Assembly: GCA_944321185.1 (NCBI GenBank) | Contig: CALUKH010000014.1 | Location: forward strand, 1 to 45,892 | DNA: 45,892 nt | Source: an uncultured Alistipes sp. | GTDB taxonomy: Bacteria > Bacteroidota > Bacteroidia > Bacteroidales > Rikenellaceae | Direction of reading: 5' to 3' | In this document: one piece after another, positions 1 to 45,892 of the stretch | Position numbering within the stretch: the stretch's first letter is position 1 | Layout of the letters: each line of letters starts with the position of its first letter | Notes under the pieces: model-generated | What the model was told of the DNA's origin: nothing | The model's database searches: none | The model's input: the letters and a program-made list of their open reading frames with translations, nothing else | Position numbers and translations under genes: made by a program

Positions 1-107
1 GCCTCGAAGGGAGTTTTGAGAATTCGGAAAATTTTTCTCTGTGCCGCTGTAAATTGCTGATTATTAGTGTTTTTATTCTTCGATTTTCTGAATTTTGCTG
101 CGTTAAG
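1..107. other. Intergenic end downstream of mnmE
   Basis: AT-richer stretch between the window edge and the mnmE stop. I see no gene, RNA or convincing terminator hairpin here. Any partner gene of the mnmE operon would lie outside the window. Confidence 0.5.
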
Positions 108-1463
108 TTACTTTCCGATGCAGAACTTTGAGAAGATATTTCCAAGAACTTCGTCCGGAGCGATGGCACCCCGTCCCGTGATCTCTCCCAAGTGGCGGAT
201 CACCGGCCGAATCTCCTCGCTCAGCAGGTCGGCCGGAAGTCCCTGGTCCATTCCCTCTAGTGCGCGCCCCAATGCTTCGCGGGCGGCCGTCAACGCCTCG
301 TAATGCCGGCCGTTCGAGACCACCGGATCGCCGTGGTACAACCCCTCGGTATCGACCGCTTCACGCAGCGCCCGGCACAGTTCATCCATCCCGTCGCCCC
401 GCTTGGCCGAGATCCCGATCGCACCCTCGGGCAGCTGAAAACCCTCCGTGGCGGCGTCGATCTTGTTGTAGACGGTCAGCAGCTTCTGTTCGGGCCGCAG
501 TTCGAAATCTGGTTCGGAACCGCCCGCACCGATTTGCGCATCGATCAGGCGGACAACGATCTGCGCCCGGCGGATGCTCTCCATCGTGCGTTCGATGCCC
601 ATCTGTTCCAGCCGGTCACCCGTCGAGCGGATGCCCGCCGTGTCGAGGAACCGGAACAGCACGCCGCCGATGTTGGCGCGCTCTTCGATCACGTCACGCG
701 TCGTGCCGGCAATTTCCGAGACCATTGCGCGCTCTTCGTTCAGCAGGCGGTTGAGCAGGGTCGATTTTCCGACGTTCGGTGCCCCGACGATCGCCACGGC
801 AACACCCTCCTTGATGGCGTTGCCCAGTGCAAAGGAGCTCCGCAACCGGTCGATCTCCCGTCCGATCTGCTCCATGGTTTCGCGCAGCGCCCGCCGGTCG
901 GCAAACTCCACATCCTCCTCCGAGAAGTCCAGTTCGAGTTCCAGCAGCGAAGTGAGATTCAGCAGTTTGTCACGCAGGCTCTCCAGTTCGTCTGAATATC
1001 CGCCGCGCATCTGCGTTGAGGCCAGCGTGTGGGCCGCGCGGGTCGACGAGGCGATCAGATCGGCCACGGCTTCGGCCTGCGACAGATCGAGTTTGCCGGC
1101 CAGATAGGCCCGGATCGTATATTCGCCGGGTTGGGCCATGCGTCCGCCTGCCGCGATCAGCAGCCGGAGGATTTCGGAGACGATATACGACGATCCGTGG
1201 CACGAGATTTCGACCGAATCTTCGCCCGTGTAGGAGTGCGGGGCGCGGAATACCGTGGCCAACACGTCATCTACCACCCGTTCGCCGTCCATCACGCGTC
1301 CGTAATGGACCGTATAGGCGTCGGCCCGGGCGAGGGGCTGTTTTCCCCGGAAGATACGGTCGCAAACCGCCAGCGCCTCCTCTCCGCTCACCCGGACGAT
1401 GGCGATGGCGCCGCCCGGGGCCGTGGCCGGAGCCACGATCGTATCGTGATCCGCCGTCATCAT
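108..1463 (-). CDS. mnmE: tRNA modification GTPase MnmE (TrmE)
   Basis: GTPase that, with MnmG, installs the carboxymethylaminomethyl group on U34 of certain tRNAs; cytoplasmic. The 451-residue product has the family's usual length (about 450). It shows the N-terminal tetrahydrofolate-binding domain, then a G domain inserted in a helical domain: P-loop GAPNVGKS at 227-234, TTRDV near 254, DTAG 274-277 and NKID 333-336. It ends in FCIGK, containing the invariant catalytic Cys. I start at 1463 because its ATG overlaps the stop of the upstream transglycosylase (ATGATGA), so translation is probably coupled. An in-frame ATG at 1526 lies inside the neighbour and would add a non-family N-terminus. 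Last gene of the parA operon in this window. Confidence 0.96.
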   Translation of the reverse strand: MMTADHDTIVAPATAPGGAIAIVRVSGEEALAVCDRIFRGKQPLARADAYTVHYGRVMDGERVVDDVLATVFRAPHSYTGEDSVEISCHGSSYIVSEILRLLIAAGGRMAQPGEYTIRAYLAGKLDLSQAEAVADLIASSTRAAHTLASTQMRGGYSDELESLRDKLLNLTSLLELELDFSEEDVEFADRRALRETMEQIGREIDRLRSSFALGNAIKEGVAVAIVGAPNVGKSTLLNRLLNEERAMVSEIAGTTRDVIEERANIGGVLFRFLDTAGIRSTGDRLEQMGIERTMESIRRAQIVVRLIDAQIGAGGSEPDFELRPEQKLLTVYNKIDAATEGFQLPEGAIGISAKRGDGMDELCRALREAVDTEGLYHGDPVVSNGRHYEALTAAREALGRALEGMDQGLPADLLSEEIRPVIRHLGEITGRGAIAPDEVLGNIFSKFCIGK

Positions 1464-2839
1464 CTTCCTTCGATCCGCAGGCGTTGCCCGATGCGGAGTT
1501 TGTGGGCGCTCTTGAGCTTGTTCCATCGCATCAGCTGGGCGGTCGTCACGCGGTAACGGCGGGCGATGGCACCCAGTGTGTCGCCCTTCTTGACGACGTA
1601 GATCGTGCCGCTGCGTTCGAGTTTTTTCTTGTCGATGTTCGCCGGGTTGATGTACTCCTTCAGATACATCGAATCCTTGGCCATGATTTCGGGTTCGTGG
1701 GCGATGTACTGCGTGACGCAGCGTTGCGGCAGGACCAGCGTATAGCTTTTCGTCGTGGCGGGGATGATGTCGAGTTTGTACTGGGGGTTGAGCTGACGCA
1801 GCGTCTCGAGCGGCAGATCGATCGTCGAGGCGATCTGGTTCAGGTGCATCAACCGGTTGATGTGCAGCGTGTCGACCGACAGCGGGATCGGTGCCTCGGT
1901 GGGTTCGATGTGATGCAGCTGGTGGTAGGCATAGGCGTAGGTGGCACCGATGAAGGCCGGGACATATCCGCGGGTTTCACGCGGCAGGTAGTCGTAAATC
2001 TCCCAGAAGGTCTTGCCGCCGGATCGGGCGATGGCCTTGTTGACGTTGCCCGGGCCGCAGTTGTAGGCCGCAATGGCGAGCGTCCAGTCGTTGTAGATGG
2101 CGTAGAGGTCCTTCAGGAATCGGCAGGCGGCCTCCGTGGCACGCAGCGGATCGCGGCGTTCGTCGACCAGCGAATTGATCTCCAGACCGTAGCTTTTGCC
2201 CGTCGTGGGCATGAACTGCCACAGCCCGACGGCACCGGCCGGCGAGACGGCCGTCGGCTGGAGGGCCGATTCGATGATCGGCAGCGCACGCAACTCGACG
2301 GGAAGACCCTCGCGGAGCAACTCCTCCTCGATGATCGGGAAGTAGTACTGCGACATGCCGAGGATGCGGCTGATGGTCCCCGAGCGCGGGTCGACATAGC
2401 GGTTGATGTAGCCCTTGACGATCGCATTGAACGGCAGCTGGATCGGCGAGGCGAGGTTTCGCAGCCGCTGGGCATAGACCGAATCGGGCGTCTGATCGAC
2501 CACCGCCGTGGAGTCTTCGAGGATGTAGTGCTTGAAGAATTCGCTGTAGGCATCCTGACGTTGGCGTTCGCGCCATTCGGCCAGCAGCGAATCGGCCTGT
2601 TCGGCCGTCAGGCCGAGGGTGATGTCGTTGACCGGCAGCGAATCGGCGGGTTCGGGCTCGGCCGCTTCGACGGGTTCGGGGCAGACCGTGCGCAGCGAAT
2701 CCTGCGATGCGGCGTTTTGGGTCTGTTCGGTACGGGATTTTCTGTTTCGTTTTTTCTTGGTGCGGGGGCTGCGGTCGAGGGCCGATACCGGAGCGGCGAA
2801 GGCCACCAGCAGCGCAAATATCAGGAGTTTTCTCATCAT
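1460..2839 (-). CDS. MltD-like lytic transglycosylase with LysM domain
   Basis: Probable membrane-bound or periplasmic murein lytic transglycosylase cleaving the MurNAc-GlcNAc bond. The 459 residues begin with a signal peptide (hydrophobic residues 4-20, cut near VSA-LD) and a basic, Pro/Glu-rich linker. An SLT domain follows at about 155-275, with catalytic Glu190 (PIIES), GLWQFMP at 205-211 and the AAYNCGPGNV motif at 257-266. One LysM peptidoglycan-binding motif ends the protein (about 412-457). MltD proteins often carry two or more LysM copies, so one is on the low side. The start lies just before the DUF5683 stop and the 3' end overlaps mnmE by 4 bases, indicating a tight operon. A cell-wall role beside parAB fits growth and division housekeeping (inference). 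Confidence 0.92.
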   Translation of the reverse strand: MMRKLLIFALLVAFAAPVSALDRSPRTKKKRNRKSRTEQTQNAASQDSLRTVCPEPVEAAEPEPADSLPVNDITLGLTAEQADSLLAEWRERQRQDAYSEFFKHYILEDSTAVVDQTPDSVYAQRLRNLASPIQLPFNAIVKGYINRYVDPRSGTISRILGMSQYYFPIIEEELLREGLPVELRALPIIESALQPTAVSPAGAVGLWQFMPTTGKSYGLEINSLVDERRDPLRATEAACRFLKDLYAIYNDWTLAIAAYNCGPGNVNKAIARSGGKTFWEIYDYLPRETRGYVPAFIGATYAYAYHQLHHIEPTEAPIPLSVDTLHINRLMHLNQIASTIDLPLETLRQLNPQYKLDIIPATTKSYTLVLPQRCVTQYIAHEPEIMAKDSMYLKEYINPANIDKKKLERSGTIYVVKKGDTLGAIARRYRVTTAQLMRWNKLKSAHKLRIGQRLRIEGR

Positions 2840-4009
2840 CTAAAAGTTGAGCTTGAGGTTGAACCCGAAGACGGGCCGGTTACCCTGCTGCATCGGGACG
2901 TAGGTGTAGTCGACCAGCGGTTCGAGGTTCATCGACAGGTCGTCCGAGATGTCGTAGTCCTTCAGGTGGGCATCGACATGTGCGTCGATGATCTGCAGCA
3001 CGTAGAGGGCGCCCGTGAGGATGATACACAGGTCGCGGTTACGGCGGTAGTTGTCCCGGAGGTTCTTGATGAAGTCGGACGAGTAGCGTCCGCGGAACTC
3101 GTCGGTGGGTCCGTTGGGGTAGTTTTCGGGGTGTTGTTCGTAGTCGGCCAGCAGGGCGTAGGCCCGTTTGAAGCGCTGGAAACCGCGGTTGTTCCAGTCG
3201 ATGCAGTAGATCATCGAGGCGAATCCGCCGACGACGAACGGAACTTTCCAGTAGCTGCGGTTGTAGATCTGACCGGCACCGGGGAAGATGCAGGCCAGCG
3301 TAGTGGCCTTCTTGACCGAGGAGACGTCGTTGGTCGAGTAGTTCACGGCCGCATCGCCGATGAAGTAGATGTACGAGGCGACGGTGACACCCAGATAGAG
3401 TTGCCGGCGCGTATTGCTGCGGATCATTTGGGTCTGCAGGGCGTCGAGTTCGGGCGTACGCGTCATGCTGACGTTCATGTAGGAGTTGTACTGGCGGCGG
3501 AGGGGTTTGTAGGTCTGGTTTTCGTGGATGAAGAGACCCAGACCGGTTCCGACCAGACCGTAGAGGATCGGGAGTTTCCAGTACTGTTTGTTGTAGATCT
3601 GTCCGTAGCCGGGCAGCACCGTAGAGATCCAGCAGACCTTCGAGAGCGACATTGAGTCGCTCATGAACCAGCCTTTCTTGTAGACCTTGCGTTTGGTGGT
3701 GGTGTCGATTCCCTGCAGGGCGGCGTCGTAACGGGCCAGGGCCATCGAATCGAGGGCCCGAAGATCGTCTGTACGCAGGGCGGCGACGGCGGCCGAATCG
3801 ATGCGGTAGTCGATCTGCTGGGCGGAGTCGATCCTCAGGGCGAGTTCGGCGAAGCGGATCGAGTCGCGTTTGGCCCGCAGCGAATCCGGTTTCTGGAACA
3901 TACCGCCCCGCACGATGCTGCGGGCACTGCGCGGGAGTTGGGCTCGGACGGCGTGCATTCCCGACACGAGCGTCACGACGAGCAACAGGAGAAACCGGAT
4001 CCTGGCCAT
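2840..4009 (-). CDS. DUF5683 membrane protein
   Basis: Protein of 389 residues in the Bacteroidetes DUF5683 family; function unknown. An N-terminal signal peptide is visible (LLLLVVTLVSGMHAVRAQ). About 100 hydrophilic residues follow, then a membrane-associated core with two related segments: PGYGQIYNKQYWKLP (about 151-165) and PGAGQIYNRSYWKVP later, each followed by a hydrophobic stretch. This points to an internal duplication. It sits 14 bases after parB and abuts the transglycosylase start, so it is co-transcribed with both. Family assignment is from recognised motifs; any role in envelope or division is inference from position. Confidence 0.82.
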   Translation of the reverse strand: MARIRFLLLLVVTLVSGMHAVRAQLPRSARSIVRGGMFQKPDSLRAKRDSIRFAELALRIDSAQQIDYRIDSAAVAALRTDDLRALDSMALARYDAALQGIDTTTKRKVYKKGWFMSDSMSLSKVCWISTVLPGYGQIYNKQYWKLPILYGLVGTGLGLFIHENQTYKPLRRQYNSYMNVSMTRTPELDALQTQMIRSNTRRQLYLGVTVASYIYFIGDAAVNYSTNDVSSVKKATTLACIFPGAGQIYNRSYWKVPFVVGGFASMIYCIDWNNRGFQRFKRAYALLADYEQHPENYPNGPTDEFRGRYSSDFIKNLRDNYRRNRDLCIILTGALYVLQIIDAHVDAHLKDYDISDDLSMNLEPLVDYTYVPMQQGNRPVFGFNLKLNF

Positions 4010-4023
4010 GGTTTCAGCGATTT

Positions 4024-4896
4024 TTAGGGGCGTTTGGCAAAGCGTTCGATGAAGCGTTCGATATCGCGGTCGTCATTGAATCCGATGACGATTTTTCCGC
4101 CGCCGTTTTTTGAGCGTTTGATTGCGATATCCTCCGAGAAGTAGTTTTCGAGCTGTTCGACCAGCCGCGAGTAGCTTTCGGGATACTCTTCGTCGTCGGG
4201 GTTCTGCGCCTCTTTGGCCGAGGCTTCGGTGAGCTGGCGCACCAGCTCTTCGATCTGGCGGACCGAAAGGCCCTTCTTGATGCAGCGTTTGAGCAGCCGC
4301 AGCTGCTGATCGGCCGGTGCACCGGCGATGGCCTTGGCGTGGCCCATCGAGATGAACCCCTCCTTCAGGGCGAGCTGTACTTCGTCGGGGAGTTTGAGCA
4401 GGCGCAGGTAGTTCGAGATCGACGAACGTTTCTTGCCCACCTTTTCCGAGAGGGCATCCTGTGTCAGGTGGCATTCGTCGATCAGGCGCTGCAGTCCCAG
4501 GGCGATTTCGATGGCGTTGAGGTCCTGACGCTGGATGTTTTCGACCAGGGCCATGGCATGGAGGTTTTCGTCGTCGACTTCGCGGACGTAGGCCGGCAGG
4601 GTCTTCAGGTCGGCGCGCTGGGCGGCCCGCCAGCGGCGTTCGCCGCTGATGAGGATATATTTCCCGTGGTCGCTCTTCTTGACCGTCACGGGCTGGATGA
4701 CACCCAGTTGGCGGATCGAATCGGCCAGTTCGTCGAGCGCCTCCTCGTCGAACTGTTTACGCGGCTGGGTGGGGTTGGGGATGATGTCGGCGACGTCGAT
4801 TTCGGTCATCTGGCTCATGGGTTTGAGCTTCACGTCGATGGCCTCGCTGCCGAAAATCGCGTCGAGGCCACGGCCTAATCCCTTTTGTGGTTTCAT
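4024..4896 (-). CDS. parB: Chromosome partitioning protein ParB (Spo0J)
   Basis: Centromere-binding CTP-dependent clamp that loads at parS and works with ParA in chromosome segregation. The 290 residues show the N-terminal KGLGRGLDAIF signature (5-15), the ParB/Srx domain with GERRWR at 85-90, ENIQRQDL at 119-126, and a helix-turn-helix at about 142-168. The C-terminal part is probably the dimerisation domain. A gap of 208 bases of low-complexity DNA separates it from parA, unusually long for this pair. I could not find a convincing parS (TGTTNCACGTGNAACA-like) by eye in the window. Confidence 0.95.
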   Translation of the reverse strand: MKPQKGLGRGLDAIFGSEAIDVKLKPMSQMTEIDVADIIPNPTQPRKQFDEEALDELADSIRQLGVIQPVTVKKSDHGKYILISGERRWRAAQRADLKTLPAYVREVDDENLHAMALVENIQRQDLNAIEIALGLQRLIDECHLTQDALSEKVGKKRSSISNYLRLLKLPDEVQLALKEGFISMGHAKAIAGAPADQQLRLLKRCIKKGLSVRQIEELVRQLTEASAKEAQNPDDEEYPESYSRLVEQLENYFSEDIAIKRSKNGGGKIVIGFNDDRDIERFIERFAKRP

Positions 4897-4954
4897 GATG
4901 GTGTATTTTTATATATTGTGTCGAAGCGGGAGCCCTGTTTCGGGGGTTTTCATG

Positions 4955-5099
4955 TCTGCTCCCGTTTCTGTTGTCCTCGTTCCTCTTTATCTCGTTTCCG
5001 TTTCCGTTTCTGTTCCTGTCTTCTTTCCTGTCTCAGTCCTGTCTCTGTCTCTGTCTCTGTTTCTGTTCCTGTCTCCGTCTTGCTCCTCTGCCCCCCCCC
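4955..5099. repeat. Polypyrimidine/polypurine hexamer tract between parA and parB
   Basis: The plus strand is about a dozen degenerate units of the form G-T-Y-Y-C-Y (GTTTCC, GTCTCT, GTTCCT), ending in nine consecutive C at 5091-5099, just beyond the parA stop at 5105. On the coding strand this is a G9 run followed by GAGACA/GGAAAC hexamers. It fills most of the 208-base parA-parB gap and has no credible reading frame. Such strand asymmetry can promote slippage or triplex/G-rich structure; any role is inference. Confidence 0.85.
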
Positions 5100-5104
5100 G
5101 GATG

Positions 5105-5875
5105 TCAACTGCGTTTTTTGCGGTTTCGCTTCAGGAATTCGCGGGCCAGGTTCAGGTAGTTTTCCGAACCGACGGCGCTGGCGTCGTAGAGCATGACGGG
5201 TTTTCCGTGTGAGGGTGCTTCACCCAAACGGATATTGCGCTGAATTATTGTGTCGTAGGCCAGATCGCCGAAGTGTTCGCGGACTTCGGTGACGACCTGG
5301 TTGTTCAGGCGGTTTCGCATGTACATGGTCAGCAGGAACCCTTCGATGTCGAGTGCCGGGTTGAGACTCGACTTGACCTTCCGGATCGTGTTGAGCAGTT
5401 TGGAGAGGCCCTCGAGGGCGAGGTATTCGCACTGTACGGGGATCAGCACCGTGTCGGCCGCGGTGAGGATATTGACGGTGGTGTATCCGAGCGACGGCGA
5501 GCAGTCGATGAAGATGTAGTCGAATCGGTCGCGGACGGAGTCGACGATTTGTTTCATGACGAAGTGGGCATTCTCCATTTTCGGCAATTCGGTGTCGGCG
5601 GCCACCAGGTCGATCGACGAGGGGAGCAGCCAGAGGTTTTTGATGTCGGGGCTCTGGAGGATGACCTCCTGAGCCTGCCGCTGGCCGGAGAGACATTCGT
5701 ATATGCCTTCGAGATTGATGTCGAAGCCCAGCCCGGAGGTGGCGTTTGCCTGCGGATCGGCATCCAGCAGCAGCACTTTCTTGCCCAGCAGGGCCAGTGA
5801 AGCGGCCAGATTGATGGCCGTCGTGGTCTTACCCACACCGCCCTTCTGGTTGGCTAAAGCGATTACCTTTCCCAT
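5105..5875 (-). CDS. parA: Chromosome partitioning ATPase ParA (Soj)
   Basis: Walker-type ATPase that forms the nucleoid gradient moving ParB-parS complexes. The 256 residues show the deviant Walker A motif KGGVGKTT at 11-18, the DADPQAN motif at 38-44, and a Walker B strand ending in FIDCSPSLG. The length is typical of a chromosomal Soj without the N-terminal helix-turn-helix of plasmid ParAs. It is the first gene of the minus-strand operon and has a canonical promoter 25 bases upstream. Gene order parA-parB with mnmE nearby is often origin-proximal in bacteria, which is suggestive only. Confidence 0.96.
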
Positions 5876-5900
5876 GTTTCAGATTCGGTTTATAAGCAGG

Positions 5901-5932
5901 CAAATTTACGCAAATAATATGGCCCGTGCAAA
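5901..5932 (-). promoter_or_regulatory. Promoter of the parA operon
   Basis: On the minus strand: TTTG (5929-5932), a 20-base spacer, then TAAATTTG (5901-5908). This matches the Bacteroidetes -33 TTTG / -7 TAnnTTTG consensus exactly, with a leader of about 20 bases to parA. Confidence 0.8.
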
Positions 5933-6042
5933 TTCGGAGCCGAGCTTTTCGCAAAATGGGCTTTGGGGGCTGGTGGGGCGCCGATGGGGTGGTGACGGAC
6001 GAAGAAAATCGGCCGCAGAGGGTGTCATCCGCGAATTTTTCG

Positions 6043-6050
6043 TATCTTTG
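6043..6050 (+). promoter_or_regulatory. -7 element for the CPBP protease gene
   Basis: TATCTTTG matches the Bacteroidetes -7 box; no good TTTG lies 19-21 bases upstream. The predicted leader is about 95 bases and includes the hairpin at 6102-6125. Confidence 0.5.
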
Positions 6051-6101
6051 GAGGCTGCAAGGCCGGGACGTGCGAAGCTGTGTTTCCGGACGGAGCGCGG
6101 C

Positions 6102-6125
6102 CCTTCGGGACGATGGTCCCGAAGG
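6102..6125 (+). promoter_or_regulatory. Leader hairpin upstream of the CPBP protease
   Basis: Perfect 10-base-pair inverted repeat CCTTCGGGAC / GTCCCGAAGG with a GATG loop, ending 26 bases before the start codon. It has no T-tract, so it is not an intrinsic terminator. A leader RNA structure is plausible. Confidence 0.5.
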
Positions 6126-6151
6126 CGGAAATACCGGCCAGGCAGGTGTTT

Positions 6152-7075
6152 ATGAGTGACAAGACGGAACACGTAGAAGAGAAATCGCAGCGGGAGACGA
6201 CGGCCTCCGATCCCGCCGTTGCATCGCAGACGAAGCCGACGGGAAATCGCTTTCCGACGTTCGGCGATCTGCTGGCCATGTTGGGCATAGCCCTGGTGGC
6301 GCAGGTGTTGGTGGGGATCGTGGGGCGGATCATCCTGGCCGCCGTCGGCTATGGCGGCGACGGTGCGGCGGTGACGCCCGACGTTGCGGGCAAGATGATG
6401 GCGGTGCTCTATCTGGCCTCGATGGCCGTGACGTTGGGTGGTGTACTCTATTACCGTCGCCTGCGCGGGGGGCGCGGACGCTGGGCCCGCTTCTCGATCC
6501 GGGGGCTCAATCCGATGCTGCTGCTGTGGGCCTTCGTGCTGATCTTTGCCGTCGGCGTGGTTCTCGAACCGCTGCTGCGGGTGCTTCCCGACCTTTCGCT
6601 TGATGTCGGGCGGGGCTTCTGGACGCTGCTGTCGCTGGTGGTCTTTGCGCCGATCTTCGAGGAGCTGCTCTGCCGCGGCGTGGTGCTGGGCAGCCTGCGC
6701 GACCGCTATGGCGCCACGGTGGCCTGGCTCGTCTCGGCACTCTTCTTCGGGGTGCTGCACGTACAGCCGGTGCAGGTGGTCAGCGCCACGGTCGTCGGAC
6801 TGGTCCTGGGGTATGTCTATCTGGCCACCGATTCGCTCTGGCCCTCGATGATCCTCCATGCGCTGAACAACGCGGCCGCCTATCTGCTGATGATCCTCTT
6901 CGTAACGCCGGGTGACGACGCCGCGGGTGCGATGCTCATCGACCTGATCCAGAACCGTACGCTCTACGGTGTGATCTATGTCGTGGCGGTGATCCTCTCG
7001 GGTGTGTCGGGGTGGATGATGGTTCGCACGCTGCGACGGATGAACCCGACGCAGAAAAATCCCGTCGAGGTGTAA
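6152..7075 (+). CDS. CPBP-family intramembrane metalloprotease
   Basis: Integral membrane protease of the CPBP (CAAX protease and bacteriocin-processing, formerly Abi) family. The 307 residues have a 30-residue polar N-terminus, then about eight hydrophobic segments. Family motifs are present: EExxR-type FEELLCRG at 169-176 (Glu170, Glu171), FGVLH with His203, and HALNN with His236 and Asn240. Bacterial substrates are mostly unknown; roles in peptide export, surface-protein processing or bacteriocin immunity are family knowledge only. I chose the ATG at 6152 (preceded by AGGCAGG) over an in-frame ATG at 6080, which would add an unrelated stretch overlapping the leader hairpin. The following lipoprotein gene is 59 bases downstream with its own -7 box. 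Confidence 0.9.
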   Translation: MSDKTEHVEEKSQRETTASDPAVASQTKPTGNRFPTFGDLLAMLGIALVAQVLVGIVGRIILAAVGYGGDGAAVTPDVAGKMMAVLYLASMAVTLGGVLYYRRLRGGRGRWARFSIRGLNPMLLLWAFVLIFAVGVVLEPLLRVLPDLSLDVGRGFWTLLSLVVFAPIFEELLCRGVVLGSLRDRYGATVAWLVSALFFGVLHVQPVQVVSATVVGLVLGYVYLATDSLWPSMILHALNNAAAYLLMILFVTPGDDAAGAMLIDLIQNRTLYGVIYVVAVILSGVSGWMMVRTLRRMNPTQKNPVEV

Positions 7076-7115
7076 TATTCCGCCCGCAAAGTGCGTTACT
7101 TAGAAGTAAAAAACC

Positions 7116-7123
7116 TATCTTTG
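7116..7123 (+). promoter_or_regulatory. -7 element very close to the PpiC-like lipoprotein start
   Basis: TATCTTTG only 11 bases before the ATG at 7135, so a transcript from here would have a leader of about 4-7 bases. No clear -33 TTTG. If used, the mRNA would be almost leaderless. Confidence 0.45.
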
Positions 7124-7134
7124 CCCTTTGGAAA

Positions 7135-8064
7135 ATGAATTGGCGAGCGAAAATAACGGTCGTGGCCGCAGTGCTACTCCTGGCGGGATGCCGGGAGTTG
7201 CCGCGTTATTTTGCCAGCGATACGACCATCGCCCGGGCCGGAGGTAACGAACTGCGGATGCGTGACGTGCGGTCGGTGGTCCCCAAGGGTCTGTCGGGCG
7301 ATGACAGCGTGGCCTTCATGAAACTCTACGTCGACCGCTGGATTGTCAAGCAGCTCAAGCTCGAGGAGGCCGAGAGGCTCTTCTCCTCCTCGGCGGGCGA
7401 CATTGACAAGATGGTTGAGGAGTACCGGCAGGCACTGCTGATCCGGGAGTTGGACCAGCACTATGTCGACCAGTCGATCGATACGCTCATCACCGAGGAG
7501 GAAATCGCCGCCTATTACAACTCCCACAAGGCCGATTTCAAACTCGACCGCACGATCGTCAAGGGGCGGATCGTGCAGTTTGCGGCCGGCTACCGGCAGG
7601 CATCCAAGCTCAAGACGCTGATGGCCTCGAAAGCGAAGACCCAGCAGCAGGATTTCAGCGATATCTGCGAGAAGAACAACTTCACGGTGAGTGATTTCCG
7701 CAGCCAGTGGATCGATTTTCCGGAGTTCCTGAGTTACCTTCCGACGCTGCGGTCGCAGAACTACGATTCGGTGCTGGGGACGACCTCCGTGCAGGAGATG
7801 CGCGACAGCCACTGGCGCTACTATTTCCAGATCGATGCGGTGATGCGCGTCGGGGAGCCGATTCCGCTCGAACGCCTGCGGCGCAACATCCGCCGGATCC
7901 TCTACAACCAGCGCAAGAGCGACATCATCCGTCAGCACGACGAGGCGCTTCTGCACCGGGCCGAGGAGGAGGGCGAAGTGAAGATCTTCGGCGGCAGACG
8001 CATGCTGACGGACGATGCCTCAGCAGAGCCCGCCCCCTACGAAGAAAATCAAGCGAAACGATAA
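7135..8064 (+). CDS. PpiC/SurA-like lipoprotein (peptidyl-prolyl isomerase-related)
   Basis: Lipoprotein of 309 residues: hydrophobic signal, then lipobox LLAGC with Cys19. The rest resembles parvulin/SurA-type chaperones: an N-terminal helical region (GNELRMRDVRSVVP, then TEEEIAAYYNSHKADF) and a C-terminal region lacking the obvious parvulin core FHIIQ seen in the next gene. It may therefore be a chaperone without isomerase activity (inference). Start chosen at 7135 because it gives a proper lipoprotein signal; the longer frame from 7012 overlaps the protease gene. It precedes a SurA-like gene by 31 bases and an OstA-like gene after that, so a role in outer-membrane protein folding is the most reasonable guess. 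Confidence 0.8.
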   Translation: MNWRAKITVVAAVLLLAGCRELPRYFASDTTIARAGGNELRMRDVRSVVPKGLSGDDSVAFMKLYVDRWIVKQLKLEEAERLFSSSAGDIDKMVEEYRQALLIRELDQHYVDQSIDTLITEEEIAAYYNSHKADFKLDRTIVKGRIVQFAAGYRQASKLKTLMASKAKTQQQDFSDICEKNNFTVSDFRSQWIDFPEFLSYLPTLRSQNYDSVLGTTSVQEMRDSHWRYYFQIDAVMRVGEPIPLERLRRNIRRILYNQRKSDIIRQHDEALLHRAEEEGEVKIFGGRRMLTDDASAEPAPYEENQAKR

Positions 8065-8095
8065 CAGAAATCCATATCATCAGAATCAGATCAAG

Positions 8096-9499
8096 ATGTT
8101 GAAAAAAGGGATATTGGCCGCGGTCCTCGTCGTGCTTTTTACGGGAGCCCTGGCCCAGAAACGAGAGGTGATGCTCGACAAGGTGGTAGCCGTGGTCGGC
8201 AGTTCGTCGATCCTCTATTCGGAGGTGGACGAATATGCCCGTCAGATGGTCGAGCAGCGCCGCCAGGAGGGTTATACCTCGGACCGCGATCCGATGAACG
8301 AGGCGCTCGAGGCGCTGCTGACCCAGAAGCTGCTCTACAACCAGGCGCAGATCGACTCGGTGACGATCAACGATGCCGATATCGTGTCGCGCGTCGAGGA
8401 GCAGGTGCGGCAGATGGTCGACATGGAGGGCTCGATCCCGGCGCTGGAGGCCAAGCACCACATGCCGATCTTCAACATCCGCGAGATCATGCGGCAGCGC
8501 TACGAGGAGCAGGCCTACGCCCAGTCGATGCAGAGCGAGGTGGTGAACAAGGTATCGGTGATTCCGGGCGAGGTCGAGCGTTTCTACAAGTCGATCTCAA
8601 AGGACAGCCTTCCGACCATTGCCGACCAGTATGTCTATGCGCAGATCACGAAGTTCCCCAAGTCGATGACGGCCGCCAAACAGCGTACGCGCGAACGTCT
8701 GCTGGACATGCGCGAGCGTGTCATCACGGGCAATGCGAAGTTCGAGAACCTGGCCCGGATGTATTCGCAGGACGGAACGGCGCTGCGTGGCGGAGAGATG
8801 GATCCTTCGCCGCTGGCGAGTCTGGATCCGTCGTTTGCGGCGGCGCTGGAGAACCTGAAGCCGGGTCAGATCTCCGAGGTGGTGGAGTCGCAGTTCGGAT
8901 TCCACATCATCCAGATGCTCGACAAACGCGGACAGCTCTACCATTTCCGCCACATTCTGCTGCGTCCGGTCTACACGTCGGAGGAGTTGGGCGAGGCGCT
9001 GAACATGCTGGACAGCATCGCCGACCTGATCCACAAGGATTCGATCACCTTCGAACGGGCGGCGCTGCGTTTTTCGGACGACGCTTCGTCGAAGATGAAC
9101 GGCGGTATTGTCTCGAACCATGACATTCTGGAGCGCTTCAACGCCTTCGATGCCAAGTTGACGGTCACGAAGTTCCTCAAGGAGGATTTCGGCCGCTTCA
9201 AGAGCCTGGACGACTACAACGCCCTGCGTCAGCTCGAGCCGGGCGAGGTGTCGGAACCCTACCTCACGGAGGACATGCTGGGTAACCAGATGGCCAAGAT
9301 CGTCAAGCTGGTGGAGGTGATCCCGACCCATACGGCCTCACTCAACGAGGATTACCTGCGTCTGGAGGAGATGGCGCTGCAGGACAAGCAGGACCGGGCC
9401 TTCAAGGAGTGGCTCTCGAAGAAGATCGACGCCATGTATGTCTATATCAGTCCCGAATTCCGCAACGGGGAGTTCGAAAACAAACATTGGGTGAAATAA
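8096..9499 (+). CDS. SurA-like periplasmic peptidyl-prolyl isomerase
   Basis: Periplasmic chaperone/isomerase of 467 residues, likely assisting outer-membrane protein assembly. A signal peptide ends near GALA-QK; a SurA N-terminal domain follows (VVAVVGSSSILYSEVDEY). Two parvulin (PpiC) modules come next: one with DGTALRGGEM and FGFHIIQMLDKRG, the second starting at YHFRHILLRP with SSKMNGGIVSNHD. Both keep typical rotamase motifs. Length and two-module layout match SurA (about 430). The ATG at 8096 follows the lipoprotein stop by 31 bases and starts the signal peptide directly. The OstA-like gene begins 3 bases after its stop. Confidence 0.92.
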   Translation: MLKKGILAAVLVVLFTGALAQKREVMLDKVVAVVGSSSILYSEVDEYARQMVEQRRQEGYTSDRDPMNEALEALLTQKLLYNQAQIDSVTINDADIVSRVEEQVRQMVDMEGSIPALEAKHHMPIFNIREIMRQRYEEQAYAQSMQSEVVNKVSVIPGEVERFYKSISKDSLPTIADQYVYAQITKFPKSMTAAKQRTRERLLDMRERVITGNAKFENLARMYSQDGTALRGGEMDPSPLASLDPSFAAALENLKPGQISEVVESQFGFHIIQMLDKRGQLYHFRHILLRPVYTSEELGEALNMLDSIADLIHKDSITFERAALRFSDDASSKMNGGIVSNHDILERFNAFDAKLTVTKFLKEDFGRFKSLDDYNALRQLEPGEVSEPYLTEDMLGNQMAKIVKLVEVIPTHTASLNEDYLRLEEMALQDKQDRAFKEWLSKKIDAMYVYISPEFRNGEFENKHWVK

Positions 9500-9502
9500 T
9501 CC

Positions 9503-11962
9503 GTGCGCAGGCTCGTATCCATAGCAGCGGTGATTCTGGCCGTCGCGGGGGTTGCGGCGCGAGGCGGCATGCAGGCGCCCGGCGGGGGGGCTGAATCCGA
9601 GGGTGAAAAGAAGCTCATCGATCTGAAGTCGGATCTGATGGGACCGGTGGCACCGGGCGATTCGGTGGTCTTTCTGGTGGGCAACTTTGCCGCGCAGCAT
9701 AACGGGGCGGTCATCACGTGCGACTCGGCGGTGCGCTATTCGGACATGCGCATCGAGTTCTTTGGCAACGTGCTGATCAACAAGAACACCACCTATATTT
9801 ACGGCGACCGGGCCGAGTACGACGGCAACGTGAACGAAGCGCGCGTCTATTCGGATATCGTGAAGGTGGTCGACGGCGATGCCACGCTCTATACCTACCA
9901 GTTCGTGTTCAACACGAAGACCAACGTGGGCGAATTCGCCAACGGCGGCGTGCTGACCAACCGCGAGAATCTGCTCGAAGCGATCCGCGGCTACTATTTT
10001 GCCGATACGAAGGAGCTGGTGGCGGTGGAGAAGGTCGAGATGCGCAACGACGAGTATGAACTCAAGGGCGATTCGGTGGTCTACAACATGGCCACGGACA
10101 ACGCCTATTTCTTCGACCATACGAACATCTGGAACCGCGAGGGCGACTACCTCTATGCCGACCGGGGCTCCTACGAGAAGGCCGATACGCTCTATATCAT
10201 CACGCGCAACGGCTATATCCTGACCGAGAAGCAGGAGATCTGGAGCGACAGCATCGATTATTACCGGCCGGAGAATCATGTCATCATGCGCAGCGACCTT
10301 CAGCTCGACGACACGGAGCATAAGGTGCTCGGGTTCGGCGACTACGGCGAATACTGGAAGGAGCCGGGCAATGCCTTTCTGACGCGACGTCCGGCCGTGG
10401 TGAGCTACGACCGTTCGCAGGGAGACTCGCTCTTCATGCGGGCCGATTCGATGTACCTCTTCACGATCAACGCCAATGCCGAACAACGTGCGGCCGATGT
10501 GGCCGTGGCCGACTCGCTGGCCGGGACGACGGCCGATTCGCTGTCGACGGGGGTTGTGGAGCCGTCGCCGGAGACCAACCCGGCAAGCGATGCGCTGCGC
10601 CGTCGTCCGCGGGTCGATTCGCTCGGACGTCCGCTGCCGCCGATTCCGGGCGGAACGCATGGGGTCGGCCCGGCCGATTCGACCGGCCGGGCCGTCGGTG
10701 CCGATTCGCTTGCGGGCGTCGATTCGCTGGGTGTGGAGCCGATCAATCCGCTCGACACGCTGGTCGGCGATGCACGCAAGGCCTACCTCAAGGAGCAGGC
10801 GCGCAAGGCCCGTGCCGAGGCCAAGGCTCAAAAGGCCCAGGCCAAGAAGGAGTTGCTGGAGCGCATTGCGGCTGAACGGCAGAAAAAGACCACGGCCAAA
10901 CTGCTGGCCCAGAAGCAGCGCGAGGAGCAGCGGCTTGCGGCCCAGCGGCTGAAGGCCGAATCGAAACTGCGGGCGCGACAGGCCCGTGCGGCCCGCAAGG
11001 GTAAACTCAAACCGATCGATCCGGAGGATCTCGAGGCGCTGCAGAAGCTGCAGGAACAGATCGACCGGAACATCCGCGAGCAGGATTCGCTGATGATGCG
11101 CATGGCCGATTCGCTGGCGGCCGATACGGCGGCGATGGAGATTCCGGCGGATTCGATCGATTCGCTGGCCGTTCCGGCGGATTCGATCTACCGGTTGATG
11201 AAGGGCTTCCGCAACGTGCGGGTCTTCCGGTCGGATTTCCAGGCGGTTTGCGATTCGATGACGGCGATCAGCACCGACTCGACGATCCACCTCTACATCG
11301 AACCGGTGCTGTGGAATCAGTCGAATCAGATCACCTCGGAGGTTATGGATATCTATACGGCCAACCAGCAGATCACCCGGGCGGAGTTTGTGGGCAGCCC
11401 GATGATGGTTGCGCAGCTTGACACGACACATTATAATCAGGTGGCCGGCAAGGAGATGACGGCCTGGTTCCGTGACAACGAGATCTACCGCGACGACGTG
11501 AACGGCAACGCGCAGACGATCTACTACATGCAGGATGGCGAGCCGCCGCAGATCACCGGCATGGGCGTCATCGAGAGCGGCGACTGCTCGTTCTATATCG
11601 AGGACAAGCAGATCGTGACGATCGTCTACCGCAAGGATCCGGTGTGGAACATCTATCCGCTGGAGAAGATTCCGGCGGATCAGGAGCTCTACCTGCAGGG
11701 TTTCAAGTGGGAAGGGTCGCGGCGTCCGACGCAGAAGGATGTCTTTGACCGGCGGATCCGGCCTTCGCAGCGGCGCGAGAAGACTGATCTGGCGCATCCG
11801 GGTTTCCCGTTGCAGCGGATCCTGGAGGACCGGAAAAAGCGCTACGTGGAAGAGGGGCGCTGGGCCGATCGCAACGATCTGGTCGATCCGGCCACCGTGG
11901 AGTGGATGCATTCGCTGGGCTTCGAGGTGGGTCAGCCGCGTGAATCGGGGCCCGAGCTCTGA
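9503..11962 (+). CDS. OstA/LptA-like protein with a large repetitive insert
   Basis: Exported protein of 819 residues related to the OstA/LptA family, whose members form lipopolysaccharide-transport beta-jellyrolls in the periplasm. Start is GTG: an in-frame TAA (the surA stop) lies just upstream and the first 20 residues form a good signal peptide. Residues about 40-320 carry the OstA pattern (GDRAEYDGNVNEARVYSDI, YELKGDSVVYNMATDNAYFF). A central insert of roughly 220 residues follows: Asp-Ser-Leu-Ala repeats, a Pro-rich piece, then a Lys/Arg/Ala/Glu-rich probable coiled coil, then more DSLA/ADSI repeats. OstA-like sequence resumes (VMDIYTANQQITRAEF, GNAQTIYYMQDG). SurA-like and OstA-like genes side by side suggest an outer-membrane biogenesis unit. 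Confidence 0.85.
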   Translation: MRRLVSIAAVILAVAGVAARGGMQAPGGGAESEGEKKLIDLKSDLMGPVAPGDSVVFLVGNFAAQHNGAVITCDSAVRYSDMRIEFFGNVLINKNTTYIYGDRAEYDGNVNEARVYSDIVKVVDGDATLYTYQFVFNTKTNVGEFANGGVLTNRENLLEAIRGYYFADTKELVAVEKVEMRNDEYELKGDSVVYNMATDNAYFFDHTNIWNREGDYLYADRGSYEKADTLYIITRNGYILTEKQEIWSDSIDYYRPENHVIMRSDLQLDDTEHKVLGFGDYGEYWKEPGNAFLTRRPAVVSYDRSQGDSLFMRADSMYLFTINANAEQRAADVAVADSLAGTTADSLSTGVVEPSPETNPASDALRRRPRVDSLGRPLPPIPGGTHGVGPADSTGRAVGADSLAGVDSLGVEPINPLDTLVGDARKAYLKEQARKARAEAKAQKAQAKKELLERIAAERQKKTTAKLLAQKQREEQRLAAQRLKAESKLRARQARAARKGKLKPIDPEDLEALQKLQEQIDRNIREQDSLMMRMADSLAADTAAMEIPADSIDSLAVPADSIYRLMKGFRNVRVFRSDFQAVCDSMTAISTDSTIHLYIEPVLWNQSNQITSEVMDIYTANQQITRAEFVGSPMMVAQLDTTHYNQVAGKEMTAWFRDNEIYRDDVNGNAQTIYYMQDGEPPQITGMGVIESGDCSFYIEDKQIVTIVYRKDPVWNIYPLEKIPADQELYLQGFKWEGSRRPTQKDVFDRRIRPSQRREKTDLAHPGFPLQRILEDRKKRYVEEGRWADRNDLVDPATVEWMHSLGFEVGQPRESGPEL

Positions 11963-12060
11963 CCGGGGGCCGCAGCGTAACCGGGGGCCAGCGTAACTGG
12001 GACGGTTGCATTGTGACCGGGAGAGACGGAAGATAGTGTGACCGGGGCCGCAGTAAAATC
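11963..12060 (+). repeat. Degenerate CCGGGG repeats after the OstA-like gene
   Basis: Immediately after the stop, units resembling GACCGGGGGCCGCAG and GTAACCGGGGGCC recur about four times with spacing drift. In the OstA frame they give stop-Pro-Gly twice more and a further Thr-Gly-Ala-Ala copy. No gene is apparent. The pattern looks like decayed duplication of the gene's terminal codons. Confidence 0.6.
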
Positions 12061-12170
12061 GGTTTGACGTGTGGGCCGGGGACGCAGGAACTGGGTGACA
12101 ACACGTCTGGACCGGAGCGTCCCGGAATAGGTCCCGATGCGCGGAGTCCGATTGCCGACGCTGATAATCC

Positions 12171-12212
12171 AAGTGAAAGGAGATCACTCTTTTCACTTTT
12201 TTTGTACTTTTG
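12171..12212 (+). promoter_or_regulatory. Promoter with inverted repeat upstream of the AraJ-like exporter
   Basis: A perfect 8-base inverted repeat, AAGTGAAA (12171-12178) and TTTCACTT (12191-12198), lies directly before the -7 box TACTTTTG (12205-12212). It occupies the -33 region, so it could be a repressor operator; with the T-run after it, it could also be a weak terminator for the OstA gene. Between this and the exporter is a five-codon mini-frame (12227-12244) whose stop overlaps the exporter start as ATGA. Confidence 0.5.
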
Positions 12213-12240
12213 CGGCCGGTTAGTTAATGAGTAAGAATCG

Positions 12241-13407
12241 ATGAAAAAAAGTCTGATTGCGCTGGCGTTCGGAACGCTGGCGCTCGGCATGTCGGAGTTT
12301 GTGATGATGGGCATCCTGCCCGACATAGCCCGCAGTCTGGGCGTCACGATCCCCGAAGCCGGCCACCTGATTTCGGCCTACGCCCTGGGTGTGTGCTTCG
12401 GCGCTCCGCTCATGGTGCTGCTAGCCCGCAAACGCCCTCTGAAACAGATCCTGCTGGCGCTGACGACGCTGATTTTCCTGGGAAATCTTTGTGCAGCCCT
12501 TTCGCCCAACTACTGGACGCTGCTGCTCATGCGTTTCGTTTCGGGACTTCCCCACGGGGCCTTTTTCGGCGTGGGGTCGATCGTTGCCGAACGCGTCGCC
12601 GACGAAGGACGTCGGGCCGAAGCCGTCTCGATCATGGTCGTCGGCATGACCGTGGCCAACCTCTTCGGCGTGCCGCTGGGCACCTACATGAGCGGCATCC
12701 TGACCTGGCGCGTCACCTTTGCCATCGTGGCCGTGTGGGGAACCATCGCCACGCTGCTCGTACGGCTCTGGGTGCCGGCACTTCCGCCTCTGCCCGACAC
12801 GGGATTGAAGGGTCAGTTCCGCTTTCTGCGCAAGGCCGGACCGTGGCTGGTGCTGGCCTCGGTGATGCTCGGCAACGGGGGTATCTTCTGCTGGTACAGC
12901 TACGTCAGTCCGCTGATGATCCACGTGTCGGGATTCCAGCCCGAACGGCTGACACTGATTGTCATGCTCGCCGGTTTTGGCATGTTTGCCGGCAACCTCA
13001 TCGGCGGCCACTATGCCGACCGCTTCACCCCCGAACGGGTCGTGCGCTGTACGCTGGCCGTGGCGACACTGTCGCTCGTCGGCATCTTCTTTGCGGCGCG
13101 GATTCCGATGCTCTCCGTGGCGCTGATGTGCCTGACGACGGGATGCCTCTTCTGCGTCTCGTCGCCGCAGCAGCTGCTGATCCTCGAGAATTCGCGCGGC
13201 GGTGAGATGCTCGGTGCGGCGCTCGTGCAGGTGGCCTTCAACCTCGGGAATGCTCTGGGAGCCTACATCGGAGGTCTGCCCATCGAACACGGCCTCGGTT
13301 ACCAGTACACGACGCTGCCCGGCGCTCTCTTCACGCTGCTGGGCATGGTGGCCGTGATGATCTACATCCACAAATATTACAGACCCGTTCGTCATGCAGA
13401 GCGATAA
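12241..13407 (+). CDS. araJ: AraJ-like MFS exporter (DHA1 family)
   Basis: Twelve-helix major facilitator of 388 residues. The sequence closely follows E. coli AraJ: LALGMSEFVMMGILPDIA near the N-terminus, AGHLISAYALGV, a conserved segment SGLPHGAFFGVGSIV in helix 4, GMTVANLFGVPLGTY in helix 5, and GGEMLGAALVQVAFNLGNALGAY near helix 11. AraJ and relatives are drug/sugar-efflux-type antiporters of uncertain physiological substrate. Its own promoter and inverted repeat lie upstream. The NUDIX gene starts inside its last codons (14-base overlap), so the two are co-translated. Confidence 0.88.
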   Translation: MKKSLIALAFGTLALGMSEFVMMGILPDIARSLGVTIPEAGHLISAYALGVCFGAPLMVLLARKRPLKQILLALTTLIFLGNLCAALSPNYWTLLLMRFVSGLPHGAFFGVGSIVAERVADEGRRAEAVSIMVVGMTVANLFGVPLGTYMSGILTWRVTFAIVAVWGTIATLLVRLWVPALPPLPDTGLKGQFRFLRKAGPWLVLASVMLGNGGIFCWYSYVSPLMIHVSGFQPERLTLIVMLAGFGMFAGNLIGGHYADRFTPERVVRCTLAVATLSLVGIFFAARIPMLSVALMCLTTGCLFCVSSPQQLLILENSRGGEMLGAALVQVAFNLGNALGAYIGGLPIEHGLGYQYTTLPGALFTLLGMVAVMIYIHKYYRPVRHAER

Positions 13408-13894
13408 CAGTCAGGAACTTTTCCCGGTGGTCGATGCCTCGGGCACGGTCATTGGGCGGGCCACGCGGGGCGAATGCCACGGCGGGTCGATGCTGCTGCA
13501 CCCGGTGGTGCATCTTCATCTCTTCAATTCACGCGGGGAGCTCTACCTGCAGCACCGTCCGCTGTGGAAGGATATCCAGCCCGGACGTTGGGATACGGCC
13601 GTCGGCGGACATGTCGACTACGGCGAGACGATCGACGAGGCGCTGCGCCGCGAGGTGCGCGAGGAGTTGGGAATCACTGACTTCCAACCCGAACGGGTCG
13701 CTGTCTACGAGTTCCGTTCGGAGCGCGAACGCGAGCTGGTCCATGTCTACCGCACGGTCTACGACGGAGCCGTATGCCCGAGCGAGGAGCTCGACGGAGG
13801 CCGCTTCTGGACGCCCGAAGAGATCCGTGCCAACCTCGGCCGGGGCGTCTTTACCCCCAATTTCGAGGGTGAGGTGGACCGGATTCTGAAATAG
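13394..13894 (+). CDS. NUDIX hydrolase (YfcD-type)
   Basis: Protein of 166 residues. The NUDIX box runs from GGHVDYGETIDEA to REVREELG, keeping the metal-binding pattern REVxEExG. The fold resembles the isopentenyl-diphosphate isomerase/YfcD branch: an N-terminal VVDASGTVIGRATRGE strand and HLHLFNSRGELYLQHRP. Substrate is unknown; such proteins hydrolyse nucleoside-diphosphate-X compounds. It overlaps the exporter by 14 bases and ends 37 bases before the channel gene, in a gap holding a hairpin. Confidence 0.88.
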   Translation: MQSDNSQELFPVVDASGTVIGRATRGECHGGSMLLHPVVHLHLFNSRGELYLQHRPLWKDIQPGRWDTAVGGHVDYGETIDEALRREVREELGITDFQPERVAVYEFRSERERELVHVYRTVYDGAVCPSEELDGGRFWTPEEIRANLGRGVFTPNFEGEVDRILK

Positions 13895-13899
13895 AACCC

Positions 13900-13926
13900 A
13901 CTGCGGCGCGGAAATTGCGTCGCAGT
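13900..13926 (+). promoter_or_regulatory. Hairpin next to the MscS start codon
   Basis: ACTGCGGCGC pairs with GCGTCGCAGT (nine Watson-Crick pairs and one G-T) around a 7-base loop, ending five bases before the channel ATG. It may limit ribosome access or mark a processing site; no T-tract follows. Confidence 0.4.
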
Positions 13927-13931
13927 AGGGT

Positions 13932-15458
13932 ATGCAAGCTCTTCTGAAACGTTGGACGCACGCCCTGCTCGAATGGTTGGGCGTGACGTCATCCTCCAGC
14001 GATGCGTTGGATCGCTGGGTGGCCTTTGCGCTGGTTTTGCTGGCAGCGCTGTTGTTTGATCTGTTTCTTCAACTGCTGGTCGTGCGCGGCATCCGGCGGC
14101 TGGTCGAGCGTACCCGCGTGAAGTGGGACGACAAGCTCTTCAGCGTCTCGGTGCTCAACCGTTCGTGCCATGTGCTGATCGCCATCCTGCTGACGGCCGT
14201 GCTGCCGGTGATCTTCGACGAGCAGTCCGTCGGACGGGTCGTTGTGTTGCGGCTGATGCAGACCTTCATCGTCTTCACCTTCCTGCGGCTGATCAACGCC
14301 CTGCTCTGCGCGGCCTTCCACATCGTCTCGCTGCGTCCCGACTGGCAGAACAAACCCATCAAGGGGTTGCGGCAGACGGCGCAGGGATTCTTTTCGATCG
14401 TTGCCGTCATTCTGATCGTCGCCATTCTGGTCGACAAGTCGCCGGTCAAACTGCTGACCGGGCTCGGCGCCTCGGCCGCGGTACTGATGCTGGTCTTCCG
14501 CGACAGCATCATGGGTTTCGTCTCGGGCATCCAGCTCTCGGCCAACAACATGCTGCAGGTCGGCGACTGGATCTCGGTGCCGAAATACGGGGCCGACGGC
14601 ACGGTCGAGGAGGTGTCGCTCACGACGGTCAAGATCCGCAACTGGGACAATACGCTGGTCATGCTGCCGCCCTATCTGCTGACGACCGATTCGTTCACCA
14701 ACTGGCATGCCATGCAGCTTTCGGGCGGACGGCGGGTCATGCGGTCGGTGTCGATCGACATGACGAGCGTGCGTTTCTGCACGCCGGAGATGCTGGCCCG
14801 CTTCCGGCGGATCGATCTGCTGCGCGACTACATCGACCGTACCGAGCAGCGCGTCGAGGCCTACAACGCCGCGCATGGCATTGCTCCGGGTGCACGGAAG
14901 ATCAACGGTCTGCATCAGACCAATCTGGGAGTTTTCCGCGCCTATCTGGTGCGCTATCTCGAGACGGAGGTGCCGGTCAACAAGTCGATGACGCTGATGG
15001 TGCGCCAGTTGCAGCCCACCGAAACAGGGATTCCGATTCAGCTCTATTTCTTTACCGATACGGTGGTGTGGGTCGATTACGAGGGGATTCAGTCGGATGT
15101 TTTCGACCATGTGCTGGCCGTGATTCCCGAATTCGGATTGCGGGTGTTTCAAAGTCCGGCGGGTTCGGATGTTGCGGCGTTGGGCGACTATCTTCAGGGC
15201 GATGCCGAAAACTCAACGGATGCGACCTCCACCGCGGGCGTCTCCCCGGCCTCCGCTTCGGGATCTTCCGGCTCAGCAACGCCTTCCCCGGCCTCCGCTT
15301 CGGAACCTTCCGGTTCTGCAGCAACTCCCTCTCCAGCTCCTTCTTCGGCCCCCTCGGCCTCTTCCTCGGCCTCTTCCTCAGCCCTCTCTTCAGCCCCCTC
15401 TTCGGTCCCTTCTTCGGCCCCCGGGCCTAAAGAGTCAGCATCAACAGAACCTGAATGA
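13932..15458 (+). CDS. MscS-family mechanosensitive channel (YbdG-like) with Ser/Ala/Pro tail
   Basis: Inner-membrane mechanosensitive channel of 508 residues. About five N-terminal hydrophobic segments precede the MscS core: LLTGLGASAAVLMLVFRDSI (pore helix TM3), then the beta domain GDWISVPKYGADGTVEEVSL and IRNWDNTLVMLPPYLL. This arrangement fits the YbdG/MscM branch. The last about 85 residues after YLQGDAENS are almost only Ser, Ala and Pro, with an imperfect 14-residue repeat (SPASAS...GSA). Family members lack such a tail. The final 32 bases overlap the convergent transporter gene. The start has a hairpin just upstream. Confidence 0.9.
   Translation: MQALLKRWTHALLEWLGVTSSSSDALDRWVAFALVLLAALLFDLFLQLLVVRGIRRLVERTRVKWDDKLFSVSVLNRSCHVLIAILLTAVLPVIFDEQSVGRVVVLRLMQTFIVFTFLRLINALLCAAFHIVSLRPDWQNKPIKGLRQTAQGFFSIVAVILIVAILVDKSPVKLLTGLGASAAVLMLVFRDSIMGFVSGIQLSANNMLQVGDWISVPKYGADGTVEEVSLTTVKIRNWDNTLVMLPPYLLTTDSFTNWHAMQLSGGRRVMRSVSIDMTSVRFCTPEMLARFRRIDLLRDYIDRTEQRVEAYNAAHGIAPGARKINGLHQTNLGVFRAYLVRYLETEVPVNKSMTLMVRQLQPTETGIPIQLYFFTDTVVWVDYEGIQSDVFDHVLAVIPEFGLRVFQSPAGSDVAALGDYLQGDAENSTDATSTAGVSPASASGSSGSATPSPASASEPSGSAATPSPAPSSAPSASSSASSSALSSAPSSVPSSAPGPKESASTEPE
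15243..15423 (+). repeat. Repetitive DNA encoding the MscS tail
   Basis: Pyrimidine-rich low-complexity DNA. A 19-base unit starting TCCCCGGCCTCCG occurs at 15243 and again at 15285; TTCTTCGGCCCC/TCCTCGGCC units follow. It codes for the Ser/Ala/Pro tail and reaches the convergent gene's stop codon. Confidence 0.75.
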
Positions 15459-17088
15459 CAATCACGCGCAGGAACATGCAGACGGGATAGACCGTGGCAT
15501 AGGAGACGGCCGGATGGTCGCCCTCGATGGTGTCGTTGGCGTAGTTGAGGGCCATGGGGTTGGCCATGCTTCCGCAGAGCAGACCCGTCACGGATCCGAA
15601 GTCGACCTTCATGACGCGCAGGGCGAACAGCCCGACCAATACTACGGGTACGAACGTCAGCAGGAATCCGACTCCGAGCCACAACAACCCTTCGGGACGC
15701 ATGACCGTTTCGAAGAAGTGCGTTCCGGCGTCGAGGCCCAGACAGGCCAGATACATCGACAGACCCAGTCCGCGCAACATGAGGTTGGCGCTCTGCGTGG
15801 TGTAGGTGATCATGTGGAGCCGGGGGCCGAACGTTCCGATGAGGATCCCGACGATGATCGGGCCGCCGGCCAGCCCCAGCTTGACGGGGATCGAGATGCC
15901 GGGGATCGAGACGGGAATGCTGCCGAGCGTCAGTCCGAGAATCAGGCCGACGAATACCGAGACCAGATTGGGTTCGTTGAGGCTCTTGACGGCATTTCCG
16001 AGGATCTTTTCGACGTTGCGGATCGCCTGAGCCTCGCCCACGACGGTGAGCCGGTCGCCCATCTGCAACCGCAGATCGGGCGTGGCGAGCAGCTGCACAC
16101 CCGAACGGTAGACGCGGCTGATGTTGATGCCGTAGTTGTTGCGCAGACGCAGCTGCGAGAGTTTCTTGCCGTTGATGTCGGGGCGTGTGACGAGGATGCG
16201 CTGCGAGATGAGCTGGCTGTCGACAGCATTCCAGTCGATGTTCTCCTTGTTCCAGTCCTTCTTCTCCTGCTCGCCGAAGATCATGCGCAGGGCATCGGCC
16301 TCGCCCGGGGTGGTGATCACCAGAATCACGTCATCCTGCTGGAGGGTCTTGTCCGATGTGGGGATCGAGACCTGGCCGTTGCGCCAGACGCGTGAGATGA
16401 CAAAGTGGTGGTGGCTCTGCACGGCGATGTCGTGGACGCTTTTGCCGAAGAGGGCCGGATTGGTGATGTGGTAGCTGGCGATGAAGACGTTCTTCTGGTG
16501 TTCGGCATCGGGTCCGGGCAGATCCGACGGCCGCACGAAGAGTTTGCGCAGGAAGGCGATGGCCAAGATCACGCCGACGACGCCCAGCGGATAGGTCACG
16601 GCGCAGCTCAGTGCGGCCCCGCTGTCATCCATTCCCAACTGTTTGAGCACCTGCTGGGCGGCACCCAGAGCGGGGGTGTTGGTCGTGGCGCCGCAGAGGA
16701 TGCCCGACATGTCGGACATGCGGATTCCGAGGGCGTAGCTCAGACCGGCGGCCAGCAGCGTTCCGACGACGATCAGGGCGATGGCCGGCGAGAGGAGCCG
16801 GGTCCCCTCCGAACGCATCGAACTGAAGAAGCCGGGGCCGACCTGCAATCCGAGGGCGTAGACGAAGATGATCAGACCGAAACTTTCGGCATAGGTCAGC
16901 ATGGCCGGGTCGAGTTTCAGCCCGAAGTGCCCGGCCAGAATGCCCACGAAGAAGATGAAGGCCGTACCGAGCGAGATCCCCAGGACCCGGATTTTACCCA
17001 GCACGATACCGAGCGCGGAGATCAGCGAAATCACCACGACGGCCTGCAGGGCCGAGGGTTCGAGCAGCAAGTCTTTGAGCCATTCCAT
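15427..17088 (-). CDS. YidE/AspT-family transporter with two TrkA_C domains
   Basis: Membrane transporter of 553 residues in the aspartate:alanine exchanger (AAE) family. Layout: about five N-terminal helices, two RCK/TrkA_C-type cytosolic domains in the middle (VHDIAVQSHHHFVISRVWRNG and LSQLRLRNNYGINISRVYRSG), then a second set of about five helices. Both halves carry the family motif: GILCGATTNTPALGAA in the first and GLLCGSMANPMALNYA in the second. YidE-type proteins are described as putative transporters; AspT exchanges aspartate and alanine, so substrate is uncertain. Start set at 17088 (MEWLKDLL); an earlier in-frame ATG at 17136 lies at the -7 box. The 3' end overlaps the MscS gene by 32 bases. 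Confidence 0.9.
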   Translation of the reverse strand: MEWLKDLLLEPSALQAVVVISLISALGIVLGKIRVLGISLGTAFIFFVGILAGHFGLKLDPAMLTYAESFGLIIFVYALGLQVGPGFFSSMRSEGTRLLSPAIALIVVGTLLAAGLSYALGIRMSDMSGILCGATTNTPALGAAQQVLKQLGMDDSGAALSCAVTYPLGVVGVILAIAFLRKLFVRPSDLPGPDAEHQKNVFIASYHITNPALFGKSVHDIAVQSHHHFVISRVWRNGQVSIPTSDKTLQQDDVILVITTPGEADALRMIFGEQEKKDWNKENIDWNAVDSQLISQRILVTRPDINGKKLSQLRLRNNYGINISRVYRSGVQLLATPDLRLQMGDRLTVVGEAQAIRNVEKILGNAVKSLNEPNLVSVFVGLILGLTLGSIPVSIPGISIPVKLGLAGGPIIVGILIGTFGPRLHMITYTTQSANLMLRGLGLSMYLACLGLDAGTHFFETVMRPEGLLWLGVGFLLTFVPVVLVGLFALRVMKVDFGSVTGLLCGSMANPMALNYANDTIEGDHPAVSYATVYPVCMFLRVIVIQVLLMLTL

Positions 17089-17122
17089 CTTCGATCGGAT
17101 TTTGAGCGGGTTGAAAACGGTG

Positions 17123-17130
17123 CAAAAGTA
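17123..17130 (-). promoter_or_regulatory. -7 element of the YidE/AspT-type gene
   Basis: TACTTTTG on the minus strand, 34 bases upstream of the chosen start. No TTTG at the expected -33 distance. Confidence 0.5.
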
Positions 17131-17221
17131 GGTCAAATTTTTCGTTTTGCCGCCTTTTTCCGTGGAAAAGTGCAGCGCCGGAGGTGTGTTTTGACCGTCG
17201 GGGTCGGGCGTCCTGCCTGCA

Positions 17222-17255
17222 AAACGCCCGGATTCCGACGGGAACCCGGGCGTTT
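17222..17255 (-). terminator. Terminator after the ior/CoA-transferase operon
   Basis: Perfect 10-base-pair stem AAACGCCCGG / CCGGGCGTTT with a 14-base loop, 19 bases past the CoA-transferase stop. On the minus strand it ends in GTTTT. Confidence 0.7.
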
Positions 17256-17274
17256 CAGGGGGGTGCGGATCGAG

Positions 17275-18567
17275 CTACCGGATGCGCAGGAACGAGTATC
17301 CGTAACGCTTGACGGCGGCGCGCTCCAGCTCTTCGCGTACCGACGGATGGGCGATTGCAATCAACGCGCGGGCGCGTTCGGCGAGGTTCTTGCCGCGCAG
17401 ATGGGCCACGCCGTACTCCGTCACGACGTGCTGGATCATGTGGCGCGTCGTCACCACACCGGCACCGGGCGTCAGCAGCGCCTTGATTTTCGATTCGCCC
17501 TTCGGGGTCATCGACGGCATGGCGATGAAGGTCTTTCCGCCTTCGGACAGGGCGCCGCCATACATGAAGTCGTGCTGCCCGCCGACGCCCGAGATGATGC
17601 GTTCGCCGACCGAATCGGCGCAGACCTGTCCCGTCAGATCGACCTCCACGGCCGAATTGATGGCCATGACCTTCGGATTCTGGCGGATGCGGAACGGGTC
17701 GTTGGTCCACGCCACGTCCTTCATCACCAGATCCTTGCGGTAGTCCATGTAGTCGTACAGGCGGCGCGAACCCAGTGCCAGCGAGGCCACCGTGATGCCG
17801 GGCATGACGACCTTCTGCGAGTTGTCGATCACGCCGCTCTCCAACAGCGGCAGCACGCCGTCGGTCATGGCTTCGGTGTGCAGACCGAGGTGTTTGTGGT
17901 CCTTCAGCGCGCCGAGCACGGCATTCGGAATACCTCCGACGCCGATCTGCAGCGTGGCTCCGTCGGGGATCAGCTCGGCGATGGCCCGCCCGATGCGCAG
18001 TTCGGTCTCGGTCGGCACGGCCGTCGGGACTTCGACCAGCGGCGAATCGACCTCCACGGCCGCGGCGAAACGCGACGAGTGGATGACGGCGTCTCCGTAC
18101 GAAAAGGGCATCGCGTGGTTGACCTGCGCGATGATCGTGTGGGCGCACTCCACGGCCGAGACGGCCAGGTCGGCCGAGACGCCGAACGAGCAGTATCCCT
18201 CGGCATCCGGGGGCGAGACGTTGATGAGCGCCACGTCGAGCGGCAGGGTGCCGTCGCGGAACAGCCCCGGGATTTCGCCCAGGAAGGCCGGAATCGACTG
18301 TCCGTAGCCGTCGGCCAACCAGCGGCGGATGTTGTTGGCCACGAAGAGGCTGTTCACGAGGAACGATTCGCGGTATTCCGGCCGGCAGTAGGGTGCCTCG
18401 TGAGCACCGACGGCGAAGGCCGAATAGAGTTTTACGCCCCGCAGTTCGGGGCCGCGGTCGGCCATGGCGGCCACCAGCACCTCGGGGATCGACGTACTGC
18501 CCTGGATGTAGACGCTCTGGTTCGATTGGATGAGTTTTACCGCCTCCGCGGCTGTCGTGTATTGCAT
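17275..18567 (-). CDS. Acetyl-CoA hydrolase/transferase family CoA-transferase
   Basis: Class-I-like CoA-transferase of 430 residues, of the 4-hydroxybutyrate/butyryl-CoA:acetate transferase type. Visible signatures: IGVGGIPNAV at 208-217, the catalytic Glu232 in HTEAMTDG, and GVGGQHDF at 327-334, which forms part of the CoA site. Start at 18567 (MQYTTAAEAV) fits the family N-terminus and lies 16 bases after the aminotransferase stop. Fourth gene of the iorA operon. In context it would release aryl-acetate from aryl-acetyl-CoA while conserving the thioester on acetate or another acid; that acceptor is inference. It could equally activate aryl-acids in the reverse direction. Confidence 0.88.
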   Translation of the reverse strand: MQYTTAAEAVKLIQSNQSVYIQGSTSIPEVLVAAMADRGPELRGVKLYSAFAVGAHEAPYCRPEYRESFLVNSLFVANNIRRWLADGYGQSIPAFLGEIPGLFRDGTLPLDVALINVSPPDAEGYCSFGVSADLAVSAVECAHTIIAQVNHAMPFSYGDAVIHSSRFAAAVEVDSPLVEVPTAVPTETELRIGRAIAELIPDGATLQIGVGGIPNAVLGALKDHKHLGLHTEAMTDGVLPLLESGVIDNSQKVVMPGITVASLALGSRRLYDYMDYRKDLVMKDVAWTNDPFRIRQNPKVMAINSAVEVDLTGQVCADSVGERIISGVGGQHDFMYGGALSEGGKTFIAMPSMTPKGESKIKALLTPGAGVVTTRHMIQHVVTEYGVAHLRGKNLAERARALIAIAHPSVREELERAAVKRYGYSFLRIR

Positions 18568-18583
18568 GGCAGATGGGGTTTTC

Positions 18584-19897
18584 TTACAGCGGGTGGTTTT
18601 CGGCAAAGGCCTTCAGGCGGCGGTCCAGCAGTTCGAACTGTTCGGGGCGGTTCATCTGCGACACGCAGACGCGGATGCCGTGCTGCTGGCTGCCCGTCGA
18701 CGAGAGCGAGATGGCGCATACGCCGCACAGCAGCAGTTCGCTCAGCAATTCGGCGCTGGTCATCGTCCCGTAACCGATCGTATAGAAGAATCCGTCGCCG
18801 ATATGCTCCTTTTGGTCCTTGTCGTAGACGATGCGGAAGCCGTGACGCAGGAAGATCTCCTTGGTCAAGCGGGCGCGGCGGGCGTATTCGGCCGTTTCGC
18901 CCACGAAATCGAGCTGCCCGTCGGCGGCGGCGCGGAACATGGCCGCCAGCGCATACTGGGCCGAGTGGCTCGTGCCCGACGAGGCGGCGTAGAGGAACGT
19001 CAGCACGTAGGCATCACCCAGATGGCCGATGTTGTAGCGTTCGCGCAGGGCGGGGTATTCGCGGTGGAACAGCGCGTCGGAGATCGCCACGATGGCGATG
19101 CGCTGTCCGGCGTAGCTGAAGATCTTCGAGCCGGAGATCAACACGATCCAGTTCTTCGTATAGCGGGCCACGGTGGCCTGATAGGGGGCTTCGAAGGGGC
19201 GTCCGAGGGGTTTGCGGAAGTCCATGCAGAGGTAGGCCAGATCCTCGATGACGATCGTGTCGTAGCGTGTGGCCAGTTCGCCGATCGTGCGCAGCTCCTC
19301 CTCCGTGAGGCAGACCCACGAGGGGTTGTTCGGATTCGAGTAGACGATGGCGGCCACGTCGCCTGCCGCGAGATAGCTTTCGAGCTTCGGGCCGAGCTTC
19401 TCGCCGCGGAAGTCGTAGATGTCGAACGAATCGTTCGGGATGTTGAGGATGCGGACCTGACTGCGCTGTACGGGGAATCCGGGGTCGATGAAGAGGATCT
19501 TGCGGCGCACGGGGTCGAGCTGCGAACACATCAGGAAGGTGGTGAAGCTGCCCTGCATCGAGCCGACCGTCGGGATGCACCCCCGCGGATCGATCTCTAC
19601 ATCGAGATAGGCCTTGATGAAGCGGGCGGCCTGTTTTTTGAGCTCCGGCAGGCCGTACATGTTGGGATACTGCGAGGCGACGCCCTCGGCCAGCGCACGG
19701 CGTTCGGCCTCGACACCCACCTGTTCGGGCGGAAGTCCCGGTACGCCCATCTCCAGATGGATGAACTCTTCGCCCGTCGAGCGTTCCATGATGCGGGCGA
19801 TGTCGCCCGACTGACGGATCGTCGCCCGGGCGATGTCGGCGATGTCCATCTGTTTGAGTGCCTCGTTGAGGTACGAGCGGTCGAAAGGTGCGTTCAT
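18584..19897 (-). CDS. PLP-dependent aminotransferase (class I/II)
   Basis: Fold-type I aminotransferase of 437 residues. Landmarks: NPNNPS at 188-193, the cofactor-binding Asp219 (IEDLAY), and the Schiff-base Lys258 in SGSKIFSYAGQR. The C-terminal Arg in QQHGIRVCVSQM is a plausible carboxylate-binding residue. Its ATG overlaps the iorB stop (ATGA). Placed between IorAB and a CoA-transferase, it most likely interconverts aromatic amino acids and aryl-pyruvates; substrate range is inferred from context. Confidence 0.88.
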   Translation of the reverse strand: MNAPFDRSYLNEALKQMDIADIARATIRQSGDIARIMERSTGEEFIHLEMGVPGLPPEQVGVEAERRALAEGVASQYPNMYGLPELKKQAARFIKAYLDVEIDPRGCIPTVGSMQGSFTTFLMCSQLDPVRRKILFIDPGFPVQRSQVRILNIPNDSFDIYDFRGEKLGPKLESYLAAGDVAAIVYSNPNNPSWVCLTEEELRTIGELATRYDTIVIEDLAYLCMDFRKPLGRPFEAPYQATVARYTKNWIVLISGSKIFSYAGQRIAIVAISDALFHREYPALRERYNIGHLGDAYVLTFLYAASSGTSHSAQYALAAMFRAAADGQLDFVGETAEYARRARLTKEIFLRHGFRIVYDKDQKEHIGDGFFYTIGYGTMTSAELLSELLLCGVCAISLSSTGSQQHGIRVCVSQMNRPEQFELLDRRLKAFAENHPL

Positions 19898-20481
19898 CGT
19901 GCGGTCTGTTTTTTGGCGGTTTCATACCCCGCACGGAAGGCCGCGAGGTTGGCCTCGACCACGGCGTCGCCCTTCCGCGCGAAGATGGCGCGAATACCCT
20001 CTTCGAGGCGTTCGGCCGCGATGTCGAGCAGCGGGGCCGTGGCTCCGAGCAGGGCCATGTTGGCCGAGCGCGGCGATGCGGCTTCGCGGGCCAGGGCGTC
20101 GGCGTCGAGCAGCACGACGTGGGGCAGGGCATGCAGCTCCGCATCGAGGGCCTTTTCGTCGGGGTAGTTCGGGATGTTGACGAACGGCACGGTGTTGGTC
20201 ACCACCCACCCCTCGGCCGAGAGCCAGGGCAGGTAGCGCAGCGCCTCCATCGGTTCGAGCGAGACGATCAGGTCGGCGCCGCCGCGCGGGATGAGGTCCG
20301 AACGGATCTCCGACGACGAGATCCGCAGGTGCGACTGTACGTCGCCGCCGCGCTGGCTCATGCCGTGGACTTCGGCCTGTTTGATCTGCAGACCTTCGGC
20401 CAGGGCCGCGCGGCCGATCACAGTGGCGATCGAGAGGATACCCTGTCCTCCGACGCCCGAAAGTATGATATCTTTTTTCAT
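19894..20481 (-). CDS. iorB: Indolepyruvate oxidoreductase beta subunit IorB
   Basis: Gamma-type subunit of 195 residues of a 2-oxoacid:acceptor oxidoreductase. The N-terminus MKKDIILSGVGGQGILS holds the GxGGQG motif; VHGMSQRGGDVQSHLR and a central ADLIVSLEPMEALRYLP are typical of IorB. It pairs with IorA, 14 bases upstream. Start at 20481 gives the standard N-terminus; longer in-frame starts fall within iorA. The 3' end overlaps the aminotransferase start. Confidence 0.92.
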   Translation of the reverse strand: MKKDIILSGVGGQGILSIATVIGRAALAEGLQIKQAEVHGMSQRGGDVQSHLRISSSEIRSDLIPRGGADLIVSLEPMEALRYLPWLSAEGWVVTNTVPFVNIPNYPDEKALDAELHALPHVVLLDADALAREAASPRSANMALLGATAPLLDIAAERLEEGIRAIFARKGDAVVEANLAAFRAGYETAKKQTAR

Positions 20482-20495
20482 GGCTTGGCGGTAGT

Positions 20496-22097
20496 TTATT
20501 TTTTGTTTCTGGCAGCGGCGTGGCGTTTGGCCGTCTGGATGCATTCGCGGCGCGGGATGATGACCGAGACACCCTTGTAGGCGATCTCTTCGCGGATGAT
20601 GCGCTTCATCTCCTCGCGGTTTTTGGGCAGGGGCACCACCACGCGGATATGGGCCGGATCGACGCCGATGCCGGCACAGATCTGTTCGAGACGGCCCGTT
20701 CCGGCCGAATCCTGGCCGCCGGTCATGCCCGTGGTCAGGTTGTCGGAGATTACAACGGTGATGTTCGCTCCTTCGTTGACGGCGTCGAGCAGGCCGGTCA
20801 TGCCCGAGTGGGTGAACGTCGAGTCGCCGATGACGGCCACCGAGGGGTGCTGTCCGGCGTGGGCGGCACCGATGGCCATGGTGATCGAGGCGCCCATGTC
20901 GACGCACGTGTCGATGGCGTGGAACGGCGCCAGCCACCCGAGCGTGTAGCAACCGATGTCGCTGAAGACCTTTCCGTTGGGGAATTCACGCACGACCTCC
21001 GTCAGGGCGGTGTACATGTCGCGGTGGCCGCACCCCTGGCAGAGGGCGGGCGGACGCGGCACGACGATCTGGCTGGCGGCATGGGCCCGGTGCGGGGCCA
21101 GCCCCAGGGCGGCGCGCACGCTGTCGGGGGTCAGTTCGCCCGTGCGGGGAAGTTCGCCGCTCATGCGTCCGCGGATCTTCAGCGGCTCGGGCAGCACCCC
21201 CCGGATGGCCTGTTCGATGAAGGGCTGCCCCTCCTCGATGACCAGCAGTTCGTGACACTCAGCGGCCAAACGCCGTACGAGCTCCTTCGGCAGCGGATAT
21301 TGCGAGATCTTCAGCACCGGATAGGGGCACCCGTCCGGATAGTTCTCCATCAGGTAGTTGTAGGCGATTCCGCTGGCGATGATGCCCAGGCGTTTGTCCC
21401 CGCCCTCCGCATAGTGGTTGAACCGGCTTTCGGCGGCCTCGAGTTCGAGCCGTTCGTTGTCGGCGATGAGCTCCTTGTAACGCAGGCGCGAGTTGCCGGG
21501 CATGAGGACCCACTGACGGGCCTTCTGCGGGTAGCTCAGCGGGTTTTCGGCCTTCGGTTCACGCACCTCGACCACGGCGCGCGAATGGGCCATGCGGGTG
21601 GTCAGACGCATCAGCACGGGAATCTGGTAGCGTTCCGAGAGGTCGAAGGCCTCCTGGATCATGTCATAGGTCTCCTGCTGGGTCGAGGGTTCGAACGTGG
21701 GGATGAGGGCGAATTGCCCGTAGAATCGCGAGTCCTGTTCGTTCTGCGACGAGTGCATCGAGGGGTCGTCGGCCACCACGACGACCAGACCGCCGTGTGC
21801 GCCGGTCATGCCGGAGTTGACGAAGGCATCGGCGGCGACATTCAGCCCGACGTGTTTCATGCAGACCAGGGCTCGTTTGCCGACGAACGACATGCCGAGC
21901 GCCTCTTCCATGGCCGTCTTTTCGTTGGTCGACCACGTGCGGTGGACGTTGCGTTCGGCGGCCAGCGGATGGCCCTGGATGTATTCGGTGATTTCGGTCG
22001 ACGGCGTGCCCGGATAGGCGAAGACGCCCGACAGTCCCGCATGGAGGGCCCCCAGTGCGAGGGCTTCGTCTCCGAGTAAGAGTTCTCGTTTTGGCAT
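20496..22097 (-). CDS. iorA: Indolepyruvate oxidoreductase alpha subunit IorA, no ferredoxin domain
   Basis: Catalytic TPP-dependent subunit oxidatively decarboxylating aryl-pyruvates to aryl-acetyl-CoA. The 533 residues start with LLLGDEALALGALHAGL and FAYPGTPSTEI (pyrimidine-binding domain). Later come CQGCGHRDMYTAL, which carries cluster/cofactor-associated cysteines, and the TPP motif GDSTFTHSGMTGLLDAV...SDN. Canonical IorA proteins exceed 600 residues and end in a 2[4Fe-4S] domain with CxxCxxCxxxC motifs. Here the protein stops soon after IIPRRECIQTAKR, with no such cysteines. The stop is clean and followed by iorB, so this is a shortened form and not an obvious frameshift. The electron carrier must be separate. 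Confidence 0.92.
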   Translation of the reverse strand: MPKRELLLGDEALALGALHAGLSGVFAYPGTPSTEITEYIQGHPLAAERNVHRTWSTNEKTAMEEALGMSFVGKRALVCMKHVGLNVAADAFVNSGMTGAHGGLVVVVADDPSMHSSQNEQDSRFYGQFALIPTFEPSTQQETYDMIQEAFDLSERYQIPVLMRLTTRMAHSRAVVEVREPKAENPLSYPQKARQWVLMPGNSRLRYKELIADNERLELEAAESRFNHYAEGGDKRLGIIASGIAYNYLMENYPDGCPYPVLKISQYPLPKELVRRLAAECHELLVIEEGQPFIEQAIRGVLPEPLKIRGRMSGELPRTGELTPDSVRAALGLAPHRAHAASQIVVPRPPALCQGCGHRDMYTALTEVVREFPNGKVFSDIGCYTLGWLAPFHAIDTCVDMGASITMAIGAAHAGQHPSVAVIGDSTFTHSGMTGLLDAVNEGANITVVISDNLTTGMTGGQDSAGTGRLEQICAGIGVDPAHIRVVVPLPKNREEMKRIIREEIAYKGVSVIIPRRECIQTAKRHAAARNKK

Positions 22098-22133
22098 AAT
22101 TCGCGGTTGAGTTGATAGGTTCTTCGGATGTTA

Positions 22134-22164
22134 CAAAATTACGAATTTTTACAAGAATGCCAAC
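22134..22164 (-). promoter_or_regulatory. Promoter of the iorA operon
   Basis: On the minus strand: GTTG (22161-22164), a 19-base spacer, then TAATTTTG (22134-22141). -7 box perfect, -33 box three of four. Leader about 30 bases. Confidence 0.65.
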
Positions 22165-22312
22165 TTTTCGCAATGAATTATTATATGTATCTACTTTTTT
22201 TCTGAAATTTATCCTTTGTGGGTGTTGTTTTATTCAAATCTGTTAATAACGGTTTTTCGGCTTGTCGTCGTTTGGCCGTGAGTTGGGCATTCCCGCGCGA
22301 AAAGGGAGGCTA

Positions 22313-22320
22313 TAATTTTG
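22313..22320 (+). promoter_or_regulatory. Candidate -7 element of the GntR regulator gene
   Basis: TAATTTTG, 54 bases before the start codon. No convincing -33 box, so tentative. Confidence 0.35.
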
Positions 22321-22374
22321 GTTTGATTGGTTTTTTTTCGACCTTTGCAGCGGAATTACGAAATTTGTCGCATC

Positions 22375-23079
22375 ATGAATTATTCGCCCAATATCAAACA
22401 GGTCGAAACGGTTCTCAAATATATCAAGGAGCAGCTCTACTCGGGTCAGCTTCAGCCCGGCGAACGCCTTCCGGCCGAACGGCGTCTGGCCGAACAGCTT
22501 GGCGTCGGGCGTGCCCACGTGCGGGCGGCGCTCCAGAAGCTCGAGTTCTACGGTATCGTGCAGACCTTCCCGCAGAGCGGTACGGTCGTGGCGCAGGAGA
22601 AGATGCAGGTGCTCGAACGCATGATCACCGATGCCCTTCAGATCGAGCAGTATGATTTTGCCTCGCTGGTCTATGTACGCGAACTGCTCGAGGCGGAGGC
22701 CGTGAAACTCTGTGCCCGCAACCGTACGGAGGAGGATCTTGCGGCCATTGAGGCGGCCTTGAAGGATTGTGAGGAGAAGTTCTATACCGACGAGCGCGTC
22801 TCGAAGGATTTTGCCTACCATCAGGCTCTTGCCCGCGGGGCACACAATCCGGTTATTGCTTCGCTGCTGCTGGTCATCACGCCCGATGTGCTGCGTTACT
22901 ACCAGCGTTACCGCGTCTGCACGGTCCCCTCGGAGGAGGTCAGTTTCGAACACCGGGAGCTGCTCCGCTGCGTGCGCGAGCAGGACGAACAGGGGGTTGT
23001 CGAGATGTTGCACCGTCACTTGCGGTCGCTCCGCGAATTTGCCGAGACCTATAACGATCGCAACCATTTTCTCGAATAA
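22375..23079 (+). CDS. GntR/FadR-family transcriptional regulator
   Basis: DNA-binding regulator of 234 residues. The winged helix is at about 8-75 (GERLPAERRLAEQLGVGRAHVRAALQKLEFYGIV) and an all-helical FCD effector domain follows (LVYVRELLEAEAVKLCA; DFAYHQALARGAHNP), with His residues typical of metal/carboxylate binding. FCD regulators usually sense organic acids. It is divergent from iorA, so it probably controls the aryl-acetate operon and may sense an aryl-acid or aryl-pyruvate (inference). Start at 22375 gives a normal N-terminus; an upstream in-frame ATG at 22327 is less likely. Confidence 0.9.
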   Translation: MNYSPNIKQVETVLKYIKEQLYSGQLQPGERLPAERRLAEQLGVGRAHVRAALQKLEFYGIVQTFPQSGTVVAQEKMQVLERMITDALQIEQYDFASLVYVRELLEAEAVKLCARNRTEEDLAAIEAALKDCEEKFYTDERVSKDFAYHQALARGAHNPVIASLLLVITPDVLRYYQRYRVCTVPSEEVSFEHRELLRCVREQDEQGVVEMLHRHLRSLREFAETYNDRNHFLE

Positions 23080-23114
23080 CGGGTCCTGCGGCCGACTGCA
23101 TCTGCTTGTAAACG

Positions 23115-23153
23115 AAGAGGCGTACCCTGTGTTTCGGGGTACGCCTCTTTTTT
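23115..23153. terminator. Intrinsic terminator between gntR and marR genes
   Basis: Perfect 13-base-pair stem AAGAGGCGTACCC / GGGTACGCCTCTT with a 9-base loop, followed by T6 on the plus strand. It terminates the regulator gene and may also serve the convergent marR operon. Confidence 0.9.
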
Positions 23154-23174
23154 GCGGGGCCGGATGCCGGCGGG

Positions 23175-23531
23175 CTATTCGGTTTCGAGCCAGCGGCGCA
23201 GCTGTTCGGGCAGTTCGATGGCATTGCAGTCGAGCGAGCCGAGACGGCTGCGACCCTCTGCGGTGAGCGAGTAGAAGAACTGCCGGCGGTCTTTGCAGCA
23301 CATTTCTCGGGCGACCAAACCGCTGGTTTCGAGCCCTCGCAGGACTTTCGACATGTTTGAAGCCGTCAGTCCGAGGGCTTCGCCCAACTCGCCGGGGCAC
23401 ATTTTGTCGCGTTGCGCGAGCGTGCAGAGGGTCATCCCGTCGTTGAGCGAGAGGCCGAACTGTGCCTCGAAGTCGGCTTCGAAGCGCAGAACGGCCCGCT
23501 CCAGGTCGCGGATCCGGCAGAGTTTATCCAT
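23175..23531 (-). CDS. Cysteine-rich MarR-type regulator
   Basis: Winged-helix protein of 118 residues with MarR features: the recognition region ELGEALGLTASNMSKVLRGLETSGLV and the wing EMCCKDRRQFFYSLT. It carries six Cys (5, 36, 45, 78, 79, 102), an unusually high number, with an adjacent pair at the wing. MarR proteins of the OhrR and related groups sense oxidants through Cys. Given its thioredoxin and ferredoxin neighbours, redox sensing is a reasonable inference. It is slightly shorter than most MarR proteins (about 140). Its start overlaps the ferredoxin stop by 8 bases. Confidence 0.83.
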   Translation of the reverse strand: MDKLCRIRDLERAVLRFEADFEAQFGLSLNDGMTLCTLAQRDKMCPGELGEALGLTASNMSKVLRGLETSGLVAREMCCKDRRQFFYSLTAEGRSRLGSLDCNAIELPEQLRRWLETE

Positions 23532-23718
23532 TTCGATCGGCTTTGTGGACGGCCTGCATGCCGCAGTGACGCATGCACTTGCCGCATTCGATGCAACGCG
23601 TCGGGTCGATCACCGGCAGCGAGAACCCCTCCTGCGAGATGGCCTCGACCGGGCATATCCGGATCAGCGGACAGCGGTGGTTTTGCGGACAGAGCCGCGC
23701 ATCGATCTTGAGAGCCAT
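23524..23718 (-). CDS. Small atypical ferredoxin-like Fe-S protein
   Basis: Protein of 64 residues with two cysteine groups. The second is canonical: C42-I-E-C45-G-K-C48-M-R-H-C52. The first is atypical: C10-PQNHR-C16-PLIRI-C22-P, with only three Cys at x5 spacing. Seven cysteines in all, one fewer than a 2[4Fe-4S] ferredoxin. It could bind one [4Fe-4S] plus a labile or [3Fe-4S] site, or use another ligand. Start at 23718 shares one base with the thioredoxin stop (TAATG), so they are translationally coupled. Confidence 0.85.
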   Translation of the reverse strand: MALKIDARLCPQNHRCPLIRICPVEAISQEGFSLPVIDPTRCIECGKCMRHCGMQAVHKADRNG

Positions 23719-24179
23719 TACTTGCCGAGCATGATTTCGTCGATGGCCTTCTTGAGCGTGGCTTTGGGCAGGGCGCCCTGAGCCATCTGCGGTTTGCCCT
23801 CCATCGGGATGAAGAGCAGCGTCGGGATCGAGCGGATGCCGAATGCGGCGGCAAGTTCCCGTTCGGCTTCGGTGTCGATCTTGTAGATGTAGATCTGGTC
23901 CTTGTATTCGGCGGCCAGCTCTTCGAGAACCGGTGCCAGGGCCTTGCAGGGTCCGCACCACGAGGCGTAGAAGTCCACCAGGGCGGGTTTGTCACCCAGG
24001 TATTTCCACTCCGTGGGGTTGGTTTCGTAGTTGACGACCTTCTTCAGGAAGTCGGCTTTGGTCAGTGCAATCGTATTCATCTCTTTCGTGTTTTGTGTGT
24101 GTTCCTTTTTCTTCGTGTTCTGTGCGCATCCCGTCGCGAAGAGCGACAGGGCGGCGATTCCGAGCAGCAGGCGTTTCAT
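23718..24179 (-). CDS. Thioredoxin-fold lipoprotein
   Basis: Protein of 153 residues: lipoprotein signal with FATGC lipobox (Cys18), a charged linker, then a complete thioredoxin domain (about 38-150). The active site is WCGPCK with Cys75 and Cys78; the cis-Pro is in IRSIPTLLF. The CGPC site is classical thioredoxin. As a membrane-anchored periplasm-facing thioredoxin it would reduce envelope disulfides, possibly recharged by the DsbD-like protein at 33997-35997 (inference). First gene of the trx-ferredoxin-marR operon. Confidence 0.92.
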   Translation of the reverse strand: MKRLLLGIAALSLFATGCAQNTKKKEHTQNTKEMNTIALTKADFLKKVVNYETNPTEWKYLGDKPALVDFYASWCGPCKALAPVLEELAAEYKDQIYIYKIDTEAERELAAAFGIRSIPTLLFIPMEGKPQMAQGALPKATLKKAIDEIMLGK

Positions 24180-24221
24180 GGTCTTCGGGTCTATTCGTTC
24201 GGTTTCCTATCAATAACGATG

Positions 24222-24253
24222 CAAAGATCGGATTTATTTTCCAATAAAACAAA
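24222..24253 (-). promoter_or_regulatory. Promoter of the thioredoxin operon
   Basis: On the minus strand: TTTG (24250-24253), a 20-base spacer, GATCTTTG (24222-24229). -33 perfect, -7 with one mismatch. The spacer and flanks are AT-rich. Confidence 0.65.
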
Positions 24254-24365
24254 TTTCCAATGGAAAATATTTTCGAATGCCGGAAATTTTTTCTGAAAAG
24301 CCCGTTTGAGGAGGATGTAAGAGCGGTGAGAGGGAACCTCCGAAGGATATGCCCCGGAGGAGTTG

Positions 24366-25730
24366 CTACTCAAGATAAATCAGCACGTTGCCGCTGATCT
24401 GCTGCAGGGATATTTCGCAGAGTTTGGTGTTGTACTGCGCCGTGAGGATTCGCTCCTCGGCATCCAGCAGACTCTTCTGGGCCTCGCGCATCTCGATACC
24501 CGGCAGATCGCCCAGCCGATAGCGTTCCATGGCGATTTCGTAGTTTTCGCGCGCCGCCACGAGGTTGTCCTCCTCGAGCAGAATCACCTCCAGATTGTTG
24601 CGGTAGGCTTGCCAGAAGTTCGACAGATTGGCCCGCAGCGACAACTCCAGCTGCTGTCGGGTCAGTTCGGCATTTTCGACTTCGATGCGGGCATTCCGCT
24701 GTTCGCGGCGCCGGTTTCCGTCGAAGAGCGTGAATCCGACCGAGACACCGGCATTCAGCCCCAGTGTACCGCGCGAACGGTTCGTGCCCGTGCCGTAGAG
24801 GTTGTAGGAGTATCCGTATCCGGTCGAGAGGTTGACGTAGGGGTAGTTGCGGGCCTGGAGGATCTTCAGGTCGAGTTGGGCGATCGATGCGTCGTGGCCG
24901 GCCATGAGCAGCGAGGCGTTGGCCGAGAGCGTCCGGTCGAGCAGTTCGTCCCAGTCGAGCGATGCGTTGACGCGGATCACCGAATCCTGGACGGCGATTC
25001 TCCGGTCGAGATTTTCGTGGGCCAGCAGTTCGTTGATGCGGATGCGCGAGGCGGTGACCACCTCCTGCTGCGACATGTACTGCGAGCTGTCGGCATTGAA
25101 GTCCACGCGGGCCTGCAGCAGGTCGAGCCGCGAAAAGTTGCCCACGCGGAAACGCTCCTCGGAGATGCGCAGACGTTCGCGCGAAAGGGCCACCGCATTG
25201 CGGAAATTGCGCAGGCGCAGCGTCTGCTGGAGGTAGTTGTAGTATTCGGCCGTGAGGTTGGCCATGAAATCCTCGATGGTGATGCGGGTCTGCAGGGCAC
25301 CCATCTGCTGCAGCTCCTTGAGGCGGTCGTAGGTGGTTTGGATGCGGAACCCGTCGAAGAGCGTCCAGTTCACGGCCACGCCCACACTGGCCGTCTGGTC
25401 GTAGACGTTCGATTCCGTGGTTGGATCGGCCTCGCGCGGGGCAGTGGCGCGGCGGTTGTCCCACGTACCAGTGTATCCGGCCTGGAGATCCACCGTGGGG
25501 AGCATGCCGGCATTGGCGGCCGTGGCGTTGTTGTCGCTGATCTGCTGCTGGTTGCGGACGATCCGCACGTCGTAGTTTCGTTCGAGGCCGATCTCCAGAC
25601 AGCGGCGCAGCGTCAGCGGTTCGCTTTCGTGAAAGTCGGGAGCCGTATCGGGGCTTTTGACCGGGCTGCTCTGGGCGAGGGTCAGGGTCCAGAATCCCGT
25701 CAGGGCGATGATCAGAAGGAGATGTTTCAT
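24366..25730 (-). CDS. TolC-family outer-membrane efflux protein
   Basis: Outer-membrane channel of 454 residues, partner of the RND pump. A signal peptide ends near LTLA-QS. The two-fold TolC repeat is recognisable: LTLRRCLEIGLERNYDVRI at the N-terminus, then long helical segments. Strand regions include VGVAVNWTLFDGFRIQTTYD in the first half and AGVSVGFTLFDGNRRREQ in the second. ATG at 25730 overlaps the pump stop (ATGA). Longer in-frame starts lie inside the pump gene. The 3' flank (24337-24360) has a weak 6-bp hairpin with no T-tract. Confidence 0.93.
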   Translation of the reverse strand: MKHLLLIIALTGFWTLTLAQSSPVKSPDTAPDFHESEPLTLRRCLEIGLERNYDVRIVRNQQQISDNNATAANAGMLPTVDLQAGYTGTWDNRRATAPREADPTTESNVYDQTASVGVAVNWTLFDGFRIQTTYDRLKELQQMGALQTRITIEDFMANLTAEYYNYLQQTLRLRNFRNAVALSRERLRISEERFRVGNFSRLDLLQARVDFNADSSQYMSQQEVVTASRIRINELLAHENLDRRIAVQDSVIRVNASLDWDELLDRTLSANASLLMAGHDASIAQLDLKILQARNYPYVNLSTGYGYSYNLYGTGTNRSRGTLGLNAGVSVGFTLFDGNRRREQRNARIEVENAELTRQQLELSLRANLSNFWQAYRNNLEVILLEEDNLVAARENYEIAMERYRLGDLPGIEMREAQKSLLDAEERILTAQYNTKLCEISLQQISGNVLIYLE

Positions 25731-28700
25731 GCCTGTTGTTTTTTCGATTTGCGGATCCGTTCGGTCGAGACGTAGCTGTAGATGGCCGGGACGATGTAGA
25801 GGGTCAGCAGCGTCGAGACCACCATGCCGCCCACGACGGCCACACCCATGGCGACGCGTCCGGCAGCCCCTTCGCCCGAGGCCACGGCCAGCGGCAGCAT
25901 GCCCAGCACGGTCGAGGCGCTGGTCATCAGAATCGGGCGCAGACGCTGCTGGGCAGCCTCTTCGATGGCGTGGAGTTTGTCGAGCCCGGCCTCCTGTTTC
26001 TGGTTGGCGAACTCGACGATCAGAATACCGTTCTTGGCCACCAGACCGATGAGCATGATGATGCCGATCTGGCTGAAGATGTTCATCGTCTGGTCGGTGC
26101 TCCACATGAAGACCAGTGCGCCGGCGATGGCCAGCGGCACGGTGAGCATGATGACCAGCGGGTCCTTGAAGCTCTCGAACTGCGCCGCCAGGATCAGATA
26201 GATCAGCACGATGGCCAGGATGAAGGCGAACATCAGGCTCGACGAACTTTCGCGGAACTCCTTCGAGTCGCCGGCCAGTGCCGTGCGGAAGTCGTCGCCG
26301 AGTGTTTCGGCGGCGATGCGGTCCATCTCGTCGAGTCCCTGGCCGATCGTTTTGCCCTTGGCCAGGCCGGCCGACACGGTGGCCGAGAGGAAGCGGTTGT
26401 AGTGGTAGAGCTTCGGCGGGGCGACATCCTCCACCAGCGAGATGAGGTTGTCCATCTGGATCATTTCGCCCTTGTCGCTGCGTACGTAGATCGAGCGCAG
26501 ATCGGCGGGTTTGTTGCGCTGCTGGCGGTTGATTTCGGCCAGAATCTCATACTGCTTGCCGTTCATGTAGAAGTATCCGAGGCGCTGGCCGCTCAGCCCG
26601 TACTGGAGCGTCTGGGCGATGTTGCGCGTTGAGACGCCCAGCAGATTGGCCTTGTCGCGGTTGACCTCGATGCGCACCTCGGGTTTGCTGAACTTCAGGT
26701 CGACGTCGGCCATCTGGAAGACGGGGCTTTCGTAGACCTTGCGCATGAATTCGGGCAGCACCTCTTCGAGGCGTTCGAGGCTTGTGGCCTGCAGCACGTA
26801 CTGTACGGGCATGTTGCTGCGGCGTCCGCCGAAGGTGCTCTGCTGCTGGACGAACGAGCGGGCCTTGGTCTTCGAGCGTACGGCGGCCGAGATCTGCTCG
26901 GCGATCTCCATCTGCGAGCGGTTGCGGGTGGCGATGTCCTGAAGCGTGACGCGGATGTTGCCCGATCCGCTCGACACGCGGGCCATGACCGACTCGGCCT
27001 CCGGAACCAGCGAATCGACCAGCAGATTGATATCTTCGGTGTAGTCGCGTATATATTCATAGGTGGCGCCTTCCGAGCCGCGCGTGTTGATGGTGATCTG
27101 CGAACGGTCCTCGAGCGGGGCCATCTCGGCCGGGATCGAGCTCCACAGCCAGCCGATCAGTCCGAGTGTCAGCACGACGAAGGGCAGTGCCAGCCAGCGG
27201 CGGCGCAGCAGCGAGGCGAGTGTCGAACTGTAGAAGCGGTTGAGCCAGACGAAGAAGGGTTCCGTTGCGGTGTAGAACCAGCTTTTGCGCTCCTGACGGA
27301 CGAGCAGTTTGGTGGCCAGCATCGGGGTGATGGTCAGTGCGGCGAAGGTCGAGATGAGGACGGCTCCGGAGATCACCAGGCTGAATTCGCGGAAGAGGCG
27401 TCCGGTGGTACCCTCCATGAAGACGATCGGGAAGAAGACGGCGATGAGCGTCACGGAGGTCGAGATCACGGCGAAGAAGATCTCCTTGGCTCCATCGATG
27501 CCGGCTTCGCGGGGGGACATGCCGCGTTCGATGCGGATGTAGATGTTTTCGGTCATGACGATGGCGTCGTCGACGACCAGACCCACCGACAGCACCACGG
27601 CCAGCATCGAGAGGACGTTGATCGAGAATCCGGCCACGTACATGATGAAGAACGTGCCGATCAGCGAGACGGGGATGACGATGCAGGGGATGAGCGTCAC
27701 GCGCCAGTTTCTCAGGAAGAGGAAGATGATGATGATCACCAGCACGAAGGCCTCGTAGACGGTCTGTTTCACCTCGTTGATCGAGGCGCGGATGAATCGC
27801 GTGTTGTCGAATCCGTAGGAGGTGACCACGTCGTCGGGCAGATCCTTCTTCATCGTTTCCATGCGTTCGTAGACGGCGTTGGCGATTTCGATGTGGTTGG
27901 CGCCGGGCTGCGGGACGACGACCACGCCCACCATCGGGATACCGTTCATCTTCATGTAGCTGCGCGTATCCTGCGGGCCGAGTTCGGCGCGGCCGATGTC
28001 GCTCAGGCGGATGATTCGGTTTCCGTCCTCGCGGATCACCAAGTCGTTGAACTCCTGCGAGGTGTGCATCAGCCCGAGCGTGCGGATAGTCAGTTCGGTG
28101 GTATTACCCTCGATGCTGCCCGAGGGGAGTTCGACGTTTTCGCGGTCGAGGGCATCCTTGATGTCCGTCGGGGTGACGCCGTAACCGGCCATCTTGGCCG
28201 GGTCGAGCCACAGCCGCATCGAGTATCGTTTTTCGCCCCAGATCTGCACGCCGCTCACGTCGCTGATCGTTTGCAGCTGCTCCTTGACGGTCAGGTCGGC
28301 GATTTCGCTCAGTTCGAGCAGCGAGCGCTTGTCGCTCTGGATCGTCACCATGAGGATGGGCGTGGCGTCGGCATCGGCCTTCGTGACGGTCGGGGGGTCG
28401 CAGTCGCGCGGCAGGTAGCGTTGGGCGCGCGAGACCTTGTCGCGCACGTCATTGGCGGCGGTTTCGAGATCGACCGAGAGTTCGAATTCGACGGTGATGC
28501 GGCTCTGCCCCTGTTGGCTGGTACTCGACAGCGAGCGGATGCCGGGGATGCCGTTGATGTTCTGTTCGAGGGGTTCGGTAATCTGGTTCTCGATCACGTC
28601 GGCATTGGCTCCCGGGTAGGAGCACTGCACGGAGATGATCGGGTTGTCGACGCTCGGATATTCGCGTACGCCGAGGGCGTTGTACCCGATGAAGCCGAAC

Positions 28701-28768
28701 AGGAGGATGATGATCGTCATCACGGAGGCCAGCACGGGGCGCCGGATGCTGAGTTCGGAGATGTTCAT
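25727..28768 (-). CDS. RND efflux pump permease (AcrB/HAE1 family)
   Basis: Inner-membrane proton-driven tripartite efflux permease of 1013 residues, the standard length. It begins MNISELSIRRPVLASVMTII, then TM1. Conserved features include GVREYPSVDNPIISV, the TM4 motif VGLVVDDAIVMTENI with the Asp pair used in proton relay, and the C-terminal half ending in GLVAKNGILIVEFANQ and LRPILMTSASTVLGMLPLA. Preceded by the adaptor (13-base gap) and overlapping the TolC gene. Substrates cannot be read from sequence; drugs, bile acids or detergents are usual for gut Bacteroidales (inference). Confidence 0.95.
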   Translation of the reverse strand: MNISELSIRRPVLASVMTIIILLFGFIGYNALGVREYPSVDNPIISVQCSYPGANADVIENQITEPLEQNINGIPGIRSLSSTSQQGQSRITVEFELSVDLETAANDVRDKVSRAQRYLPRDCDPPTVTKADADATPILMVTIQSDKRSLLELSEIADLTVKEQLQTISDVSGVQIWGEKRYSMRLWLDPAKMAGYGVTPTDIKDALDRENVELPSGSIEGNTTELTIRTLGLMHTSQEFNDLVIREDGNRIIRLSDIGRAELGPQDTRSYMKMNGIPMVGVVVVPQPGANHIEIANAVYERMETMKKDLPDDVVTSYGFDNTRFIRASINEVKQTVYEAFVLVIIIIFLFLRNWRVTLIPCIVIPVSLIGTFFIMYVAGFSINVLSMLAVVLSVGLVVDDAIVMTENIYIRIERGMSPREAGIDGAKEIFFAVISTSVTLIAVFFPIVFMEGTTGRLFREFSLVISGAVLISTFAALTITPMLATKLLVRQERKSWFYTATEPFFVWLNRFYSSTLASLLRRRWLALPFVVLTLGLIGWLWSSIPAEMAPLEDRSQITINTRGSEGATYEYIRDYTEDINLLVDSLVPEAESVMARVSSGSGNIRVTLQDIATRNRSQMEIAEQISAAVRSKTKARSFVQQQSTFGGRRSNMPVQYVLQATSLERLEEVLPEFMRKVYESPVFQMADVDLKFSKPEVRIEVNRDKANLLGVSTRNIAQTLQYGLSGQRLGYFYMNGKQYEILAEINRQQRNKPADLRSIYVRSDKGEMIQMDNLISLVEDVAPPKLYHYNRFLSATVSAGLAKGKTIGQGLDEMDRIAAETLGDDFRTALAGDSKEFRESSSSLMFAFILAIVLIYLILAAQFESFKDPLVIMLTVPLAIAGALVFMWSTDQTMNIFSQIGIIMLIGLVAKNGILIVEFANQKQEAGLDKLHAIEEAAQQRLRPILMTSASTVLGMLPLAVASGEGAAGRVAMGVAVVGGMVVSTLLTLYIVPAIYSYVSTERIRKSKKQQA

Positions 28769-28781
28769 GCGGCGCGGGGGT

Positions 28782-29861
28782 TTAGTCGATGCGATCGAGT
28801 TGGACGGGCAGACCTTCGCGCAGCTGGAGCGTTCCGGAGGTGATGAGCGTGTCGCCGACGCTGAGGCCGTTGATGATCTGGATCTGCGATTCGGTTCTCA
28901 GACCGGTTGTCACGTCGACGGCATGGGCCTTGCCGTCGCGGTAGAGGAAGACCTTGTCGACGCCCATTTCGGGGACGATGGCCTCGGTCGGCACGGCGAT
29001 GGCGTCGGGGATTTCGTGCATGCGGATCTCGACGGTGGCGAAGCGTCCCGGGAGCAGCCGTCCCCGGGCATTCGGGTAGCGGGCGCGCACGGCCAGCGTA
29101 CGGGTCGTGACGTCGACCTGGGTTTCGGTGGCGTAGACCGTGGCTTCGAAACATTCCTGCCGGCCCTCGATGGTGAACGAGAGGCGCGTGCCGGGATGGA
29201 TCTGGCTGGCGTAGCGTTCCGGCACGAAGAAGTCGATCTTCAGCGGCGAGATCTTCGTCAGTTTGGCCACGACGACCGACGGTGAGGCGTAGGCGCCTTC
29301 GCTGACGTTGCGCAGACCGATGATTCCGTCGAACGGGGCGCGGAGTTCCGTCAGAGCGATGTTCGACCGGACGATGTCGATATCGGCATTGAGCGTGGCC
29401 AGTTCGGTACGGGCCTGTTCGTAGGCCTCCTGACTGACGGCGTCGCGTTCGAGCAGGGCGCTCTGGCGATAGACGCGGTCTTCGGCCAGTTTGAGCTGGG
29501 CTTCGTATCGTTTGAGCTGGGCCTGCAGCGGGCGGTCGTTGACCTTGGCCAGCAGTTCGCCCTTGCGCACGGCGGCACCCTCCTGGAAGTTGATGGCCAC
29601 GATCTTGCCCGAGGTTTCGAACGAGAGATCGACCTCCTCGTCGGGCAGCAGGTTGCCCACGGTGGTGATGCCGTCGGTCAGGGCCTGGGGGCGGATGACG
29701 ATGCCGTTGACGTTGAGCGTGGTTTTCGGGCGGGATGAGGTGCGGACGATCTCCTCTTCGGAGGCCGAACCCTGGCCGGAGTAGTAGTTGTAGATGCCGA
29801 GGGCTGCGCAGAAGACCACCAGAATGATGGCCGTAATGATCCACTTCTTCTTTTTGTTCAT
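28782..29861 (-). CDS. RND periplasmic adaptor (membrane fusion protein)
   Basis: Adaptor of 359 residues linking pump and TolC. A single N-terminal membrane anchor (about 7-28) lacks a lipobox Cys. Then come the lipoyl half-motif VDLSFETSGKIVAINFQEGA, a helical hairpin (RPLQAQLKRYEAQLKLAEDR), the second lipoyl half APFDGIIGLRNVSEGAY, and the beta-barrel and membrane-proximal domains. First gene of the operon. Confidence 0.94.
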   Translation of the reverse strand: MNKKKKWIITAIILVVFCAALGIYNYYSGQGSASEEEIVRTSSRPKTTLNVNGIVIRPQALTDGITTVGNLLPDEEVDLSFETSGKIVAINFQEGAAVRKGELLAKVNDRPLQAQLKRYEAQLKLAEDRVYRQSALLERDAVSQEAYEQARTELATLNADIDIVRSNIALTELRAPFDGIIGLRNVSEGAYASPSVVVAKLTKISPLKIDFFVPERYASQIHPGTRLSFTIEGRQECFEATVYATETQVDVTTRTLAVRARYPNARGRLLPGRFATVEIRMHEIPDAIAVPTEAIVPEMGVDKVFLYRDGKAHAVDVTTGLRTESQIQIINGLSVGDTLITSGTLQLREGLPVQLDRID

Positions 29862-29900
29862 TTCCGGGAGTGTACTTGTGGGATTAGGGGTGGTTGATCA

Positions 29901-29908
29901 CAAAGATA
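29901..29908 (-). promoter_or_regulatory. -7 element of the RND operon
   Basis: TATCTTTG on the minus strand, 39 bases upstream of the adaptor start. No clear -33 TTTG. Confidence 0.55.
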
Positions 29909-30014
29909 CGATTTTTGGACTGGAAAACCGAATAAAGTTTTTCAATTTTTTCAGTTTTTCTGCATTTTCGGGATTTTTCGGAGGCGAGGGGCGGGCGGAT
30001 TCGGACGTTTTGCG

Positions 30015-30022
30015 TATCTTTG
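30015..30022 (+). promoter_or_regulatory. -7 element of the beta-galactosidase gene
   Basis: TATCTTTG. Expected transcription start is about 30027-30030, which places the small upstream frame (ATG 30031) at or near the 5' end of the mRNA. Confidence 0.55.
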
Positions 30023-30030
30023 TAGATGGT

Positions 30031-30090
30031 ATGCGGACCGCCGGGCAACTCTGCGGGCGGGTCCGATCGCCGACTCAAACTCAAATTTAA
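30031..30090 (+). CDS. Possible 19-codon leader peptide before lacZ
   Basis: Frame MRTAGQLCGRVRSPTQTQI with a clean TAA, ending 15 bases before the beta-galactosidase ATG. It starts almost at the predicted transcription start and spans a hairpin. No Shine-Dalgarno. Could be a leader peptide or chance; no family is recognisable. Confidence 0.25.
   Translation: MRTAGQLCGRVRSPTQTQI
30034..30065 (+). promoter_or_regulatory. Leader hairpin of lacZ
   Basis: CGGACCGCC pairs with GGCGGGTCCG with one bulged base around a 13-base loop, in the 5' leader. No T-tract. Confidence 0.4.
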
Positions 30091-33337
<3,247 letters not shown>

Positions 33338-33431
33338 GTGGTGTGTCAAATGTTTCCGGCGCTTCCCGGCTGCTCCCGTGCTTCCCGACCGTGGATTCGG
33401 CCGGCATTGTCCCGGATCTGTCTGAAAATTT

Positions 33432-33474
33432 CCGCCTCTTCGATCGTTTGCCGATCGGAGGGGCGGTTGTTTTT
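33432..33474 (+). terminator. Intrinsic terminator of lacZ
   Basis: Fully paired 15-base stem (CCGCCTCTTCGATCG with CGATCGGAGGGGCGG, two G-T pairs), 5-base loop, then TTGTTTTT. About 200 bases after the lacZ stop. Confidence 0.85.
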
Positions 33475-33553
33475 GATGACGGAAGATTCGGCCAGCCGGT
33501 GTTGCGGCCCGCAATTTGCAACACTTGCCGTGTAACCTAAAAAATCCGTACCT

Positions 33554-33718
33554 ATGAAAGAGAAGGAAAAATGTTCGCCCTGCGAGGCGAATTTCGAACG
33601 GAACATCCATCATTTGGTCAAGGAGGGCGAAGCCCCGACCTCAAAACAGCGTCACGAAAAGCAGGAGGAGGTGAAGGCAGCCTTTGCCGAAGCGGCCCGC
33701 GAGAAGGAGAAAAAGTGA
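33554..33718 (+). CDS. Small Lys/Glu-rich protein with CxxC motif
   Basis: Frame of 54 residues beginning MKEKEKCSPCEANFERN, with a single CSPC motif, a His pair (IHHLV), then a charged helix-prone tail (KQRHEKQEEVKAAFAEA). No signal peptide or membrane segment. It has a clean ATG and stop and a terminator about 220 bases later; a TTTG 19 bases before TAAAAAAT gives only a weak promoter. Family not recognised. Codon usage resembles the neighbours. A metal-binding or redox role for CxxC is speculation. Confidence 0.6.
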   Translation: MKEKEKCSPCEANFERNIHHLVKEGEAPTSKQRHEKQEEVKAAFAEAAREKEKK

Positions 33719-33939
33719 TCCGCATGACCCCTGTCCGGAGTGAATGGATCGCCGGGTGACGGCCCGTTCTGCGCTGACGACAGGGCCTTTGTGTCCTCCG
33801 TCCGGCGGATGTTCTTAGTCTGGCGGTCAGATCTCCATCCGACAGTCGGCTTTCCTTCCGACGGCATGATATCTCCGACTAACAACATGTTCTCCGTCCT
33901 GTCTGTTTTTCTCCATCCCGACAGGATGCCCGACCAATG
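33719..33939. other. Intergenic region with repeated CCGAC motifs
   Basis: No gene seen. CCGAC recurs several times, including the short palindrome CCGACAGTCGG near 33839. It may simply be the 3' region of the small gene. Confidence 0.4.
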
Positions 33940-33981
33940 AAAATCCCCGACAGCCATCGGACTGTCGGGGATTTCTGTTTT
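33940..33981. terminator. Intrinsic terminator between the small protein and dsbD-like genes
   Basis: Perfect 13-base-pair stem AAATCCCCGACAG / CTGTCGGGGATTT, 8-base loop, followed by CTGTTTTT on the plus strand. The minus strand also has TTTTC, so it can serve both convergent genes. Confidence 0.85.
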
Positions 33982-33996
33982 TAGGAAAGGATTGTG

Positions 33997-35997
33997 TCAA
34001 TTTCCGGAATTCCGGTAGGCCTCCACGCCGCTCTGAAGGAACTGGACGAAGGCCGCTACATCGAGATCATACCCGCGCGGCTCGACCAGAATCTTTCCGT
34101 CATGTCCCTGCAGCACGTAGTAGGGCTGGGCATTGACGCCATAGGTCTTTAGGGCGTAATAGGAGTTGATCTTGCCGAGGCTTTTGAGGACCTTTCCGGC
34201 ATCGGTGGTGACCCATTCGCTTTCGGGCAACTCCTTCTTGTCATCCGCATAGAGGGCGCAGATTACGTAGTCGTTGCGCAGGATTTCGAGCACCTGTGGG
34301 TCGGACCAGACGCGAGCCTCCATTTCGCGGCAGTTGACGCAGCCGTGGCCCGTGAAGTCGATGAAAATGGGTTTGTTGACCTTGACGGCATAGGCCTCGG
34401 CCTCCTTCAGGTCGAAGAATCCCTCGAGTCCGTGGGGCAGATGGAGGAAATCGCTGTATTTGGGTTTGCCGATTCCGGACTGTGAGCTGGCGGCGGGAGC
34501 GGCCGCGGTGTTGGCACCGAGGACGAAGTCCTGCGAGGTCAGCGGCGGAAGGTATCCCGAGAGGCCCTTGAGCGGTGCGCCCCACATGCCGGGGATCAGG
34601 TAGACGACAAACGAGAAGACGATGATGGCCAGAGCCAGCCGTCCGACGCCGAGATAGGGCATGTCGCTGTCATGCGCGAACTTGATCTTGCCCAGCAGGT
34701 AGAGCCCCATCAGCGAGAAGACGACGATCCAGATGGCCAGATAGATCTCGCGGTCCAGCAGACCCCAGTGATAGGTCTGGTCGGCCACGGAGAGGAATTT
34801 CAGACCGAGGGCGACCTCGATGAATCCGAGGACGACCTTTACGGAATTCAGCCAGCCGCCGCTCTTGGGCATCTTCTTCAGCACCGAGGGGAACAGCGCG
34901 AAGAGGGTGAACGGCAGGGCGAATGCCACGGAGAAGGCCAGCATGGTGATGATCGGGGTCCAGAACTCGCCCGACGTCGACTTGATGAGCACTGAACCGA
35001 CGATGGGACCCGTGCAGGAGAACGAAACCAGAACGAGCGTCAGGGCCAGGAAGAAGATACCGCTCAGACCCTTGGTGTCGGCCTTCGAGTCGGTTTTGTT
35101 GACCATCCACGAGGGCATGGTGATTTCGAAGGCTCCGAAGAACGAAGCGGCGAAGACCATGAATACGAGGAAGAAGATGATATTGGGCAGCCAGTGCGTG
35201 GCGAGCCAGTTGAAGATGTCGGCCGTGACGGCGTCGCCGCCGACGATGCGCGTGATGACGATGATGGCGGCAATGGGCACCGTGTACAGAAGGACGATGA
35301 ACAGTCCGTAGAGCGAGGCGCGCAGACGTCCCATGGCCGGACCGCCCTCACCCTTGAGGAAGTACGAGACGGTCATCGGCACCATCGGGAAGACGCACGG
35401 CGTCAGCAGGGCGGCAAAACCCCAGAGGATGGCCTCGATGATCAGGGCCCAGATCGAGCCTTTGCCGGCGGCATCTTTCGTGGCGGGAGCCTCGGCCGCA
35501 GCGGCGTCGATCTGTGCATCCTGGGCCGGAGCGACGGCGGCGCCCTCCGGAATACCGATCTGCATTTCGAGATCCTCGGGCGGCATGCAGCTCGTATCGT
35601 CGCAGATCATCCACTCGAGTTGAGCGGTGACGGCGCCCTGATCGGCCTGGAGGAGGACCTTCTGCGCGAAGCGTGCGGTGCCCTCATAGGTGCCGATCTC
35701 CATGCCGTAGGTCTGGTCGAAATAGCGGTGGGGAGCGTCGAGCGGTTCTACTTCGCCGTCGAGCGTTACCCCTTCACCGGGCGTGAAGGTGATGACGGTG
35801 GGGTTGGGACCTCCGCCCTCATAGGGGCCCAGGTCGTACATGTGATACCCGGATGGAACCGTGGCTTCGAGCACGACCCGATAGGCATTGCCCTCGATCG
35901 GCTCGACCTTACTTTTCCACGTAACGCCCTGAGCAGATGCCGTAAAGGCGAACATCACAGCCAGGAGCGGCAGCAGGTTTCGAATCAGTTTCAGCAT
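33997..35997 (-). CDS. DsbD-like thiol:disulfide reductase
   Basis: Membrane reductant conduit of 666 residues passing electrons from cytoplasmic thioredoxin to the periplasm. Signal peptide (FAFTASA-QG), then an N-terminal DsbD-alpha domain with MICDDTSCMPPED carrying the redox Cys pair. A linker rich in Ala precedes eight hydrophobic segments with the conserved Cys in LLTPCVFPMVPM and LVSFSCTGPIVG. The C-terminal thioredoxin domain has FTGHGCVNCREME (active-site CVNC). Start at 35997 supplies the signal peptide; a much longer open frame upstream runs antisense to the glycosyltransferase and is not coding. Confidence 0.94.
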   Translation of the reverse strand: MLKLIRNLLPLLAVMFAFTASAQGVTWKSKVEPIEGNAYRVVLEATVPSGYHMYDLGPYEGGGPNPTVITFTPGEGVTLDGEVEPLDAPHRYFDQTYGMEIGTYEGTARFAQKVLLQADQGAVTAQLEWMICDDTSCMPPEDLEMQIGIPEGAAVAPAQDAQIDAAAAEAPATKDAAGKGSIWALIIEAILWGFAALLTPCVFPMVPMTVSYFLKGEGGPAMGRLRASLYGLFIVLLYTVPIAAIIVITRIVGGDAVTADIFNWLATHWLPNIIFFLVFMVFAASFFGAFEITMPSWMVNKTDSKADTKGLSGIFFLALTLVLVSFSCTGPIVGSVLIKSTSGEFWTPIITMLAFSVAFALPFTLFALFPSVLKKMPKSGGWLNSVKVVLGFIEVALGLKFLSVADQTYHWGLLDREIYLAIWIVVFSLMGLYLLGKIKFAHDSDMPYLGVGRLALAIIVFSFVVYLIPGMWGAPLKGLSGYLPPLTSQDFVLGANTAAAPAASSQSGIGKPKYSDFLHLPHGLEGFFDLKEAEAYAVKVNKPIFIDFTGHGCVNCREMEARVWSDPQVLEILRNDYVICALYADDKKELPESEWVTTDAGKVLKSLGKINSYYALKTYGVNAQPYYVLQGHDGKILVEPRGYDLDVAAFVQFLQSGVEAYRNSGN

Positions 35998-36013
35998 GGT
36001 CGTATCGCTTTTA

Positions 36014-36029
36014 TATTTTTGCAAATATA
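36014..36029. promoter_or_regulatory. Back-to-back -7 boxes of the dsbD-like and glycosyltransferase genes
   Basis: TATTTTTG on the plus strand (36014-36021) abuts TATATTTG on the minus strand (36022-36029). The two divergent genes are only 66 bases apart, so polymerase binding may be mutually exclusive. Confidence 0.5.
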
Positions 36030-36063
36030 CATTTTTTTGGGAATAAATCGTTATTTTCGTACC

Positions 36064-36987
36064 ATGATTCGCATTTCGTTGATTATTCCTACACACAATC
36101 GGGCTGAAGAGCTGTTGCGGGCCCTGAGGTCGGTCGTGCGGCAGGATCTGCCGGTGGACGAATGGGAGTGTGTGGTGGTCAGCAACAATTCGACCGATGA
36201 TACCGAGGTCCGCTTTGCGGCCTTTGCGCGGGAGCATGCAACTTGTAATCTGCGCCTTGTGCATGAAACGGGCCCGGGGGTGTCGTATGCCCGCAACCGG
36301 GGGCTTCGCGAGGCACGGGCTCCGTGGGTGGCCTGCATCGACGATGACGAACGCATCAACGAAGGTTTTCTGCGGGCCTACGTAGAATTTTTCGAGACGC
36401 ATCCCGAGGCGGTGGTGGCCGGCGGGCGGATCATTGCCGAATATCCGACGGGACGTCCCGACTGGATGTCGCATTATGTCGAGATGCCCATCGCCAATCC
36501 GATGGATTTCGGTCCGGAGGTGCGATCCTTTCCGAAGGGACGGGTTCCCGGGGGCGGCAACATGGCTTTCCGGCTTGCTGGGCTGGCCTCCTACGGCGGG
36601 TTTGATCCCTCGTTGGGACGCGTCAACGGCAGGTTGATCGGCGGTGAGGAGAACGATCTTTTCGAACGGTTGCTGCAGGGCGGCGAGACGATCTGGTATG
36701 TCCCCGATGCCGTCATGTGGCACATCATTCCGCAGCGGAAACTCACTCGCGACTATTTCCGGAATTTGAGTTATAACGTGGGGGTCAGTCAGCGACTCCG
36801 CGCACGGATTCATCACCGGCTTCCGAAGGCGCTGTTGATGGAGTTGTTCAAATGGGGGGCGACCCTGCTGTTGTGCTGCACGATGGCTCCGTTCCGGTCA
36901 CTCTGGCTGCTGCGGATGCGTTGGAACATTTCGCGCGGTTTGTTCCGTCCGCTTCCGGCTGAACGAAGCGATGACCGGACGGCGTGA
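36064..36987 (+). CDS. Family 2 glycosyltransferase
   Basis: GT-A fold transferase of 307 residues: N-terminal ISLIIPTHNRAEELLRAL, the nucleotide-sugar-binding VVVSNNSTDDT, ACIDDDERI providing the DxD-type metal ligand, and acceptor-region motifs GGGNMAFRL and GGEENDLFERL. A C-terminal hydrophobic stretch (LLMELFKWGATLLLCCTMAPF) may associate with the membrane. Donor and acceptor unknown; no polysaccharide cluster surrounds it. Divergent from the dsbD-like gene. ATG at 36064 directly precedes the family N-terminus. Confidence 0.92.
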   Translation: MIRISLIIPTHNRAEELLRALRSVVRQDLPVDEWECVVVSNNSTDDTEVRFAAFAREHATCNLRLVHETGPGVSYARNRGLREARAPWVACIDDDERINEGFLRAYVEFFETHPEAVVAGGRIIAEYPTGRPDWMSHYVEMPIANPMDFGPEVRSFPKGRVPGGGNMAFRLAGLASYGGFDPSLGRVNGRLIGGEENDLFERLLQGGETIWYVPDAVMWHIIPQRKLTRDYFRNLSYNVGVSQRLRARIHHRLPKALLMELFKWGATLLLCCTMAPFRSLWLLRMRWNISRGLFRPLPAERSDDRTA

Positions 36988-37062
36988 TTGGATGGCTTGT
37001 CCGGGTGTGCGGCGGTCGCCGGATGGGGCATCCCGTTTATGGCGGATCCTCACTTTATAGAG

Positions 37063-37098
37063 AAAGAGGGCCGATTCCTTCAGGGATCGGTCCTCTTT
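37063..37098. terminator. Terminator between the glycosyltransferase and PfkB-type kinase genes
   Basis: 13-base stem AAAGAGGGCCGAT / ATCGGTCCTCTTT with one G-T pair and a 10-base loop, between two convergent genes. T-tracts are short on both strands. Confidence 0.7.
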
Positions 37099-37213
37099 CG
37101 TACTTATTGTCCGCTTTCGTAGGGGCCTGCCCGACCTTTCTGACGGAGGCCTCTCCTCGCAACTCGGTGGCTGGCTCTTTTCGTCGGCCGGCACCTCTCT
37201 GCGGCCCTTCCTC

Positions 37214-38248
37214 TTAGAAGAGGTATTTTTCGTGCTTGACTTTGTTGACCAGCCGGTAGATGTCCTCCCAAGCCTCCTCGCCGAAGGTCGTGCCTACGAC
37301 CTCGATCACCTTGCCGGCCGTGATGGCACCGATCGTACCGCACTGCCGCAGCGAAAGCCCGTCGCAAAGTCCCGAGAGGAACCCCGCGGCATAGAAGTCT
37401 CCGGCACCGGTGGTGTCGACACGCTTGGCGGCGGCCATGATTCCCACGTGGACGACCTCGTCGCCCTGTTTGATCATGGCGCCCTTGGTGCCGATCTTCA
37501 CCACGGCCAGTTCGCACATCTCCGAGATCTGCTGCAGGGCGTTGAGCGGTTCGGCCTCACAGGTGAAGGTCTTGGCCTCGTCCTCGTTGGCGAAGACGAT
37601 ATCGACATGTTCGCGGACCAGCGAGCGGAGGAATTCGAGGTTCTCGGCCACGATGTTGAAGCTGGCCAGATCGATGGCCACCTTCAGCCCGCACTCCTTG
37701 GCCGTGCGGACGGCCTGCAGGATCAGATCGTGGTTCTGGACCAGGTAACCCTCGACATAGAGGCAGTCGTAACCGTCGAAGATCGTGGGTTCGATCTCGT
37801 CGGCCGAGAGCTCCAGGGCGGCCCCCAGATGGGTGATCATCGTCCGTTCGCCGTCGGCCGAGATCAGCGACACGCACTTGCCCGAACGCTCCTGACCGCG
37901 GAAAATGATCGGTTCGATGCCGAGGTTCTCGAGCGCCTGGACGAAGAAATCACCCGTGGTGTCGGGGCCGACCTTGCCGATGAATCCCACGCTGCAACCC
38001 AGCTGCGCCATGGCACGGATGGTATTTCCGGCCGATCCTCCGAGCGAAAGCGAGTAGGGAAGTCCGGCGACCGATTTCGAGATTTCGGTCTGGAGCCGCG
38101 TGTCGACCAGGCTCATCGAGCCTTTGGCCAGCTTGAAACGTCCCAGGACGGAGTCGGTTTTCAGATTGACCAGCATGTCCGTGAGGGCATTGCCGATACC
38201 GATGACGCGCTTGATGCGCCGATGTTCGGGTTTCTCGTTGAAGTTCAT
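37214..38248 (-). CDS. PfkB-family sugar/adenosine kinase
   Basis: Ribokinase-family kinase of 344 residues. N-terminal IGIGNALTDMLVNL, LGGSAGNTIRAMAQLG, GFIGKVGPDTTGDFF, and the C-terminal signature DTTGAGDFYAAGF with the catalytic Asp. The N-terminus and overall pattern resemble the adenosine-kinase branch, common in Bacteroidetes, which phosphorylates adenosine to AMP. Ribokinase or another sugar kinase is possible. It follows pfkA by 36 bases on the same strand. Confidence 0.85.
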   Translation of the reverse strand: MNFNEKPEHRRIKRVIGIGNALTDMLVNLKTDSVLGRFKLAKGSMSLVDTRLQTEISKSVAGLPYSLSLGGSAGNTIRAMAQLGCSVGFIGKVGPDTTGDFFVQALENLGIEPIIFRGQERSGKCVSLISADGERTMITHLGAALELSADEIEPTIFDGYDCLYVEGYLVQNHDLILQAVRTAKECGLKVAIDLASFNIVAENLEFLRSLVREHVDIVFANEDEAKTFTCEAEPLNALQQISEMCELAVVKIGTKGAMIKQGDEVVHVGIMAAAKRVDTTGAGDFYAAGFLSGLCDGLSLRQCGTIGAITAGKVIEVVGTTFGEEAWEDIYRLVNKVKHEKYLF

Positions 38249-38284
38249 GCGTTTGAGTTGCAGTCGGCCGACAGTGGGCCGGGA

Positions 38285-39265
38285 TTAGATCGAAAGAATT
38301 TTTACCAGATCCAGATCGCTGCGATCGATGCCCTTGTTGTGTTTGATGGCCTTGGCGAAGGGGACGTAGACGATCTTGCCGTTCATCGTACCGATCATCA
38401 CGTTGCGCTGACCGTCGAGGATGGCCTCGATGGCGGCTTCGCCCATGCGCGAGGCGAGGATGCGGTCGACGGCCGTGGGCGAACCTCCGCGCTGGATGTG
38501 GCCCAGGATCGTCACGCGGGCGTCATATTGCGGGAACTCCTTCTTGACACGTTCGGCCAGAGCCGTGGCGCCGCCCGTCTTGGGGTTTTCGGCGACGATG
38601 ACGATAGCCGAGTTTTTGCTTTTGCGGAATCCGTGGTTGATGAGTTCGGCCAGCTGGTCGACCTCGGTCTCCATTTCGGGGATGATGGCCGCTTCGGAGC
38701 CGGTGGCGATGGCGCTGTTCAGGGCCAGATAGCCGGCCGTGTGGCCCATGACCTCGACGAAGAAGAGGCGTTCGTGGCTCGAGGCCGTATCGCGCAGTTT
38801 GTCGACGGCCTGCATGATGGTGTTCAGGGCCGTGTCATAGCCGATGGTCGAATCGGTTCCGCCGAGGTCGTTGTCGATCGTACCGGGCAGTCCGACGATC
38901 GGCACGTTGTACTCTTCGGCGAAGATCGTGGCACCGGTCAGCGAGCCGTCGCCGCCGATCACGACCAGTGTGTCGATACCGGCCGCCACCATGTTGTCGT
39001 AGGCCATCTTGCGGCCCTCGGCCGTCATGAACTCCTTGCAGCGGGCCGTTTTGAGGATCGTGCCGCCCATCTGGATGATGTTGCTGACGCTCTGCGACTT
39101 GAACTCCACGATTTCGTTGAAGACCAGACCCTTGTAGCCACGCATGATGCCCTTGACGGCAAAGCCGTTGTAGATGGCGCTTCGCGTCACGGCACGAATT
39201 GCTGCATTCATGCCGGGGGCGTCGCCTCCGGAGGTCAGAATGCCGATACATTTGTTAGCTCCCAT
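38285..39265 (-). CDS. pfkA: ATP-dependent 6-phosphofructokinase
   Basis: Glycolytic enzyme converting fructose 6-phosphate to the 1,6-bisphosphate. The 326 residues (family about 320) show [17 protein letters not shown] at 8-24, GGDGS at 104-108 and catalytic TIDND at 129-133. Gly in GGDGS and Gly, not Lys, before TIDND support ATP and not pyrophosphate as donor. Later: [10 protein letters not shown] and [16 protein letters not shown]. Start 39265 (MGANKCIG) follows a perfect promoter with a leader of about 25 bases; upstream in-frame ATGs overlap that promoter. Confidence 0.96.
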
Positions 39266-39294
39266 ACTCACATTTGTTTGAAAACAAAACCGCT

Positions 39295-39325
39295 CAAAGG
39301 TAGTTATTTTTTCAGTATTTTCAAA
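39295..39325 (-). promoter_or_regulatory. Promoter of pfkA
   Basis: On the minus strand: TTTG (39322-39325), a 19-base spacer, TACCTTTG (39295-39302). Full match to the Bacteroidetes consensus. Confidence 0.85.
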
Positions 39326-39354
39326 AATGCGGCCAAATATCGGCGCCCGCATCT

Positions 39355-39420
39355 CGAAACACACCCGGCACGACGCGCGACAACCGATCGGTTGCCGTAT
39401 GCCGTGCCGGGCGTGTTTCG
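39355..39420. terminator. Large hairpin with nested palindrome after the PspC operon
   Basis: Arms of 18 bases (39355-39372 and 39403-39420, one mismatch) enclose a 30-base loop that itself holds the perfect 14-base palindrome CAACCGATCGGTTG (39381-39394). It lies between the last PspC gene and pfkA. No T-tract directly follows, so an intrinsic terminator is only one reading. Confidence 0.5.
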
Positions 39421-39441
39421 TGGAATTGACCCAAGCGTGTG

Positions 39442-40770
39442 TTATTCAGTGCGCAGGGAGTCGGTTTTTGCTTCAGCGGAATCCTTGCTGACGGAGGGTG
39501 AGGTTTTCGGGGTATTGGGCGAGTCGCTGGCCCGGATGGAGAACTTCCTGCCGTCGGCATTGACCTCCAGTTCGCCCCGGTCCTTGTCGACGGTGATGTC
39601 GATCGATTCCGAGGGTACGGCGATGTGCATCCAGCGGCGACCCTCTTCGACGAAGCTCTCCGAGTCGTAGTCTTCGAGCAGATGTTCGAGGTTCGTGGTG
39701 TCGCCGTTGATGATGAGATCGCTGTGGAAGATGCGTTCGATATTGGCCTTTTTGGCCCGGATCTTGTCGCTGACATTGTCGTGGATGGCGATTGCCGCGC
39801 AGCCGATGATCGTGGCGAGCCAGACGAGGAAGATGGCCAGGACGCTCTTGGGGTTGGGTTTGCGCGAGGCGATCAGACACATCAGCACGTAGATCAGCAG
39901 GATGAACGGGATCAGGAGGACAATGATGGCCAGGATGGGAACCCATAGCGAGAAATCGGCGAATTGGTCGAGATGAATCTGTTCGGGACCGCCGATTACG
40001 ACGGCAATCAGGGCGATGACCAGGGCGCAGGCCCCCATGATGAGGCCGAAGACGAGGATGCCGGCGAAGATTTTCAGCAGGATGAGGACGATCTTTCCGA
40101 AGAGTGAGACGGCTTCGGCGACGATCGGTTTGGCCTTGGCGTCGGGTTCGTTGTTGGCGGCCGCGGCGGTGACTTCGCTGATCGACTGGGCGGTGATGCG
40201 CTGACCGTTCATTTCGAGTTTCTGACGGGCCGTGCGGGCAGCCGGGACGGCGAACCACATGATGAAGTAGCAGATCAGGAAGATCCCGAAGAGGTTGCCG
40301 AACAGGGGTCCGAACCAGAAGAGGAACGGGATGCCGCCGAAGCAGCTCAGCAGCAGCGGCAGGAAGAGGGCCAGCCGTACCCAGACGGGATCGATGTCGA
40401 AGTATTTGCCGATTCCGGCGCAGACGCCGCCGAGCTTGGCGTTCTGCGTGTCGCGGTAGAGGCGGCGCGGGATGCGAGGGGTTTCGTATTGCAGGTCGCG
40501 GTCGGAGCTCTCGTCGGAGATGTCTTCGGCGGACCCCATCTGCGCGATGATGTTCATCATCAGGGGTTTTTCGACGATGCGGGTGTTGTCCTGCGCCGAG
40601 AGGATCAGTTCGGCGATGCGGGCTTCGATGTCGGCGACGATCTCCGCACCGTCGGGTGTATTGCGGTAGTTCTCCTTGAGGCTTTCGAGGTAGGCATCGA
40701 GAGCTTCGTAGGCGTCGATGTCCATGGTGAAGGCTACGCCCGAGATGCTGCATTTCTTGATTTCTTTCAT
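39442..40770 (-). CDS. Large PspC-domain membrane protein
   Basis: Protein of 442 residues, last of the operon. N-terminal about 95 residues resemble the N-terminus of the 171-residue PspC protein at 42278-42793 ([18 protein letters not shown]). The PspC domain follows ([27 protein letters not shown]), then several transmembrane stretches and a polar C-terminal domain ([21 protein letters not shown]) probably outside the membrane. PspC proteins sense or respond to membrane stress in enterobacteria; here function is inferred. Confidence 0.88.
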
Positions 40771-40821
40771 GGCGATAGATTGTATGCGGATGGGTTGTTG
40801 GCGGATATTTTGCGGCGACTC

Positions 40822-41685
40822 CTACTCACGGCGGATACCGCCGCCGCTCGATTTGGTGGCTTCGACCCGGCAGTCGCCCGAGTATCGGATTCCGGCGCCG
40901 CTCGAGGCCGAGGCCTTGAGTGTTTCGGTGCAGTTCACCGAGGCTTTCGAACCGCTCGAGGCTGTGAGGTCGGCCCGCTGTGCGGTCAGTTCCGAGGCAT
41001 CGATCTTGCTGGCCGAATTGCTTCTGCTTTCGAAGTACTCCGTTTGTCCCCGGAGCGTGATTCCGGCGGCACTCGAGGCGCTGGCCGTGCAGGATCTCGA
41101 TTTGATCTGGGCGCGGACCTCGGCGGCGCTCGAAGCCTCGATGTTGCACGTGGCTGCCTCGACCGTCAGATCCACATCGGCGGCACTCGAGGCGTCGATG
41201 CTGCACGAACCGGCCTTGACCGAGGCTTCGATCTCGGCGGCACTCGAGGCCTTGACCAGCAGATCTTTCCCCGTCAGTTCGACCTGGCTGCCGTGGATCT
41301 CGGCGGCGCTCGAGGCTCTCAGGGCGCGGAACGTCCGTCCCTGAACGGGGATCGTCACCGTGACGTGGATGTTGTTGATCGATTTGATCCGGCGGTCGAT
41401 CGTCACCTGCAGTTCGCCCTCTTCGGACTCCACGATGACCCATTCCATGACGTTGTCGTCGGCATCGATGCGGATTTTGTCGCCCTGCTCCGCGAGGATG
41501 ACCTTCACGGCGCGCGAGGTATTGATGGCGTCGAATTCGGGGATCGGGATCTCCCGGGTGACGATATTTCCGCTGGCCTTGATGATGCGTTTGCCCGGCA
41601 GGGGTGCTGCGAAGCCGTCCGTGCCGACGAGGCAGGCGGCAACCGCTACGGCCAGGGTCGTGATGATCCAAAGTATCTTTCTCAT
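40822..41685 (-). CDS. Head-GIN-domain (DUF2807) beta-solenoid protein
   Basis: Exported protein of 287 residues: signal peptide (ILWIITTLAVAVAACLVG), then the GIN head (FDAINTSRAVKVILAEQGDKIRI), then a solenoid in which SSAAE/SSAA recurs about every 20 residues (about five clear turns and several weaker SSG/NSA turns). The end is KSSGGGIRRE. Such DUF2807 proteins are predicted periplasmic or surface adhesin-like parallel beta-helices. Start at 41685 gives the signal peptide; it follows the PadR gene by 11 bases. Confidence 0.9.
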   Translation of the reverse strand: MRKILWIITTLAVAVAACLVGTDGFAAPLPGKRIIKASGNIVTREIPIPEFDAINTSRAVKVILAEQGDKIRIDADDNVMEWVIVESEEGELQVTIDRRIKSINNIHVTVTIPVQGRTFRALRASSAAEIHGSQVELTGKDLLVKASSAAEIEASVKAGSCSIDASSAADVDLTVEAATCNIEASSAAEVRAQIKSRSCTASASSAAGITLRGQTEYFESRSNSASKIDASELTAQRADLTASSGSKASVNCTETLKASASSGAGIRYSGDCRVEATKSSGGGIRRE

Positions 41686-41696
41686 GGGAATCGTTT

Positions 41697-42053
41697 TTAC
41701 GCGTTGTTTGATTCGTTTTCGAGGCTGATGCCGTGACGGATGCGGCGGATCTGACCGACGAGTTCGTCCCACGCCTCATCGAGCGTATGGAGATATTCCC
41801 GGCCCTTCTCCGTGAGGGTATAGTACTTGCGGGGCGGGCCCTGCGGGGACTCTTCCCAGCGGTAGGTGAGCAGGCCGGCGTTTTTCTGCCGGGTGAGGAT
41901 CGGGTAGAGCGTGCCCTCGACGACGATCATCTCGGCCTGCTTGAGTTCGGCGATGATCTTCGGAGCATACGAGTCTCCGCGCGAGAGGATGGCGAGGATG
42001 CAGTACTCCAGAATTCCTTTGCGCATTTGCGCCTTGACGTTGTCTTCAGCCAT
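41697..42053 (-). CDS. PadR-family transcriptional regulator
   Basis: Winged-helix regulator of 118 residues: MRKGILEYCILAILSRGDSYAPKIIAEL (PadR helices), VEGTLYPILTRQKNAGLL (recognition helix) and KYYTLTEKGREYLHTLDEAW (wing and dimer helix). Short PadR of the PadR-s2 type. Located inside the PspC/GIN operon, so it probably autoregulates it; the dyad in the operon promoter is a candidate site. Confidence 0.92.
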   Translation of the reverse strand: MAEDNVKAQMRKGILEYCILAILSRGDSYAPKIIAELKQAEMIVVEGTLYPILTRQKNAGLLTYRWEESPQGPPRKYYTLTEKGREYLHTLDEAWDELVGQIRRIRHGISLENESNNA

Positions 42054-42056
42054 GTT

Positions 42057-42272
42057 TTAGGGTTTTATGGTTTGGCGGGGGGCCTGCGGGATGATCAGCC
42101 AGAGGACGAGGTAGACCCACAGCGAGAGCCCTCCGAAGAGGATGAATACCAGCAGCGCGATCCGGACGCGGGAGACGCCGATGCCGAAGAATTCGGCCAG
42201 ACCGCCGCATATGCCGGCGATGATCCGTTCCTGGCGGGAACGATAGAGGTGACGGTTGTCGGTTTCGGGCAT
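42057..42272 (-). CDS. Small PspC-domain protein
   Basis: Protein of 71 residues that is essentially one PspC domain: RHLYRSRQERIIAGICGGLAEFFGIG, then a single long hydrophobic segment (VRIALLVFILFGGLSLWVYLVLWLIIP). Related to the PspC modules on either side, suggesting tandem duplication. It ends 3 bases before the PadR start. Confidence 0.9.
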   Translation of the reverse strand: MPETDNRHLYRSRQERIIAGICGGLAEFFGIGVSRVRIALLVFILFGGLSLWVYLVLWLIIPQAPRQTIKP

Positions 42273-42277
42273 GGGGA

Positions 42278-42793
42278 TTACGATTTTGGGTGAAGGAGGT
42301 CGTACGGTTCAATCGGCTCTTCGGGGATGACGATCCAGAGGATGATGTAGACCCAGATGGAGAGGCCGCCGAAGAAGATCAGCAGCAGGGTCAGCAGCCG
42401 CATCATCGAGGCTTCGACGCCGAAGAATTTGGCCAGACCGCCGCATACGCCGGCAATCGATCGTTCGGTGCGCGAACGGTAGAGTTTGCGGGGTGTGTTT
42501 CCCGGCATCGGGCCGGTTTGCGACGCGGCGGTGCGGGGTTCCCCGAAGGCCGAGGGATCCCCCATCCGGGTCATGGCGGCGCGGGCCATCTCGACGGTGA
42601 CCACACACATCGGCGAGGTCACCTGTTCGCGGAAGATCTCCGCCATGCGGGCTTCGATGTCGGCCATCGTTTCGGAGACGTCTTCGGGCAGCCGCCTGCG
42701 GATGTCGTCGAAGTAGCGGTCCAGAAGCCGGTAGGCATCCACGTCGAGGGTAAATGCCGTGGAGCCGATGTTTACGTTTACGGTCTCTTTCAT
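42278..42793 (-). CDS. PspC-domain protein with N-terminal regulatory extension
   Basis: Protein of 171 residues. N-terminal about 95 residues are polar/helical (FTLDVDAYRLLDRYFDDIRRRL, SETMADIEARMAEIF) and match the large PspC protein. The PspC domain (RKLYRSRTERSIAGVCGGLAKFFGV) and transmembrane segment follow. First gene of the operon, 5 bases before the small PspC gene, with its own strong promoter. Confidence 0.9.
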   Translation of the reverse strand: MKETVNVNIGSTAFTLDVDAYRLLDRYFDDIRRRLPEDVSETMADIEARMAEIFREQVTSPMCVVTVEMARAAMTRMGDPSAFGEPRTAASQTGPMPGNTPRKLYRSRTERSIAGVCGGLAKFFGVEASMMRLLTLLLIFFGGLSIWVYIILWIVIPEEPIEPYDLLHPKS

Positions 42794-42845
42794 GTTCGAA
42801 GCGGTTTGTTCCGGTTTGTTTGCGGATTCAACTATTTTTATATCG

Positions 42846-42877
42846 CAAATATATGATACTTTTTAGTAGTATGCAAC
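42846..42877 (-). promoter_or_regulatory. Promoter of the PspC/PadR/GIN operon with dyad
   Basis: On the minus strand: GTTG (42874-42877), a 20-base spacer, TATATTTG (42846-42853). The spacer contains an imperfect dyad ATACT...AGTAT, a candidate PadR operator. The divergent sigma gene has only a weak -7 candidate (GATATTTG, 42908-42915). Confidence 0.65.
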
Positions 42878-42962
42878 ACATAGTACCTGTTTTTTTGAAA
42901 AATTTCCGATATTTGATACCTCGATGTTGCGTTTTGCCCACCGAGATCGTCTTACAGATACC

Positions 42963-43481
42963 ATGAAGGATTCCGAGTACACGCGATTGATCCTGCCGTT
43001 GCGCGACCGCATGTTCCGTTATGCACGGAGCCTGTTGCTCTCGTCGGTCGAGGCGGAGGATGCGGTGTGCGAGTTGCTGGCCCGGTTGTGGATCGAGCGC
43101 GGGCAGCGGGAGTTGCCGCGGCGGGTGGATTCGTTCGTGATGACGGCCCTGCGCAACCGGTGTTACGATCTGCTGCGGCAGCGGCAGGCCGATGAACGGC
43201 GCCGCGAAGCGATGACGAGATCCGTTGAACGCGTGACCGAAGCGGATATCCGCCGCATGGAGGCCCGGGAGTTGGTCCGGCGGGCGATGGCCGCGCTTCC
43301 CGACCGGCAGCGGGAGGTGCTTCATCTGAAGGAGATCGAGGGCTTCGCCACGCGGGAGATTGCCGCGATGATCGGTTGTGACGAGGCTCAGGTGCGGGTG
43401 ATTCTCTCCCGGGCACGGATGGCCCTTCGTGGAATTCTGCAAAAAATGATGGACGATGAACGAACGACAAGAACGGATTGA
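42963..43481 (+). CDS. ECF-type RNA polymerase sigma-70 factor
   Basis: Alternative sigma factor of 172 residues. Region 2: LILPLRDRMFRYARSLLLSSVEAEDAVCELLARLW and SFVMTALRNRCYDLLRQR. Region 4: MAALPDRQREVLHLKEIEG and ATREIAAMIGCDEAQVRVILSRARMALR. Start at 42963 (MKDSEYTR) fits the family; an earlier in-frame ATG at 42924 is possible. The next gene overlaps it by 26 bases, the usual sigma/anti-sigma arrangement. Confidence 0.93.
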   Translation: MKDSEYTRLILPLRDRMFRYARSLLLSSVEAEDAVCELLARLWIERGQRELPRRVDSFVMTALRNRCYDLLRQRQADERRREAMTRSVERVTEADIRRMEARELVRRAMAALPDRQREVLHLKEIEGFATREIAAMIGCDEAQVRVILSRARMALRGILQKMMDDERTTRTD

Positions 43482-44073
43482 ACGGCTGGCTGCACGCTGG
43501 CTCGAAGCGCAGACCTCGGAAGCCGAGGAGCGCGAATTGCGTGCCTTGTTGCGCGGGGATGATCTGCCTGAATCGCTGCGCGAATGGGCCGTGCTGTTCG
43601 AGGGCTTCGAGGCCCTTTCAGAGGAGTCCCTGCCCGAACGGGCGGTCGGACGGCTGCCCGTTCAGACCGCTGACCGCCGGCGCGGGAAGGTTGTCGACCG
43701 TCTGCCGGAAGACACCTCCGGTCGCCTGTCGGAAGAAGTGGCCGGATGCCTTCCCGAGATGCCGGTCCTGTGCCAACCCGCATCGACCTGCGGCCGATCT
43801 GAAGGAACGCCGGGTTCCCGGTCTGATGATCCGGCCGGATCCCGGCGGCGAGGCACCCGCCTGCGAAGAGTGCTGTTTTGGTCGGCTGCGGCCGCAGGGG
43901 TGGTGCTGGGCGTGCTGCTCGGAGTGAAGCTGTTGCGCCAACCATACTGTTACATCGACGGCAAACCCGTCTACGACAAGGAGCTGGCGCTCCGAACCAC
44001 CACCTATTTCGAAGCCTTTGAGGTCCTGGATGCCCCGGATCGCTTGGTCGACCAACTGATTGATAACCATTAA
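43456..44073 (+). CDS. Putative anti-sigma factor, single-pass membrane protein
   Basis: Protein of 205 residues: a helical cytoplasmic N-terminus (1-55, RLAARWLEAQTSEAEERELRALL), an Arg-rich low-complexity middle with repeated RLPE/GRLSEE elements (60-130), one transmembrane helix (139-160) and a short outer segment. No ZAS zinc motif is visible. Assignment rests on overlap with the sigma gene, topology and size, not on a strong domain match. Confidence 0.65.
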   Translation: MNERQERIERLAARWLEAQTSEAEERELRALLRGDDLPESLREWAVLFEGFEALSEESLPERAVGRLPVQTADRRRGKVVDRLPEDTSGRLSEEVAGCLPEMPVLCQPASTCGRSEGTPGSRSDDPAGSRRRGTRLRRVLFWSAAAAGVVLGVLLGVKLLRQPYCYIDGKPVYDKELALRTTTYFEAFEVLDAPDRLVDQLIDNH

Positions 44074-44086
44074 TGAACGTGCAGCC

Positions 44087-44968
44087 ATGAATAGACGAAT
44101 TTTTCTTTTGACGATCCTTTTGTCTTCGCTGATCGTGTTTTCGCTCCGAGCGGCTTCAGACCGGGAAGGAGATATGCTGCCCGCGGAGGCCGACATGCCG
44201 CGGGAGGCTTGTGCCTGCGATACGCTGCGGCAGGGTGATCTGGTTGAAAATGACCTGATGACACTGCGCCGCACGTCGGACGATGTGGTGCTCGAAGTGG
44301 CCGGTTTCGGAATCACCCTCTCTTCGCGCGAATGGCTCCAGCCGGCCGATCCCGAACAACCCCGCTCGCGAGTCTCTCCGACACTGCTCTCCGGGTCGGA
44401 GTATGGCTTCATCATTCCGACGGGCATTGACTACGGAGCCTATCCTGCGGGCAGTGACCGCTTCTTCGATCTGCGCAGCGGCAAGTCGTTTCATCTCGCC
44501 TCGACGCTCATTGGGCTGAAGGTCGAGATGGGACGCCGGCGTCTGTTCAGCTTCGCGACCGGATTGCGCTATACGATCGACAATTACCGGCTTTCGAACT
44601 CCTCGGTCACGCTCGGTCACGAAGACGGAATGGTCGTTCCGGTTGTGCTGGACGAACGGGCCGACAAGTCGAAACTGCGCGTCACGTCGCTGGGGCTCCC
44701 GCTGACCTTCTCATGCCGGGCTGCACGGAATCTGTCGGTGGCCCTGTCGGGGTATTTCGACTTCACGATGGGAGCCAACGCCATCTATAAACGCCCCAAG
44801 GTGAAGCAACCGCTTGCCGGGGTGAATCCGTTCCGATTCGGAGTGGGGGCGGCCGTCGGTTATCATTCGGTCGGGGTTTATGTGCGTTACAGCGTCACGC
44901 CGCTTTTCGAGGATCGGGTCGGGCCGGGCGTACACCCGCTGTCGATTGGCCTTTGTCTGGATCTCTAA
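44087..44968 (+). CDS. Outer-membrane beta-barrel protein
   Basis: Exported protein of 293 residues. The signal peptide (FLLTILLSSLIVFSLRAAS) is followed by an acidic segment, then alternating strands typical of Bacteroidetes PorT/OmpW-like barrels (STLIGLKVEMGRRRLFSFATGLRYTI; VGAAVGYHSVGVYVRYSVTPLF). It ends in LCLDL with a terminal hydrophobic pattern. Specific function unknown. Placed after the anti-sigma gene (13-base gap), it may be a target of the sigma factor. Confidence 0.78.
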   Translation: MNRRIFLLTILLSSLIVFSLRAASDREGDMLPAEADMPREACACDTLRQGDLVENDLMTLRRTSDDVVLEVAGFGITLSSREWLQPADPEQPRSRVSPTLLSGSEYGFIIPTGIDYGAYPAGSDRFFDLRSGKSFHLASTLIGLKVEMGRRRLFSFATGLRYTIDNYRLSNSSVTLGHEDGMVVPVVLDERADKSKLRVTSLGLPLTFSCRAARNLSVALSGYFDFTMGANAIYKRPKVKQPLAGVNPFRFGVGAAVGYHSVGVYVRYSVTPLFEDRVGPGVHPLSIGLCLDL

Positions 44969-44979
44969 ACCGTGTGGCG

Positions 44980-45480
44980 ATGAAGCGGATTCTATTGCTA
45001 TGGTTGATTGTTCTCTGTTCACAACCTTTTTGGGTGTGTGGACAGCAGGTCTCCGGGGAGTTTTTCGATCGGTATGCCCGGGCGGAGGGGTTCTCCAGCG
45101 TGCAACTGGAGCGCAGGATGATGCGGATGATGAGCCGTCAGGCAGCCGATCGGGGCGATGCCGCACTGGCCCGACTGCTCGACGGGATCGAATCCATCCA
45201 GATCGTGGCTCTCGACGGGGGCGATGATACGAATTTCCTGCAGGCGGCCGATTCGCTGATCGCGCGTCCGTCCTATCGGTTTCAACTGGTCATGTCGGAG
45301 AGTGATTCGGGGCAGCAGACGCGGTTTTATCTGCGAAATGCCGTGCCGCCCGGTTATTCGGAATTGCTCATGGTGACGTCGGGTCCCCGGGAGACGGTCG
45401 TCGTGAATATTTACGGACGTTTCGATCTGAAACAGGTCTCGCGGCTTTCGACCATTCGTCCCAAACCGGCGGCTGAGTAG
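44980..45480 (+). CDS. DUF4252 protein
   Basis: Exported protein of 166 residues: signal peptide (LLLWLIVLCSQPFWVCGQQ), then a DUF4252 domain (FFDRYARAEGFSSVQLERRMM, IESIQIVAL, YSELLMVTSGPRETVVVNIYG). DUF4252 proteins typically follow ECF sigma genes in Bacteroidetes; function unknown. Last gene of the sigma operon, followed by the tandem repeat array. Confidence 0.85.
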   Translation: MKRILLLWLIVLCSQPFWVCGQQVSGEFFDRYARAEGFSSVQLERRMMRMMSRQAADRGDAALARLLDGIESIQIVALDGGDDTNFLQAADSLIARPSYRFQLVMSESDSGQQTRFYLRNAVPPGYSELLMVTSGPRETVVVNIYGRFDLKQVSRLSTIRPKPAAE

Positions 45481-45529
45481 CCCGCGGCAAGTCTTCCTCC
45501 CTTTGCAGATCGCCCGTCTTGCGGAAACG

Positions 45530-45560
45530 AAAACCCCGGAACACAAGGTTCCGGGGTTTT
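45530..45560. terminator. Terminator hairpin in repeat unit 1
   Basis: Perfect 13-base-pair stem AAAACCCCGGAAC / GTTCCGGGGTTTT with a 5-base loop, 49 bases after the DUF4252 stop. T4 follows on both strands, so it can end the sigma operon and the minus-strand gene remnant. Confidence 0.85.
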
Positions 45561-45583
45561 CGTGTGAAACGCTTTCGCGCGGT

Positions 45584-45622
45584 TAGTCCTTGAACTTGGC
45601 CGAGAGAAGCTCGCGGTTCAGG
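45584..45622 (-). pseudogene. C-terminal gene remnant in repeat unit 1
   Basis: Minus-strand codons reading LNRELLSAKFKD then TAA. In this frame the sequence upstream is the palindrome, so no start or body exists here. The second unit has the same end with Leu to Phe and Lys to Arg changes. Parent protein not identified. Confidence 0.55.
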
Positions 45623-45712
45623 TGGTGTAGTCTCCTCCCTTTTCAAAGGGAGGTCGGGAGGGATTGTCGACAACCGATGCGTGAAACGCAGATCGCCCGC
45701 CTTGCGGAAACG

Positions 45713-45744
45713 AAAACCCCGGAACCAAGTGTCCCGGGGTTTTT
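45713..45744. terminator. Terminator hairpin in repeat unit 2
   Basis: Stem AAAACCCCGG / CCGGGGTTTT with an 11-base loop and an extra T. The loop side diverges from unit 1 but the stem is intact. Confidence 0.75.
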
Positions 45745-45769
45745 CGTGTGAAACGCTTTCGCGCGGTTT

Positions 45770-45808
45770 AGTCCTTGAACCTGGCCGAGAGGAACTCGCG
45801 GTTCAGGC
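45770..45808 (-). pseudogene. C-terminal gene remnant in repeat unit 2
   Basis: Minus-strand codons reading LNREFLSARFKD then TAA, parallel to the remnant in unit 1. Confidence 0.55.
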
Positions 45809-45872
45809 GTTGAGTTCTCCTCCCTTTTCAAAGGGAGGTCGGGAGGGATTGTCGACAACCGATGCGTGAAAC

Positions 45873-45892
45873 GCAGATCGCCCGCCTTGCGG
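45873..45892. repeat. Tandem repeat unit 3, cut by the window edge
   Basis: The first 20 bases of a third unit, identical to the start of unit 2, run into the window end. The array probably continues. Confidence 0.8.

Follow-up and report, generated by a model that had tools for sequence, protein, structure and literature searches.

We found that a tandem array at the end of a contig from an uncultured Alistipes species is genuine and is part of a wider pattern, in which copies of a gene's 3' end are separated by a palindrome that is dispersed in the genus. The window, i.e. the whole stretch of DNA analysed (45,892 nucleotides), is the entire contig C14 of the draft genome G000, which has 42 contigs and is 79% complete. 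The array has the layout T-REP-T-REP-T. Here T denotes the 3' end of sdhB, the terminator, and a short inverted copy of gene sequence (a'), and a REP-like palindrome (REP) is located at every junction. The sdhB gene encodes the succinate dehydrogenase/fumarate reductase iron-sulfur subunit (NCBIfam). The same T-REP-T layout recurs at rny, der, and tRNA-Thr.

The initial annotation had described a head-to-tail array of units of about 184 bases, and this was borne out by Tandem Repeats Finder. The top-scoring tandem repeat among 14 rows for the window spans 45505-45892, with a period of 185, 2.1 copies, 93% matches, and a score of 677, and the units are spaced by 183 (45505 to 45688) and 185 (45583 to 45768). 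Two complete units and the 20 initial bases of a third are present; the array reaches the end of contig C14, so this is a minimum length. The units are 89-94% similar across almost their entire length and are not short repeats with unlike spacers, in agreement with the earlier view that this is not a CRISPR. On the minus strand, each unit contains the last 12 sdhB codons and the stop (LNREFLSAKFKD-like), the terminator hairpin, a', and the palindrome (Table 1). The terminator, coding remnant, and palindrome that had been noticed in every unit were thus all found, the remnant being identified by relatives. The a' of the window units is the inverse complement of sdhB codons further upstream. The 3' part of sdhB is absent from the assembly of the window genome, and the identity of a' and of the tails was judged there on relatives.

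Table 1 Features of the sdhB tail array and its left neighbour in the window.
Feature	Position	Strand	Evidence
DUF4252 gene to the left of the array; it and sdhB are convergent in relatives	44983..45480	+	Pfam PF14060, E 9.4e-21; ortholog beside the array in G032 and An66
Incomplete REP-like palindrome with left arm and partial loop, putative remnant of a further unit	45496..45504	+	45496-45505 complementary without mismatch to both 45644-45653 and 45829-45838
Truncated a' of unit 1, in inverse orientation to the codons T-H-I-A-R in sdhB of relatives	45505..45518	+	Sequence; relatives
Intrinsic terminator of unit 1, 16-bp stem	45527..45563	-	Inverted repeat; fold z-score -3.49; missed by consensus scan
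Displaced sdhB 3' end, unit 1 (LNRELLSAKFKD stop)	45583..45621	-	Relatives; tail comparison
REP-like palindrome 1, CCTCCC..GGGAGG..GGAGGGATTGT	45634..45667	+	Palindrome pattern matches; inverted-repeat analysis
a' of unit 2	45686..45701	+	Sequence; relatives
Intrinsic terminator of unit 2	45710..45747	-	Inverted repeats; fold z-score -4.30
sdhB 3' end, unit 2 (LNREFLSARFKD stop), displaced or live; gene body off contig	45768..45806	-	Relatives; tail comparison
REP-like palindrome 2	45819..45852	+	Palindrome pattern matches; inverted-repeat analysis
a' of unit 3 and start of third unit, cut by contig end	45871..45892	+	Sequence; Tandem Repeats Finder

In the terminator stems of the two units, 16 of 16 and 12 of 13 arm bases are complementary, and both terminators fold better as RNA than shuffled sequences. 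The palindrome alone, taken as RNA, folds no better than shuffles (z -1.39, -1.85, -0.20). A promoter/terminator consensus scan of 44900-45892 listed no terminators despite the plain stems, and a search of 43000-45892 against Rfam gave a single sub-threshold match (RF02495, 24.9 bits against a cut-off of 50, E 0.87), which was taken as chance. In both window palindromes, the third arm mirrors the second (CCTCCC / GGGAGG / GGAGGG). Such a three-arm palindrome would suit an intramolecular purine triplex or a G-quadruplex. At the left edge of the array, half a palindrome is fused to the next element near 45496-45512 (junction of CCTCCCTTT with GCAGATCG). The joining of this half palindrome to the unit 1 a' points to a further unit formerly located at the left, consistent with the truncated extra unit proposed earlier. 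Elsewhere in the window, a 57-bp tandem repeat of 2.3 copies is located within a putative minus-strand gene (41120-41252), and the region 42924-45480 contains a gene for a Sigma-70-family factor followed by three more plus-strand ORFs, the last of which is the DUF4252 gene. These four may form one operon.

The sdhB locus was compared in relatives. In An66 and G053, the right neighbour of the array is sdhB, directed towards the array, and in G032 the array is divided between two contigs, with the DUF4252 gene on one and sdhB on the other. In the window genome, sdhB residues 1-66 begin contig C6, which places the remainder of the gene, and further units if there are any, in the gap that separates C14 from C6. 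Two or more sdhB tails were found in eight genomes: the window genome, An66 (3), G053 (2), E27 bin329 (3), the genome of locus L089 (2), G106 (2), G137 (3), and G117 (2 from the tail search, with a third cut by the contig end). The search of relatives for the unit and the palindrome that had been proposed for the window thus uncovered the array in seven other Alistipes genomes, with the palindrome dispersed in the genus. In contigs that include sdhB, the intact gene ends in the first tail, the others are displaced, and the palindromes lie between the tails; six genomes (An66, G053, E27, the L089 genome, G106, and G137) have n palindromes with n+1 tails. Because the palindromes are located between copies of the gene tail, the gene stays intact.

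The array is present or absent between species, and the palindrome marks the unit junction. Among 30 sdhB loci in another sample, the array was found in 3 (An66, G137, and G053, the last shown by a separate comparison, as this reading had placed the G053 end at its displaced tail), 1 was cut (G032), and 26 had no second tail or palindrome. At the sites in G126 and G054, the DUF4252 gene is still the neighbour of sdhB (66% and 64% identical) and there is no second tail or palindrome; by eye, we saw no a' at these two empty sites and two terminator-like hairpins at each. The G137 array has another palindrome type (CCCC/GGGG/GGGG) at the same place. A palindrome pattern scan of named genomes matched nine records, six from Alistipes and three others, and the sdhB array was found in five, all of them Alistipes, including the isolate An66.

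That the array is an assembly artefact has a close to negligible probability. In favour of an artefact is its place at the end of a contig, where REPs are over-represented: of 94 REPs, 21 fall within 400 bp of such an end, against 2.1 expected. However, diverged units are resolved at the same place in the isolate Alistipes sp. An66 and in other genomes, and G006 has a complete tRNA array, with three palindromes, in the interior of a contig, both of which make an artefact unlikely.

This tRNA array follows the tRNA-Thr gene of G006 and consists of three palindromes and three displaced tRNA ends with a period of 168. At tRNA-Thr in G008, the gene-side units carry one terminator and the outermost displaced tRNA end retains a different one. 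The rny and der genes encode RNase_Y and GTPase Der (NCBIfam). At rny in G024, the gene tail and stop are followed by a', the palindrome, a second tail, and then the DNA that lies directly downstream of rny in G034 and G027, where the site is empty. Occupied sites were found in G008, G024, G129, and (cut) G020 among 30 rny loci. Among 30 der loci read by eye, 8 were occupied (G024, G027, G008, G129, G054, G126, G117, and G103), 5 had a' with no full palindrome or second tail seen (G053, G023, G000, G042, and G012), 16 had no a', and 1 was cut (G032). The der end of the window genome (L255, G000:C20) retains an a' remnant, CCCGAAAAATCC, and no palindrome was seen there. No obvious terminator was seen by eye in the rny and der units. 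A restored tail with a direct repeat of the tail at the far end, which is a feature of 3'-end-targeting elements, was found at rny, der, sdhB, and tRNA-Thr. The units read are about 100-185 bp long, with tail lengths of about 30 to 140 bp. In a further array (L272, G027:C1, about 67.9-68.2 kb), two palindromes are located 185 bp apart with repeated flanks, and no gene tail was identified.

The inverted copy a' was found to match its own gene. At 21 sites of der, rny, and sdhB, which are orthologous within each gene and were chosen as occupied or partly occupied by a palindrome or GACAA-type edge after the gene, a' is an exact complement of 8-16 bases of the gene (median 12), against a best match of 6 (median 4, n=268) in the cross-gene control. 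The 40 bases before the palindrome edge were searched, and the gene match adjoins the point where the second tail starts; the der site of G027 and the window, whose gene is off the contig, were outside this test. The a' also tracks its gene: G106 and An66 differ at three positions of sdhB and a' is altered to match, and the same holds for the a' of rny between G008, G024, and G129. In the sdhB arrays of G053 and E27, the match is interrupted at one base (9 nt). The orientation of the REP relative to a' varies. In addition, the terminator loop is exactly inverted between units in two of five arrays (units 1 and 3 of An66; units 2 and 3 of G006, 22/22 inverted versus 18/22 direct). In the window, the terminator core of unit 2 compared with unit 1 is near even (24/27 inverse, 22/27 direct), and for G053 and G137 the direct reading fits better.

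To characterize the palindrome beyond these loci, we analyzed its occurrence and its flanks. One arm type has 1-8 exact matches per genome in 35 of 101 Alistipes genomes, including the window genome, and none in 294 other genomes of the order. The second type, in which all three arms are altered together (CCCTCC / GGAGGG / GGGAGG), had 32 matches in 20 of 141 genomes, with 0 for the pattern control. Viral contigs had no exact match to the commonest palindrome. Matches outside Alistipes (L084, L085, and L087, which are Nitrospirae, gammaproteobacterial, and Acinetobacter records) are exact but lack flanking direct repeats. We tested for direct repeats in 80 regions around palindrome matches, containing 94 palindromes, of which 4 were too close to an edge and 90 could be tested. 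A direct repeat of any length across the palindrome was found at 43 of the 90, versus 8 of 108 intergenic control points in the same regions, and one of at least 25 bp at 37, versus 7 of the 108. Random points had a direct repeat in 4 of 204 cases, and 53 of the tested REPs had no flanking direct repeat of 25 bp. By a crude annotation of the 37 direct repeats, 6 coincided with the end of an ORF and 1 with a tRNA, 11 were internal to ORFs of 100 aa or more (many of these ORFs are probably not genes), and 19 matched none of these categories.

We also counted second copies of gene ends; the regions were chosen around palindromes, so these counts are descriptive. A second copy of the last 30 bases was found for 6 of 45 ORFs ending at most 300 nt before a palindrome, versus 1 of 271 elsewhere, where the 6 include a palindrome read as an ORF end (L118) and miss the der tail of L151. 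For tRNAs there was no difference between those near a palindrome (5 of 22, ending at most 300 nt before it) and those away from it (2 of 8, beyond 1.2 kb, with the range from 300 nt to 1.2 kb dropped), and in two of the five the REP was not between the copies. Palindromes begin 69-74 nt downstream of all seven tRNA-Met genes that end at most 300 nt before one (L100, L114, L120, L130, L153, L154, and L156), and 67-73 nt downstream of three of five such tRNA-Gly genes (L107, L127, and L140). Inverted repeats across all REPs, present in 16% versus 2.5% of mismatched pairs at a score of at least 10, were not used, as the top cases by eye were mostly duplicated terminator hairpins. In the search for a mobilising enzyme, no recombinase was recognised among the ORFs listed for G129 and G044 between two REPs separated by about 2.1 kb. 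The Y1_Tnp domain (PF01797) was found in 1 of 101 Alistipes genomes, G116, which itself has no REP match. A PF01797 transposase was thus ruled out as mobiliser in REP-bearing genomes, where a very divergent or unassembled copy could escape.

The histories of the tails were examined by comparing live with displaced copies. These differ by 37 synonymous to 4 nonsynonymous bases (der 11:0, rny 11:0, sdhB 15:4), a count that leans towards well-kept copies and in which pairs within one array are not independent. It comprises indel-free displaced tails, namely those of der in G024, G129, G008, and G027, and of rny in G024, G129, and G008 (two copies), together with those of sdhB. Left out were der in G117 and G054 (deletion in the displaced tail), G126 (start altered), G103 (cut), and G053, G023, G000, G042, and G012 (tail lost or not seen), as well as rny in G020, where the contig ends and the displaced tails are on another contig. 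Mere decay of displaced tails would give a synonymous share of about 36% (P 1e-12, to be read just as a strong excess). Two pairs without a live copy on the contig stand outside the sum: the two tails of the window differ by 0:3, as decay would give, and those of G117 by 1:0. In a tree of 20 units, the three units of An66 do not form a clade (p-AU 1.2e-6, for a group named after an earlier tree), and An66 unit 2 groups with units of E27 and G032 (100/99). Window units 1 and 2 are sisters (92/92), as for local duplication, and the G137 units are 90-93% identical. From the two groupings in this tree, local growth of arrays and sharing of units across species both seem to occur.

From the junction order, the empty sites, the inverted copy, and the mixed unit types, all of them observed, we infer an origin by hairpin-guided (fold-back) template switching followed by spread through homologous recombination, a reading that we favour with evenly divided confidence. 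The first event would be an error in replicating a structured gene end, in which the polymerase would copy the gene 3' end and terminator, fold back, and briefly copy the opposite strand, leaving a'. It would then pass into or capture a palindrome and resume at the gene end, so that the gene is intact and a second tail lies downstream. Later homologous recombination between tails could add, remove, and exchange units, both within a genome and across Alistipes species. Template switching is supported by the empty and occupied sites at sdhB, rny, and der, by the direct repeats at 37 of 90 REPs versus 7 of 108 control points, by the match of a' to its own gene (8-16 nt against at most 6 across genes), and by the exact loop inversions in two of five arrays, to which the window adds weak support; the abstract of PMC8604942 names inversion of the spacer among the outcomes of switching at inverted repeats. 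The non-clade of An66 and the 37:4 tail differences point to exchange of units. Synonymous-only differences are not predicted by local copying alone, and the exchange step is therefore needed as an addition. Capture of the REP is not explained by switching alone, because the REP is dispersed and lies in either orientation relative to a'. Also against template switching are the 53 of 90 REPs without a 25-bp direct repeat, the modest counts of second tails (6 of 45 ORFs; 5 of 22 versus 2 of 8 tRNAs), the cruder annotation, in which a tRNA or ORF 3' end coincided with just 7 of the 37 direct repeats, and the lack of a clear loop inversion in three of five arrays (G053 and G137 direct, the window near even). 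The a' could instead be kept by selection for base pairing.

Gene-less mobile cassettes are a possible but doubtful alternative, in which a recombinase would insert a unit of tail, terminator, a', and REP into a specific gene 3' end, restoring the frame and pushing the old tail outward, and arrays would be successive insertions. This would explain replacement tails and the repeated use of one site at least as well as switching. The same der and sdhB positions are occupied in several species with different REP arm types, the displaced tails resemble former live tails by the 37:4 count, the gene-side units at tRNA-Thr in G008 carry a terminator unlike that behind the outermost displaced tRNA end, and six arrays have n+1 tails. 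However, the units are too short for a recombinase gene, the Y1-family search gave no candidate enzyme, and both tail length and REP orientation vary. Homologous recombination of occupied alleles would yield the same synonymous pattern. A more specific form, which we regard as rather unlikely, is an end-restoring insertion cassette without genes. It would be a hairpin element that enters the 3' ends of genes and tRNAs and uses a', a short stretch complementary to the target gene, as its guide. It would bring its own tail and sometimes a new terminator, let the gene survive, accrete in tandem, and move between Alistipes species.

The initial annotation had taken the palindromes to mark recombination or replication slippage. 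The direct repeats of at least 25 bp at 37 of 90 palindromes support rearrangement, but plain slippage is insufficient given the palindrome between copies, a', the synonymous-only differences among several copies, and the unit types common to different species. We hold it to be distinctly unlikely that a segment with gene tail, terminator, and palindrome was simply duplicated in tandem, whether through slippage or through unequal crossing-over. Simple duplication fits the sister relationship of window units 1 and 2, which are about 93% alike, and the similarity of the G137 units, and the half palindrome left of unit 1 could be an outer palindrome that was cut later. It is weakened by the T-REP-T order, as it predicts equal numbers of palindromes and tails with a palindrome at the outer end too, which six arrays lack, and it yields no a', no empty sites free of both a' and palindrome, and no mixed unit types. 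It is highly improbable that selection maintains the units for a role between the convergent genes, as serial terminators or as RNA structures at 3' ends, the duplication being incidental. Terminator stems remain paired in diverged units while the sequence changes, and a' tracks its gene between species; but the two empty sdhB sites manage without an array, with two terminator-like hairpins each by eye, and the rny and der units have no obvious terminator by eye. The array may be tolerated because it provides a series of terminators where two genes converge, and this analysis gave no evidence that any function needs it.

The arrays share features with known systems. In E. coli, 178-bp tandem repeats are located behind the tRNA-Tyr gene tyrT, each with the tRNA 3' end, at one locus, and are not known to carry a dispersed palindrome at the junctions. 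The Alistipes arrays are similar in having tandem units of similar length downstream of a gene and differ in the palindrome at each junction and the several loci. The element e14 and phage 21 integrate in the icd 3' end with a replacement tail that keeps the protein, and they bear genes and an integrase. The Alistipes units likewise involve a coding 3' end with a replacement tail, but contain no gene or integrase. REP clusters of the GTAG and CGTC families are 20-40 bp palindromes, dispersed, mostly intergenic, and often near gene 3' ends, and their large clusters contain tandem reiterations of REPs together with adjoining DNA that varies in length, as described in the accessible part of PMC3733652. 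The Alistipes palindromes similarly are dispersed, 20-40 bp long, and in several copies per genome. Unlike REP/RAYT systems, they show no GTAG or CGTC tag at the palindrome end by eye in the listed matches, a tag that by the same part of PMC3733652 defines the two large REP super-families only, and REP-bearing genomes have no Y1 transposase. Their flanking DNA consists of a copied gene tail and an inverted gene copy; displaced gene ends and Alistipes are not mentioned in the accessible text of PMC3733652. The TnpA-Y1 / RAYT subclass 2.6 of Bacteroidetes, the same phylum as Alistipes, is described as having atypical secondary structures at its flanks, copies of which occur at other places in the genome (PMC6006769, in its accessible text, where Alistipes does not appear), but REP-bearing Alistipes genomes have no Y1_Tnp match. 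Template switching at inverted repeats has been described in yeast coding DNA, where it homogenises arms and inverts spacers; the abstract does not mention capture of a palindrome or gene tails in tandem (PMC8604942).

In the literature covered, which excludes most subscription journals, these palindromes were not described in Alistipes, and REP junctions were not described as combining a displaced tail of a gene with an inverted copy from it. REPs in tandem with flanking DNA are known already; the copied gene tails and the inverted copy at the junctions would be the new features. To our knowledge, how REP clusters form is an open question. The occurrence of occupied and empty sites, inverted copies, and codon-synonymous tail pairs within one genus makes the competing mechanisms directly testable. 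As REPs coincide with breaks in draft sequences, the number of such arrays in public genomes is probably underestimated. Exchange of tails, if it takes place, would allow a housekeeping gene to have a 3' end whose history differs from that of the remainder of the gene.
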